DNA of 64,000 nt. Origin: Quercus robur. Its lineage: Eukaryota > Streptophyta > Magnoliopsida > Fagales > Fagaceae. Below, one piece after another: positions 1 to 64,000 of this stretch. The notes beneath the pieces were generated by a model. The model did not search any database. It had not been told where the DNA came from and worked only from the letters and a program-made list of their open reading frames with translations. Location of the stretch: assembly GCF_932294415.1 (NCBI RefSeq), contig NC_065538.1, positions 75,245,834 through 75,309,833 of the forward strand. The letters run 5' to 3'. A program made the translations under genes and the position numbers. The stretch's first letter is position 1. Each line of letters opens with the position of its first letter.

Positions 1-1388
1 GATCAGGAGAAAACTTCCTTCATTACCAGCCAAGGCTTGTTTTGCTACAAAGTAATGCCCTTCGGCTTGAAGAACGCAGGGGCAACTTATCAGAGGTTAG
101 TGAATCACATGTTTCGTCCACAGATAGGACGGAATGTAGAGGTTTATGTCGACGACATGCTTGTGAAGAGCATAGACGAGGGAAGCCATCTAGACGACCT
201 ACAGGAAACCTTTGAAACACTTCGGCGATATAAGATGAAGTTGAACCCAAGCAAGTGTGCATTCGGAGTGTCGTCGGGAAAGTTTCTGGGGTTCATGGTC
301 TCGCAAAGAGGAATTGAAGCAAATCCGGATAAGATCCAGGCTATATTGAACATGGAGCCACCGAAGAGTATTAAGGAAGTCCAATCCCTCACAGGACGAG
401 TTGCCGCTTTGAACAGGTTTGTTTCGAAAGCCACAGATAAGTGTTTACCTTTCTTTAAAGTCCTCAGGAAGGCATTTGAGTGGATGAACGAATGCTAAAG
501 GGCCTTCCAAGACCTAAAAGATTATCTTACAACTGCCCCATTATTAAGTCCATCCGTGCAAAGAGAAGAACTGTACCTATACTTAGCGGTGTCCCCACAT
601 GCCGTAAGTTCAGCTTTAATCAGAGAAGAAGGGAAAATACAAAAGCCGGTGTACTACACTAGCCGGGCACTTAGAGGAGCAGAGGGAAGATATCCGCTCA
701 TGGAGAAATTGGCTTTCGCACTAATAACGGCTTCTAGGAAGTTAAGACATTACTTCCAAGCTCATATCATTAATGTCATGACGGACCATCCGCTTAAGAA
801 GGCAATGAACAAGCTGGAAGCCGCAGGACAACTCGTTCAGTGGGCAGTTGAACTTAGTGAATTCGACATTCGGTACCAACCGAGAAATGCAATAAAGGCT
901 CAAGCTCTAGCAGATTTCATCGCAGAGTTCACTCCAAGTTACGAAGACTTAGGGGAAGGAGAGTACAACAACAAATGGGTCATCCATGTAGATGGATCGT
1001 CTACATTATACGCTGGAGGAATAGGAGTTGTCTTGCAGTCGCCAGAAGGGGACAAATTGAAATACAAGGCCCGTCTGCAATACCAGACTACTAACAATGA
1101 AGCGGAGTATGAAGCCCTTTTGAAAGGGTTGGAACTGGCCAAATCCGTAGAAGCAGACTCAATACTTGTCCTGGGAGACTCTCAATTGGTCATAGGCCAA
1201 GTCAATGGCACATGTGAAGCCAAGGAAGACAGAATGAAGAAATATTTAAAGAAGGTAGTACGCCTTGTGAAGAAATTCAAAAAAGCAGATTTTGTTCAAA
1301 TCCCAAGGGAAGAGAATGTGGAAGCAGATACTCTGGCGAAGGAAGCATCTGCGAATGAGGCGATGAACGAAATGGATGATGTACACTA
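1..1388 (+). pseudogene. pol, part A: reverse transcriptase, RNase H and archaeal-type RNase H (broken)
   Basis: Frame 1 is open from base 1, so the true start is outside the window. RT is shown by the YVDD active site at 145-156 and the upstream MPFGLKNA block near 55-78. An in-frame TAA at 496-498 interrupts the frame just after the RT core; the same frame resumes and runs on with the ordinary gypsy RNase H (about 570-900). A second RNase H (about 970-1350) follows, with the expected acidic residues in the blocks HVDGSS, NEAEYEAL, LGDSQLV and EADTLAKEAS, so all four D-E-D-D positions appear intact. The frame is cut at 1388 by the solo LTR and continues after 2616. The TAA could arise from one C-to-T change in a glutamine codon. 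Nothing here suggests a functional product. Confidence 0.88.
1384..1388. repeat. Left target-site duplication of the solo LTR (CACTA)
   Basis: CACTA at 1384-1388 is repeated at 2616-2620, exactly flanking a segment that starts TGTTGA and ends CTCACA. Five bases is the usual duplication size for plant LTR elements. One copy of CACTA with the insert taken out rejoins the pol reading frame without a shift. Confidence 0.85.
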
Positions 1389-2615
1389 TGTTGAGGTCTA
1401 AAAAAATCACAGTAAAATAAGCCCAAGAAAGAATAAGCTAAGCCCAAGAAAGAGTGAGTTAAGCCCAGAAGAAAAAAGACCAAGTCCAAAGGGATTATAC
1501 AAAAGGCCCTGAGGATCCCGAAGCCCAGAAAAGAAAAAGCAACCAAAGAAGAAAAAGAGAGAACATCACAGCAAAGTATAAGACGCAAGGATCCTCGGGC
1601 ACCATCAATGAGCGCGAAGAAAAAAAGAAGACCAGGACAGATTGATAGAAAGAAAACAAGAAAAAAACAAAAGGACGCAAGCGACCCTTCATGGCACAGA
1701 CAGAAAAGGCGTCGGGGAACCAAAACAAGGAAGAAGAATGTTAACAAAACGATTTCAAAAGAGCAGAACAGGATTCCGCCCAAATAGGAAAGAAACGGAG
1801 AAGTAAAAGACACCAGAAGTGAGGATGCCGAGAAGGGCATACCTCAGCACATCCCAAAGAGGATGGCCAACCAGAAGCTTTCGAAGGAATCAGAACCAAG
1901 AGAAGGAAAGAATGAGAGAAAACGGAAAAGGGGACTTACCGAGATGATGAGGACAGAACATACTCTGTTTGCAAAAGACCAAAACAGGGGAACCAACGGT
2001 TCCCCAAGACGCCCAGAAAACTCCACTATAAAAGGAGAGGATGGGTTGTGAAGAAGGGCAGCGAGAAAAAAAGAAAGGAACAATAGAAAGAAGAGATTCA
2101 CTAGAAAAAATCATCAGAAAGTCCAGGCAGAAAGAATACTAAGGGAAAAACAAATACTGCTTCCCGATATCCTGTAAAAGCAACTATGGCACATACTCGG
2201 ATCCAACGAGAATCAAACTTCGCAAGTTTTGAAGGCTGAAATAGCCATTCAAGGCTGCAATTTTTGAGCTCGATTGGACCTTGTATCACGTCCTAGTAAG
2301 CTTGCTGTAATCAAACAGATAATGCTTTAATGAAATACTGTTTTCATAATTCCCAGGATCCCCACAGTACTTTTTTATCGTCTTGCTAATCCTGCTTTTC
2401 TTTTCTTTCTGAGCTTACGTTGTTAATTTCTGGCACTCCTCGATATCCTTGTTTGTCATTTTTTTTTTTGTCAGGAGTATTTCTCTGCATTCACTTGATT
2501 CTTAAACAGCCATTTAGCTGCGGTGAGTCAAGGCCCAGTCCACCAAATCCTTTCCTTTTTTCATTCAGGCTCGGGATCCTTGAGCCTGAGTATCCCGAAA
2601 AAAGACACTCTCACA
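1389..2615 (+). mobile_element. Solo LTR (1227 bp) inserted in pol between RNase H and integrase
   Basis: The segment begins TGT and ends ACA, is flanked by the 5-bp duplication CACTA, and contains no pol sequence, PBS or second LTR, so it is a single LTR left after recombination between two LTRs. A TATA box (TATAAAAG) at 2027-2034 sets the orientation as plus and divides a purine-rich U3 of about 640 bp from R/U5. Its plus strand is strongly A/G-rich between about 1400 and 2110, which produces long meaningless open frames on the other strand. It does not resemble the 585-bp LTR at 7662-8246, so it comes from a different family and arrived later than the host element. Confidence 0.85.
2027..2034 (+). 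promoter_or_regulatory. TATA box of the solo LTR
   Basis: TATAAAAG in a short GC-richer context, about 640 bp into the LTR, as expected for the U3/R boundary promoter of an LTR. Activity is not shown. Confidence 0.5.
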
Positions 2616-3908
2616 CACTACATGCCAAGTATAGACCTTCCAGAATTGATGCAGATAGGGGGAGAAGGAAATTGAATGACCCCAATACTATCATACTTAA
2701 AGGATGGAAGTCTTCCAGAAGAGAAGGACGAAGCTAGGAAGCTCAGGGTCAAGTCAGCCAGGTATGTGCTTATGGACGAAGTGTTGTATAAGAGAGGTTT
2801 TTCCCAGCCTCTCCTAAGGTGTTTAGCTTCGGACGAGGCAAATTACATGTTGAGGGAGGTTCACGAAGGAGCATGCGGGAACCATTCGGGAGCCAGATCA
2901 CTCGTCCATAAAGTCATCCGTAGCGGATTCTATTGGCCAACCATCCAAGCTGATGCTAAAGCATATGTCAAAGTATGTGATCAATGTCAACGCTTTGGCA
3001 ACATTCCCAGACAGCCAGCAGAATATCTCACGCCAATGATGGCCCCTTGGCCTTTCGCACAATGGGGATTAGATATTTTGGGGCCCTTTCCGACGGGAAC
3101 TCGGCAAATGAAGTTTCTGGTGGTGGGAATAGATTACTTCACAAAATGGGTGGAAGCTAAACCCTTAGCCAAAATTACGCAGCAGAATGTCAAGAACTTC
3201 GTCTGGAAGAACATTGTATGCAGATTCGGAGTACCTAGAGTACTAGTGTCTGACAATGGACAACAGTTTGACAACACACCCTTCAGGGAATTTTGTGAAC
3301 AACTTGGAATGAAGAACCATTACTCCTCACCCTCCCACCCACAGGCCAATGGCCAGGCAGAAGTAGCGAACCGATCCTTGCTGAAGATCATCAAGACTCG
3401 GCTCGAAGGGGCAAAGGGGATATGGCCGGATGAATTACCAGGTGTTTTATGGGCTTATAGAACGACAGCGAGAACTCCAACAGGAGAAACTCCTTTTAAG
3501 CTAGCCTATGGAAGCGAGGCAGTTATACCAGCAGAAGTACACATGACGAGCCATAGGGTGAGGAAGTATCAAACTGAAGAAAACGAGGCACAGCTCCGTC
3601 TTAACCTTGACCTTATGGACGAGGTCAGGATGGATGCAGAACAAAGGACAACAAGGTACAAAAATCTCATGACAAGACAATATGATGCTATGGTGAAGCC
3701 TAGACGTTTCAACATCGGAGATCTCGTCTTGAAGAGGGTTACCCTGGCAACAAGAAACCCGGCCTACGGGAAACTTGGCCCAAATTGGGAAGGACCTTAT
3801 AGGATTATCAACTGCAAAAGGCAAGGATCCTGCTATTTGGAAGCTTTGGATGGGCGGAGGTTGGGACACCCTTGGAATGTTGAGCACCTCAGGAAGTACC
3901 ATCAATAA
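2616..3908 (+). pseudogene. pol, part B: integrase (broken near its start)
   Basis: The frame continues from the duplicated CACTA, meets a TGA at 2673-2675, then is open to the natural stop at 3906-3908. The zinc-binding H-H-C-C module (HEGACGNH then CDQC) lies near 2858-2990. The catalytic core shows the three acidic blocks GLDILGP, VSDNGQ and QAEVAN, that is an apparent D-D-E triad. The C-terminal block LGPNWEGPYR and the final HLRKYHQ are typical of gypsy integrases. The TGA sits where relatives keep a tryptophan, consistent with a single G-to-A change. The core domain itself looks intact, but without an upstream fusion to RT it would not be made normally. Confidence 0.88.
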
Positions 3909-5085
3909 GTGTTGACTCTTCACCAGTGTCCTTGGACGAGATGTATGGACGAGAAGAAGTGTTTACTACTGTCAAGTGTTTTTAAGTATTTTAATAATCC
4001 CCTAGAAAGTGCATTAGTGTTTTCACTCTTGTGCTATTCATGGATGAGTTGGTTTGTATTTTTAATTCAATAAGGCACTAGCTAATGAGCATGTGCCATG
4101 CCTGTGGACGAATGTTTACATAAGTTTGGATTTTCAAATATATATATATATATATATATATATTGTTTTCAAATATATTATTGGAATCCTTATATGTTCA
4201 TTCAGATTGATCCATAAAAAGAAAGTAAGCATGGACGAATAAAATCCTTGGACGCAAGGATATATCGTCCATAAGTCTTTCTCCAGAGGAAAAATGAAAA
4301 GGTACATCCGTCCAGAACATGGGACGAGGTGAAACCTAACCTGAAAAGTAAACTGAGGTTCATCCATCCAGAACATAGGACTAGATGAAACCCAAGCTAA
4401 AAATAAAGCTAAGGTCCATCCGTCCAGAACATAGGACGAGATGAAACCAAAGCTAAAAATAAAGCGAAGGTTCATCCGTCCAGAACATAGGACGAGATGA
4501 TAACTAAGTTAAGGGCATACTCGTCTAGACCTCAAGACTAGATGAATTCCCAGAAGTGTTCGTTCGAGACATGGACGAGCAAAGACTTCAAAACTAGCTT
4601 AACAATCCATTACATTGGACGAGAAATCGCTAAAAAGTCTAATCGTCAAGGACGACAAAAATGATCGTCCATAATTATGGAATGACGAAAAATCTAACCA
4701 AAAGGAATCAATTTACTTTATCTTGGTGATGTAATAAAATTCACCCCCATGCCCAAGACGAGGTGAACTGAATTCCTAGATGGACGAACCACACTTCTGA
4801 TATGAAAATAAAAAATTCATACATAAAGCTGAAAACGTATATATTCAAACACAATGGAAGTAAAAATAGAAGTATTCATTTCTTTCATGAAATTCAAAGG
4901 GTGGACGACTAACGTCCAAAAACCCCTTTAGTTGTGAATGTATATAAAACTCGTCCATAATCCTGGACGAGATGATTGTACTTGCATGAGCTTTAAAATA
5001 AAAATAAAAATAAAAAAAGTAAAAAGCCCAAAACAACGGGCACTTCCATGAAAAGACAAATGAAAGTAAATTTTCAAAAAATAGA
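3909..5085. repeat. Retrotransposon spacer with dense GGACGA/TCGTCC motif and 56-bp tandem repeat
   Basis: No reading frame of any weight. I count at least 16 exact GGACGA or TCGTCC hexamers between 3934 and 4970 (for example 3934, 3947, 4106, 4233, 4265, 4322, 4434, 4490, 4573, 4617, 4650, 4665, 4782, 4903, 4951 and 4965). An (AT)n run lies at 4138-4162. The 56-bp repeat at 4301-4520 is listed separately. The stretch separates the pol stop codon from the end of the antisense gene. Confidence 0.7.
4301..4520 (+). repeat. 56-bp tandem repeat, nearly four copies
   Basis: Copies begin at 4301, 4357, 4413 and 4469, exactly 56 bp apart. Each starts with GGT(A/T/C)CATCC(G/A)TCCAGAACAT and carries GGACGAG or a variant about 25 bp in. 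The fourth copy fades after about 45 bp. A weaker, diverged echo continues to about 4580. Confidence 0.8.
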
Positions 5086-7307
5086 TCACTTGGGGTCGTC
5101 CTGAGTAACTTCAGTGTTAGCATCGTCCATGATATTGACGTCCTCGGAACTCGTCTGCAACATGGAACTCTCTGTAGCAAGAGGAAGCTTGAAGGAGTTG
5201 AAGTCCAAATCAGGATATGCGTCTTTGGCATCAGCACGGAAGTCTTCATAACCAGCTGCATAATGACTATCTAGACGATTCTTATACTCGTCAGACTTCT
5301 TAAAAGCAGCAATTGCTTCTTCACGTGCCTTCTTCAAGGACGAGGTAAGCTCTGCAACTTGTCCTTCTAGATGGACGATGCGGGTATCCTTCTCTAAGTT
5401 GTCAGCTTTGAGCTCCTCAACATCGTTCTTCAGCTTCGTCTCGCTTCCCAGCAGACGATTTAAATCCTCGGTCAACCTAATGACCTCCCCCTTCTTGGAT
5501 AAGACCTCATGGCTTAGCTCCTTAGCCTTATCCTTGGCTGTCTTGGACTCTGTAGCAAGCTCCTTGGCCTGGCAAGTCGCTGTATAAAACTTTGACATGG
5601 CCTGCATTTGGACGAAAAGGAGTTAGACATTTCATTCAAAATTAAATGTTTACACACAAGGACAAGGAAGAAACTTACCTTGAAAAGGTCATGGATGCCA
5701 GAACGCTCAAACTCCTTCACTGACATGTTGTAACATTCGTTAACTTCATGATCAGTGACGATCCCTTTGAACGTCCTCCATGCATAACCCTCGTCCAGAA
5801 CCAAATTAGAGGGACGATCAGAGGACTCAGACGGGCTAGGCTTGTGAGAAGTTTTGGGAGCAGGGGGAGGATCAGATTGGGCAGGATGAACTATTTGGAC
5901 GGGCTCCACGTCCACAGGTTCGTCCAAGTTCACTGTTGGTGGTACGAACTTAGGAACCTTGGGAAGGGAAGTCTTACTTGGCTTTTGCTTCTTGTGGCCA
6001 CGACGACTGGGAAGGTCGTCCAAGTCCACATTGCTTGAGATTGGCTTGGATTTCCTCTTCCCAGCCTGGACGGAAGCCACTTTGGGAGTTGGGGCAGCAA
6101 CATCCTCGTCCCCGCTAGCCACTGTTTTCTCTTTGTTTTCCCTCATCGTACTTATCCCTGTGACGAGAAAAATTACTCAGAAAAATTAAAAAATAAAAAG
6201 AAAGGAAACTGAAATAATAGAATGTAATGGACGACACTTACTTCGACGAGTGACCTCCTCGTGACTTAGGTTCTCAGCAGTAGGAACTGGACCAAGTCCC
6301 CAAGTTGCTAGACGACTGAGGGTGACTAAGTCGTGGAAAGTCCTTCCTGAAAAGGTGCGAACCACTTCTATACGATCCAAGGAGAACTTATCCAAGTATG
6401 GACGAACAACAGCTGTATCACCAATAGAAAGGGTTAGACGAGTGACAGATAACATTTTTTTTTTTTTAAAAAAACAAACAGAATAAAATAGAAAGAAAAA
6501 CATACCCTCAGGACGAAGGCGACCTAGAGGGCTGGTAAAAGGTGGGAAGAGGGGATCACCCACATCAGCTGGGTCCCCAGCCCAATTTCCAGAAATAATA
6601 AAATATTCTTTTTTCCAAAATCGGTCAGACGAACTACGACCCTTTATTAAACTGTAATATGAACCCCTAAACGAGAACTGGTAAAAGCCAGCAGATTTTT
6701 TGATCTCTGAGGGCTTATAACAGTAAAGGAACTCGTCCACTGTAATTGGACGGTCCCCTTCCAATGCCTCACGCCATAATACTTGCATGGCTACAATCAT
6801 CCTCCAACCATTGGGATTGAGCTGGTTAGGCCCAATACCCAACCTTTGGAAGAGTTCTCTGCAGAAAGAGTTTAGGGGAAACCTAAGACCAGCTAAAAGA
6901 TAAGAAGCATATACCCCTAAGCCAGAGGAAGGGGTACAACACCACTCTCCAACCTTGGGTAGACGAGGATTAAGCTCTTTAGGGATTTGATATCTATCTA
7001 CAAGAGTTTTTAACTTAGCACCGTCTAAGGTGGATGCTACCTCTGGGACACAACTATAGATTACATCTTCTTCGTCCTCTTCCTCGTCTTGAGGAGGACT
7101 AGATGGCTGTCTGGACGAACTAGCCTTGGATCCAGAAGCTGCCCTACGTCGTTGTTCCTGAAATTCCTCTAAAGGAATGCCAGGAACCCCAGACGAGTAA
7201 TGCTCGTCTGAGGAATCACTACAGGACGAACTACCTATACTACCCTCACTCTCAGAGCCGTCCAGGTAGTCGTCTATCTCTCTCTCTAAACTAGAAGATG
7301 AAGACAT
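5086..7307 (-). CDS. Antisense retrotransposon-borne gene, Transposase_28-like domain plus coiled coil (4 exons)
   Basis: Four exons on the minus strand join in frame: 7307-6506, 6412-6242, 6157-5679 and 5601-5086, all with GT/AG junctions (phases 1, 1, 0), giving 655 residues with no stop. Residues 1-80 are Ser- and acid-rich. Residues about 95-245 (blocks GLGVYASYLLAGLRFPL and NGWRMIVAMQVLW) match my memory of the 'putative gypsy type transposon' family (Transposase_28, PF04195). Residues 355-390 carry two basic clusters (KRKSK, RRGHKKQK), possible nuclear localisation signals. Residues 485-600 form a long Lys/Glu/Leu heptad-like coiled coil. Function is unknown. It lies inside the element, opposite to pol, between the integrase stop and the 3' LTR, and is intact although pol is dead. 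The Pfam name does not make it a transposase; no catalytic motif is visible. Confidence 0.75.
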
Positions 7308-7467
7308 GTTTGGAATGTAGAAGACTTAAAATGAGAGCCTAAAAAAAAAAAAAGGAAGAAAAGAGGAAATACCTGATGAAACTAGGACAAGAGCTAGACG
7401 AGAATCTTGGACGAATTGGCAGAAGAGAGAATGAGGAAAAAAGTGAGGGGCATGAAAGAGAATGTAC

Positions 7468-7475
7468 TATTTATA
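7468..7475 (-). promoter_or_regulatory. TATA box for the antisense gene
   Basis: On the minus strand the sequence reads TATAAATA (7475 to 7468), preceded by GGGGCC, 160 bp upstream of the antisense ATG at 7307. This is a good plant TATA context and the only strong one found upstream of the gene. Confidence 0.55.
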
Positions 7476-7523
7476 GGCCCCGGCAACAGGGTCAACGAAA
7501 CGACGTTCGCCACTCAGAGATAG

Positions 7524-7593
7524 ACACGTGGCGATTCTTTTGGGAAACGAGATCGACAGGACTGGCCAACCAACAGTTTCGCGACACGTGGCG
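7524..7593. promoter_or_regulatory. Two G-box/ABRE-type motifs upstream of the antisense gene
   Basis: ACACGTGGCG occurs twice, with CACGTG at 7525-7530 and at 7585-7590, exactly 60 bp apart. Each includes ACGTGGC, the known core of abscisic-acid response elements bound by bZIP factors. They lie 50-120 bp upstream of the antisense TATA box and outside the LTR, so they are better placed to serve the antisense gene than pol. Regulation by ABA is inference. Confidence 0.5.
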
Positions 7594-7661
7594 TACGAAA
7601 AAGTGAAATTTGGCCAAAATCACAACGATGTCCTGGACGACCCTTTGAACAAAGGGGCAAC

Positions 7662-8246
7662 TGATAGAGAAGCAGAAAATAATCCATCTCCAGCTCGTCC
7701 AAAGGTTTCGTCTAGAGCCTGCAACGCAGGTTGATCCAAGAGTCAACCTAGAAGAAGGAGAAACGTCCACTAAACAATAGCGCCACTCTATAAGTTAAGT
7801 CTCCCATGGATGATATGATCGTCCATGAAGGTCGTCCATGAGCAGCCATCAGATATCCTTGGACGACCAAACAGTCCTACACCGGATGGACGATAGCGCA
7901 ACACTTGAATAAGTTAACTCCCACTGGCGGTTATAGTTTTTATATCCGTTGAGGCAGTTAACCCCGAGTGCGTTGGCTTCCGCAAATCCTGGGGAGGTTA
8001 TTGGACAAATAACCGCCCCAGGTTCCCTATATAAGGGACCGGTCTGAACCCGACAGAGGTAAGTTTTTTCTCTCAGACACATTTCCAAAACACTTGGAAC
8101 TTATTCCTCTACGAGTCTAACTTCTCCATCGGAGGGGGTTCGACCGGTCTCCTCTTTGATCACATTTTCTTCCTTGCAGGCCATCAACCGTTTGAACAGC
8201 CCACCGAAGCCAAGCCATTCTACCTTACTGATTTGGAGCATTATCA
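7662..8246 (+). repeat. 3' LTR of the Tat-type element (585 bp)
   Basis: Starts TGATAG directly after a purine-rich tract (AAAGGGGCAAC, 7651-7661) that fits a polypurine tract, and ends TTATCA; TGATA/TATCA are inverted at the ends. A TATA box TATATAAG is at 8028-8035. GGACGA/TCGTCC hexamers continue inside it (near 7696, 7819, 7831, 7860 and 7886). The inner inverted repeat GGTTATT/AATAACC lies at 7996-8014. Without the 5' LTR in view the right boundary is a prediction. Confidence 0.7.
8028..8035 (+). promoter_or_regulatory. TATA box of the 3' LTR
   Basis: TATATAAG followed by GGACC, about 365 bp into the LTR, in the usual place for the U3/R promoter. Transcription from this copy would run out into the flanking DNA toward 8247 and the 82-residue gene. 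Confidence 0.5.
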
Positions 8247-9080
8247 ATTTGTATTCAAATTAATTCCTATGTTTTAGGATATGATTGGTACCTATGTTTT
8301 AGGATTTTTCAATGAAGTTATCTCATCCTAGGCTATTTATGTACGTTGAATGCTTAAATGAGAATTAAACAAAAATTAACCAAAAATATCTATTTCCTCC
8401 CTCAAGTCTAGGAGATTAGTCATCTCGAATTGAGTATACTATCTTTTATGACTAGGTTCACAACACTTGCTCTACAATAGACAAGTGAAAAACCAAGTTT
8501 AAATTGCTATAATAACTTGCAGATAAATTGTGGCACTATTAATATTTTAAAAGTACGATATAATTTGAACATATAACATCTATTTAATATTAATTGTATT
8601 TACGATTAAATCAAGACACCAATTAACTTATTATTAATGTATGTGAAATTCAACTATAAATTTTTTATTGGACGACAAGAGACTCTATAAGATAAATTAT
8701 GTCGTAGTTATCTTGTGGCACTTCAATTCCACCAACCAAATTGACCGAGCTGTACCTAAAAAATGGGTCATCAACCTGACCCAGGTCTAGCTCAAATCCT
8801 CATATTGATAAGTTGGTGCGACGTGCAAACCCAGACGGTCAGTTCCAACTTACTCCAATTATTTAGTGTTGATGAGGATGATAAACATGTTGGGCAACTA
8901 CTCTACTTTAATATAAGTAGAAGATGCTATATTGGATTAGAAGGAGAGTTAAAAAGAATTTGGTAATAAAGAAAGGAAGATGCCAAAACAAAGCTTGCTT
9001 CACTAGATGGAAACTAGAATTATTGAGTTGTCATGTCCTTTTTTTAAAGTGTAAACTGGGGGTAAAGAATTGTCCCCACC
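8247..9080. other. Intergenic stretch, no gene seen
   Basis: AT-rich DNA between the LTR and the next gene. The 15-mer CCTATGTTTTAGGAT occurs at 8266-8280 and again at 8291-8305, 25 bp apart. No coding frame or known repeat was recognised. Confidence 0.5.
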
Positions 9081-9192
9081 GACATGTTACCCTTTGTTTA
9101 TCCAGCTTAAAGAAAGCTCTTTCAAATACATCTTATTCTCAATTAACTTCCATAGTTTCTCAACCTGGTTCCCAGCTAACCACATTTACAAG

Positions 9193-9778
9193 GTACCCTC
9201 TTCTCTCTCTCTTCCTCTATCTCTATCTCTAATTCCTTTTGTGATTGAATGAGCTATTATGAATTGCTGTTTGAAAAGTTTAATCCTTTGTGTTTTCTGG
9301 GTTTGGTAGATTGTGAAAGTTAGGTGTGTGTATTGTTTAGATCTTTTTTTCTCTCACTCAATGGGGATGTGATCCATGCTTTTGAGTTTTGACATGCTTA
9401 TGTTTATGTTAGATCCATTTTCTTTTTATCACCTCCAAAGATCTTAAAGAAGAAGAAATCTTCTCCACTGTATGGCTGCTTCATCTGCTTTTTCAGTTAT
9501 TTCTCTCGAAAAATCATCTTAGGCTGAAAACTGCAGACCAATCTGGTCAATTACTATGAGAATATAGGAGAAATGAAACCTTTTAATCTTATAATGTCTT
9601 GAAAATGGAGTAGCAGTTCTAAATTCTCAACTTTGTTTCTTTTTTCACAACATTAGAGACTTGGTGTTTCTAGAAAAAGCACAGAGAAAAAACCCCACTT
9701 ATAGCTCTGATTTCCTCATAAGACTTTGTTTCCTTGATGTTTGTACATTTGTTAATTGGCTGATGATTTTGGGTTCAG
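9193..9778 (+). other. 5'-UTR intron of the small conserved gene
   Basis: A donor (CAAG|GTACCC) at 9193 and an acceptor (GGTTCAG|AAAC) at 9777-9778 bound a T-rich 586-bp segment that begins with a CT-rich tract, and the ATG follows 31 bp later. Leader introns are common in plants and may raise expression. The transcript start is not visible; the leader exon probably lies within about 9090-9192. Confidence 0.5.
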
Positions 9779-9809
9779 AAACTAGGTTTTCCTAAGTACA
9801 CAAGAAAAT

Positions 9810-10058
9810 ATGGCTACAGAAGCACCAAGCTGGGCAGATCAATGGGGTGCTGGAGGAATAGGTGCCATGGGGGAAGAAGACAACAGTAATACCCAAAAAG
9901 AAAACGGCAATAACAAGAAGGGCAATGCAAAAGGTGGGCTTGACAAAGCAAAAGCAACTGCAATGGTGGGAGCACAAAAGATTAAGAGCGGGGCATCTGC
10001 TGGCATCAAATGGGTCAAGAATCAATGCCAGAAAAAAAGCACTTCCTCTTCTAAATGA
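9810..10058 (+). CDS. Small conserved plant protein of unknown function (82 aa)
   Basis: Single coding exon with ATG at 9810 in AAAATATGGC and TGA at 10056-10058. The N-terminus carries WADQWGAGGIG, the middle is a charged Asn/Lys/Gly-rich linker, and the C-terminus carries GLDKAKATAMVGAQKIKSG followed by a KWVKNQC block ending in a basic, Ser-rich tail. I recognise this layout as a short plant-specific family seen across eudicots without an assigned role. No signal peptide or membrane span is visible; the C-terminal half could form a basic amphipathic helix. It is preceded by a probable 5'-UTR intron. An AATAAAATAA polyadenylation-like signal lies near 10256. Its next neighbour, ATG8, points the other way. 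Confidence 0.7.
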   Translation: MATEAPSWADQWGAGGIGAMGEEDNSNTQKENGNNKKGNAKGGLDKAKATAMVGAQKIKSGASAGIKWVKNQCQKKSTSSSK

Positions 10059-10287
10059 ACACGCAGATTGTTTAATTTCCATTTTATTAAAAAGCAGAAT
10101 CAATGGAATGTTTGCAGTTTGTACTACTGTTGAATTTGAATGCAGACCATGGTTTTATGGAGTCAGATGTACAGGCCACTAAGATTTTATTATATTTTCC
10201 TTTGTACTAGTCAGAAACACATAGTCACATACATTTGCAACAAGTAGTTTAAAAACAATAAAATAACATAAAAGGTTTTAAACCCAA

Positions 10288-10362
10288 GAACAAGCTGTCT
10301 ATTGTGAGGACAAAGGTATCTCACGGAACAAGCTGTCTATCGCGAGGACAAGGTATCTCATG
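10288..10362 (+). repeat. 38-bp tandem repeat, two copies
   Basis: GAACAAGCTGTCTAT begins at 10288 and again at 10326; the second unit is 37 bp. Differences are few. It lies just past the probable poly(A) site of the 82-residue gene. Confidence 0.7.
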
Positions 10363-11100
10363 GAACAGCTCCATGAAACTATCTTCTCCCACATGCTGGG
10401 AGACAGTGACTTCATAAAACCATTTTCATAAGATAATTTTCTATCTATTGCACTAGGATGAAGTAGATACTACAAAATTCTCGTGACATCCTTCAATTGT
10501 AGGCCATGCCCACTTCAGTGACAAACACTATTCTAAATGATCTTAAATTTCCATTGCTCTTATAAATAAAATAAGTAGAAACAACTTTTTTTCTGAACAA
10601 TCACGAGCTAATAATGCCTGTACTACCAATGCATATTTGAAATTGCATGTAGGGTAGCTATGTATCTTATGACACTAAGATACTACTTGGTAAAAATTTT
10701 GCTTTCCTCGTGAGGACCCACAGGTTTTAGCACTCTTAAAGACCATTGACCCACATAATTTGTGAGTAATCATGTGCACAATATTAACAATAATTGATAA
10801 AGGAAAAAAAAAATATCATTCTAGAATTTCTCTAGATTTTGAGTGAGAAAAAGGGAAGGCAATACTAATTGGGACTATAGTATCCAATTCCAACCTTCTC
10901 CTGACGGAGGAAGAAGCATCAATGACATCTATAAAACAGTTGGAAAATCACTTAGTACTTGATTCCATAGATTCAAATTCCATTGTTAAGACACCATATA
11001 AGTTCAAACTGCTTCCAACAAAAACTAATCCAGATTTAACTACAATTTTTTGATAAGCAAGTAAGGCATTGACTTGAGAGAGACTTCTGAGAATTTACAC
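10363..11100. other. Intergenic stretch between convergent genes
   Basis: Holds the 3' flanks of the 82-residue gene (plus) and of ATG8 (minus). No gene or recognised repeat was seen. Confidence 0.5.
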
Positions 11101-11123
11101 CATCCAAATTTTATATACACAAA

Positions 11124-12813
<1,690 letters not shown>

Positions 12814-12839
12814 GGCTAAACCTTCACTGCGATCACGAC

Positions 12840-12971
12840 CTGCGAAAACCAAACACCGAAACATTATTAACAAAAAAACCCATAAACCCTCTCTGACCCA
12901 CAAACCCAAATAACCAAATAGCGTGTACAAAAGATTAAAGAATAAAAAAAAGGGTTAGGAATTGAACATAC
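12840..12971 (-). other. 5'-UTR intron of ATG8
   Basis: On the minus strand a donor (TTCA|GTATGT) at 12971 and an acceptor (TTCGCAG|GTCG) at 12840 bound a 132-bp intron, leaving 26 bp of leader before the ATG at 12813. The first leader exon lies upstream, within about 12972-13050. Confidence 0.55.
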
Positions 12972-13526
12972 TGAACACGAAAAAGAGGGATCGAAAACGA
13001 TTATTGAGGGTTTTTGGAAACGGAAAGATTGAATGATTGATTTGGTTTTTATATTAGAAGAAGAAAGGAAAAAACAGAAACAAAGATAATGAGTCACAAT
13101 CAAAAACAGAAAGAGAGAGAATTTAAAGGGTTTCGTTTGCGTTTTGGATAGGAAGAAGAAACTTACTATGATTTTGGTTTTTCGTTTACAACACGGAACC
13201 TTTTGGGTTTTGTTTTATGCTTTTTGTTTTGTTTTGTTTTATTTTTTTATGTTTGGGATTTGTTTTTGCCTGTTGCGCAAGCAAACTCTGTTTGTTACTG
13301 AATGGGGTGGGGTGTCTTGTGAAACGGTGGCGTTTTTGGGGGTGATTGGGATTGGATATGATATTGTTGGAGACTTGGAGGAAGTCTTGTGGGTTTGGGT
13401 TGGCTTTATTTTCGGTTTGCTTAAGGATTAATGATGGGGGTAAATTAACAATTTACTTGATTCACACTCCATTTTGAGAGAATTATATCAATTTATATAT
13501 CCTATTGTCTAAATTAAGAGTTTAAG

Positions 13527-13665
13527 GGCCTATTTGGTAGAGAAGTTTGAATAATGTTGTTTGTAGTTTTTTGAAATACGTGTAGGTAAAAAAGTAGATG
13601 GAAATGTGTGTAATGTTATTTAAAAACTGAAAATGAGTTGTTCAACAACTCTACCAAACGAGGCC
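13527..13665. mobile_element. Tourist-like (PIF/Harbinger) MITE
   Basis: Ends GGCCTATTTGGTAGAG and CTCTACCAAACGAGGCC are near-perfect inverted repeats, with TAA on both sides (left 13523-13525, right 13666-13668). TAA/TTA duplication plus a G-rich inverted end is the PIF/Harbinger signature. About 140 bp, no coding capacity. The left edge is uncertain by one base. Confidence 0.6.
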
Positions 13666-14363
13666 TAATTATATGAAAATTGTGATTTTTTTTATTGTAA
13701 TGAATGAGGTTAATTTTGTAATTACACCAAATTTTCGTTGCAATACAACCAATGGTTTGTTTGAGATCTGTTTATTTTGCTAAAACTGAAAAATTTTGAC
13801 TGAAATTATTGTAGATAAAGGTAAAAGTTAGTTGAAATAGTACAGTAGGACTTATGAATAGTACCAAAAAGTGCAGTGGGGCCCATAAATAGTAGCAAAA
13901 ATAAGTTAAATAGTAAAATAAGCTGGCAAAAATAATTTTTGCTAAACACACATTTAGAGGATTCCCATTGGCAATTGCAAATGGGAAATGTAGGGGAAAA
14001 GTGAAATCTAGGCACAAAAAGGTGTTGCAATCGAACTTGTAAAATGCCAAAATTGCAAGTTTTTTTGCAATTGTGCTATAGTGCTATTCTAAATATAGGA
14101 TGGCATTGTAGCACAATTGTAAAAATTATAATCTATTTTAATTGATAAAGTGGAAGAGAGATGGGGGAGAAGAGAGAGGGAGAGTTGTATTGGAATATAT
14201 TATATTATTTTAGTGGGTAATATATATTATTTTAATGAGTAGAATAAGAAAATAAAAATTGGGATGTTGGGTGTATTGTAAAATGGTATGGTATAATTGA
14301 TAAAGTAGTTTTTTGAGATGGTAAAATAGGATATGATATAATTTTCCATAGCGAGTGCTCTTA

Positions 14364-14548
14364 GGGTCTGTTTAGGATCTGTTTATTTTGCTGAAACTGA
14401 AATTTTTTTACTGAAAGTACTGTAAATAAAGGTAAAAGTTAGTTGAAATAGTATAGTAGGATCTATGAATAATACTAAAAATAAGTTGAATAGTAAAATA
14501 AGTTAACAAAAAATAAGCTAACAAAAAATAAGCTACCCAAACAGACAC
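14364..14548. mobile_element. Tourist-like (PIF/Harbinger) MITE
   Basis: Begins GGGTCTGTTTAGG and ends CCCAAACAGACAC; the ends are inverted repeats with two mismatches and are flanked by TTA on both sides (14361-14363, 14549-14551). 185 bp, non-coding. A diverged relative lies near 13757-13955. Confidence 0.65.
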
Positions 14549-14980
14549 TTAGAGTGTAAGGAGCATAGTGATACAATTCTTTCAAATTGGGATGTTAATC
14601 AGGCAAATTGATAGTTTGGGAAAACATTGTAATGGGGTAGAAGTTTAAGATGATAAATCATTCCAAAAAAAGAAAAGATCTGTTAAATTAACAATTTGCT
14701 TGATTGACACTCCATTTTGAGAGAATTATGTCTATATATATATATATATATATATATCCTATTGTCTAAATTAAGAGTTAAAATTATATGAAAATTGTGA
14801 TTTTTTTATTGTGACCAATGAGGATAATTTTGTAATAATTCAACAAAATTTCATTTCATTTAACAACCAATTTAGAGTGCAAGGAGCATATTAATACAAT
14901 TCTTTCAAATCGGGTTGTTAATCAAGCAAATTGATAGTTTGGGAGGACATTGTAAATGAGGTAAAACCATAAAAGTTTAA

Positions 14981-16010
14981 GATGGAAAAATATAATATCC
15001 CCGTGATGATTTGAGAGAATATAGGTTAAAGAGGGTTCATTTCACGGTGAAAGTTAAAAAAAAAAAAATCAATGAATAGTTAAAATGTAATTTACTTTTA
15101 AAAAAATAAAATAAAAATTGGGATTACATTTAAATTGGTCTCTAGATTTTCAAAACTTATAATTTATATCATCGACCATTACAACAATGTTAATATATCA
15201 CGTACAATACAATCTCTTAAATTTTCTCCATTAACCTACCTAAAAATGACATTGCTTTTCTATTTTTCTTTACAAAATGATGTCATTTTTGTGTGGGTTA
15301 ATGACAAGATTCTAATGAATGTTAAAGGAAGTGGCACATTGATATATTGTAATAATAGTCAAGAGTATAAATTATAAGTTTTCATAATTAAGGGACCAAC
15401 ATAAAAGCAACCTCAATTTTAGTATTTATGAATTAATTTGGTATCAAGTTTTTAAAATCATATAAAGAAAGATTTTTTTAAATTTTTTTTTATGAAATTG
15501 ATTATTTTCATGTCAAAAATAACCTTGTCCCTAACTCATCAATACATGAGAAAGTTTGAAAAAAATTATGATTATCATCATTTTTTTTGTTTTTTGGATG
15601 AATAATAAAGTTATCATCATAAGTTGACAACTCACGTTTGTCCATATGATTGTTGAATCTTTTTTTCTTATCTATAATTTGGAAAAGGGAAAGAAAGAAA
15701 GAAAGAAAGAAGGAGAGTCTCTGGTCAATGAAAGGAAAACACAATAGTGTACTTCATAGACAGATGAATTTGGTGAAATTGAATGTATTCTGACAAATGC
15801 TATTTTGGAGGCAACTAACAAAAATTGCTGTGAAATTAACAGTCCTCAATCAAAAACTTTAGACTGATAAAACAAAATAAATTAGCTTTCAGAATTGCTT
15901 ATTGCAATATAAACAAAAACTAAACCCCTTAGATATTGATTAGGGGAAAAAGAATGGGATTGGACCAAGTTGTTATTGAAAAACAAAAAAAAAACAAAAA
16001 ATTATAAAAT
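14981..16010. other. Intergenic stretch, no gene seen
   Basis: AT-rich sequence with a GAAA microsatellite near 15690-15710. No gene was recognised. Confidence 0.4.
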
Positions 16011-16018
16011 TTTCCTGA

Positions 16019-16168
16019 GACTGGCCTTATGGACCAAGTACTCCTGGAGATTGGTCTGAACTTCTGAATTACCTTCCAGAGTACCCCACAAAAGGATGCA
16101 ATCACATGCTACAGATCAGTGAGACAGTGGATTTTGGAGGGACCAAGCGTGCAATCCTTGCCTCATAG
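16019..16168 (+). other. Coding-like 49-codon fragment, unrecognised
   Basis: Open from GAC at 16019 to TAG at 16166. The stretch is GC-richer than its surroundings and reads WPYGPSTPGDWSELLNYLPE then YPTKGCNHMLQ, a composition more like protein than like random AT-rich DNA. It has no ATG at its start. It could be a stranded exon, a pseudogene scrap or chance; I do not recognise a family. Confidence 0.25.
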
Positions 16169-16810
16169 GCCATCCCCATAGAAGAGCCTGCTTGTTTAAA
16201 TTTCTAATTTTTACTTCTTAAATCTAGTAAATATCCATGACCTTTTACAGTTCCAATCTTTTTGCAAGTTATATATATATATATATATATTTTTTTTTTT
16301 TTCCAATTTTTTTTACAGGTACAATACTATTTAGAAGTATGATGTCTGTTTCATGAATCTGAGCAAAATAGCAATATGGATAAGAGAGAATCTGAGTCAA
16401 ATTTATCAGAACTATCAAATTTATTTTTTAAGCTAAATAATAAGTCGATAATAAATTTTAGTTTATCTCAAATGAAGTTGTACATATAGGTCCAAAAAAA
16501 AAAAAAAAAAAAAACCATATAAGGATGATATATATATATATATTTGGTGCCAATTATTGAAACATCTATGTGAGCTACTAAAACTTATAGAAGTTTTAAA
16601 ACTCATTGATCTTTCACTATAGCCCATGTACCTCATCCTAGCTAGTCTTCTTGTTCAACAATGAAACTTAATTATCGTTTCAGAAGAATCACTTGTCTTT
16701 TTTCTTATGAGCCTTGAGACTCCCAATCTCCTCATAACACCTACAAATCAATGGTACGAGCATATATTAAACCTCTCCTCTCATAGACCAGTAAACACTT
16801 GGGAGGACTG

Positions 16811-16822
16811 CAGCTGTATATA
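16811..16822 (+). promoter_or_regulatory. TATA box and CT-rich leader of the DVL gene
   Basis: TATATATATACC near 16814 is followed about 50 bp later by a pure CT run (16866-16897), then by the DVL start at 16992. A TATA box followed by a pyrimidine leader is common for plant genes. A small leader intron (donor near 16853, AAG|GTAACT) is possible but unproven. Confidence 0.4.
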
Positions 16823-16862
16823 TATACCAGGACCACAAGGCCATTCGTCCAAGGTAACTTCA

Positions 16863-16901
<39 letters not shown>

Positions 16902-16991
16902 CTTTCTCTCCCTTTTTGGGTTTTTCTGTAGTTCTCTGCATTGATTGTGCATGCCCTCTAGATCCAGTTTACCATACGAAAAAACCAGAAG

Positions 16992-17165
16992 ATGGGTCAC
17001 TGTTATTCTGCTCCATCATCAACTGAAGAACACAATTGTGATGAAGAGGATTCAAGCGTGAAGAAAAGATGCTTAGCTATGGCCAAGGAACAAAGGTCCA
17101 GGTTCTACATATTAAGGAGGTGCATAATCATGTTGCTTTGTTGGCGGAAGTACGAAAAGTACTAA
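16992..17165 (+). CDS. DEVIL / ROTUNDIFOLIA FOUR-LIKE small peptide (57 aa)
   Basis: ATG at 16992, TAA at 17163-17165, single exon. An in-frame TAG lies a few codons upstream, so this is the first usable start. The N-terminal half is acidic and Ser-rich (STEEHNCDEEDSS). The C-terminal half holds the family signature: a basic stretch, then KEQRSRFYILRRC, then IIMLLCW and a short charged tail. That LRRC..MLLCW pattern is diagnostic of the DVL/RTFL family, plant-specific peptides of about 40-140 residues that alter cell proliferation and organ shape when overexpressed and that associate with the plasma membrane. The length and domain position at the C-terminus fit the family. It would be missed by ORF filters of 60 codons. 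The specific paralogue cannot be named. Confidence 0.88.
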   Translation: MGHCYSAPSSTEEHNCDEEDSSVKKRCLAMAKEQRSRFYILRRCIIMLLCWRKYEKY

Positions 17166-18064
17166 ATTTATCTGTGTTTAATAACTACATCACCCTCTAT
17201 ATATATGTAAGCCATGAAGATGATGAATTGAAGACACCTTCAAATTGGTGCATCTTTATGGTGGAATTTTCTAGCTCATCTGATTCTTGTGTACTAAAGG
17301 CTGTATATGTGTAATCAAGAGTAGGAGAAGATCTTATCGAATGTATTGGTAAGCTTAGTACTAATTGCAGTTAGGATTTATGTTCGAGTCTCCAAATTGG
17401 CTTAGGTTAAAGCCTAGGTCATTGTCAGGTACAGAATATGTTACAATGTAACTCAAATTCTAATTTAGACTTGGTTATGTTTTTAAGTGTTCTTGATAAA
17501 GAATAGATTTATTCCTTGTTAAGTAAGTAATTTTATCTTTTAGTCACCCCAAAGAATAAGTATTAAAGTTTTATATATAATTAGTATTTGCAAAGGGTTT
17601 AGTAGCTTTAGTTCAACAGGTATTCCACATGGGGAGAGAAACTCTTAAAAGAACATGAGTTTGATAAATTCTTTTTTTTGGTTAAAAGATACTGTGTTTG
17701 TAAGTTAAAAGTTTGTTATTGTTTGTGCGAGAGTTATTGGTTGGGTTCGGGTTTTGGGAATGTTTGTCTGTGTAAGGTTTTATGAGTTAGTTTGTATTTT
17801 TGTGAGAATTTTGTTTTTGTTTATTTTTATGCAAGATTTATAAGTATTGTTTGAGAGGTTTTGATTAAGAATATTTATAATCCTTATAAGTATAGTGAAT
17901 TTTGATTGGCGTTACCCATGAACATAGACACGTAGTTAATCAAACCATGTTAAACTTTTATGTTTTGTATGAATGATTTTTATTTCTTATTCGTATGAAT
18001 ATGCTTATGCTAACCTCAAATTCCAAACAAATATAATCACCAAACTTTAGAGAGAGAGAGAGAG
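17166..18064. other. Intergenic stretch after the DVL gene, no gene seen
   Basis: AT-rich, probably including the DVL 3'-UTR in its first few hundred bases; ends in a GA run (18051-18064) that abuts the TRIM-like element. Confidence 0.5.
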
Positions 18065-18977
18065 TGATGTAGACCCAATTTTGTGTTGGTTGCTTCGAGA
18101 AAACCAAAACCTCCTAATTGATCAATAGACTATTTCTAGAAAGTCCAGACCTAAATAAAAGTTCATAACATTCTCCCCCTCTAAAAAAAACCCTTGTACT
18201 CAAGAGTCTTTCTTCTTTTTCTCACTACTAAAAAGTAAAAAAATGGTCTAAGCCACTATAGAAAGCACCAGTATAGCCTAAATGGACCTATGCTAGTGCT
18301 TTTAGGAGATATACCCGAGTTTTTGAAGCGCAGGTATAAGCCTGTTTTTTTTGTAGTGTCTCGCTCTTCCTCCACTTCCATGAAGCACTTCTCTTTGATT
18401 TCTTAAATGTCAACCTTTTGGATTTGATTTTCCTTCCATTCTTACATTCCTCAAGTTTTATTATTTATTTTGAATGACATGCCATTAGCTTTTGTAGGCG
18501 AATGGCGTAAAGATATAAAGGCTCGAGTTTTTTTTTTTATAGGTGTCGTACTTACCCATCCTTTAAGACCTTGTTACCACTTTCTTGTTCCTTGGATCTG
18601 CAATCTTAAAAAAATATTTCGTAAGCCTTCATTGTCACACATTAAAACTAGGGTTTTGCTACCTTTGGGATGACAACTCAAGTAGAACTCGTTAGTCCAT
18701 GGTTGGACCTCCCTGTCTCACCTTAGTTGTGTGAACTTTTTGCATGATCATTGTTTTGGTTACCCACATTTTGATCAAGGCAGGAGCAAGAATCACTGCG
18801 AGCATTTGTACTATAGCTTCTAGCTTCTAATCTTTCCATCCGATGGTCCTCTACAATTGACTCTGATACCAATTGTTGTGAACCCAATTTTTGTATTGGT
18901 TACTTCAAGAGTCCAACCTCCACATTAGACTATTTAACAATTTACTTAGAAATTCATTACAGTTTTATTATTTAACA
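18065..18977 (-). mobile_element. TRIM-like miniature LTR element
   Basis: Two related ends of about 105 bp, 18065-18170 (starts TGATGTAGACCCAATTTTG) and 18874-18977 (starts TGTTGTGAACCCAATTTTT), flank a 700-bp interior. Read on the minus strand, the right-hand LTR is followed two bases inside by TGGTATCAGAG, the standard primer-binding site for initiator methionine tRNA, and the left-hand LTR is preceded by a polypurine tract (AGAGGGGGAGAA, 18183-18171). LTRs of about 100 bp and no intact gag or pol fit TRIMs, or a badly deleted element. No target duplication is visible; the left flank is a GA microsatellite. The interior is interrupted by a CACTA MITE. Confidence 0.65.
18223..18358. mobile_element. 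CACTA-derived MITE nested in the TRIM-like element
   Basis: Starts CACTACTAAAAA and ends TTTTTTGTAGTG, inverted with one mismatch over 12 bp, and is flanked on both sides by TCT (18220-18222 and 18359-18361). A CACTA end with a 3-bp duplication is the CACTA (En/Spm) rule. 136 bp, non-coding. It post-dates the TRIM-like element. Confidence 0.85.
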
Positions 18978-19151
18978 TCAAACCATATATTTAGATGGCT
19001 TTGCAAGATAAAGTAACATTTAAATTCAAATGAAACTCAATCTTTATCTTCTACAAGTAAATAAGTCTTATTTAAAGATTAATCTAACAAATCCATTATA
19101 CACATCCTTATCTAATTACCCAAAATCCTAATAAAGAAAAAAAAAAATGAT

Positions 19152-19301
19152 ATGTCCACAATATTTTCACAACATTTTTATAACAAATTTTAAGTGGCAG
19201 ATTGTTATTATTGGGACAAAAAAGTAATCTTAGTATTAGGTTCAAATTTGAATTAATTATAATTAATTACTTATGATTTGTTATAAAAATGTTGTGGACA
19301 T
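19152..19301. mobile_element. MITE with ATGTCCACAA terminal inverted repeats
   Basis: Both ends read ATGTCCACAA inward. The inverted match continues as ACATTTTTATAACAAAT on the left and its complement on the right, offset by a 13-bp left-side insertion, so the RNA would fold as a long hairpin. No clean target duplication seen, so the superfamily is open. Confidence 0.6.
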
Positions 19302-19611
19302 AGTTTATCTCTAACAAAAATACTTAAAATATACTTAAAATAGAGGTAAAACTAGGGTTGGGTATCAAACTTGGGTTTGGTACTATGAGGGGGTTTGCAC
19401 GTGAAGAGAGTTGAAAAGCGAGGTTGTTTTTTAGTGTAAAAGATAGGGAGACACTGGAATTAATTCACATGGGAGAGGGACAGATCATGGGGATAGATAC
19501 AAATTTCCTTTATTAGGATTTGAGAAAAAAAAGGTTCCGCTACTTCCAAATATATATATTTTCTTCTTGTCATGTGTTGTTGCGGAATGTTCACACACGA
19601 GTGGCACCATA

Positions 19612-19640
19612 TATAGTTGTTGTTGTTGTTGTTGTTGTTT
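19612..19640. repeat. GTT microsatellite
   Basis: About eight consecutive GTT/TGT units followed by a T-rich run. Confidence 0.8.
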
Positions 19641-20969
19641 TTTTATTTATTTTTTATTTTTTTTAAAGGGAGTTGCAATCGCAAAACTTCATATCTTTTA
19701 TTCAATTATTATAGACTTTATCTATTGACCTAACTGGAACTCACAAATACCATATATAATTAATAGTACTAAATGATTGATATTATCTATTTGGACTAAC
19801 TGAAACTTTTTGGGTTAATGTAGTATTTGACAGAAAGTAAGAACAATACTCACGATTGTTGTTAATTTGGTAAGATTTTAGCATTAAGATAAAAGTGTAA
19901 TATTCACTAGTTTTAAAACCTCATATTTTCTTACTTTTTTTTTTTTCACTTTTTCGAAGTACAAGTATACTTTAACACATTTTTAGTAAAAAAAAGTTTA
20001 ACAAAAAGTAATATAAATTGTTCCCAAATAAACATTAATCTCGTTTCAATCGAATTTAGAGTCCCGTTCCAATTTTAATTGGAGATTGCTCATAGAACCC
20101 CAAAAATAAAATAGCCAAATGGGATAAAGTTATAAAGTGGAGTGATTGTCTAGTTAAGATAGAAAGCTACCAATGCATCTTTTATTAATAGTGTGAATTT
20201 TCTAACTGGTTAATTAAAAAAAAAAAAAAAAAGGAAAAAAAATGAAAGAAAGAAGAAGCAGAAGTAGAAGGGAGGGCAATTAAAGAGAAAGCTGCCCATC
20301 ATCAATTCATTCAATTATTTCAAATTCCTCTCACTCTTTTGAAAATTGTGGATCAATACAATTTAAGTAGTTCCCCAATGTGCCTACATTCATATATGTA
20401 ACGACTAGTTTATAACTACAAAATGAATAAAGTTTACAACATACACATATTGCCCCTCAATTAAAACCTTGGTACATTGAATATTCCTAATATATTGCAC
20501 CCTTCATACTAGAGACCATTATTGCCTTTTCAATTAGAATATATGAGTTATTATCTCTTACACAGTTACACACAGTCTTTCGTATACACATACAAACAAA
20601 TATTTTCATCTTTATTCTATGAACACAGTATTTGGTACTAGGGGAACATGCTCCAAGCAATACCATTAGTTACATGTGGGGGATACCTTAGGTGAGTCCA
20701 CTCTAGTGTCCTCTAAGAATCAAATTGTTAGGGTCCATCATCATCATCCCAACTTTAATTTGTTGTTTTCTTTGATTCCTGTTTCCTCTACCCTTGATTT
20801 TACGTAAGCTAGAAATATTTTTCAGTTGTTATGTGCTGATAAATTTTCCATTAATCCTTGACAAGAGAGTGAGTAATGTGTTTATATATGAAGAAAAAAG
20901 TCGGTGCAGCTAGCATGCATTTGTAGCGAGAAACCTGTACGTTCTATTCTTGTCCACCCATTTTTATTA
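19641..20969. other. Intergenic stretch, no gene seen
   Basis: AT-rich with a 14-base A run near 20218. No gene or recognised element was found. Confidence 0.4.
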
Positions 20970-21159
20970 GAGCAACTACATCAGTCCATGTATTTTACAC
21001 ATCCATTTTTACATTAAAAACCTACTTTTTCTATTTTATACATTCACTTTTACAAAACACCCACATCAGTTTATCTATTTTATCACCTCATTTATTTAAA
21101 TAATCAATTTTCTCGATTTTTTTATTATTTCCTCAACCAACCCCTTTATTATACGCGCA

Positions 21160-21192
<33 letters not shown>

Positions 21193-22006
21193 TTTTTTTT
21201 GAACCCATTTTTTCTGATACAGCTCTCTACACCCATAACCCATCTCTATACTCAAATCTAAATCAACTCTCCCTCTTGGTCTATACCGATCCACAACTCC
21301 CTAGCTCTGATCATTTCTATACCAATCTCCCTTTCTGAATCAATTTTCTGAATCATCTCTATACCGATCTCCCTAGCTTCGATCCACAAGCACCGAGCAG
21401 ATCCGACCAGATCAAATTTGACCGAGATCTCCCTAGCTCCGATCCACAAGCACCGATCAGTTAGTGTATCTCCCTAGCTCCGATCAGGCAAGATCCATAC
21501 CCACGAGCTCCGATCGTTCCGATAAGCACCGATCTCTCTTTGTTGTTTGTCCGTTTGGGTTTGTTTGTGTGTGGGTGTGTTTGTGTATCTCTGTGTTTTT
21601 TTTTTTTTTTTTTTTCACTTTTGAGCAAGTGTATCTCTATGTTGATTTGTCTGTGGATGTGTTTGGGTTAATTTTCAGTTGAGTTTGGTTAATACTCTGT
21701 GCTAGATTGTGGTGTTTGGTGGTGGCGCTGGGTTTGGTGGTTGGGTGGTTATTCTGGTGTGCTGGGTTGTTGTAATGGTTGGGAAAGAGGAGTAGTTTGA
21801 TAGAGGAGAGAAAATAATATAAAAAAATCATTTACACGATGAACAGTAACCGTGTATATATGCACGGTTACTGTTCATTTTGCAAGATATCATGTATATT
21901 TAGACATTTTTATATGAACTGATGTGGAAGGATTTTGGGATAAAATGTGTAAATTGGAGCACTTTTTGTATTTTAGATGAGTATCCACGAACTGATGTGG
22001 ATGCTC
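20970..22006. mobile_element. PIF/Harbinger-type non-autonomous element, about 1 kb
   Basis: The left end GAGCAACTACATCAGT and the right end, read inward as GAGCATCCACATCAGT, are inverted repeats, with TTA on each side (20967-20969 and 22007-22009), the PIF/Harbinger duplication. The outer 100-150 bp is typical MITE sequence. The centre (about 21160-21620) is GC-richer, starts with a CT run (21160-21186) and carries a degenerate repeat of CTCCCTAGCTCCGATC blocks near 21358, 21429 and 21468. That core may be captured foreign sequence. No transposase frame was seen. Confidence 0.65.
21839..21878. repeat. Perfect hairpin: 16-bp arms, 8-nt loop
   Basis: ATGAACAGTAACCGTG is followed by TATATATG and then by its exact reverse complement. 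It lies inside the PIF-type element about 130 bp from its right end. Confidence 0.8.
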
Positions 22007-22009
22007 TTA

Positions 22010-23200
22010 GTTTACTTTAATTAGGCCCCAGCTGTTGAAATTGATGGTTACATGGTACTTAGATGAGCCAAACACACAAAGCAATAACATTAATATGCAA
22101 ATCAATGAGAAACACATGTGCATTAAGCTAACTATCATGCATTATAATTATTTATTGGCATTATTCATAGTCGACCCCAAAAATTTGGTATTAAGGTTTG
22201 TTGTTGTATTACATTTTTTTTCCTTCCTAGAAACTTTAATCAATGTATGCAGTAGTAAACTGATGGATGAGGTTTTTTCTTTTTCTTTTTCATTTTTTTT
22301 TCTTTTCATTTGGTTGTTACGATTGATGTTATTAGTCATGCATTATGTGGCCCATTGAAGGGTTTTTGAAACTATTGGCAGCAAAAAATTAGATTTAAAC
22401 CTCTTCCATTTCATAAACCTTCCAAATTTTGGTTAAAGCACAAAAGAAGTACCATGTGTTTGATATGATGTCAATAAAATCTACAACCTAAGCCAATTGA
22501 TTGAACTTGGTTCCATGAGTTTGCTGATCAAACTTATGGTTTCCTATAGCTGTTGATGTCCTGGACATGTACAATGTAATTTAAATGCAACGTCAGTAGG
22601 TGCATAAACTTGAGGATGAGAGGACTAGTTTCCAAGGAGGCTAGAGGTAGATGAAACTGTAGTTCTGAAGCAGAGTTTTTTATTTTATTATTTATTTCTC
22701 ATATTCTATCTTATGTTAAGCATTGAAAATCTATGTTGGAGTTGACTGCTATAATCAACCTGCAAGGGCCACCTAAAAAAACCAAATTAATGGTCCAAAC
22801 ATACATATTACTTGCAAAGAAAGTTAAGTTTGAGAATAATTTCTTCACATCTAATTGTTAGCTATACACAACCTATAGGTGGGGCATGGACAGTTTATTA
22901 AATTGAGATGAGGAACTCTAAACATCACAATATTTCTCATCTCAACTAAATCTGTATTGTGACATCCAGCAGATGAAGCTAAATTATAAGAGAACATAAC
23001 TACCCACACAATTATTTTTTAGGGAAAAGGAAAGAAGGAAAGAGAGAGCTCATGAAAAATTGACGTATATTATATTATTGAAAATGCAAAAAGCAGGAAT
23101 TGACGTTCACAAAGATTATTACATGTTATTGAGCTCAATGGCCATGTCAGAGAACTTACAATCAAGCCCTCCAACCATACAAAGAATAGGTTGTGACAGT
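22010..23200. other. Intergenic stretch, no gene seen
   Basis: AT-rich; ends in the probable 3'-UTR of the galactosyltransferase gene. A T/C-rich low-complexity tract lies at 22275-22310. Confidence 0.4.
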
Positions 23201-23435
23201 CTATTTGTTCTTTAGCCGTTTAGAGGGGCGGATCTCCTCCGCTTAAATGCAGAAGAGCCCCAAGCAGCAAAGCCTCCCTTTTTCTCTTTAACTATAATAA
23301 CTCTATAACTGTTATTAAATACATTCTCTACACCTGCATAATACTTAGGTATTAGATGGAAAAGGACCATTCCTATGCTTGCCTTTTCAGATATCTGTTT
23401 GTCCTTCCTGAGTTTGGAGGAACATTTACTTGTCT

Positions 23436-26400
23436 CTAAAAGCTTGCACTCCATAAAGCATTCTTATCCTCACCACAGCGCTGGTGAACATCCATGATTC
23501 TCTCAGCAGACTTGCAAATCCCACTACATTTCCAATCAAATGAAGCAACGCAGACGTTGCCTGCCTGCGCCTTCCACTCACAATCTGCATGAACAACTAC
23601 ATCAACTCTATAGGAAAATTCATGCGGGCAGCACTTTATTTTTTTGAAAAATATCTACATCCTTCTGAAAAATAAAAAATGTCTCAGCACCATAGAGCTG
23701 ATGCAGGTTGCTACTATAACAGACCAAGCACTTGGTCTATATACTTCTTAAAAGACCATGGAGCATATATCTACTAATTAGGTCATCTACATTTGAATTA
23801 AAAAGCACCTGTAATGGAAGGGACCAGAGAGGTCCATGATATATAGTGGACCAAAATCAGTTCATCAGCAGAATTTGGAATATGGACCAATCAAGTGGAA
23901 GATAACAGAGTTGATGAACTGTTAGGTCGAACTGCTAACCTTCACATAATTGTTCACATCCTTAAACTGGAAAACAAATACTGGCTACAATCTATTCATG
24001 GTTTAATTAAAAGACAGAGGCAGAGAAGAAACAATGACCCATATGAAGACTACACGTTGTCATTACAGTAAATTGGTGGTAACATAGACTAACTAAAATC
24101 AAGATATTTGTGAAGTACCATATCTCCTAGTTCTTGTTATGGGAAGACAAATTTAGAGACTTGTTAGATCTAGATATTTATCTTGTTAACTGAAACTAAG
24201 ACCTGTAAGAGATGGAGGGATTGAACTTTTTATTTCAAAACCAGAGGGGGTCAATTCATTAACTCAAATAGATATAAGTTAATGCAACTGAACAAAATAT
24301 TGAAAAATTATATAGTAATACTAGCTGACAGAAATCTAATTGGTTTTTGTTATTCTAAACATTTGAACAAAATAAATTTTTTAGATCAAAGTTTTACTGG
24401 GACTAGATAATAGATATAAAAAACAAATTAAGTAATTTGTTTAGATATTTATAATACATGTAACAAAGTCTAATCCCATCCATTGTTTATTTATTTATTC
24501 TAAGAGGTTGAATACCTTCTTAGCCCAAGGTTAAAGACACAGACATCATGATGAATTCTGACTTCACATACTGTATAACATATTTAGACATCATAATTTT
24601 CATTTGTTGCTTAACATTGACTTTGTTCCTTTTAATAAAATACATGACTCAAATAACAAATACGTGGTTACAAAACCTTAAAAAGGAACAAAGAATGTAA
24701 TTAAAACAATAAAATAAAATTTTAAATTACCAGGTGGGGTACCACAACAGAGTCTCCTATCGTCCACGTGCTCCACATCTATACCAATTAACCAAGAACC
24801 TAATGAAACATCTTCATTGGCATATTTGTGCAGTATAGGCCTGTAATAATTTCAAACAAATTATGATCGAAAGATTTAAGGCTATTCTACAACCCAACTT
24901 AACCATTTCCAACATACAGCTATAGATATGTTACAAATGAGGCTAAAAAGTGGACACGGCAATGGAACCAGAACCTCTTGGTTCCACTTGCTGACTCAGT
25001 TATACATATCCATATGTTTCTCATTCAATCATAACAAGTTTGAACTTTCTTTTAACCCAAAAGGTAAAGACACTGCAAACTTACTGGTTTGTCGATATAT
25101 AAGTAGCCAGATCTTTTGAGAGAGCATATAATTGTCCTGTAGCATGTCGAAAATACTTGTTTCCCACCTCACCAAACTTCCAATACTCTGGTTCATGGTA
25201 TCTCACTCCCCTGTTCCAAAGAAAGGAAGCCATAAACCAGATTTTTACCAATATCTATATATTTAGCTAATTCAGGGGATAAAAGTAAAAAAAAGGATAA
25301 ATTGGATTACTTTCGAGCAAGGACAGGACCAGACTTCATGCACCCAATGTAAACCCGAGGTTTCATACGGTGTCTAGCTAGAGTTGTACCAAGCATAGCT
25401 GCAGAAAGTTTAGAGTAAATGAACTCAAATGAGACAAAGGGTCAAATGTAATAACAAGAGTAATGTCACAATCAAGTTTACAATACGGTAGTAATATGAA
25501 ATGTTTCTAACATTCAGTAACAATTTTGAAAGAAGTAGATCAAGAAAACAATTGTGCTACATGGCACATCAGGCATGCCACACGGGAATCTCAAAGTTGT
25601 GCTCATCAGTCATCAAAATAAACAATCCATTCAACATGCAATAGCTAGATCATAGATGCTTGGAACTCCACTGTAACAATTTTCAACAGAAAACACTTGC
25701 TTTCTTATAAAATCTTTCTTTTTGCAAGCAATGCTTATTACATAGAGAGGCCAAACAACAATGTTACAAATATCCAGTGGACTATGAAGATCCTCTCCAA
25801 TGTACATAGCGCTATAAACATATTATTCAGGTATGAAATGTTTATTGGACAATTTTTTTTAGCAGTGTTTGACAATTGTTTTATTTCATCGCCTCTGATC
25901 CAGCTGTTAACATCACATAAATTCTTACTGCTTCATGATAAAAATAGACTTAAACAATCACATATGCTAAATGCAGCATCATATATCTTCGATTACTTAT
26001 ACCAGAAGTAATTACATACAGAGCACACACACACAAGACCCATACCTATACCACTTTAATAGAATCAGAATTTTCAGTATAGACAAATCACAAAGCAAGA
26101 TGAAGGAAGAAATGCAGGAAATTGGAACCATCATTACCTAAATTTACATGGATATCATCATCAACTTTAACATAAAACTCAGCATCCCATAAGGAAACAG
26201 CAGTTGAAAAATAAGTCTTAGTCTTGGCTGATAGTTCCAGGTAGCCCTCAACATGGTCCTGCTTTCACAACCAATTAATATTTCTTTTTCTAGTCTATTT
26301 TTACAGTAGATAAATGAAAGTTTCACAGGCTGAATTAGATAACAGTTTAAAAGGGGTAAGACGAAAAGCTCACCAGCCGCAAAAAGTCTCCATGCCGCGT

Positions 26401-29136
26401 CTCCTCTGCTTCAATTGCTTTGTCAAGTATACCACCAGATGTCGAACTAATGACGAAAGGCCAATTAATACCATGAAACCAAATAATTTATGCAAATTCA
26501 TGCAGAGCACCACCTTAAAAGAAAATATGCTGTTGAAAAGATAATAAGTTTATGCAGAGAATTGGTCTGCTAAGGCCGCAAACTTCATATCTTATTATTG
26601 AAGCAGAATGTATTGCATGTTGGGTAAAAGAATACAGACAAACAGTAAGTGTGGTGGCAATAATTGACAATAGCTATGAAGACATATAAAGATCACCTGT
26701 GACCTATAACAAAGCGCATCACAATACCCTTCTCTTCCTCCAACTTCTTTCTCTTCTCACCTAGTAATGTTTAATCAATGAGAACCCACCACAGATGAGA
26801 TATGACAAGAAACTGAAATAGCATATAAAATGTTCTTAAATCTAGAGAGAGAGAAAATAAAAGAGAATTATGAAGCCAAGTTAATGCACCTTGTGGCATC
26901 CAAGTAGCACGAACAGAATCTCTTCGTTTGCGGCTGCTAAAAGCTGTATTGATTCCTATAACCACAAAGTATTTTCTTTTCGCATTTGTTTCAACTTTCT
27001 TGAAGTTTGCTGACTTTGGGCTGCCACGAATTATAGATTCATGTTCTGCCGTAGCAGCTGTTAATTTCATCTCCAATTTTGATATTCTATCATCCAAGGA
27101 CCTGCATTTCATATACAATGATAAGGTTTGCATTTAGGTCACTTGTGGCATATTAGTGAAAAATCCAGTCTAAACAGCCATCAGAATAGTGTACAAATAT
27201 CAAGCTGGGTCCTTGAAACTTACCCCATACTGTCATTGGTGTTCTGCTGTACAATGTTCTGATGGCAAGAAAAAGTTAAAAAAAAATATCATTACAAACA
27301 TATCAAATGCAGATGATGTAATGAAGAAGTAAAATTACAGCTAAAGATAACAAAGCAAGCTTAAGGCTAAGTTTGGAAGGAAGAATATTTTTGAGAAGCA
27401 ACTAGAGTAGGATTTGCAATTTTTTGGTCAATCATATCTGGCACGTGTGCACATTATTATTGAAATAGTAAAGCAAATTCTGAAAAATTAGATACCAGAG
27501 GCCTTTTCACTAATCCACATCCAACCCACTTCCCCCAAAACTAAAAATAAATTAGTTGTCAAATCAGGATTTCCAAAGCAATTTTTCCTAGAAATGACAT
27601 TTCCAAGAACTGTAGTTTTGTTATGAACAAATCATTTACTATAAAAGCCAATTGTAGGACTTCACTGATAAGTTATTTCATGATATTTGCAATTTCAGAA
27701 TCAGAGCTGTATAATCAAAGAAAACTACCTTTTCATGTGAGATTATAGTAAATATCAATAGATCAATAGCCAAAGAAGTGGAGCACATAATGACTCATGA
27801 TTAGAAGTACGGTACATTTACTTACAAGTTTTGGATAATTCTCAGATTTTAAGTTTATTTGAGCATCTTCATCTTTACCTTCAGGCACTGTCCACATCCT
27901 GATACATAATTTATTGATCAATATGACATACCTATGCTAACAAGCAGCTTCCTTTACATGTAACTTACCATAAAAAGGCAATCGGAAAGGAAAAAAAAAG
28001 GAGTGTAAAATAATAATAAGCCTGTTCTGCATTGATATGGAAACCAGGTTATACAACATAAAATCAATGTGGCCTAAGGCGATGACAAGAAAATGTAAAA
28101 TAATAAGCCTGAGAAGCAGTATTAGATAATCGTTTCAATTGAGAAATAAGTAAACAAAGAATGTACTTTTGAATTTCAGTTGTTCATTATATAGGACCTA
28201 AAATGACAAGCACTTCCAATTCACCCAGCTCCAATAATTTGGTCCGGTTGAGTTGATTTTCACAATTCACATTAACTAAAACAATAAAATATAAAACAGT
28301 TAATTTAAAAGTTCCTTCCTTTGTTTTTTTCTTTACAGTAATTCCCCTCGGAGCCAAATAAAATAAGACTGATTAGAAATGCCACCTTTGGACAACCTGT
28401 TGGTTACATCTCATGCAAGGCAAGACTCTTAAACGCTCATGAATCATGATAGAAGGAAAGATTAAGTCACAATTTAACTAGTACATTAAATTTTGATAGC
28501 ATTTGACAAAAAACACCATAACAAGTGGAAAAAACACTACGTATTGCATCAATCTACATCTGTTTTGAAGTAATCACATGAAACATTGACGAAGGAAAAA
28601 TGAAAAATGAAAAGCACATAGTACATTGTAAACAAAATGATAATGAATGATAGATTACAAACAAAACAAGTGCAAAGGGGGAGAATTGGCCCCAATGTGA
28701 GTCAAAAAACACAAATTCAAAAACCACATCAGAAAGCATACATACACATTTGAACTACGCAGACAGCATTAGTTCAATTCAAACCCTCCTCAATGAAATG
28801 CAGCAATTAACATTCCAAAGAACACCCTTTAATAAACAGCTAAGCACATTCTATCAAAAATTTAAAACAATTAACCTCTTCATATTGATTTCACAAAAAC
28901 CCACCGAATTCTAAGAGTTTACTGATACCCACTAGCCAAAAATGCATAATTCAGTTAACGCAACCAATTCAGTGACTAAAAATTGAAAATTTAGAGAAAC
29001 CCAATTGAGAAAAATACCTGTTAGTGAAAACCATTCCAGCAAAGAAGCTGCAAAGGCACAGCATAAAAGCCATGTTCCTAGACATTCCATTTTTAGTATA
29101 CTCTCCTCCTCCCATTCCTCTACTCTTCACCGACAT
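23436..29136 (-). CDS. Probable beta-1,3-galactosyltransferase, glycosyltransferase family 31
   Basis: Eleven minus-strand exons join in frame: 29136-29018, 27898-27826, 27258-27224, 27101-26890, 26760-26697, 26446-26374, 26258-26138, 25398-25311, 25210-25085, 24840-24731 and 23584-23436; 389 residues. Residues about 20-38 ([16 protein letters not shown]) form a type II Golgi membrane anchor, followed by the stem. The catalytic domain carries [19 protein letters not shown], the metal-binding DDD motif at 225-227 ([11 protein letters not shown]), [25 protein letters not shown] and the Cys-rich end [16 protein letters not shown]. Such enzymes are expected to add beta-1,3-linked galactose to glycoproteins such as arabinogalactan proteins in the Golgi; this member's acceptor is not knowable from sequence. 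An upstream in-frame Met at 29163 would add nine residues; 29136 is preferred because relatives start at this MSxKSR position. Confidence 0.93.
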
Positions 29137-29299
29137 TTTGGTGTAGCTTTTACACTCACCCAACTCTAAAAATAGAAACTTTTTTTAAAAAAAAGAAAAG
29201 GAAAACACAAATATAGAGCCAAAACCAGACAGACCCAGAACTTGTATGAGCTTTGTTTCACTTAATACACGCTCTCTCTCAGGTGAGAGAGCTGTATGC

Positions 29300-30307
29300 A
29301 AGTGAAAGAGACTCCCACTGAAAAAAGAGGAACTTTTTTCAGTACAATTTATAGCTTTTGACCAAACGGCTCTGTGTGAATGAAACTTACCAATACAAAC
29401 TTGTAAGTTTTAACGAATAACTGAATCAATAACCGTTGATCTGGAGTTTAATTAATTTTCCTTAATTACTGTTTAAATTCTATAAACTCCTATTTACACC
29501 AATTGAACGTTAAGATTGCTAATAAATTCATCTTTATAACTATCATTAATGTTGAAGAGGTTAAATAATTTTTTACTGTTTATATTTTTATCCTTTTCGG
29601 TTTTTTTTTTTAAATTATATATATATATATATATATATTTTCATGTATATGTCTTTGATTAAGTAATAAAAAATAATTATTTTTCAAAAACTCATCTCTT
29701 CAAATGCTTCATAAAATACTTGTTGAAAGTTTGTGCCATGCCATGCCATGCAAGCTGCAGCACAGTTGTATGTATGGTTCAGAAATTCTAGAAATCATGC
29801 ACTCCATACAATTTAGCATCTTATTCTATATGGTGAATCTTAAAAAATAATTGAGGGAAAAAAAATTCACATCAACTTGCTCAATAAGAAAATTTAAATT
29901 CTATAAGATTCAAACTAAAATTTATATATATTTTAATAATTAAATATGGTAGATTGGAAATTTATGAAGCTCCCTGTATGATAATTATTCATTATCATTA
30001 AATCAAAATATCAATAGGTTTTCTATTAAAAAAAGAAGAAGATATCAATAGGTTTATTTTTATTATAGGCAGGATTTTAGTCTATACCCCTTATTTGATG
30101 ACAATAATGAATAAACTTAAACAAATGAGATAATTGGAGCCCCCTAATAAAACTTAATTAATATGGATGCAAAGGTAAGCCCAGATGTACATGATTGTCC
30201 ATTTTCTCTTATTGTTTTAATAACTTTTAATTTTTAGTTTGATTATAAAGTACAAATTGTGATAGTCCCATATTTGATGACAATAATGAATTAATTTTAT
30301 TATATAA
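29300..30307. other. Intergenic stretch, no gene seen
   Basis: AT-rich DNA upstream of the galactosyltransferase gene. Contains an (AT)n run near 29617-29638 and three CCATG units near 29738. No gene recognised. Confidence 0.4.
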
Positions 30308-30309
30308 TA

Positions 30310-30571
30310 CTCCTTCTATCCCACTTTTTTTGTCCTTTATTCTATTTTGAGATGTCCTAAAATATTGTCCTGTTTTTAAAAATAAAAGTCATTAATTTAC
30401 TAATATTTCTATTATACCCCTATTAATTTACTAATTCAATTTTTTGATAAATTTTTTTTAAGGGTAGTTTTGGAAACTAATACATTTTTAAAAGGTAAAT
30501 AAGACAATAAATGATGTTCTCTTAAAAAGTTTGACTTTTCAAACTTGACAAAAAAAGTGAGACGGAGGGAG
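30310..30571. mobile_element. Stowaway-like (Tc1/mariner) MITE
   Basis: Ends CTCCTTCTATCCCACTTTTT and, inward from the right, CTCCCTCCGTCTCACTTTTT are inverted repeats, flanked by TA on both sides (30308-30309 and 30572-30573). The CTCCCTCC end with a TA duplication is the Stowaway signature. 262 bp, AT-rich, non-coding. Confidence 0.85.
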
Positions 30572-30573
30572 TA

Positions 30574-32330
30574 TAATTATTGGAACTTGTAAGAATAAAA
30601 AAATCTAGCAACCCAAGTCCACTCAGAACAGTGGGTTTGTACAGTTCAACTATGGCCCAAATTAATAGATTCGTAAGGGAGGAAATCAAACAATAAGAGA
30701 GGGCCTTGTCTAAGGATGGAAATAAAATATTATAGAAAACGTGAGCAAATGTCTAAGTACAAGACTGCACAAGGAAGCCAATGATACACAAAAAAATACA
30801 CTGCTCACTCTCTTCTCTCAATGTTCTCCTTGTTACTTTTTTTTTTTTTTTTTTTGTCTGATCCCATTTCTATGAGAACCATCTTTTTCTTATATACTCC
30901 CTTCACTTCACATCCTAATCCCCCATCTTTACCTAACAAATTTCTCCTAGCGACACTTGTCCTTTTAAACATCTAAGGAATGTAGTAGAAGGAGTTGTTT
31001 AACTGTGAATTACACTATTCAGGTCATTTCCTCATCAATACAGCTGATAAAGCTGTTGCCCCACCATTTAATGCGGAGGCAACAAGCTATTTCTTGATGG
31101 AAACTTCCCCTACTCCTCATGATTCTCTTTCTTTAGTCAATCCTTCCCACCTGAAGCTTCTAAGAACCTTTTGTTTCTTCTTCTCTTATCCTCGAGTAGC
31201 CTCCCTCTTCAAACATGTAATGCCCCAATATCCACTCTAGAGTTCTACAACCCTTTCCTCAGTCCTCAGACCCCCACAGAACCTATGTAATAAAACTTAA
31301 TTACCCCTTCTCTTATTGTTTAATTTTTAATTTAATTATAGAGTTTGTTAATTGTGATAGTCATTAACATTTATTTATTATAATTGTGTTTGGAGGTCGC
31401 GAGGAAGATTAATGGTTTGAGATGGGAATAAAATAATTATGGAAATTATTTACTAGTGACTCATCAGATTTGGCTAAATCAGCGTGGCTTTTTCTTTATA
31501 AAAATAGCTATTTTCTAGCTAGCTTGTTGGGATAGAATTTGAGTAAATAATTGTGGTGGCTAGACATGCTATAATTATAATTATAAGACTCCTCGAGCTT
31601 GCGTTCTTTTGTGAAACAAAAGCCCCACAAGTTATAATAGCCTTTACTTGCACAAAATTATTATTTTAATTTTTACTTTGTAGACTCTTTTACACATAAG
31701 TTACATACATTTTACACGTTTTTCTAAGCACCGACATCCTTTTTCTCATAATTTCTAATCCGACGCTGAAGGCTCTTACTGTCTTACATACAAAAATGAA
31801 AAGATATCTAAAAAAATGATATCAATCGTTGGTGTCAAATAATGCACTTGGCTGTAAGTTTTTGACACCACACTAAAGGTGATTTGCGACTGATTTTTTT
31901 TTTTTTTTTAGCCTTTTGGGTTGTCTTAATCGGCTAACTAATCCTCTTTCTTTTAAGTACAATAATACCCTTTTCTAAGATTATCTCCTTTGAAATCATT
32001 GAAATTTTTTTGGTAATTGCCTTTTGTATTCTTTACTCATATAAGATAAAAGGTTTAGGGTTATTTTTAGATTTTAGCATTAAAGTTGAGTATTTAAGAG
32101 TTTTACTGTACAATAGTGATCATATTTATGTTTTTAGGCACATAGAAATTTGAGTGGCAAATTGTCCCATGTGCCTTGCCTTACCTCACACAGGTTTTTC
32201 CCATCTCGAAGAGAGGATATTTGAGACAAATTTTGCTTGTCCCACCACTTCTCAACTCATTATGTCCCAAATGTGCACATATATTTTTATTTAAGATATA
32301 GTCAAATTATATATATATATATATATAATT
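30574..32330. other. Intergenic stretch with an unrecognised coding-like frame
   Basis: A plus-strand frame of 81 codons at 30995-31240 has a less biased composition than its surroundings but matches no family I know and has no supporting structure; it may be transposon debris. The rest is AT-rich. Confidence 0.3.
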
Positions 32331-32332
32331 TA

Positions 32333-32965
32333 TAGCACGTTTGATACATTAAATAGAGATTATGAAAATAATGATAATTTTTATTAGTGATAATAAAAAG
32401 TGTTGTAATGAAATTATTAAACCTAATCATATGTTTAGTTGTAAGTTTTAACTTTAAAATAAAACTTAAGATTGATATTTAGGACGTATTTTACTTATAC
32501 AATTAAATTTCTTAAAAAAGAATAATTTTAAAATTTGAGAAAGTGAGGTTTATTTTTAAAAATATTTCATGAATATGGAAAGTTTTTATATTTAGAAATA
32601 TATTAATTTTAGAAATTATTACACATAGTAAGAACTATTATAATCCTTTTAGAAAAGAATAGTTATTCATAAAGAACGATTATCCCTTATAATAAAAATA
32701 TAAGCAAACTAAGGAATAGCTAAACTATAGAAATAGTTATCACATTACTGTATCTATAATAGACTATCAAACATGCCATTAATACTTTTAAATACATACC
32801 ATATATATAATTATACTCTCTCTATCTCTGTCTCTGTCTCTATGTGTGTGTGTGTGTAACTTTGGAATAGCTATAGAAATAGTTATCACATTACTGTATC
32901 TATAATAGACTACCAAACATGCCATTAATACTTTTAAATACATACCATATATATAATTATACTCT
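32333..32965. repeat. MITE-like element with a duplicated 146-bp end
   Basis: The left end GCACGTTTGATA matches, inverted, the right-end sequence TATCAAACATGCC. The right part is present twice: the stretch from ATAGCTA to the CTCTCTATCT tract near 32712-32835 recurs 146 bp later at about 32864-32975 with very few changes. Both copies lead into short TG runs, which may have mediated slippage or unequal exchange. Confidence 0.6.
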
Positions 32966-32975
32966 CTCTATCTGT

Positions 32976-35900
32976 GTGTGTGTGTGTGTAGTCTCACCCC
33001 TTTATCTTTTATCTCTATCTCATCAATATCCATGCAACCTAATTATGGATGACAATTACCTACAACCAATCTTGTCTCCAACCTATCTCTCACTAACTTT
33101 ACATTAGTTTTTCTCATCCTAATGAGGGAAATGCAAATGAGACACCCATGATCCAACCCTATTTCACCTCCGGACATGCCTACATAGAAATTAAAAGAAA
33201 AGAAAAGAAAAAAACTCCAAGTTATTTTAAAAGTTTTTTTTAAAAAAAAATTAATGTTGTAATAGTCCTTGAAAGGCTTTTTCATAACTTTACCCAAAAA
33301 TCACTAAAAACTACCAACTTAAAGGGCTAAAATGATTTTTGAGTGAGTAAAGTTACCAGACTAAAATGATGATTTTCAAAATTAAAGGTCTAAAATAATT
33401 TAGAGTGATTAAATCTAACAAATGTAAATTACATTTACGCTTCAGTTTTTATTTTATTTTATTACAATAGTGAATTTTTTTTTTTTTTTTACAATAGTGA
33501 AGTCTATTATAGTTTAGACCATTGATGCCCATCTTTTATGTATAATTTTAGTAGCTAAATAAATGCAATCAGTTTAATCACTTGGACTAATTAATACTTT
33601 CCAATAAGAAGCCACAACCTACAAAGTTATAGTAACGCAGAAAATCACAACGAGAAAGTGGCATATATAGCTGATATTGGTCTCAAAAAAGGCAAGTTCA
33701 CATTGGGGATGAGAACTTGGGTTGCTGCTGGTACTGCATGAGAATTACAATATGGGTGTTGCTTTTGGCTTTATCTACTTCAGGTCTTACTAGCGAGTTC
33801 AAGAAAGAGATGGTGTCCTATTTATATAGGTTTGAATTTCACACTTTTACAAGATCAATTGACCTAAAAATTGCAACATCTTTTAGAGCATTCTTTTTTA
33901 GCTGAGTTTGTTGGATTATATATAAAAATGGAATCTCACATGCTTTATCTTCTTCACATCAATTTAGACTTTTTTTTTTAGGTCATTTTCTAGGATTAAG
34001 ATCCGGCAGACCATGCAATAAGGAATCAATGATTAAGATTAAAAACTGCAAAAATCACCTTTACTCTTAGTTCTTGAATAAAAAAAAAAAAAAAAAAAAA
34101 AAATTGTTAACCTTTACTTTTTATCATTTCACTTTTACACATCACTTTTTAACTTTTCTCTCACACACCTATGATTGATCGTACAGTGCAATAGCATATA
34201 TCTCAATCCCATTTTCTAAAGTGCATTTGGTAATTGGTAATTATATTGGAGTGATTTTTTTTAGTTGTGTTCTATCGATCGTGAAGTGCAAAGTAATATA
34301 TACCTTTCCACTTCCAATCTATGATTTTGGTGAAAATAAATGATAGGATAATGGCAATTGTAGTGCCTTCTAATTGATCAAATATCCCATTTAGATTAAG
34401 CATTTTTTTAATGAGGAATTAGCAGCAAAAGAAAGCTAATGATTAATCATTTCAAACACATACACATGGTGGTGCACCTTTGCCAATGTACAAAGTAGAT
34501 AATAACATGATGAAGATGGAGACAGTATAGATGGCCTAGTAAAGAAGTTTAAAGAATCCATTTTTACACCATCCTATAATGGAAGAATCACTCATCGCTT
34601 AAGTATTAAGATTAGTAGATAGGCTTTTTTGGTTTTGGGATCTTAAGGACAACCAAAAGAGTGATCGATCAGGTGGTCCACATGTAGAAAATTAGAGGTG
34701 GGTTTATGGAATTTCTAAGCACAAATGATTGATATTCGTGTCGGCAAAAGGGGATATATAAGCAGAGCTACTTGGTGGAAGAAGCTAAAGGGTATTTGAA
34801 TCTCTTTGGTATTTTTTTTATAGATATTTTGTTGATACTGATCAGAGAGATCAAAGGAATCTGTCCAAGGAAGAGTAGCATGAAGATTCTTTTTCTTAAA
34901 ACTTTATACATTATTAATTCTGTGGTGGCCCCTTATTCCGATGAAAAAAATAAAAAAGATGCATGTGTTATCTATGGATTCTTGCTCTCTATGAATCCAT
35001 GATGCTATTAGCTTTTGGGGAAAAAAAATGTGTACTTAGCAAAACATGTCAAAATGGATGCGTGGTTGTATATCAGGAGAGTGGGTACTTGGTTAAAAAA
35101 CAAAAACAAGAAAACAATAGTACAATTGTACATGTTTACCAAAAAAAAAAATAGTACAATTGTACCTAAGTAAAAAGTACAATTTTTAAAAAGCTATAAA
35201 TAATGAAAACAAAATTTTTGAAAAACACCAAGCCAAACACGTACTAATAGTCTATCGATGGTTGGTATCTTGTGTATGCACAAACATGTTCCATAAAAAA
35301 AAAATTATATATGATATATGTTTAATTAATAAATAAGTAATGAAATTAGAGAATTTATAGGAGAAAAAAAATTCTCTAATTTAATTAAAAAAAATTTTAG
35401 AGAATATCAAAACCTAATTTATTTAGAATTTGTTTAGTTTTTGGTTGCTTTATCCAAAATTGATGAGTCATAACTCTAAAAAAATTATATAACTTATGTG
35501 GCAGATGATAATCAGTTTCCTTTAACATATTAAGGTTTTAATATCAACTCTCCTTAACCATGTATAGCCTTATCCATGGTAAAGCAAAAATCTTTTATTA
35601 AAAATAAAAATAAAAAATATTTTTTTATTAAATTTTATGCCTGAAACATGATATTTGGTTGTTTATATAAAATTAATATTGGTTTGGTTTAGTCTTCATT
35701 CATTGAATTATGTATAAAATTCCTTTTTACAATATAAAGCAAGTAATGATTTAGATTATATTATTCTAAGTTTTAAAACATATTATTATTCTTGTCACAC
35801 TATCAATTTGTACTAAAGATGCTGATTCTTTTATTTAAATTTTTTTTCTAATAAAAATGTCTACTACAGAAATATCAATTTAGACAAGAAAATTTTGTGA

Positions 35901-37920
35901 GAGAGAGAGAGGAATAAAAAAATTAATAGAATATCAAATAGAATCTCTCTAAATAAATTTATTACTCAAAAAAGAAAATGAAAATCCCACAATTAAACAT
36001 GAAATTCATAAAAAAATAGTTAAAAGATAATGAAATAAAAAAAAAATTATATATATATATATATATGTATGTATATATAAATGAATACTATCATAATTAT
36101 GATCAAACATGTAATATAATAATTCTTGATTATATGAAAAGATTACATTTTTCTCAAATGTATTTTAATAATTTTCTGAGAATCTTTATTATAGTTATTT
36201 ATGCATAAATTAATTTTCAAAACTAGAATTGATAAAATCCTACTTAAGATTGATTATTTACTAACTTTGCATCTTAAAAAACCAAAAAAAGTTTAAAATA
36301 ATAATATAATATTAAAAAATAAAAAATATTACTTAATATATTTAAACATTAAAAAGACTTCACTTATATCTAAAATATTTGGTCTTAAATTGTATCAATT
36401 CAGTCTAGCATGTTTTTAGCTTGGTTGACAATATCTTATCAATATCTACTCACTTCAATTGTATCTGGCCAAATTGTACCTCATTTGACTTTTTACTGAT
36501 TTTTTTTTTCTTGAAATTGAGCTAACTAAAATGTACTTGTACTAAAAAAAAAAAAAAAAAAAGAAATTTTAAAAAATTATACATAAGCAAATATATACTT
36601 GATAGAAACATATTTGGATTAAGAGGAAACCAATGAAAAATGCATGTATCTTAAGCATGACTAGCGTTATATATCAATATCGTACATGTTAACCAATAAT
36701 ATGATACACGTAAAATGAGTTTTACTATGCTTCCTACATATGATAACTCAATTGTCATGTCAATTTATCAAATAATAATAGTAAATTTTTTATACACGTC
36801 AATATTATATTTAATATTAATTTATTAAGTACGATGACTTGGAATACACCTCTACGAGCTCACATAGTTGTTTCTTTTTTATAATCCATCAATAGTTGTT
36901 TCACCATCGTTTGTAAGTAAGTATATATTCATATTGCAATATATATTAAACAAATTAAGCAGTGCTCATGTATGTGAGAAGCAAAATTTTGCTTTGAAAG
37001 GATTTGTGGCTTTGTGCCTCTGCTTGGCACTTGTATGACCTTTGGGTTGTGGTTAGGATCATTAAATTATAATCATCGTTTAATGATAAAAAAAAAAAAA
37101 AAAAAATATACCGAATCTTTATACTTTCTGAGTCTCTAGTTGAAAAGGAAGATAAAAATAAAATAAAAAAACATTTTCTAGAACCTTTTCTAGACATTCC
37201 ATATTGAATCATGAGGTTCATCCCCTTCTTGTATGCCTCTAATTAGTGGTTTTGGAATAAATCCACAGGTTATTACTAAGAAGTAAAAAGGTATCTAGAT
37301 GAGTTTACTATTAAGGATAACCAAAAGACTTAAATAAGAATAATAATAAATTTATAGATAACTATTTGATTATCAGTCTCTGTCTGTTCTCAGATAAGAC
37401 ATGAATACACTGCAAACCACTTAAATCTTGTCGTGTAATAATCATCACATATATTAAAGTAATTTTGATCCAATCACAACTCTTTGTCTCGATAAGTTAC
37501 AAAATATATATATATATATATATATAAATATTTTTAATCTCTAATGCTATTTTTGCTCTAGGGTTTTATCATATATGCTTATGTTCCCCACTAGTACATT
37601 GTGGTTAGATTCTATCAATTGGGAATAAAAAAAATTTAATGGGAAAAAATGAAAATCATGACATGTTATGAAAGCAAAGCTGAAAGAAGTGAAAAAGTGG
37701 TGGAGGTGAGTACTTTCTTTTTCTTTTGACTTGTTTGGTGAGAGGGTGAGTATTGGTCCTATTGAATACAGTGGATGATGTAATGCTCAATATTTGCACA
37801 GGTAAAACAAAAACAAAAATGTAATATAAAAAAAAATTGACCAGAGATAAAACTCTAAGAAAGATTATAAAATAAACAAGAAATGCAAAAGCAGCCAAAA
37901 ATAGATAGGTAGACATGAAG
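32976..37920. other. Long AT-rich intergenic region, no gene recognised
   Basis: Nearly 5 kb of AT-rich sequence with poly(A) tracts (34080-34103, 36545-36562, 37088-37107) and (AT)n runs (36050-36066, 37504-37526). A TATATAAG at 34755-34762 lies 10 bp before a 76-codon plus-strand frame (34772-35002), but that product resembles no family known to me. No RNA gene was recognised. Confidence 0.4.
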
Positions 37921-38301
37921 ATTAAACTATAATTCACTTCATATTACCTGATACAGGAGCAACTCCATTTACCCACAACACAAATTCTACTTGACTACCA
38001 GACAAAATCTCAAGAGGCAGCCATTGCCAAGGGCTTTTTTTCACTGCCCCTGAAAAACAGACTCAAAAGAGCACCTGACCCTTTTGAAGACTTTTGTAGT
38101 TCCACCACTTAACCCCATACCAGTACATCAGATACCAGTACTACTACCACCTATATTGAACAAAGAAAGAAAAAAAAAAAAAAGATTACGTGGGACCCAA
38201 GGCTAAGAATGATGATGATTTGATGGATGGTGTTGATGCCACAATATGATGATGCTGGTGAGGATGATGACACGGTGATAGTGGTGAAGGTGAACACCAA
38301 G

Positions 38302-38910
38302 TTACTCAAGGAAACCAGTTTTTGTCAAGATAGCATTCCTGACTTTGCTAAGATCCCTTCCTTTCAGTGTCCTTCCAATCCCTTCACAAACAGAGAAAGA
38401 CGAAATCTGACTCCTTGCAAGCTTCTTAGCAATCCATTCATGTGGAGGAACCATATCACCATCATCCTCATCATCATCATCACCACCATAATTACCTACA
38501 GCATGATGATCTCCATCATCATAAGCAACAGTTCCATTATATCTGTTACCATCCTCAGCATTACCCACCAGTGATCCAACCCTTGAGCCCATTTTGGCAC
38601 TTTTACCATAAATCTTAGACCAATCAGGAATGTTCACAGGAGCTGAGGATTGCTGAACAACCACCTTGGTTTCATGGGTTGTTGCAGTAATATTGCTATT
38701 AGCCCTCGGAATCATTCTTGGGGTAGTAGAGAAGCGCCATGCAGAAGAAGAACCAGAAGAGTAGTCTTTGGATTTCCTCATTTTCTTAGGACTTAAATCC
38801 TCACTTTCCTTAACAAAACCCCACACATCTTCTTCTTCAAAATCATCATCTCTCATTGATCTCCCACCAAGACCATTGCTTTTGCTCATGGTACCATTCC
38901 AATCTCCCAT
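38302..38910 (-). CDS. Senescence regulator S40 family protein (DUF584)
   Basis: Intronless, ATG at 38910, stop ending at 38302, 202 residues. The start MGDWNG is preferred over an in-frame Met 35 codons upstream because the extra stretch looks like untranslated leader and relatives begin near here. The family blocks are present in order: WGFVKE, then [15 protein letters not shown] (about residues 58-72), then [11 protein letters not shown], an acidic run DDDDEDDGD, and the conserved C-terminus [20 protein letters not shown] with [21 protein letters not shown]40 proteins are plant-specific, nuclear in the cases studied, and several rise during leaf senescence, dark and ABA treatment; molecular activity is unknown. 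The ORF is intact. An ATG-repeat-like acidic tract encoded by CATCATCAT triplets (near 38460-38520) is a likely site of length variation. Confidence 0.92.
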
Positions 38911-38999
38911 TGAAATAGCTCTATGATTTCCAAAGAAGTTTAAATAGGAGAGAAAGAGAGAAATGAATGAAGTTAGAGTTATTGAACCACTTCTTTCAA

Positions 39000-40370
39000 T
39001 ATAAATAGAAAGCAAACAATTTGAATTTTTTTTTAAGTTATGGTTTTTAATGAGCTAAATCTGATTTTGTTCCTTGGGAATAGGAAAGGAGAAAGGTGAA
39101 AGAGAATAATATCAGGAATCTACCTTGCCTTTGTTTCAATATCCTCCAAAAGAACAAGGGCTTTTCAAAGATTTCTCAAATTAGTACACTGTACATAACC
39201 CCAAAAAACCAACCCAAGACAAAGCAAGAGAAGCTATGGAAACCCTTTTACCTTGCCAGAATACCTCCAAAGAAATCACAGATTTCAAGGGCCTTAGGCT
39301 CAGAATGGTACCCTGCAACCACAGAGAGCAAAAAGACAACAAAAATTATGTACTACATCAATTGATACATTAACTTTCATACCTATCATAAAACCTGAAA
39401 TGGAAAGGAAATAGGCAAATGGAAAATGATGGGCTTCGATAAGAATCTCTCACTTCCCAAACAACTCACCTAGATTCACTGTGAAGTGGGTTTATTACAA
39501 AAATCCAAAAGCCCACAGAATAGAGAATCCAGAACAAGAAGAAGAAGAAGAAAAAAGATGGATATTGTGGCATTGAGCAAACCCAGAAACCAAGTCCAAT
39601 CCAAGCATATTTCTTTTACTACCACCTAGAGAAACAGTCGGTGGTGTGAAAGACTTCTTTATATGGGGTTAATACATATACTGATTGATATACATGCTCT
39701 CATTTGTTTTGTTTTTTTTTTCCTTTTTGTTTTTCCTAAGATGAACAGTGAAAAAATATATATTATTTTTAATAAAGCTCAAATAAAAAGGCTGGCTTTT
39801 GATTGGGAAAGGTGGAGAAGAACGATTGGTCAGACCCAACCCTTCACTGATTCCCGCAAACCTTATCTACAACTCACTACAACTCAGCTCAATCGGCGTT
39901 ATATCAGTGAAAAATAAAAGGCTCAGCGAGTGAAAAGGCATAAAAGCTTTCTCTATCTCTCATATTAGTGTGTGCGTGTGAAAGTGTGAAGCAACTTTTT
40001 TAAGGATGCCTAGGAGAGGGTGCTAGCTAAGCTTAAGGAGTAAAAGCACTTGTTGGTTGGTTGATATTGCATTGAGAAATGTGGTGTGAGTGAGAGAGAG
40101 GGTGAGGAGGGTTTAACTGTGACTGAAACTTTTCTTTTTCTTTTCTGTGTAACTCTTACCACTTCATTCTAATTCAATGCTTCCTGGGTTTTGGGGATTA
40201 TTGCAGAAAGATGAGTAAAGGACCTAAAGATAGTACTAGTAATGAAGAAAAAGAGAAAAACTTGCAGAAAAATTTAATAATGAAAAAAAAAAAATAGTGT
40301 AGAGAGAGAGAGAGAGAGAGAGAGTGAGAGAGAAGGAGAGGAGAGTGTGGGGGCAAATATAGGTCAGGGT
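39000..40370 (-). promoter_or_regulatory. Upstream region of the S40 gene
   Basis: Candidate minus-strand TATA sequences are TATTTATA near 39000 and CATATAAAGAAG near 39653-39664. The latter would imply a long leader. A pure GA run lies at 40302-40323. No other gene was seen; which TATA is used cannot be settled from sequence. Confidence 0.3.
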
Positions 40371-40759
40371 GAGTGGGCTGGTGAGGGGTCTTCTCAAACT
40401 TAAATCAGGAGGGTTCTGTTGGATAATGACCCAAGGGGAGATGTGTGGGTCAACGCTTTTATTTGGAGTTCATGCAGAAACCTCTTATCTCATCTTACAT
40501 TGGAGTATATCTACTCATTTATTTCTCACAAAAAAAAAAAAAAAAAAAAAAAAACTCACTCATTTATTCCTAGGTTAAATAAATTATATAGGCTAAAATG
40601 CAAAAAATTAACACTTGGGCTTTTATTCCTACTTGTAACTTTATGATGTTTCTCTGTTTGCCAAATTGACGATAGAGATTAATTTTTATTAGCTTTGATA
40701 AGCAGAAAAATTATATGAACATCACATGAGTATTAGCATTCGGAATTGCAAAAAAAATT

Positions 40760-41295
40760 TAGGAGGTGTATGGTAGAGGAGTTTGAGTAATATTGTTTGA
40801 ATGTTTTTGATATACGTGTGGATAAAAAAATGTGTAGAAATATGTGTGAGTGTGTTTGAAATGCTCAAAATGTTGCTCAAAATAGACTACTAAACTATTT
40901 TATCTATTATATTATATCATCTTGCTTTACAATACATCCAACGGTTTTTTTTTTTTTTTTTACTGTACAACATATTAAAATAATATATATATCCAATAAA
41001 ATTATAAGCCAAAAATTGTGAGAGACAATAGAAAACTATTTAGAGAGAGAGAGAGAGAGAGAGAGAAGGAGAAGAAGAAGAAAAAGAAAAAGAAGAATTA
41101 GAAATAATATAAAAGACGTGTGAAACAATAAAAAACTATTTTTTTTAAAATACCATCTTACTTATTATAAGATATTACTAGAGCTGAGTTGTAAAATATT
41201 TAGAAATAGCTTTCTGAGTCATGTCCATTTTTGTAGTTTGATGGTATAAAATATCAATTTGGGGGTTTTACAACCTCCAATGCTAATGCTCTTAG
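40760..41295. repeat. Degenerate MITE remnants with a GA microsatellite
   Basis: 40762-40880 resembles the Tourist-like element at 13527 (GGTAGAGGAGTTTGA, ATACGTGTGGATAAAAAA). A (GA)n run at 41042-41066 and a boundary-like CCAATGCTAATGCTCTTA at 41277-41294 suggest several stacked old insertions. Edges are not defined. Confidence 0.4.
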
Positions 41296-42587
41296 TGTAT
41301 TAGTTGCATGGATAAAGTATTTAAGTTCATGGTTTTAAAAACCGAACCAGAGGCAAAACCGTTTTTGCCTCCGATTCCCGATTTAATTAGATTTTTGACT
41401 GGTTTAAAGCAGTTTTTGACCGGTTTTTGAGTGGTTTTAGGCATTTTTACCAGATTGAATTGGTACACGGTTCCCGGTTGAACCAATCGAATAGGCTAGT
41501 TTGGTCCGTTTTTAAACCATGTTTTTCTTAATGTGGTCATGTAATGCTTATGTGATTCTTCCATATATAAGGGCTAAAGAGAGTTAGTCCCACGAGTCAA
41601 TTTAGTAAATATGAAAACCTTAAGGTGTTATAAAGAAGAATTGAAACCCTATCAGGTGTTTTTGCAACTAACCAAAGCCCAAACCCTACGAGTGTTTTTG
41701 GTATTTTGGCCTTAAATAAATGAAAAACATTTAGCTACAAACTGATTTGGATTTATTTTCCTCCAACGTATTATGTGACGATTGAAAATATCATTCATAT
41801 GTAATTTTAATCATATAACTTTTTTAATGAGTTATGTGACTTATTTAAATAATACACATTGATAGTCTTATAAATCGGCATGTAGTAAGTTAGTGGAGAT
41901 AGCTTTAAACTGGTTTAAAACTAAAATTTGTCCTAAATAAATTATATCTTTGATCCTTAATCTCTAATCTTTATTTCAAAATCATAAATATATATATATT
42001 TATATATATTTATTTATATATATTACAATGTATAAAAAAAATCATTACGGTTATATGTTGGATGGAAAATGTTGGTATAACAAAAAAAGAATTCATAAAA
42101 CATTAAACCTAGGTCACTTTGATGATATGAAACCTGCTATGATATCACATAAATTTGTTTATCCTAGAGTATTTTCTATCCATCAAATAACGATAATGAC
42201 ATTTTTAAACAAGTTTGAAAGTAAAGAGACAAGGTGAAACATTTTAAAATATGAGGGCAATTTTGAAACAAAGGTTAAAGTTAATGATGAAATATGCAAT
42301 TTTGCCTTTTCGATGGGTTAACGAGTGCCAAAATGTTTTTTATTGTAATCAATTAGTTTTTTTCTAGGTAGTCAACCAATACTAAGTAAAAATAATATTT
42401 GATTATTTGCTTTTACTACTTCTCAATGCATTGAAACCATTTGATTTTTTTTTTTTTTTTTTGGCGTGTGAATGTATTCCCTTATCTCATCTCCCTTCCC
42501 CTATATATATGTGTGTGTTTCTCAAAAAAAAAAAAAAAAAAAAAAAACATATTCTTTTCTCAATTTGGTTCTAAGTGTAACCCCCAA

Positions 42588-42622
<35 letters not shown>

Positions 42623-42647
42623 TGGTAGTATTGTTTAGCATATTATA
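41296..42647. other. Intergenic stretch, no gene seen
   Basis: AT-rich with poly(A) at 42524-42547 and (AT)n at 42592-42619. A run of GGTTTTTGA-type repeats with inverted copies lies at 41330-41520. No gene recognised. Confidence 0.4.
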
Positions 42648-42946
42648 TAACAAGAACTCTTTCTTACACAAAGTCTCCTATGAGATTTCTTTTAATATAG
42701 TAAGGTACTTCTAATCACTTGGCCTTCTTCAATATCCTATAGCTAAAAAAATGAAAATCCACAAGCTCAAGTTTCTTCAGTCATCACAAAAGGGAATAAC
42801 AAGAACTCTTTCTTACACAAAGTCTCCTATGAGATTTCTTTTAATATAGTAAGGTACTTCTAACCACTTGGCCTTTTTCAATATCCTATAGCTAAAAAAA
42901 TGAAAATCCACAAGCTCAAGTTTCTTCAGTCATCACAAAAGGGAAT
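42648..42946. repeat. 149-bp direct tandem duplication, two copies
   Basis: TAACAAGAACTCTTTCTTAC begins at 42648 and again at 42797. The two 149-bp copies differ at only about two positions that I can see (TAATCAC/TAACCAC and CTTCTTC/CTTTTTC). The high identity implies a recent event. Confidence 0.88.
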
Positions 42947-45050
42947 CTGGACTTTCTGCAGTCATGAATAAGCAATGGCACGCCGCATGAGATGATTCTC
43001 AGACTGAACTAAGGAAGCACATACCTGAGTTTGGTTACGTGGGTGGTCAGTATTAAGGAAGCATATATGCAAGGTGTGTGAATTATGCAGAGCAGAATGT
43101 TTAGTTCTTTCAACGAATCCAAGCATATCACCCAAAACATGTCTTTGTTGTTATCCTCCTACATCAGCTTATTTAATTTTATGTACATAATTTAAGTAGC
43201 ATGTGTGGTGGTTATAACTTAGCCAAAGAATATATATATATATATATATAATACCACCCAAAAATATTGTTATTTTATGAACTCTTAGCTTCATATCTCA
43301 TACAAGAACCTCTACAATAATTAACATCATACGTGGCGCTTGGACTAGGTAATCTAATTACAAATAATTCACCTAACTTTGCTTTATTATAATGTATGTG
43401 TATTTTATATGCAAAACATCTCTCTTATTGGGTAATTTTTGTTGCATAAGAACAGGAATAGTAAATCCTACTAATGTCTTAGTTTGTTATGCATCACAGA
43501 TGACCCTTTTTAGCTACATTATTAGTGTAGTAGATGATTTGTCATAATCCAAAGCAGCACATCTTTTCACTGATATAACATAAAATTAGGTGGGATTTAA
43601 AAAATTCTTAGTACAGTTTGCCATTTGTTGATGGCACAACTAAAGTAGTCTCATACTTTTTTTTACCCCTTTAGAATCAAGTTGTCTTGTGCTTTGTTAT
43701 AAATATTAAAGAATGTTAGCATTAATTTTGAAAATTTATTTACTCATATGGTTTATGATAAGGCAAGGTTCAGATTGATTGAAATCTGGATGGAATCAGC
43801 CATCTCAAACCCAACTCAGTTAGGCTCAACTATCTTTATCTCTCCTGGGTTTCAGTCAGCACAATTGAAAAAAAGTAGACATTATGAAACTCATATTATA
43901 AGTTTCAAATCCTATTGTATCAAAAAATAAAATAAAGTCAGAACCAATAGGTCTCTCCCTCACTCACTCTCTCTGGTCTGCCAGGGAAATTTTGAGAAAG
44001 CATAAATTAGAAATGGAGCTGCCCCAGAAGCTTGTTTCAAAGATACAACCTGCTGGGTTTGAGAAATAAGTTTTAAATTACATGAGTGGGAGATAAGCTT
44101 CAAATGTGTTTGACATTGGAGAATAATTAGATACATAAACTATAATATGTTATAAGATCAACCAAACACTAGTGATTTTTTTAGGAAAAATATATTATAT
44201 AAATCCAGCTTGTGGGATTAACAGAACCAATTGAAATACTTAAAGGTCCGGGAGGTCTCAATGGCCACAATTATTTATATTTGTTTCTTATTTTTCCTGT
44301 ATAATGAATCATATATCATGTTAAAAAAATATTTCAGATAAAAAAAAATCAGTTGCAGTTCTGTGCATGTTATTATAGTAACCGTACAAGCATCTCAGAT
44401 TTTGAGGCTTAGCATGCTTCAGATTCTAGATTTCAGTTTGAAAAAAATGTATAATTACGTGGAATCCTTGTAAGAGACTGGAATTGGACATCAAAATCAA
44501 CTTATCACAGTGTGTTAATCATTCTAAGAGAGAAACCATCTCTACCATCCAAAAAGGATCTACTTGATTAACCAATTGATAAGATAAGCAAAGAAAGACG
44601 CCTTTAACATATCTTTCGGCCTTTCCCTTTATAGGAGATAAGTGGGGTCTTATAGCCCAATAATCCCCCAGTTATTTGCTCCCCAAATTTTAGTCTTTTA
44701 GTCCACCACCCCTTTGCACAAATCTATCATTTCCACACAAGTGTTGGTCGTTTCATTGCCAGCCAAAAATGAAGCAATTTTGGTGGCCTATAAGGCAAGA
44801 TAGACTTATCAATTTGAGACCTTTTTGCATTATGAACCCCTCTGAATTGCTCAAAGATGTGATTAGGAGCTTGACACATTAGATAAATACTACCCTGATC
44901 CATATTGTTTGTACTATTTTAAAAAATTCTAATTTTTTAAGGAAACATCATTAATGCGTTGTCTATTAGATAAATATTTACAAATTTTTAAAACTGTCAT
45001 TATTAATTTAAACTCTACAGAAAGAATAGTATTGACTTTTTAAATAAAGT
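42947..45050. other. Intergenic stretch, no gene seen
   Basis: Contains an (AT)n run at 43230-43251. The segment 42950-43170 is GC-richer than its surroundings but has no usable frame. No gene recognised. Confidence 0.35.
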
Positions 45051-45052
45051 AA

Positions 45053-45208
45053 AGGGTTGTACCCAATGTACAAAACTCTCACTTTTACAAGATCTGAAAG
45101 AGGTTATAATAAATAATCTTATCTCCAATTTATTGGAGATGTTGATTCTCAGACTCAAACTTGTAACATGTTGCTTTTGGTAAAAGGCACTTGTTATCGC
45201 ACTAAATC
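45053..45208 (-). mobile_element. SINE-like copy, tRNA-derived (Au-SINE type)
   Basis: On the minus strand the unit begins with TTAGTGCGATAACAAGTGCC (A-box-like), has AGTTTGAGTCTGAG about 35 bp further (B-box-like), and ends CATTGGGTACAACCC. This order matches my memory of the widespread angiosperm Au SINE, whose tail region reads CTGGGTAC(A/G)ACC. The copy is diverged and lacks a clear target duplication. Confidence 0.5.
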
Positions 45209-48200
45209 TCAACTTTTAAATAAAGTATATTAGCAAGGTAAAAAGTTTATTTATTGACTTTTTAAAGAAAATTACATATTTAAACATTTCAAAATGAAAT
45301 AGTGGACCAAATTATTGGGATGGGATGAATATAAATGAGAGAGAGAGAACCACCATAAAATTTGACATTATTGAATGAAAGAAAATTTTCAAGTCAAAAA
45401 AGAAGAGCAGATCTTGGTTAGTATGGGTTGTACATACCCTACACTCTAGAATCTACACTGGACTTTTTCTGTAAATTACATCATTATTTGTCTAATCGGA
45501 TTGAAAATTAAGGATAGTAAATGATGGAAGTGACAAGGATAATGCAAGAAACAATGCAATAAATGTGATCTGCCATAATTAATTTGTTGAGAATTTATAA
45601 CCAACCACAAAATTTTGAGACTATAATTTTGTTTCCATTATTATGATGATTGACATATTTGCTAAAGATGATAAAGGTTTATCATGTTGGATCCTGAGAG
45701 CATTATCATCCAGGGGAATGGAAACAGACAAAAATATAAAAGAGTACTAGCTAGTAGCTAAGGCCAAAATTATGAGATTCGAAAATAATGCATTCACAAT
45801 GTAACTAGAAAGTAAAAACCACTGACAATATATTCAAACTTCAGTCACAGGCATTCCTTGCTTGCTTCAATGCCTCTTGTGCACCACTGAAAGAATTCAG
45901 CTAAATATATGCTTATAATTGTCCTCGAGTTCGTATTAGAAACACGGGCGTTGATGATTGAACAGCAAAAATAGTCCTTTTATCATGTATGTGAGTGAGT
46001 GTGTCCTATTCCCATGCTGAAAATTAGAATGTGTTTGGAGTCTTTTTGCTGATCAGCAACTTGTCCAAATTGACTGAGCTTTCTTGATGACCCGGGTTAA
46101 GTTCGAGGAGCCACTTTCATCCACATGGACAATAAGGAAGGTTATATAATCTTTCAATATGCAACATCCAAATCTCATAACTCAATTCCCATAACTCTAA
46201 TTTTTCACTCACTCTTGAAAATATATATTTGTATGGTTTCATATTTTGGTTGCATATCTCATCTCTAAAACTCAAACTTGTGCATACAGTGGTGGGACCC
46301 ACTTACTGTGCTATGTCAGAACAGTAACTCATACCCGCGTGCCCCCTTCTCCAAAAGTGTAAACTCCAAAACTAGCACATTCATAACTTCGGTCCACAAA
46401 GTCTAGGAAAAGAAATTATAACAGGAAAAAAAAAAAAAAAGGTTCACAGAGCAACAACTCAAGAAATATAACAATGGACATTAGAGAGAGAGAGAGAGAG
46501 AGATGGTGGTCACTTAGGATAAGATAAGATCTAGCAAAATGAAGAAGGTGAGTGACGGAACCAAAGGTTTTGGAACTTCTGATCTTCAGCTAGACTTGTG
46601 ATCTTCGGCAGGGCTGAAGGTCTTTTTTTTTTCTTTTTTCTTTTTTTGAGAATCCGCTGAAGGAGAGAGGGTTAAGGAAAAGGAAATGCATTTATGAAAT
46701 GAGAAGAGGTGGGTGCGGACTTCTCTGTGATGGATGTAAGAATACAAGAGAGAAGCTGCCTAAAAAATAAAAAAGTAACCAATGATCACACAATGATTTA
46801 ATTTGATAATACACTAGCCCACTTTGACTGAGTTATTTACAATAATGTTATTGAAATACTTACCTCAAAATTTGGAAACATCCAAATTTTGTTTTCAATT
46901 TCCGTAATTCAAGCTCAAAATTTTGAATTTTGAGTTAAGAAAACTCAACTCAAAAATTAATCCAAATAACTTGATTTTTAGTGGAGTCCACGTTTTTTGA
47001 GTTTTGGGTGATGAAAACTGAGATATATAACTTAGTTTTTATCAATCCAAACACCCTCTGAAATGTTGTTTCCATAACTCATTGCTCATTTTCACTTGTT
47101 TTAGTAATGAGTGAGGAAAACTAAGAAAAAAAATCAAACCAAACAAGAGTGGTGGTGGTGGAACCCACAGAAAACAAGAAATGAGTAATAAAAACTGAGT
47201 TATATAGGCTAAACCAAACATAGCTTTCCGTCCTCCTCTTTTTTATCCTCCCAACCAAACAAAGCCTTAGTGAGATTGGTTCACATAATGTAGGAAAATT
47301 TGGATTTGAACTTAATGCTTATCTCAGTCACAAGCTTCGGTTGATTCCCTGTTGTTTTGCTTCAGTTTTAACAAGTTAATTTTAGCAAGAAGTAGACTAG
47401 GATTGCTCCTTCTCATGCCTTCTTGGACCAACCACATAACTTAAGCCCATGGGTGTTTTGTACAAGTTCTTGTGGGCTGAACTTAGTTGAGCGTTGACTG
47501 TTGACCCAATTAATTACATGGTGCAGGGTTGAACTAAATCAATCCATGGGCCAGGTTCAGGGTCGTACATGTTGAATACTTCTCAGGCTTTGTTCTATTG
47601 ATGGATTCTTCGGCTAGATTTTGGAGTCAGCTTTTTCAATTCCCTATAAAAACTTTCTTAAAATAAATAATTAATGTATGCCTTCAAGGCATACATTAAC
47701 CAAACCCTTTCTCTATTGGTAAAATTAGTGGACCTTAATTTGGTGGGCCTCTTAACAAGTGTTTGTTTGGCATAAACCTTTTAACTTATAGGTTAATGTA
47801 TTGCTTTTCAGCAAATAAACAAATAACCAATTTTTTTTTTTTTTTTTTTTGGTTCTTTTTATGTTGTCTGCAAATGAAGAAAAGCATTAGTGAACTCATT
47901 GAAAGTGAGACTTTTTTCCGCAATTGCTAAATCTCAGAATATAACCTTCATTGCTCACCTTTATTGTTATAATTCACCTCTTTTGAGTCTTGACATGAAC
48001 TGATAATTCATTTCTGCTAATTACATAAGTACACCACATTATTCTGAATCTAACCTGTTGTTATATGCTACACAGATATGGATGAACCATTTTAAGCTCT
48101 AAAATGTGTCGCCTTGCATTATTCTGACTATGGTGAATTATGTGCAACTAGACGAAGCTTTTTAATGAGAAAAATTAAATCAAGATATACCACCAAACCT

Positions 48201-48240
48201 GTACAAAGTGGGTAACAAGATTAAATTGCACGTCTAAATC
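45209..48240. other. Intergenic stretch with diverged repeats, no gene seen
   Basis: Includes a GA run at 46483-46502, and a segment rich in AACTCA/TGAGTT motifs at about 46860-47270 with a related piece near 46150-46310, probably an old MITE family. The palindrome at 47671-47699 is listed separately. No gene recognised. Confidence 0.35.
47671..47699. repeat. 29-bp perfect palindrome
   Basis: TTAATGTATGCCTT, a single C, then its exact reverse complement. With only one central base it is a near-perfect cruciform sequence. Confidence 0.8.
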
Positions 48241-48251
48241 AATTTCTCGTT

Positions 48252-51200
48252 TCACTTGCATGCTGCATGGTAAAGCTCCATGTAATCAAGAGCGGGCCGA
48301 TTCCAAGACCAGTCTTGCTCCATCACTGTCTTGCATAACGAATTAAACCAATCCCGACTGTCATACCAAGCAGAAATTGCCCTGAAAATCCAAGTGTGAA
48401 TGAATATTTAAAAGGAAAATACTAGAAGAATGTGTGCAGGGGCATACTTTTGTGGTTTTAGCGTGTTTGTGTGTGTGTGTGTGTGTGCGCGCGTGTGAGA
48501 GAGAGAGAGAGAGAGAAATTATAATAGTACAAACATGTACTTTGAACCCTTTGGCTCCCCCCTCCCTCCCCCAAGACAAGTCCTAGAGAAAATATTGAAT
48601 TGATGAATAAAACAAGTGTGGGGTTACATTGAATTGTTTCTGTGCCACAGCATCTGTCAAGAATGCATGTCTAGAGTCCAGGCACAGGCTATGGTTTTCT
48701 CAATGTTGTGATTTGTTATAACCAACAAAGAAACATGTGCATTTGGAAACTAATAATGAAGAATAAATCCATTTGCCTTGGAAGACAAAATAAGCATTTA
48801 CTCACCTATTGAGAGCATAATCAACACCAGCAGCATCAGCTCCATCAAAATTATATCCATTTGGTTCAAGACTCTGTGCTTGTGCTCTCTCTTTATCATG
48901 ATCAACGTCAAATACAGTGTCGTAAAGTCCTATAAAAGAAATTCCATGAAGTTGGATGGTTAACAAGAGAATCTCACTGAAAATCCCATGGTGCAATTAT
49001 CTCATGGTCATAAGAAATGCAAGCACAAAGGTTCAGTCCAACTGCATGAGATAATGTTAGACATGAGATAATTCTATAGTTAAACATGTCCATTGATATT
49101 GCTGTTCCTACTTGACCCCAAGACAGAGTATCAAGGTCAATGTAAGATGTCTTACATCAAAAGCTAGGCACTCAAGGTAAAGTAACACAATACAGGCTAG
49201 ATAGCATGGGTACAATATGAAATTTGTATTTCATGAGAATTAAAAGGTTGAACAACTTCAAAATTTGGTATTTGGGAGAAAATTATCAATGGAAAGGGGA
49301 AAATCTATAATGAAGATTGATGGGGGCAACAGAGATATATTTTAGAAAGCAAGAAGCACATTTAAGAAATGATACAGAATTTTTTAAAAATGACCTAGGA
49401 AGTTGTAGTAGCTAGTATCAGCACACTATTAGTACAAAAAGCTGAAGCCATAAGGAAGTCGACCAACAATGTATTTTGAGCTCACACACATTTACCAACC
49501 CCTCATATGCAGACCCGCCCATGACCAAAACCCAAATGCAGGCCTTCCATGTGGATATCAGGGTTACCAAGACTTGAATCAAAAACTTCAGTTAAAACCC
49601 AGTTTGATTACATGTTGGTGACAATCCCAAAAAACTTGAGCTGTTGGGAAGTTGGCCAAAAATGTATATTAAGCTCTCACACATTTACAATAAGAAAATC
49701 AATAAGTTGCATATAATTAAATCTAACATTACAATATTGGGTTCTATGCTTAATTATGAAAAAGGGAAAAGGCAATATTAGGTTGTCAGTGATAATTTCA
49801 TAAAATAGAGCTACAAATTTACAATATCAAAGGGAAAATTCCTTGAAGATTGACAATTTACAGAAACTTAAAAAGTTTTCTTACGAGGCACAAAGTACAA
49901 AATTATGCAAAATAGCCTACATAGTGAAAACACTGTTCAATACAATTGCCTAATTTCAATGTGAAGGTCATTGAGAAGACAATTAATCTAAAAACTTGAG
50001 GTATGTGCTACCACGACCTTGATGTCACATATTTACATAAACAATAAAAATAACAAGGTATCATTCATGCGACAAAGGGTTCAGCAGTAAAGACAAAATA
50101 GACACATGGTTGAATGGCATCACTCTCTAGTTTTGTATGAACGTACCTCCAGTTTTGCGAACAACTGGTATTGAACCATATCTCATTGCTGTGAGCTGGG
50201 TCAGTCCACATGGCTCAAAAATTGAAGGGACTAGAACGAAATCAGCACCAGCATATATCTATCATAAGTCCAAATGTATAAGTAACTTCCAGGGTCACAC
50301 TGCAGATGTAAGTGGCAAACATGCATCCAGGAAAAAGGAGAAAATTTGAAAATTTAAGTTCAGTGAGAACATACTAAGTGTGATAGAGGCTCATCATAAG
50401 TCAAACAAAGGCGAGCACGGTCACTGTGAGTAGAATGCAATTGATTGGCTAAATTCACAAAATCATTTTGAATACGAGGATCTGGGGCTGAACCAAGCAA
50501 TACAACCTGCAGGTAGATGTTTCATCAGCATAGACGAGATATGCTTGACCAAAAGACAAATGTTGTAACATTATTAGCTTATTAACAAGCATGGATTCAA
50601 AGTATACATTATGGTCATTCTTACATTCACACGTAACTATATTTGACAACATCATCCATGATACGAAGAGAAAAAGGAAGAAGTGTGTGTGTGTGTGAGA
50701 GAGAGACAGAGACAGAGTTGTTGAAGTAAGTGAGCATTCTGGAGGATTATCATATTATTAAAATTCTTATAATTACTCGTACAATGTTCACATGCTGAGG
50801 AAAGAATAAAACGACATTCATAGTACAAAAACAATTAATTAAAAAATTAAAAAAAGAAGAAGAAAGAAGACAAAAGATGACCTGTCCATTGCGATCTAAG
50901 GTGCGCCAGATGGCGTGCTTGATGAGATGAATTCCTTTCTGATGAGTTAAGCGAGTGATAATTCCGACCAAAGGGAGATCAGATCTTTTCAAACCAAGCT
51001 TCTGTTGTAAGGCTTCCTTGGCAGCTTTTTTGCCTTCAACAACATTGTCTGAGGTGTATGATATCTGGAATAAATGCATCATGTGTTAGCCATACATGTA
51101 AAATTTGACCAGGTCATTCTTGTTGAACAAGAAGGGAACTTGACAAACAGCTTCCACCCATTAAAAAAAAAAAATCAATAGGAAGAAGAAATGGCAGAAG

Positions 51201-54200
51201 AAAAGAGGGGTAGGGATTTGGGGGAGTGTGCATGTGCATGCACACATGAGAGTGAGAGAGAGAAACCAACTTACAGGAATGAACTTATCATTATATGGGT
51301 CCCACATATCTGGGTCAATTCCATTTAATATACCATGGAACTTGTAGAGATGAGGAGCAACGGCAGGATTTCCAGCAACCTCCTTTGAGTAAGTGTGGGA
51401 TACCTGCATATTCAAACATAACTTAGATGCTACAACAATAAGAATATGGATAGACAAATTGAATCTATACAGATGATGCATTAGCTTTTCCATTTTCAAC
51501 CATTTAAGAAACTGACATACTGGAACAGTATAGAAATGTAATTTGCATATCAAGGGACCAGTAACAGTTTAAGAAACTTATATCTGTCACTTATTGGGAT
51601 CATTAGGAGGTTTAACAACACGCTGCACAAGGGACCGGTAACAGTTTTATTTTGCATAATTTTTCCATCAATCTAACCAATTCTATTTTGAACTCTCAAA
51701 ACCTACCCAATTGTAAATTCAAATACCCCCCAAAAATGTTACATCTATTCAAAGAAAATAGGGAAATTCTAATGTATAGTTCCACCTGATTAAGTCATAC
51801 TGAAATATAACCAATTCTTAAACACTGCCATCTTTTTCCTGCTTAGATATCTTTGCTACTCTTCTCACTCAATTCCCAATTCCCAAAACTCTAAATTCTA
51901 ATTAAGTGTTCCATATTAGCATTGATTCATATCCCCTACAGCTAGCTGAGTGGGAATTCAATGACTAAGACAATTAATTGCAACAACCTAAAACCCCTTT
52001 ATTCCAACAAACAAAATAAAACCACCAAATGAAATAGAAAAGTAAATAAATAAACAAAATACTAATAAAATCTGGAGTAATTTAAGGATAGAGGGAAGCA
52101 TGTCAATATTACTCATTTCTTAACAAAGTTGATGACCGTGAATATCTAAGTGTTATAGAAGCACATCACACAGCTCAAAAGGAACAAATCAACTTATTAA
52201 AAAAGAACAGTACAGAAAGCATAAAAAGTACGGAGACTGAATAATCTTAGGAAATTATAAGTACTTACAGTTGTCGCCTTGTCTGAATATGCCACAGCTT
52301 TCCCAATTAAGGCTGCCCCAAATTCAAGGTTGTGGATTGTAAAGACAACCCGAGCTTTACTGAGACCATAATGCGTATAATGATCCTTAAACAACCATGC
52401 AACTGGTGCAGTGGACCAATCATGGCAGTGGATGATATCCTGCCCATTGTAAAGCCCCAATAGATGGATATTCATAAAATTTAACAACAAAATTCAATTT
52501 TTTCTTGTCTGGAAGTGTGTGCCTGTGCATAGTAAGAGGAGAGAAAAAGAAAAGGTTTGATTTGATTCAATAGAAAAGCAATCTGCTCTAACAGCAACAG
52601 AACTCAACATTGGCAAAAGGTGGTCTTGACAATTGCCCATATAAATTGATAGCAGTCATAAACACATATATAGCACGATGAATTAATGCAATGGATTTAG
52701 TTAATTTTGCAATAATGGCAGGAAAAGATGAAAGGTCACTGAATAACTTCATACTGTTGCCATTCACAATAATTGCTCAAGTAAAACTCATAAATGAAAG
52801 ACTTGATATCATGGAACTTACAGGATGAAATCCACTTTGGAGTAGAAATTCAAGAGCAGCATGACAAAAGAAGCCAAACCTCTCTCCATCATTCCTACAG
52901 CCATATATGCAGCCTGTTGAAACGAATCTGCAGGAAAACCAAGCGCATTAAGAAACCTTGTAAAATATATTTTGTTGCATTTGGCGATTAAAGTTAATGG
53001 AGACAGTGCACAACAGTAGTCATGCAAAGGACGGACATTCTGAGAAAGAATAATATGGATATGTGTCTCAATATTCCAACTTGCGACAATAGGTTATGAG
53101 CAGAGTAGCATAAATTAACTATTTCACAAATGAACCCCATATAACTGCAATCCCCAGGATGAAGAAAAGAAGGTAAAAAAGAACAACCAAAGATGAAATT
53201 TGTACCCTGTATCAATGTGGATGTGCGAAAAAGAATATTTGAGGTTCAAATGGTATATACATCAACAAGCCGTGTTTCCGAAGTTGAATTTTCCACATAG
53301 CTGACAACTCTAAAAGATGGATCTTTGAAAATCATATCATTAGGAGTGTAAAACATACTTCACATTACCACATTCAGGATCAAAACAGCCAAAATCCTCA
53401 CTATAATTTTAACACATAAAGCAACTTTTCCATTCATAACTTTGCAATGCAGTGGGGTGGCATATTGCCTAGAAAAACAATAAAGCTATGACTCACTCTT
53501 CAAGTGTTTGATCACAACTCTTAGTGCAATTTTAATTTGTATCGAGCGTAGTCAATTATCAGCACTAAAGTGAGTGAAGAAAACAAAAAGAAACAAAAAA
53601 TTAATACATGTATGGTTTAAAGTAATATAGTAGCCTCTGTAAAGTAAGTACGGAGAGTGAAAAGTGAAGTACAGATTGCCCACGAGTACATGTTGTAAAC
53701 TAGATCAAATACAGAACATATAGCACAAGAGATTTTAGGAGTGCAGCAGGAAAACAGAATTACCCATTTTGAGGCTCCAAAAAGTAGACAGAAAGGCCTT
53801 CGACCTTCCCAAACCATGCTTTAATTTCAGTCCCACCCCAGGAATAGCTTCTGTTATACTGAAAGTCCTTCACCTGTATCAAAAAAAATATTAAGTTAAT
53901 TCAACATCAAACTGAGGTTAAATAAGTATAAAGAAAACCATAATGCAGGAAAAAATGCAGAGATGGTGGAGTTTATAATATTACAAAATATAAACATAAG
54001 AAACATTTTTTACTTATCATAAAAAAAGAATGAAACACAAGAAAGGTCCACACAACCATCACATGTATATTCAGAAAGTCAGAGAATAGAAGGGCCCAAC
54101 TAGCAAATCATGGAAATATCATTGTTAAATACCCATTTGGTCTAGCAAAGAAATCATCCAATAATGCATATCTCAACTTAATTCTGAACATAATAACTCA

Positions 54201-57200
54201 TGCTACAGTCATTGCAAAATGGACCTCTGCGAGAGAGTACAACCACTGCATATAGGACCTACAAAGAACATGTTCTCTCTACTAAGTCAATAGAGAAAAC
54301 CCCAAAACTTGAGAATAGAGACCAAAAATACTTGCACGAAGAAGTAAGACATTATATATAGACCAAAGCAACAGCAATGAAGCTTACATTGCTAAATTTC
54401 AAACAGTCATACTTTGGAAGAATGATGTCCACATTGTGGTTCAAATCTTGTACAGCACGAGATAGACTAGTAACAACGTCACCAAGGCCTCCAACCTGCA
54501 ACAGATATTAGATATGACAGATAAAAAAAATACACAAAAGATATTGATTTTGATCTTTAAGCTACTATATTTAAACAACCTATTCTTTAACAAGAAAACT
54601 ATTATTAATAAAGTAAAATTGCCATCCTTTGGAAACAAAAAGTAATTGTGCCAGGAAAATATCACAGTGCCTATGCTCCCTCCCTCTGTCATTTAAGACA
54701 TTTTTTTTCACTTTAACAGAGGGGTATGTGTGAATTTGTCTCTTTTTTGCATTTCCATTAAGGTATTAGGGCTGTAAACAAGTCAAGCTAAGTCGAGTAT
54801 TAAAAGTTCAGGCTTATTTATTTAGTTTTATTTCAAACGCAAGCCAAGCTCAAGCTCATTAGTAAACAAGATTATATGTTCAGGCTTGGTTCATTTTTTT
54901 TTTGATAAGTAATAAGGATATATATTCAAGAACACTGCCTTATGCATAAAAACATAAGGCAGAGAGAACAATACAGATAGAGCAGATTAAGAAAAGAGAA
55001 AAAAGAAAAAAGAAAGGGGAAAGACACTAAATGCAAAGGAGAGAGCTAAGGAACATAGGGAGAGAGTCACTAGAGGTGATTCCCCAAGCCCTAGACTAGT
55101 CAAACAGGGAGCCACTAAAAGAAGCCAATAATTGGTCATCCAAGCTTTCCAAGTCCTCAAAAGTCCTCCAATTCCGCTCCCTCCAAAGACACCACATTAA
55201 GCACAAGGGAGCTAGATTCCAAATGCTAGACGAGTGTTTTCTAGGCCAATTCCACCAACCCAAGAGAGTATCTGCAACTGTTCTTGGCAAGACCCATGAA
55301 AACCCAAAAAATCTAAACACCAAACTCCACAACCTATGAGTCTTACCACAATGAAGTAGCAAATGATCCACCGTCTCTCTATTACAACGGCACATAATGC
55401 ACCAGTCAACAAAATGCATCCCTCTACCCTTCAAATTATCACCTTGTTCACAAACTACTTCATTAACTTATTATCTTCTCATATATAGTAAAACCATGAC
55501 TAAAATTTTCTACCCCTTCACAAATCTATGACTTTTTTACTATGAATGAACTACTTATATTATCAATAAACTACAAATAAGAATTTGAAATCATATGTAC
55601 CTATTTATAAACTTACACAATACAATTTCAAGTCTATATAAGTATATTTTTTGACAAGTATAAATATAAAAATATAATATTTTATATAAGTAAATTGAGC
55701 CTCATGTTCATGAACACGTTAACATGTTTGAGCTTGGTTCGTTTAATATTCGAGCCTAAATTTGGGCTTAAACTTAGCTTGTTTGCTAAATAAACGAACA
55801 CAAACAAGCTTTTTCTTAAGTCAAACTTGACTTGTTAATAAACCCACTTGGAGACATTTTAATCCTTTTTTGCAAGCGATAAGCACTCTCCATCAGAAAC
55901 ATAATGCAAAGTAACCACTTATTCCAGACATTAACACTATGTTCCAGGATTTTAAACAAACTTCAAATGGAACTGCTAAATATCAGTAAATAAACTAGAG
56001 TATTGCCCATGATACAATTACAGAATGGATGGTCAAATTCCTAAAATAATAACTCAATATTTAAACCCCACCCCCCCCCCCCTCTCTCCCAAAAAAAAAA
56101 AAAAAAGCGCACAATTTTATTCACAGATCAACATACACGAGATTAGATGAAAAATCTTCCGTACATATATTAATTAACTTAATATTCTAAACTTACTTTT
56201 GCAATGGGAGCCATTTCAACAGAAATATGCACTATGTGCATTGGTGGCTCCTTAACAATTCCTCCAAACACAGGTATGTGGTAATCCATGCCATTTTTAT
56301 TGTCAAAAATTCCACCATCTTCCTTCTCAGAGAATACGAAGTCCATCATATATGTGTCCAATGGAACCTTGACTGCAAGGACAGAACAAATGGTATATTT
56401 TGGGTTTGAAGAAAAAAAAAAAAATCTTCGTGTCTCAAAATTTTTGCACCCTGCCTGCAGAACACATGGTAATCTTCGCACGTGACATGACACAGCATCA
56501 TATTGCATTCTGTCAATGTTTTCTAATATATGTTTGGTTGGCTACTTTAACATGTACCTATGCTAGATACTTGGCATGGAAAAGATATGTCATTATATAT
56601 GAACGCTACTAGAGAAAATGAATAATTTTCTGCAGCCTTGCTCACAATGAGCATAATGGGAAAACACTTAAAATGCATATGAAAGAATTCACACCAGCTA
56701 TGTTTTAAAGATCAGCACATTCAGAAATGTGACAATCTTCCAAAGAGTCAAAATCTAAAAGTGTTCCAATAAGCTCTGCATTACATCACTTATGAACAAA
56801 AATTTTGAGCCATTAAGAATAAGACCTTAATATCCTAAACTTTCACTGGTATTGCTAACTAAGAAAAATGGTTAGGAATTCAGAGCTTATTGGACAAAAA
56901 TTTTGAGCCATTAAGAATAAGCCCTTAATATCTTTAACTTTTACCGGTATTGCTAACTAAGAAAAATGGTTAGGAAAAGTATGTCAAACATTAAGCGACC
57001 AAGAAACATTAGTATTTTCATATTGTGAATATTGCAGTTTGGCTAGGTCGTCATCATGTACAATATGTTGATATTTCTCAAGATTATAATGTGATTTGTG
57101 AATTATGTGCCGTGTGTATGTGCAAGACACTCATTCAAATGTCCAGAATATTTTTCAAGACTTCTTTTGCATATTCCAGAGGAATTGGCACACAGTTGGG

Positions 57201-60200
57201 CAATAAATTGACAATAAAAGGAGAGCACAGGACAGATTGTTACAAATCAAGAGAACCCAAAAGAATTAGAGAGTGAACCCTTTAAGCCTCCATATTAAAG
57301 AGAAAAGTTGATAACTAAACATGAAATAACTCACCAGTGCTTTTGACATGAGTACCATTATCCGAAGGCAACATTTTCTGAGGCGGCAATGGACCATTGC
57401 GGTGGGTCCAACGGTTAAATGAACCCCTGAACCAAACTTCAGGTTTTCCATTGAGAACTGTGTTGGCAGGATTATAGAAAACCTTCACTGTGCTTCCTGC
57501 ATGAACATCAAGAGGTTCTGTGTAGACTATGTGCTTTTGAGATAGCAAAAACCTTTTCAAAGTTCTTTCCTTTGTTTCAGCCTTCATACGTGCTGTTCTT
57601 TCAGCCTACGAAAGGAGAAGCACGGAGAAATGGAAATTAGTAGTGAAAAGAAGAGAGTGATAAAATGCTAAATCAATAGCTTTGAAAGGATCAAAACTAC
57701 AATTAGTTTTTATTATTCATCCCCAGCATCCATCTTGAACATCTTAAGATTAGCCCAGGAAACTCACACTTATCAGAAGGACCACAATAACTGAAATAGA
57801 CACACTAGACCAGAACTAAAGTTGGTCCTCCCTATCCTCTACATGTGAGCCACCATAACCATTACCCCACACAATATTTATGTACAATATTCTTAGATGC
57901 ACTTCCTCTGAGAATAAAAAAACGATGACCAAGTGTGCTTTAATCAATATAAATTAGCCATATCTTGAATGGAAGATTTTTTCTAAACTGACCTTGGCAC
58001 GTATAGCCTCCTCTCTTAACCTCCTCTCCTCCTGGAGTTTCCGATAAATCCGGTGTTCTTCCTCAACCCAATAAAGTTCTTCAGGTATGCCTTTTGGGAC
58101 AATTGCATGGAAATCCTGGCGGTGGTTGTTATCATACGCAATGGCTTTCTGTGGTGGTCCATCAGCAAAAACCCAATCTAAGACAAATGCTCGATCAGGT
58201 ACAACAACTGCAGAAAATAAAGTTGATTATTATTATTTGTCTTATAACATGCAACACTGACAGTATAAGAGAAATTCCACCTAATACTGATCCATGAAAA
58301 AATAGCAAGCAAGAATTAAAAAAAAAAAAAAACCTCCCTTAATTTTACAGTGTTCTTTTGGTGATCCACCTGTCAGTGTCCATCACTCCATCCAGAATTA
58401 CTAAAACAGATGGGAACAAGATATCAAGCTCTACTTGTACAGGACAAAGTTTGAGGCTTTTTTTTAATAAAAAAAATGGAAAAAAGAAAGAAAAGAAAAA
58501 ACGCCATCTCCATTTTGCATAATTCTCAAACAAAAATGAGTGAAGATTTCAGGTCATCAGAATCACCTTGCCTATGGTTAAAAGGGCTCATAACAACCCA
58601 ACAAAACTAAAAACCACAAGCAGCCAACATTTCAAGAGACATATAAAAGGTTATTGTCATTACCTAACCATAAACTGGTTTGGGTCAAAATAGACACTCC
58701 TGGCCCTTCAAGATATGCTAGTTTGACCCACATTAAAATTAAAATGCATGGACATGGCAAAAGGGTGGGAAGTTTGAGAAGTAACTCATTATCTGAGTTT
58801 GCTAAAAAATGTATACTCCCTTGTGTGAAACACTCAACCTTTAAATGTAATATATTCATACACATAAAAGACAAACAAATATGTATATTTGTGTGTGTAT
58901 AACTACCCATCTACTCTCTCTCTCCCTCTCACTGTTCATGACAGAGATCGGAAATTTTTAAGAGATGCATGTCAAGTAACAACGTTTGGAGTCACACCAC
59001 TCACTTTCAGCAACACCACATTTGGATTGAAAATTTAGCACATATCATATATCAGGCAACAGCCAACAGATTGCATGGTACTTGGCATGACTAATGAATG
59101 CCAACTGACACCATCTTGCATATGCACCTTATATTCTGTCACTCCAGCCAGATAATCTAAACTTGAAAGTCTAAGAAAGCATCATAAAACATTAAAGATA
59201 AGAAAGAAAATATATCTATTTATACATACCATCAGCATACCACCAGTCACCATCCTTTTCTTCAGAACTGACAAGCATTTCAACAATGGACAATCCATCC
59301 TTCCAATTATTATGGCCCCCATGAATCCATAGTTCCTTCGCATGAGCAAGGGGGCCAGAGTTTTTATTATAATATAACCTGACTGAGTCTTCACCTTTAA
59401 ACTCACCAGGCTCTATATACCAAACATGATCGACAGACCTTACAGCATTTTTTGTCAACCGTTTCAAAGCTTCTCGCCTCCTTTGAGTCTCCTCCCTTGC
59501 CTGTGCTCTATCAGCTTCACTTGCTGCTTTCTCTGCATCTATTCGCCGTTGTTCCTCTGCTTGTCTTTCCCTTTCAGCTTGCTCCTTAGCAAGTTTCTCA
59601 AGTTCTTTACGTTTCTCTTCAAGCAAGAAATCCTCAAATTCAAACGCATCCATTCCACCTTCCACAGTCACGCAGAAATTCTTTTCATCATTATTGTCAT
59701 AGACATTTTGCCCATTGAAAAAGACAAAGTCCATCTTGTAGGCTTCCTTGGGAACATGAACTAGGCAAGACCACCAATCCCCTTTTAGATGTGTTTTTTT
59801 CAACCTTACTGTAAATGATTTCCATCTCCAGTCATTAAAGGCTCCCATTAACAGAACATCTGGCTCATTATTTAAAGTGGAGAGACCCCTACTGAGGAAA
59901 ACTTCTATATCTTGATCAGGTTTCACTACTTGAGGAAAAACAAACATCTTGCTCCCTATCGAGAAGTTCTCCTCAGCAAGCATCTCAATTTTCTGCTTAC
60001 GCAAGTTCGCTTCCATCTCCAACTTTAATTTTAGAGAAGCTTCTTCTCTAATCTTTTCATCAGTTTCAGTACTTTTATCTCTTGTGGTGTCATCACGCTC
60101 TATGATATCCAAGTGTCTTCCTTCTGAAACCATTTTATCAGGAACATTCTCAATATCACTCTTGGAAGCTGTTTCTATCTTCTGTAATTCTGCTATATCC

Positions 60201-60957
60201 TCATTGACCCTAGCAATGGTTCCATTTTTCACCACTTGAATTTTCTGAGCAATAGCTGATGATTTATTTGCTGATGATAATTCATTGGCTTCCTCAGTTT
60301 CAGAAATGATTTCTTTCTCAGATTTATCCTCTCGAGAATGTTCAACCACCCACTCTTCCTCAGTATCAACTTTTGTTTCAACGGTTTTCCTGTTGGGTGA
60401 CACATGCTCACTAGATGTTGGAGCAATTGGCAACTCTTTCTCTTCATTATTTATTTCATCCCTCTTTTGGGTGCTTGTTCCCACCGGTGTTTTTGGCGAC
60501 AATCCCTTTGAAGCAGGGCCTTTAGGCCTTGCATTTGACATTTTCTTTGATCTCCTCCTTGGAGAATCTACCAATATGCAGAACCAGAATTTAATAGAAT
60601 AAAGGATCAAAATTCAACTTTGAACCAGAACAGAACAACGGCAACTAACCTGAACTAGCAATGATCCGATATGAAACTCCACCTCCCTGGCAGTCTTTTC
60701 CCCATGAAGAAGACTGAAACCAAAATGTATGACTTCAATACATTCAGAATAAGAATGAAGCAGTATGAAAACAACCTCAGTTCAATACTTGGAATTATTT
60801 TTGAAAACAAAAAACCTACCATTAACACTCAATCAATTGTAATTTAATGGGGCAAATTACACCAATCCCCCTTGAGGTTTATCAAAATTACACTCCCCTC
60901 CTTGAGATTTCTATAAATGCAACAAAGAAGTTCATGCCCTCCCACACCATTACTTCC

Positions 60958-60997
<40 letters not shown>

Positions 60998-61669
60998 GGT
61001 TTCATACTCAGTTGAGGGAATGTCATTTCATTCATAGTTTGGATGGAAATCCAAATTTATTAAAAATTGAATATTCCTTTAGGTAAATGGCCATATATGT
61101 TGCATTTATACATTCACGTAGAGGGGGGGGGGGGGGTGTTCATTTCGTGAAAGCTCAAGGAGGTTGGTGTAATTCACCCAATTTAATTTCATTACCTAAT
61201 GAATCAATCATTTAGTGAAAAACCATAAAAGAAAAACAAGAACTTCATCAGCAAAGCAAACGTTCAATCAATTGATCAACAAAGAGCCCAGAAAACAAAA
61301 CTCACCAAGTATATCCTATCTTTCATACATAGAACTTGAATGAACATTTTACAAATATCCCATTTGAGATTTAAACAAAACCACCAAATCTCTAGTAAAA
61401 AACCAATCACAAACTCTTACTGGGTGCGATCAAAATCAGACACTACAAGAACCCATTGAAACAGAGAAACAAGGAACACCAAGAAGAGTTGCAATGAATA
61501 AACAAAAACAAAAAAAAAAAGCAATAATAACCTTTGAGAAGTGAGTGACTCTTCCATGAGGAAAAAACCCAAGAGAAGGTTTGAGCTTTAAGTGGCTTCT
61601 CTGATTGAACACAGTTCTGCAACTGCAACTGCAACTGAGTGGCCTATGTACTTGCAAAGCCACCTCCAT
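48252..61669 (-). CDS. SS3: Starch synthase III, chloroplastic/amyloplastic
   Basis: Sixteen minus-strand exons close in frame (1168 residues): 61669-61532, 60713-60650, 60567-59230, 58207-57993, 57605-57335, 56372-56197, 54495-54388, 53873-53764, 52927-52822, 52439-52269, 51403-51275, 51064-50882, 50506-50375, 50258-50147, 48929-48806, 48381-48252. It transfers glucose from ADP-glucose to alpha-1,4-glucan chains in plastids. Residues 1-46 look like a Ser/Arg-rich transit peptide. A charged SSIII-specific region follows, then three starch-binding CBM53 modules (about 275-365, 450-545, 610-710), the first two separated by a Glu/Arg-rich coiled coil (380-440). The GT5 catalytic domain begins near 715, with the ADP-glucose motif KVGGL at 734-738, and [30 protein letters not shown], the [10 protein letters not shown] block and KTGG at 1082-1085. 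All expected motifs are present. Introns hold a LINE, a MITE and microsatellites. Confidence 0.96.
48463..48516. repeat. Compound GT/GA microsatellite in SS3 intron 15
   Basis: A (GT)n run followed by GCGCGCGTGT and a (GA)n run, inside the intron between exons 15 and 16. Confidence 0.85.
49435..49695. repeat. Diverged direct repeat in SS3 intron 14
   Basis: A segment around GGAAGTCGACCAACAATGTA (near 49455) recurs as a diverged copy near 49646 (GGAAGTTGGCCAAAAATGTA), both followed by AGCTC(T/A)CACACATTTAC. Probably two fragments of one repeat family. Confidence 0.5.
54769..55845. mobile_element. Non-autonomous DNA element in SS3 intron 6, split by a LINE
   Basis: The left end GGGCTGTAAACAAGTCAAG and the right end, inward GGGTTTATTAACAAGTCAAG, share ACAAGTCAAG as inverted repeats. 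The interior carries AAGCTCAAGCTCA and GAGCTTGGTTCG tracts on both sides of the LINE. Superfamily not settled, since no clear target duplication is visible. Confidence 0.55.
54894..55442 (-). mobile_element. 5'-truncated LINE with reverse-transcriptase zinc-binding domain
   Basis: On the minus strand a frame (55434-55096) encodes the zf-RVT motif found just after LINE reverse transcriptases: [18 protein letters not shown] with following LW..VF..FG and W..RN.R.F blocks. The element ends on the plus side in a T10 run (54894-54903), that is a poly(A) tail, as expected for a LINE read on this strand. A near-match CTTGGTTCA/CTTGTTCA flanks the two ends and is a likely target duplication. It is 549 bp, so only the far 3' end of a LINE, and sits inside an older DNA element. 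Confidence 0.8.
56067..56106. repeat. Poly(C)-CT-poly(A) tract in SS3 intron 6
   Basis: A run of 13 C, then CTCTCTCCC, then a run of 17 A, close to exon 6. Confidence 0.85.
60849..61179. mobile_element. hAT-like MITE in SS3 intron 1 (331 bp)
   Basis: An 8-bp duplication AATTTAAT (60841-60848 and 61180-61187) flanks the segment exactly. The ends GGGGCAAATTACACCAA and, inward from the right, GGGTGAATTACACCAA are inverted repeats, continuing as CTCCTTGAG-type sequence. An 8-bp duplication suggests hAT. The interior contains a run of 36 A (60961-60996) and a run of about 14 G (61124-61137). Confidence 0.8.
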
Positions 61670-63120
61670 AACTGTGTTTTTTCTGTTTTAAGAATGTTCT
61701 TCAAGGTTCTTCTTCTTCTTGTACTTGTTTATGAGTCAGTGACCAGAGTTTAATCAGAAAAAAAACATTCATTGATTGAGGATCCCAGTACTTGATCTTT
61801 CAGTTTCTCTCTGTCTGTGCACTGTAAATAATTAAATAAAAAAAAAAAACAAAAACAAAATTAGATATTTTAAATTTTAAATAATGGATGACACTAGAAT
61901 GTAACAGGCTAAACAGCAAAAAAAGGTCCTAGAATCTCAACCATATATGAGTAATGTGTTACTATGTTTTGATAATGTACATGATTGTTTACCAAAAACG
62001 AAAAAAGATAATGTACACGATTAATTTCTATGTAACATTAATGACTGTTGATATGCCTATGTAGGTTTTTGATGAGGAATTGGATGGTGGAGATGAATTT
62101 GGATCAATAGTTATTGTGGATTTGGGTGTGAGTGGCGTCATTTAAGATATTTTTCAAAATTTTCAAAATTTTTGACATATTATAAGTAGCTAAGCTAGAG
62201 AACTTATTGAAAGGCTCGTAGTCCGTGATAGGATACTCAAGTGGTGAGGAGAGGTAATCTACCTGGAATTGACACATCAAATGGGGACATGCCACGTGGG
62301 GACAAACCTAAAAGATCGTTTAGGGCTCTCTTATGTAGTTATTTACACGTGCTTAGCTAGAGAAGAAAAGGGTTATATTTCCTTTTTCCTTTTTTGGGTG
62401 GAAAAAGGATGAGGTGTTATGAAGCAATCAAGCTAATGATTGATTTTTAGATAAAAGTTGGGGTGCTCGAGGATCAAGCCAGCTAGAGGATTGTTGAAAA
62501 TTAATATCTTGTTCACAAGAATGGGTGGTGTTGAAGTATTCTTCTCTGAAAATAAATAAAAGAATTGTCATCTGGATAGTTTATGATTGATGAACACTCT
62601 TCTTCTTTTTTTTCTTCTGTTTTTCTTTTTTATTTTTTTTATTATTATTTAAAGTGGAAAATGATTGATTCTATATTTGTTTAGACTTCAAAACTATATT
62701 CTTTCAACTCACTAAAAGTGCATAAAACTCCCACTTTTGTAGGATCTATGAGTGGAACTCTTTTTCTTTTTCCTAACTTAATCTGTTAGAACCAGTTACC
62801 AAGTAATCTACGAGCTTTTCACCCCTGATAAGCTAAAACAAATTTTCTCATGCTCAGAAGCATCTAGGAGTGGTACTTGTTAAATAGAAATATAGATATT
62901 GAAATATAAAAAAAAATTAAGTTGAAATAATAATATCTTGTTGAATTATGTTAGAATGATGATAAATGTCTATAATTTATAGAAATTAATATTATCCTTT
63001 GTTGAATAATTGAATTAAGTTCAAATGAGGATAATTATGTCATTAAAATATTAGTGATTTTATAAGAAATTATATTGTTCTTTTTAAATATATTCATAAT
63101 CAATCATGATATATCTCTAT
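61670..63120. other. Upstream of SS3 and intergenic DNA
   Basis: Presumed SS3 promoter and leader lie in the first few hundred bases; no convincing minus-strand TATA box was found. A piece resembling the SINE at 45053 (TGCATAAAACTCCCACTTTTG) occurs near 62719. No gene seen. Confidence 0.4.
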
Positions 63121-64000
63121 TAAAGGTGTTTGTAGTGTGGTACGGTGCGGTTTTGGGCCATTTTTAGCATCGCACTTTGCGGTGCGGTTTAGCCAAAATC
63201 ATAACTGTACTGCACCTCATTTTTGCGGTCACATGTGCGGTGTATAGTTTAGCCAAAACCATAACCACACCACGCCTCATTTTTGTGATCACATGTGTGG
63301 TGCGGTGTATAAAAAATCATCTGCAATATAAAAATTTAACATATATATCACCATACAATTCAATATGTATTAGTAATATCACTATCTCAGATTCTTAGAT
63401 ATATATCAAGCATGTAATGAAGTCAAGTACTTTGAAATCCCAATAACACGTAGTAAATATCTAAACCCAGATTCAATACCAAACAAAAATAAAATAAAAT
63501 AAACCCACAAAAATTAAACTTAAATATCTAACATAGCTGATGAGTACTGAGTCCAGACCCATCACTTCCAAGTGCCAATATACCAACAACAACAATCAAT
63601 AAAAAAATAATATAATCAACAAGTTTGTCATATACAAGCTACCAATAGATTATCTTTAACAAAGAAAAACTTGAATTAAACACATATAGAGAGATAAATA
63701 CCGCAATGGTAGAAGCAACTAGTGCAACGGAAGTGAGTAGTCTAGTGGCAATTCAAGTGGAAGTGTGGCGGCTAGGGTCTGACTTTTAAAGGCTGAAAGA
63801 GTGAAAAGATTTTTTTTTTTACTAAAAGAACAATGAGATAAGGCTAGGGTATTAAATTATTAATGTATTGATATTTTGTCCTTATTATATATATAATATA
63901 AAATAAATAAATATATTAATATATATAAAGGGTGTGGTGCGGTGCAGTTTTCATATTATAAATTTGCAAACCGCACTGTATCAGGTGGTGTAGGGCGGTT
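63121..64000. repeat. GGTGCGG-rich element, right end outside the window
   Basis: GGTGCGGT-type sequences cluster at 63138-63305 and again at 63935-64000, the latter with inverted AACCGCAC, so the two clusters may be the ends of one DNA element. A 60-bp unit (63181-63240) is repeated in tandem at 63241-63300 with about a dozen changes, sharing TTTAGCCAAAA and CTCATTTTTG. No frame encoding a transposase was seen. Confidence 0.5.

What the first reader, a model, noticed from the sequence alone, without database searches (positions are those of the whole stretch)
5086..7307. Intact spliced antisense gene inside a dead Tat-type retrotransposon
Seen: four minus-strand exons with GT/AG borders join without a stop over 655 codons, while pol on the other strand has two stops and a 1.2-kb insertion. 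Known: some plant LTR elements carry extra, sometimes antisense ORFs between pol and the 3' LTR, and Transposase_28 (PF04195) is a plant family named from gypsy association with no known activity. Inference: the gene may have stayed under selection longer than pol, for example as a trans-acting factor or a captured host gene. It is the best candidate here for an under-described system.
Basis: partly seen in the sequence, partly recalled or inferred. Interest (0 to 1): 0.75.

Follow-up and report, generated by a model that had tools for sequence, protein, structure and literature searches.

The report
Spliced antisense gene in plant retrotransposon
A plant jumping element carries, on its opposite strand, a four-exon gene that natural selection has kept coding, set in DNA studded with one short repeated sequence that the gene's protein might recognise.

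Summary
On the minus strand, four exons (7307-6506, 6412-6242, 6157-5679, 5601-5086) encode 655 aa; exon 1 carries Transposase_28 (PF04195). The host is an LTR retrotransposon of the Tat/Retand kind (3' LTR 7662-8246). Its pol has two stops and a 1,227-bp insertion.

Splice dinucleotides are kept in 254 of 258 cases (44 copies). Indels are about 35 times denser in introns than in exons. dN/dS is about 0.15, near the integrase's 0.11. A family 31% identical in the domain has its three introns in the same phases.

Two parts of the inference fail: nothing shows selection on this particular copy, and the gene does not outlast pol. Antisense Transposase_28 ORFs are already a published hallmark of Retand elements.

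What looks new is the conserved exon structure, a conserved antisense promoter (TATA, usually with paired G-boxes), and dense tiling of the element by GGACGA/TCGTCC, not seen in the flanks sampled. This resembles VANDAL/VANC anti-silencing systems and suggests a self-recognising DNA-binding protein (odds about 0.3). No RNA or binding data were available.

The parts
6506..7307 (-). aORF exon 1 (267 codons + 1 nt): acidic Ser-rich N-terminus, then Transposase_28 region
   Evidence: (PF04195 at residues 133-174)
6413..6505 (-). intron 1 (93 nt, phase 1), GTATGT..ATACAG
   Evidence: length 79-101 nt in 44 other copies
6242..6412 (-). aORF exon 2 (171 nt)
   Evidence: homologue in families L066 and L067
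6158..6241 (-). intron 2 (84 nt, phase 1), GTAAGT..TCACAG
   Evidence: length 62-103 nt in the 43 copies that hold it
5679..6157 (-). aORF exon 3 (479 nt), basic clusters that look like a nuclear localisation signal (motif recalled)
5602..5678 (-). intron 3 (77 nt, phase 0), GTAAGT..ATGCAG
   Evidence: length 77-91 nt in the 42 copies that hold it
5086..5601 (-). aORF exon 4, coiled-coil-like, stop TGA at 5088-5086; lowest dN/dS of the four exons (about 0.09-0.11)
7468..7475 (-). TATAAATA box of the antisense gene, 168 nt upstream of the ATG
   Evidence: 48 of 49 sequences (window plus 48 copies)
7525..7532 (-). G-box/ABRE-like GCCACGTG, proximal (label recalled)
7585..7592 (-). G-box/ABRE-like GCCACGTG, distal (60 nt from the proximal one)
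4299..4512 (+). tandem array, 56-nt unit, 3.8 copies; 2.8-5.7 units in 38 other copies, one GGACGA per unit in 37 of them
3909..8246 (.). region tiled by GGACGA/TCGTCC (16 in the spacer 3909-5085, 15 in the aORF exons, 2 in 7308-7661, 5 in the LTR)
7662..8246 (+). 3' LTR (585 nt), TG..CA, followed by target duplication ATTTG; K2P 0.0245 to its 5' LTR (L057)
1..1383 (+). pol: RNase H and additional RNase H, preceded by what reads as the end of reverse transcriptase (1-495, by eye); stop at 496-498
1389..2615 (.). 1,227-nt insertion, TG..CA, target duplication CACTA on both sides; reads as a solo LTR of another element (not confirmed)
   Evidence: genome searches 88 and 93 unanswered
2616..3908 (+). 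pol: integrase (H2C2 zinc binding, rve core); stop at 2673-2675

Best explanation
The feature is the accessory gene of a Retand-type LTR retrotransposon. It is read antisense to gag-pol from its own promoter, just inside the 3' LTR, spliced from four exons, and translated into a 655-aa protein with an acidic N-terminus, a Transposase_28 domain, basic clusters and a coiled-coil-like end. Shown here by comparison: the exon structure, the coding constraint and the conservation of promoter words. Inferred: because the genomic RNA is the sense strand, antisense introns are not recognised in it and pass through each round of reverse transcription unspliced, which explains how introns persist in a retroelement. 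Also inferred, with odds of about 0.3: the product is a nuclear, self-associating protein acting in trans on its family by binding the GGACGA/TCGTCC words that tile the element, in the manner of VANC proteins on VANDAL elements. This copy is a fairly recent, already decaying insertion whose gene has not yet been hit; it need not be functional. The confidence given is for the spliced, constrained accessory gene, not for the binding step.
For: Splice sites 254 of 258. Indel runs 26 in 1,968 nt of exon and 117 in 254 nt of intron. dN/dS 0.148 (codon bootstrap 0.108-0.199) for the gene and 0.104 (0.074-0.159) for integrase on six disjoint pairs; exons 2-4, which were not used to pick the copies, give 0.145 between subfamilies. 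The same three introns in a 56% identical family and in L066, 31% identical in the domain. No contiguous frame longer than 465 aa at any of the 145 matches listed. TATAAATA in 48 of 49; paired G-boxes in 38 of 41, and in 4 of 8 more distant copies, with 3 of 8 keeping one and 1 none. For the word: 0 of 1,000 synonymous permutations reach the observed 15 in the CDS; second-ranked hexamer in the non-coding parts of the window element; 0 in 4,727 nt beyond the LTR in 38 copies.
Against: No transcript was seen: splicing, promoter use and translation are comparative inference. Forty copies were the top of a list ranked by exon 1 similarity and eight were picked from rows without a stop in exon 1, so exon 1 intactness is biased upward. 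Pairs share ancestry, and the two subfamilies look mosaic. Eight of 26 exon indel runs are not multiples of three, and many of the 15-nt runs are one shared event. One diverged copy (L053) does not keep the word (4 of 18, against 31 of 110 controls), L066 has fewer, RNase H has none, and L049 exon 4 shows no excess. DNA binding of Transposase_28 is only a published prediction. My structure models are poor (mean pLDDT 39 and 50).
Confidence: 0.85

Rival explanations
1. Antisense RNA is the product: the reverse transcript makes double-stranded RNA with the genomic RNA and tunes silencing; the protein is incidental.
For: Proposed in PMC7264820 as a possible role, alone or together with a protein; a conserved antisense TATA box is present.
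Against: Replacement changes are held well below the silent rate in every exon (ratio 0.09-0.36 across exons in the subfamily comparisons), and the signal is specific to the coding frame. An RNA role would not need that, nor the scarcity of indels in exons.
Confidence: 0.08
2. A captured host gene kept by selection at this locus (exaptation).
For: The copy's frame is intact while its pol is broken.
Against: The gene sits between integrase and 3' LTR in 38 of the 40 copies fetched with flanks (the other two, L029 and L045, are truncated). Private changes of this copy are 6 replacement to 3 silent, p=0.43 against neutrality. LTR divergence is only 0.0245.
Confidence: 0.03
3. The four 'exons' are separate short antisense ORFs, as an ORF finder would list them, and not one spliced gene.
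For: The published survey lists antisense ORFs one by one: 104 antisense ORFs in 63 clusters, some with Transposase_28 and some with Smc-like domains.
Against: Phase-compatible GT/AG borders kept across families, introns free to change length, and exons in one register.
Confidence: 0.05
4. The GGACGA tiling is a by-product of tandem duplication and gene conversion, or a site for a host factor, unrelated to the antisense protein.
For: Part of it lies in a 56-nt tandem array; the word contains CpG and could be shaped by a mutational bias; L053 and L066 fit poorly.
Against: It stays second of 771 words without array and LTR, is enriched in coding sequence beyond synonymous permutation, and is kept better than CpG-matched words in L054-56 (43 of 58 against 170 of 349) and subfamily B.
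Confidence: 0.45

Closest known systems
Retand-lineage antisense TRP28 ORFs (PMC11963269, parts 1-3 of 5 read; PMC7264820, parts 1-2 of 3 read)
   Different: The 2025 survey used ORF Finder on contiguous ORFs; in its held text 'intron' and 'splicing' occur 0 times and 'spliced' only in reference titles. Here one four-exon gene, its promoter words and its selection are described, plus the word tiling.
Grande gene23 (maize), as described in PMC7264820; original paper not read
   Same: Antisense accessory gene between pol and 3' LTR, own upstream promoter, nuclear protein.
   Different: Whether gene23 has introns could not be checked; no sequence comparison made here.
VANC anti-silencing proteins of VANDAL elements (PMC5735166, passages read)
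   Same: Works-like only: a TE-encoded protein and a short word packed at high density, partly in tandem arrays whose unit number varies between copies.
   Different: VANDAL is a DNA transposon (recalled). No binding or demethylation has been shown here, and the word is also abundant in coding exons, whereas VANC21 sites are mainly non-coding.
HTLV-1 HBZ (named as an antisense retroviral gene in PMC11963269; its splicing is recalled)
   Same: Antisense accessory gene near the 3' LTR of a reverse-transcribing element.
   Different: No homology implied; PMC7264820 places the HTLV antisense promoter inside the 3' LTR.
Ogre introns (PMC6317226, passages read)
   Same: Intron in a Tat-lineage element.
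   [quoted passage not shown] here the introns are antisense.

Membership tests
Retand lineage (Ty3/gypsy, Tat) | Additional RNase H between RNase H and integrase, shared with Ogre (PMC6317226) | tested here: met
   RT_RNaseH at residues 23-122, RVT_3 at 165-283 of 499-1398, then integrase 2676-3905
Retand lineage (Ty3/gypsy, Tat) | Antisense ORF with Transposase_28 between pol and 3' LTR (PMC11963269) | tested here: met
Retand lineage (Ty3/gypsy, Tat) | Position in the reverse transcriptase tree | not tested
   no named reference elements were held; the window starts inside RT
Retand lineage (Ty3/gypsy, Tat) | Paired LTRs with 5-bp target duplication | tested here: met
   ATTTG on both sides, LTR pair K2P 0.0245
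Pfam PF04195 Transposase_28 | Score above the curated cut-off | tested here: met
   30.6 bits against 26.2; L066 43.6 and L067 43.4, but L049 24.9, below the cut-off
VANC-type anti-silencing system | Short word at high density, specific to the element | tested here: inconclusive
   8-15 per kb in spacer, gene, promoter and LTR, 4 per kb in integrase, 0 in 4,727 nt beyond the LTR in 38 copies; 3 in the other 55.7 kb of the window, the number expected by chance. Specificity genome-wide could not be tested: that search did not complete
VANC-type anti-silencing system | Encoded protein binds the word | not testable with these tools
   needs EMSA or DAP-seq
VANC-type anti-silencing system | Protein causes loss of methylation of its own family | not testable with these tools
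   no methylome data
VANC-type anti-silencing system | Sequence homology of the protein to VANC | not tested
   no VANC sequence fetched; Pfam shows only Transposase_28 and weak coiled-coil-type hits
Spliced gene | Splice junctions seen in RNA | not testable with these tools
   no RNA data held; comparative evidence only

The most novel reading that the evidence does not exclude
Retand retrotransposons carry a two-part self-recognition system: a spliced antisense gene encoding a Transposase_28/coiled-coil DNA-binding protein, and GGACGA/TCGTCC target words packed through the element including its own coding exons. The protein coats the copies of its family and relieves silencing, a retrotransposon counterpart of VANC/VANDAL. 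This would give PF04195 a first function.
Probability: 0.3. Interest if true: 0.85.

Novelty: new variant of a known kind. Interest (0 to 1): 0.6.

Why it matters
Antisense Transposase_28 ORFs are a hallmark of a widespread plant retrotransposon lineage and have no known function. If the gene is one spliced unit, surveys by contiguous ORF have been splitting it: the separate 'TRP28' and 'Smc-like' antisense ORFs may be exons of one gene. The antisense arrangement also gives a simple reason why introns can live in an element copied through RNA. The word that tiles the element offers a direct, cheap binding test for a function that has stayed open.

Tried and rejected
Openness of the exon chain as proof: rejected, since 308 of 4,950 combinations are open. 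Relatives of exon 1 in viral and prokaryote contig collections: none confirmed. Solved structures by sequence: none up to E 10. AlphaFold of exon 1 (13 sequences) and of the domain (10 sequences): mean pLDDT 39 and 50, not used; the order of helices followed by a hairpin in the second suggests a winged helix but is too weak to claim. Locus-level selection on this copy: tested, not seen. A very short 5'-leader intron (CAG|GTATTT..TTTAG|G) was considered and set aside as too short (about 20-40 nt by eye). Identity of the 1.2-kb insertion by genome search and a genome-wide scan for clusters of the word: unanswered.

Rows dropped: of 145 matches, the window and 48 others were read. L029 and L045 (truncated) were left out of dN/dS, indel and private-change counts, and L013 also of integrase. 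L053-L056 were left out of the indel and private-change counts. L049-L052 were analysed apart because their DNA does not align over the gene. In one search the script failed to place acceptor 3 of L051; 23 of 24 border sites in L049-L052 are shown. In one search the alignment ran three bases past the LTR and counted one difference too many; one search gives the LTR alone.

Full report
What is there. The window starts inside the pol gene of an LTR retrotransposon on the plus strand. Pfam finds RNase H, an additional RNase H (RVT_3) and integrase in that order. The 3' LTR is 7662-8246 and its partner lies outside the window (G000:C5:75242626-75243220). The pair differs by 14 transitions and one 10-nt indel in 585 aligned sites (K2P 0.0245), with ATTTG on both outer sides. 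At a rice rate of 1.3e-8 per site and year (recalled) that is about one million years, more at slower rates. The order RNase H, additional RNase H, integrase is that given for Ogre and Retand elements in PMC6317226 (passages read). The antisense Transposase_28 ORF points to Retand (PMC11963269, parts 1-3 of 5 read). A tree position was not tested.

Pol is broken in this copy: a stop at 496-498, one at 2673-2675 in the integrase frame, the second absent from all 37 copies in which that place could be read (3 of 40 could not), and a 1,227-nt insertion with TG..CA ends and CACTA on both sides. The insertion looks like a solo LTR of another family, but the genome searches to confirm it did not complete.

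The gene. The best chain gives 802 + 171 + 479 + 516 nt, 655 aa, with donors GTATGT, GTAAGT, GTAAGT and acceptors ending ATACAG, TCACAG, ATGCAG. Transposase_28 reaches 30.6 bits against a cut-off of 26.2. Exon 3 has basic clusters; exon 4 gives only weak coiled-coil-type hits.

Copies. A search of the same genome gave 145 exon 1 matches; 144 of 4,593 candidates were scored. I read the 40 next best with flanks and 8 lower ones picked from rows without a stop in exon 1, so the sample is biased towards intact exon 1. In 44 alignable copies the six splice dinucleotides are kept in 254 of 258 cases; the exceptions are acceptor 1 and donor 2 of L056, acceptor 2 of L033 and acceptor 3 of L055. Counting the window, 28 of 45 sequences have start, all splice sites, no stop, no frameshift and the final stop. 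Introns are 79-101, 62-103 and 77-91 nt long in the copies that hold them. Summed over 38 copies, exons show 26 indel runs in 1,968 nt and introns 117 in 254 nt; 18 of the 26 and 20 of the 117 are multiples of three, and 146 of 152 exon lengths differ from the window's by zero or a multiple of three. Many of the exon runs are one shared 15-nt difference. The longest contiguous frame at any of the 145 matches is 465 aa, so a 655-aa product would need splicing.

Selection. By Nei-Gojobori counting, dN/dS of the CDS is 0.165 within subfamily A, 0.154 within B and 0.158 between them; integrase gives 0.125, 0.108, 0.108. On six disjoint A-B pairs the gene gives 0.148 (codon bootstrap 0.108-0.199) and integrase 0.104 (0.074-0.159). 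The other frames give 1.2-2.5, except one antiparallel frame (0.27) whose third positions coincide. Exons 2-4, which played no part in choosing the copies, give 0.145. Three pairs with more distant copies (L054-L056) give 0.124. This is selection on the replicating family. For this copy alone the private changes are 6 replacement and 3 silent in the gene, 8 and 6 in integrase; neither departs from neutrality (p 0.43 and 0.095). Over all copies private changes are 133 replacement, 123 silent and 5 stops in the gene (39 sequences), 98, 62 and 6 in integrase (38 sequences). So there is no sign that the gene was kept longer than pol.

Depth. A family 56% identical in exon 1 (L049-L052) has the same three introns; 23 of 24 border sites are shown, and the script failed to place the last (acceptor 3 of L051). 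Two further families, 31 and 32% identical in the domain region, have recognisable homologues of exon 1 (E 6e-30 and 8e-34) and exon 2 (4e-6 and 1e-4); exon 3 is found in L066 (6e-6) and not in L067; exon 4 is found in L067 (4e-5) and weakly in L066 (0.005). L066 introns, placed by eye and checked by script, are 88, 108 and 85 nt in phases 1, 1, 0, as in the window; its copy has one internal stop. For L067 the borders were only read by eye. The exon structure therefore appears older than these families' divergence. That L066 and L067 also lie antisense to pol was not checked.

Promoter. TATAAATA lies 144-186 nt upstream of the start in 48 of 49 sequences, L010 being the exception. Two GCCACGTG words 60 nt apart lie upstream of it in 38 of 41 subfamily A/B sequences; three have one. 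In the eight more distant copies four keep two CACGTG cores, three keep one and one (L053) keeps none. This fits the report that Grande gene23 has its own promoter (PMC7264820, parts 1-2 of 3 read).

The word. GGACGA/TCGTCC occurs 16 times in the 1,177-nt spacer between integrase and the gene, where random sequence of the same dinucleotide content gives 0.34 on average (at most 2 in any of 100 draws); 15 times in the exons; 5 times in the LTR; and 3 times in the remaining 55.7 kb of the window, the chance number. Without the tandem array and the LTR it still ranks second of 771 hexamers, after the overlapping CGTCCA. In the CDS none of 1,000 synonymous permutations reaches 15 (mean 3.9). L049 exon 1 (0 of 1,000), L067 exon 1 (1), L066 exon 1 (8) and integrase (9) are also rarely reached; the RNase H part has no word, and L049 exon 4 shows no excess. 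In 38 copies the density is 14.9 per kb in the spacer (539 in one orientation, 143 in the other), 8.5 in the gene, 8.2 in the promoter region, 10.6 in the LTR, 4.1 in integrase, and zero in 4,727 nt beyond the LTR. The array holds 2.8-5.7 units, with one word per unit in 37 of 38 copies. The word is kept better than CpG-matched hexamers in subfamily B (458 of 479 against 2,649 of 3,117) and in L054-56 (43 of 58 against 170 of 349), but not in L053 (4 of 18 against 31 of 110); in subfamily A the difference is small (262 of 280 against 1,635 of 1,816). In non-coding parts it ranks sixth of 659 in L049 and fourteenth of 470 in L067, and does not stand out in L066.

How it most likely works. Shown by comparison: a constrained, antisense coding gene with conserved intron borders and promoter words. 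Inferred: sense genomic RNA carries the introns reversed, so they survive reverse transcription. Inferred, with perhaps one chance in three: the protein binds the word and marks its own family, as VANC21 does with YAGTATTAY, which is packed at high density, in one orientation and in changing tandem arrays in VANDAL21 (PMC5735166, passages). A difference is that here the word is also rich in exons.

Novelty. PMC11963269 reports antisense TRP28 ORFs in 97% of clusters and predicts DNA binding; 'intron' and 'splicing' do not occur in its held text. PMC7264820 calls for looking at antisense and spliced transcripts. Searches listed no held paper that, by its listing or the passages I read, describes introns in this gene or this word. 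The original papers on Grande gene23, RIRE2, Retand and the extra-ORF survey of 2011 were not read and may do so.

Limits. One genome, no RNA, copies picked from the top of an exon 1 ranking or for stop-free exon 1, related pairs, poor structure models, fold search unavailable, genome-wide word scan unanswered.

Noticed in passing
window 7308-7375 and upstream leaders of L049-L056: A conserved CAG|GTATT ... TTAG|G pair in the 5' leader looks like a tiny intron (about 20-40 nt) in the leaders printed; too short for a usual plant intron and unexplained.
   Followed up: partly
window 5602-5678: Intron 3 differs less between copies (0.02-0.04 within and between subfamilies) than silent sites of the neighbouring exons (0.07-0.14) and has few indels, unlike introns 1 and 2.
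   Followed up: no
window 2616-8246, copies L009-L048: Subfamilies A and B differ in exons 1-2, intron 1 and often the LTR but hardly in exons 3-4 and integrase, as if recombined by template switching.
   Followed up: no
window 1389-2615: TG..CA insertion of 1,227 nt with CACTA target duplication and a TATA-like stretch inside; probably a solo LTR of an unrelated family.
   Followed up: partly
window 9800-11450: The retrotransposon ends about 1.5 kb from what read like two small host genes, one resembling ATG8 on the minus strand (read by eye, no search).
   Followed up: no
window 38302-39054 and 59216-60613, minus strand: Long frames resembling a DUF584/S40 senescence regulator and a starch synthase III part (labels recalled, no search; frames).
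   Followed up: no
window 42647-42946: Head-to-tail duplication of 151 nt, 98.7% identical.
   Followed up: no
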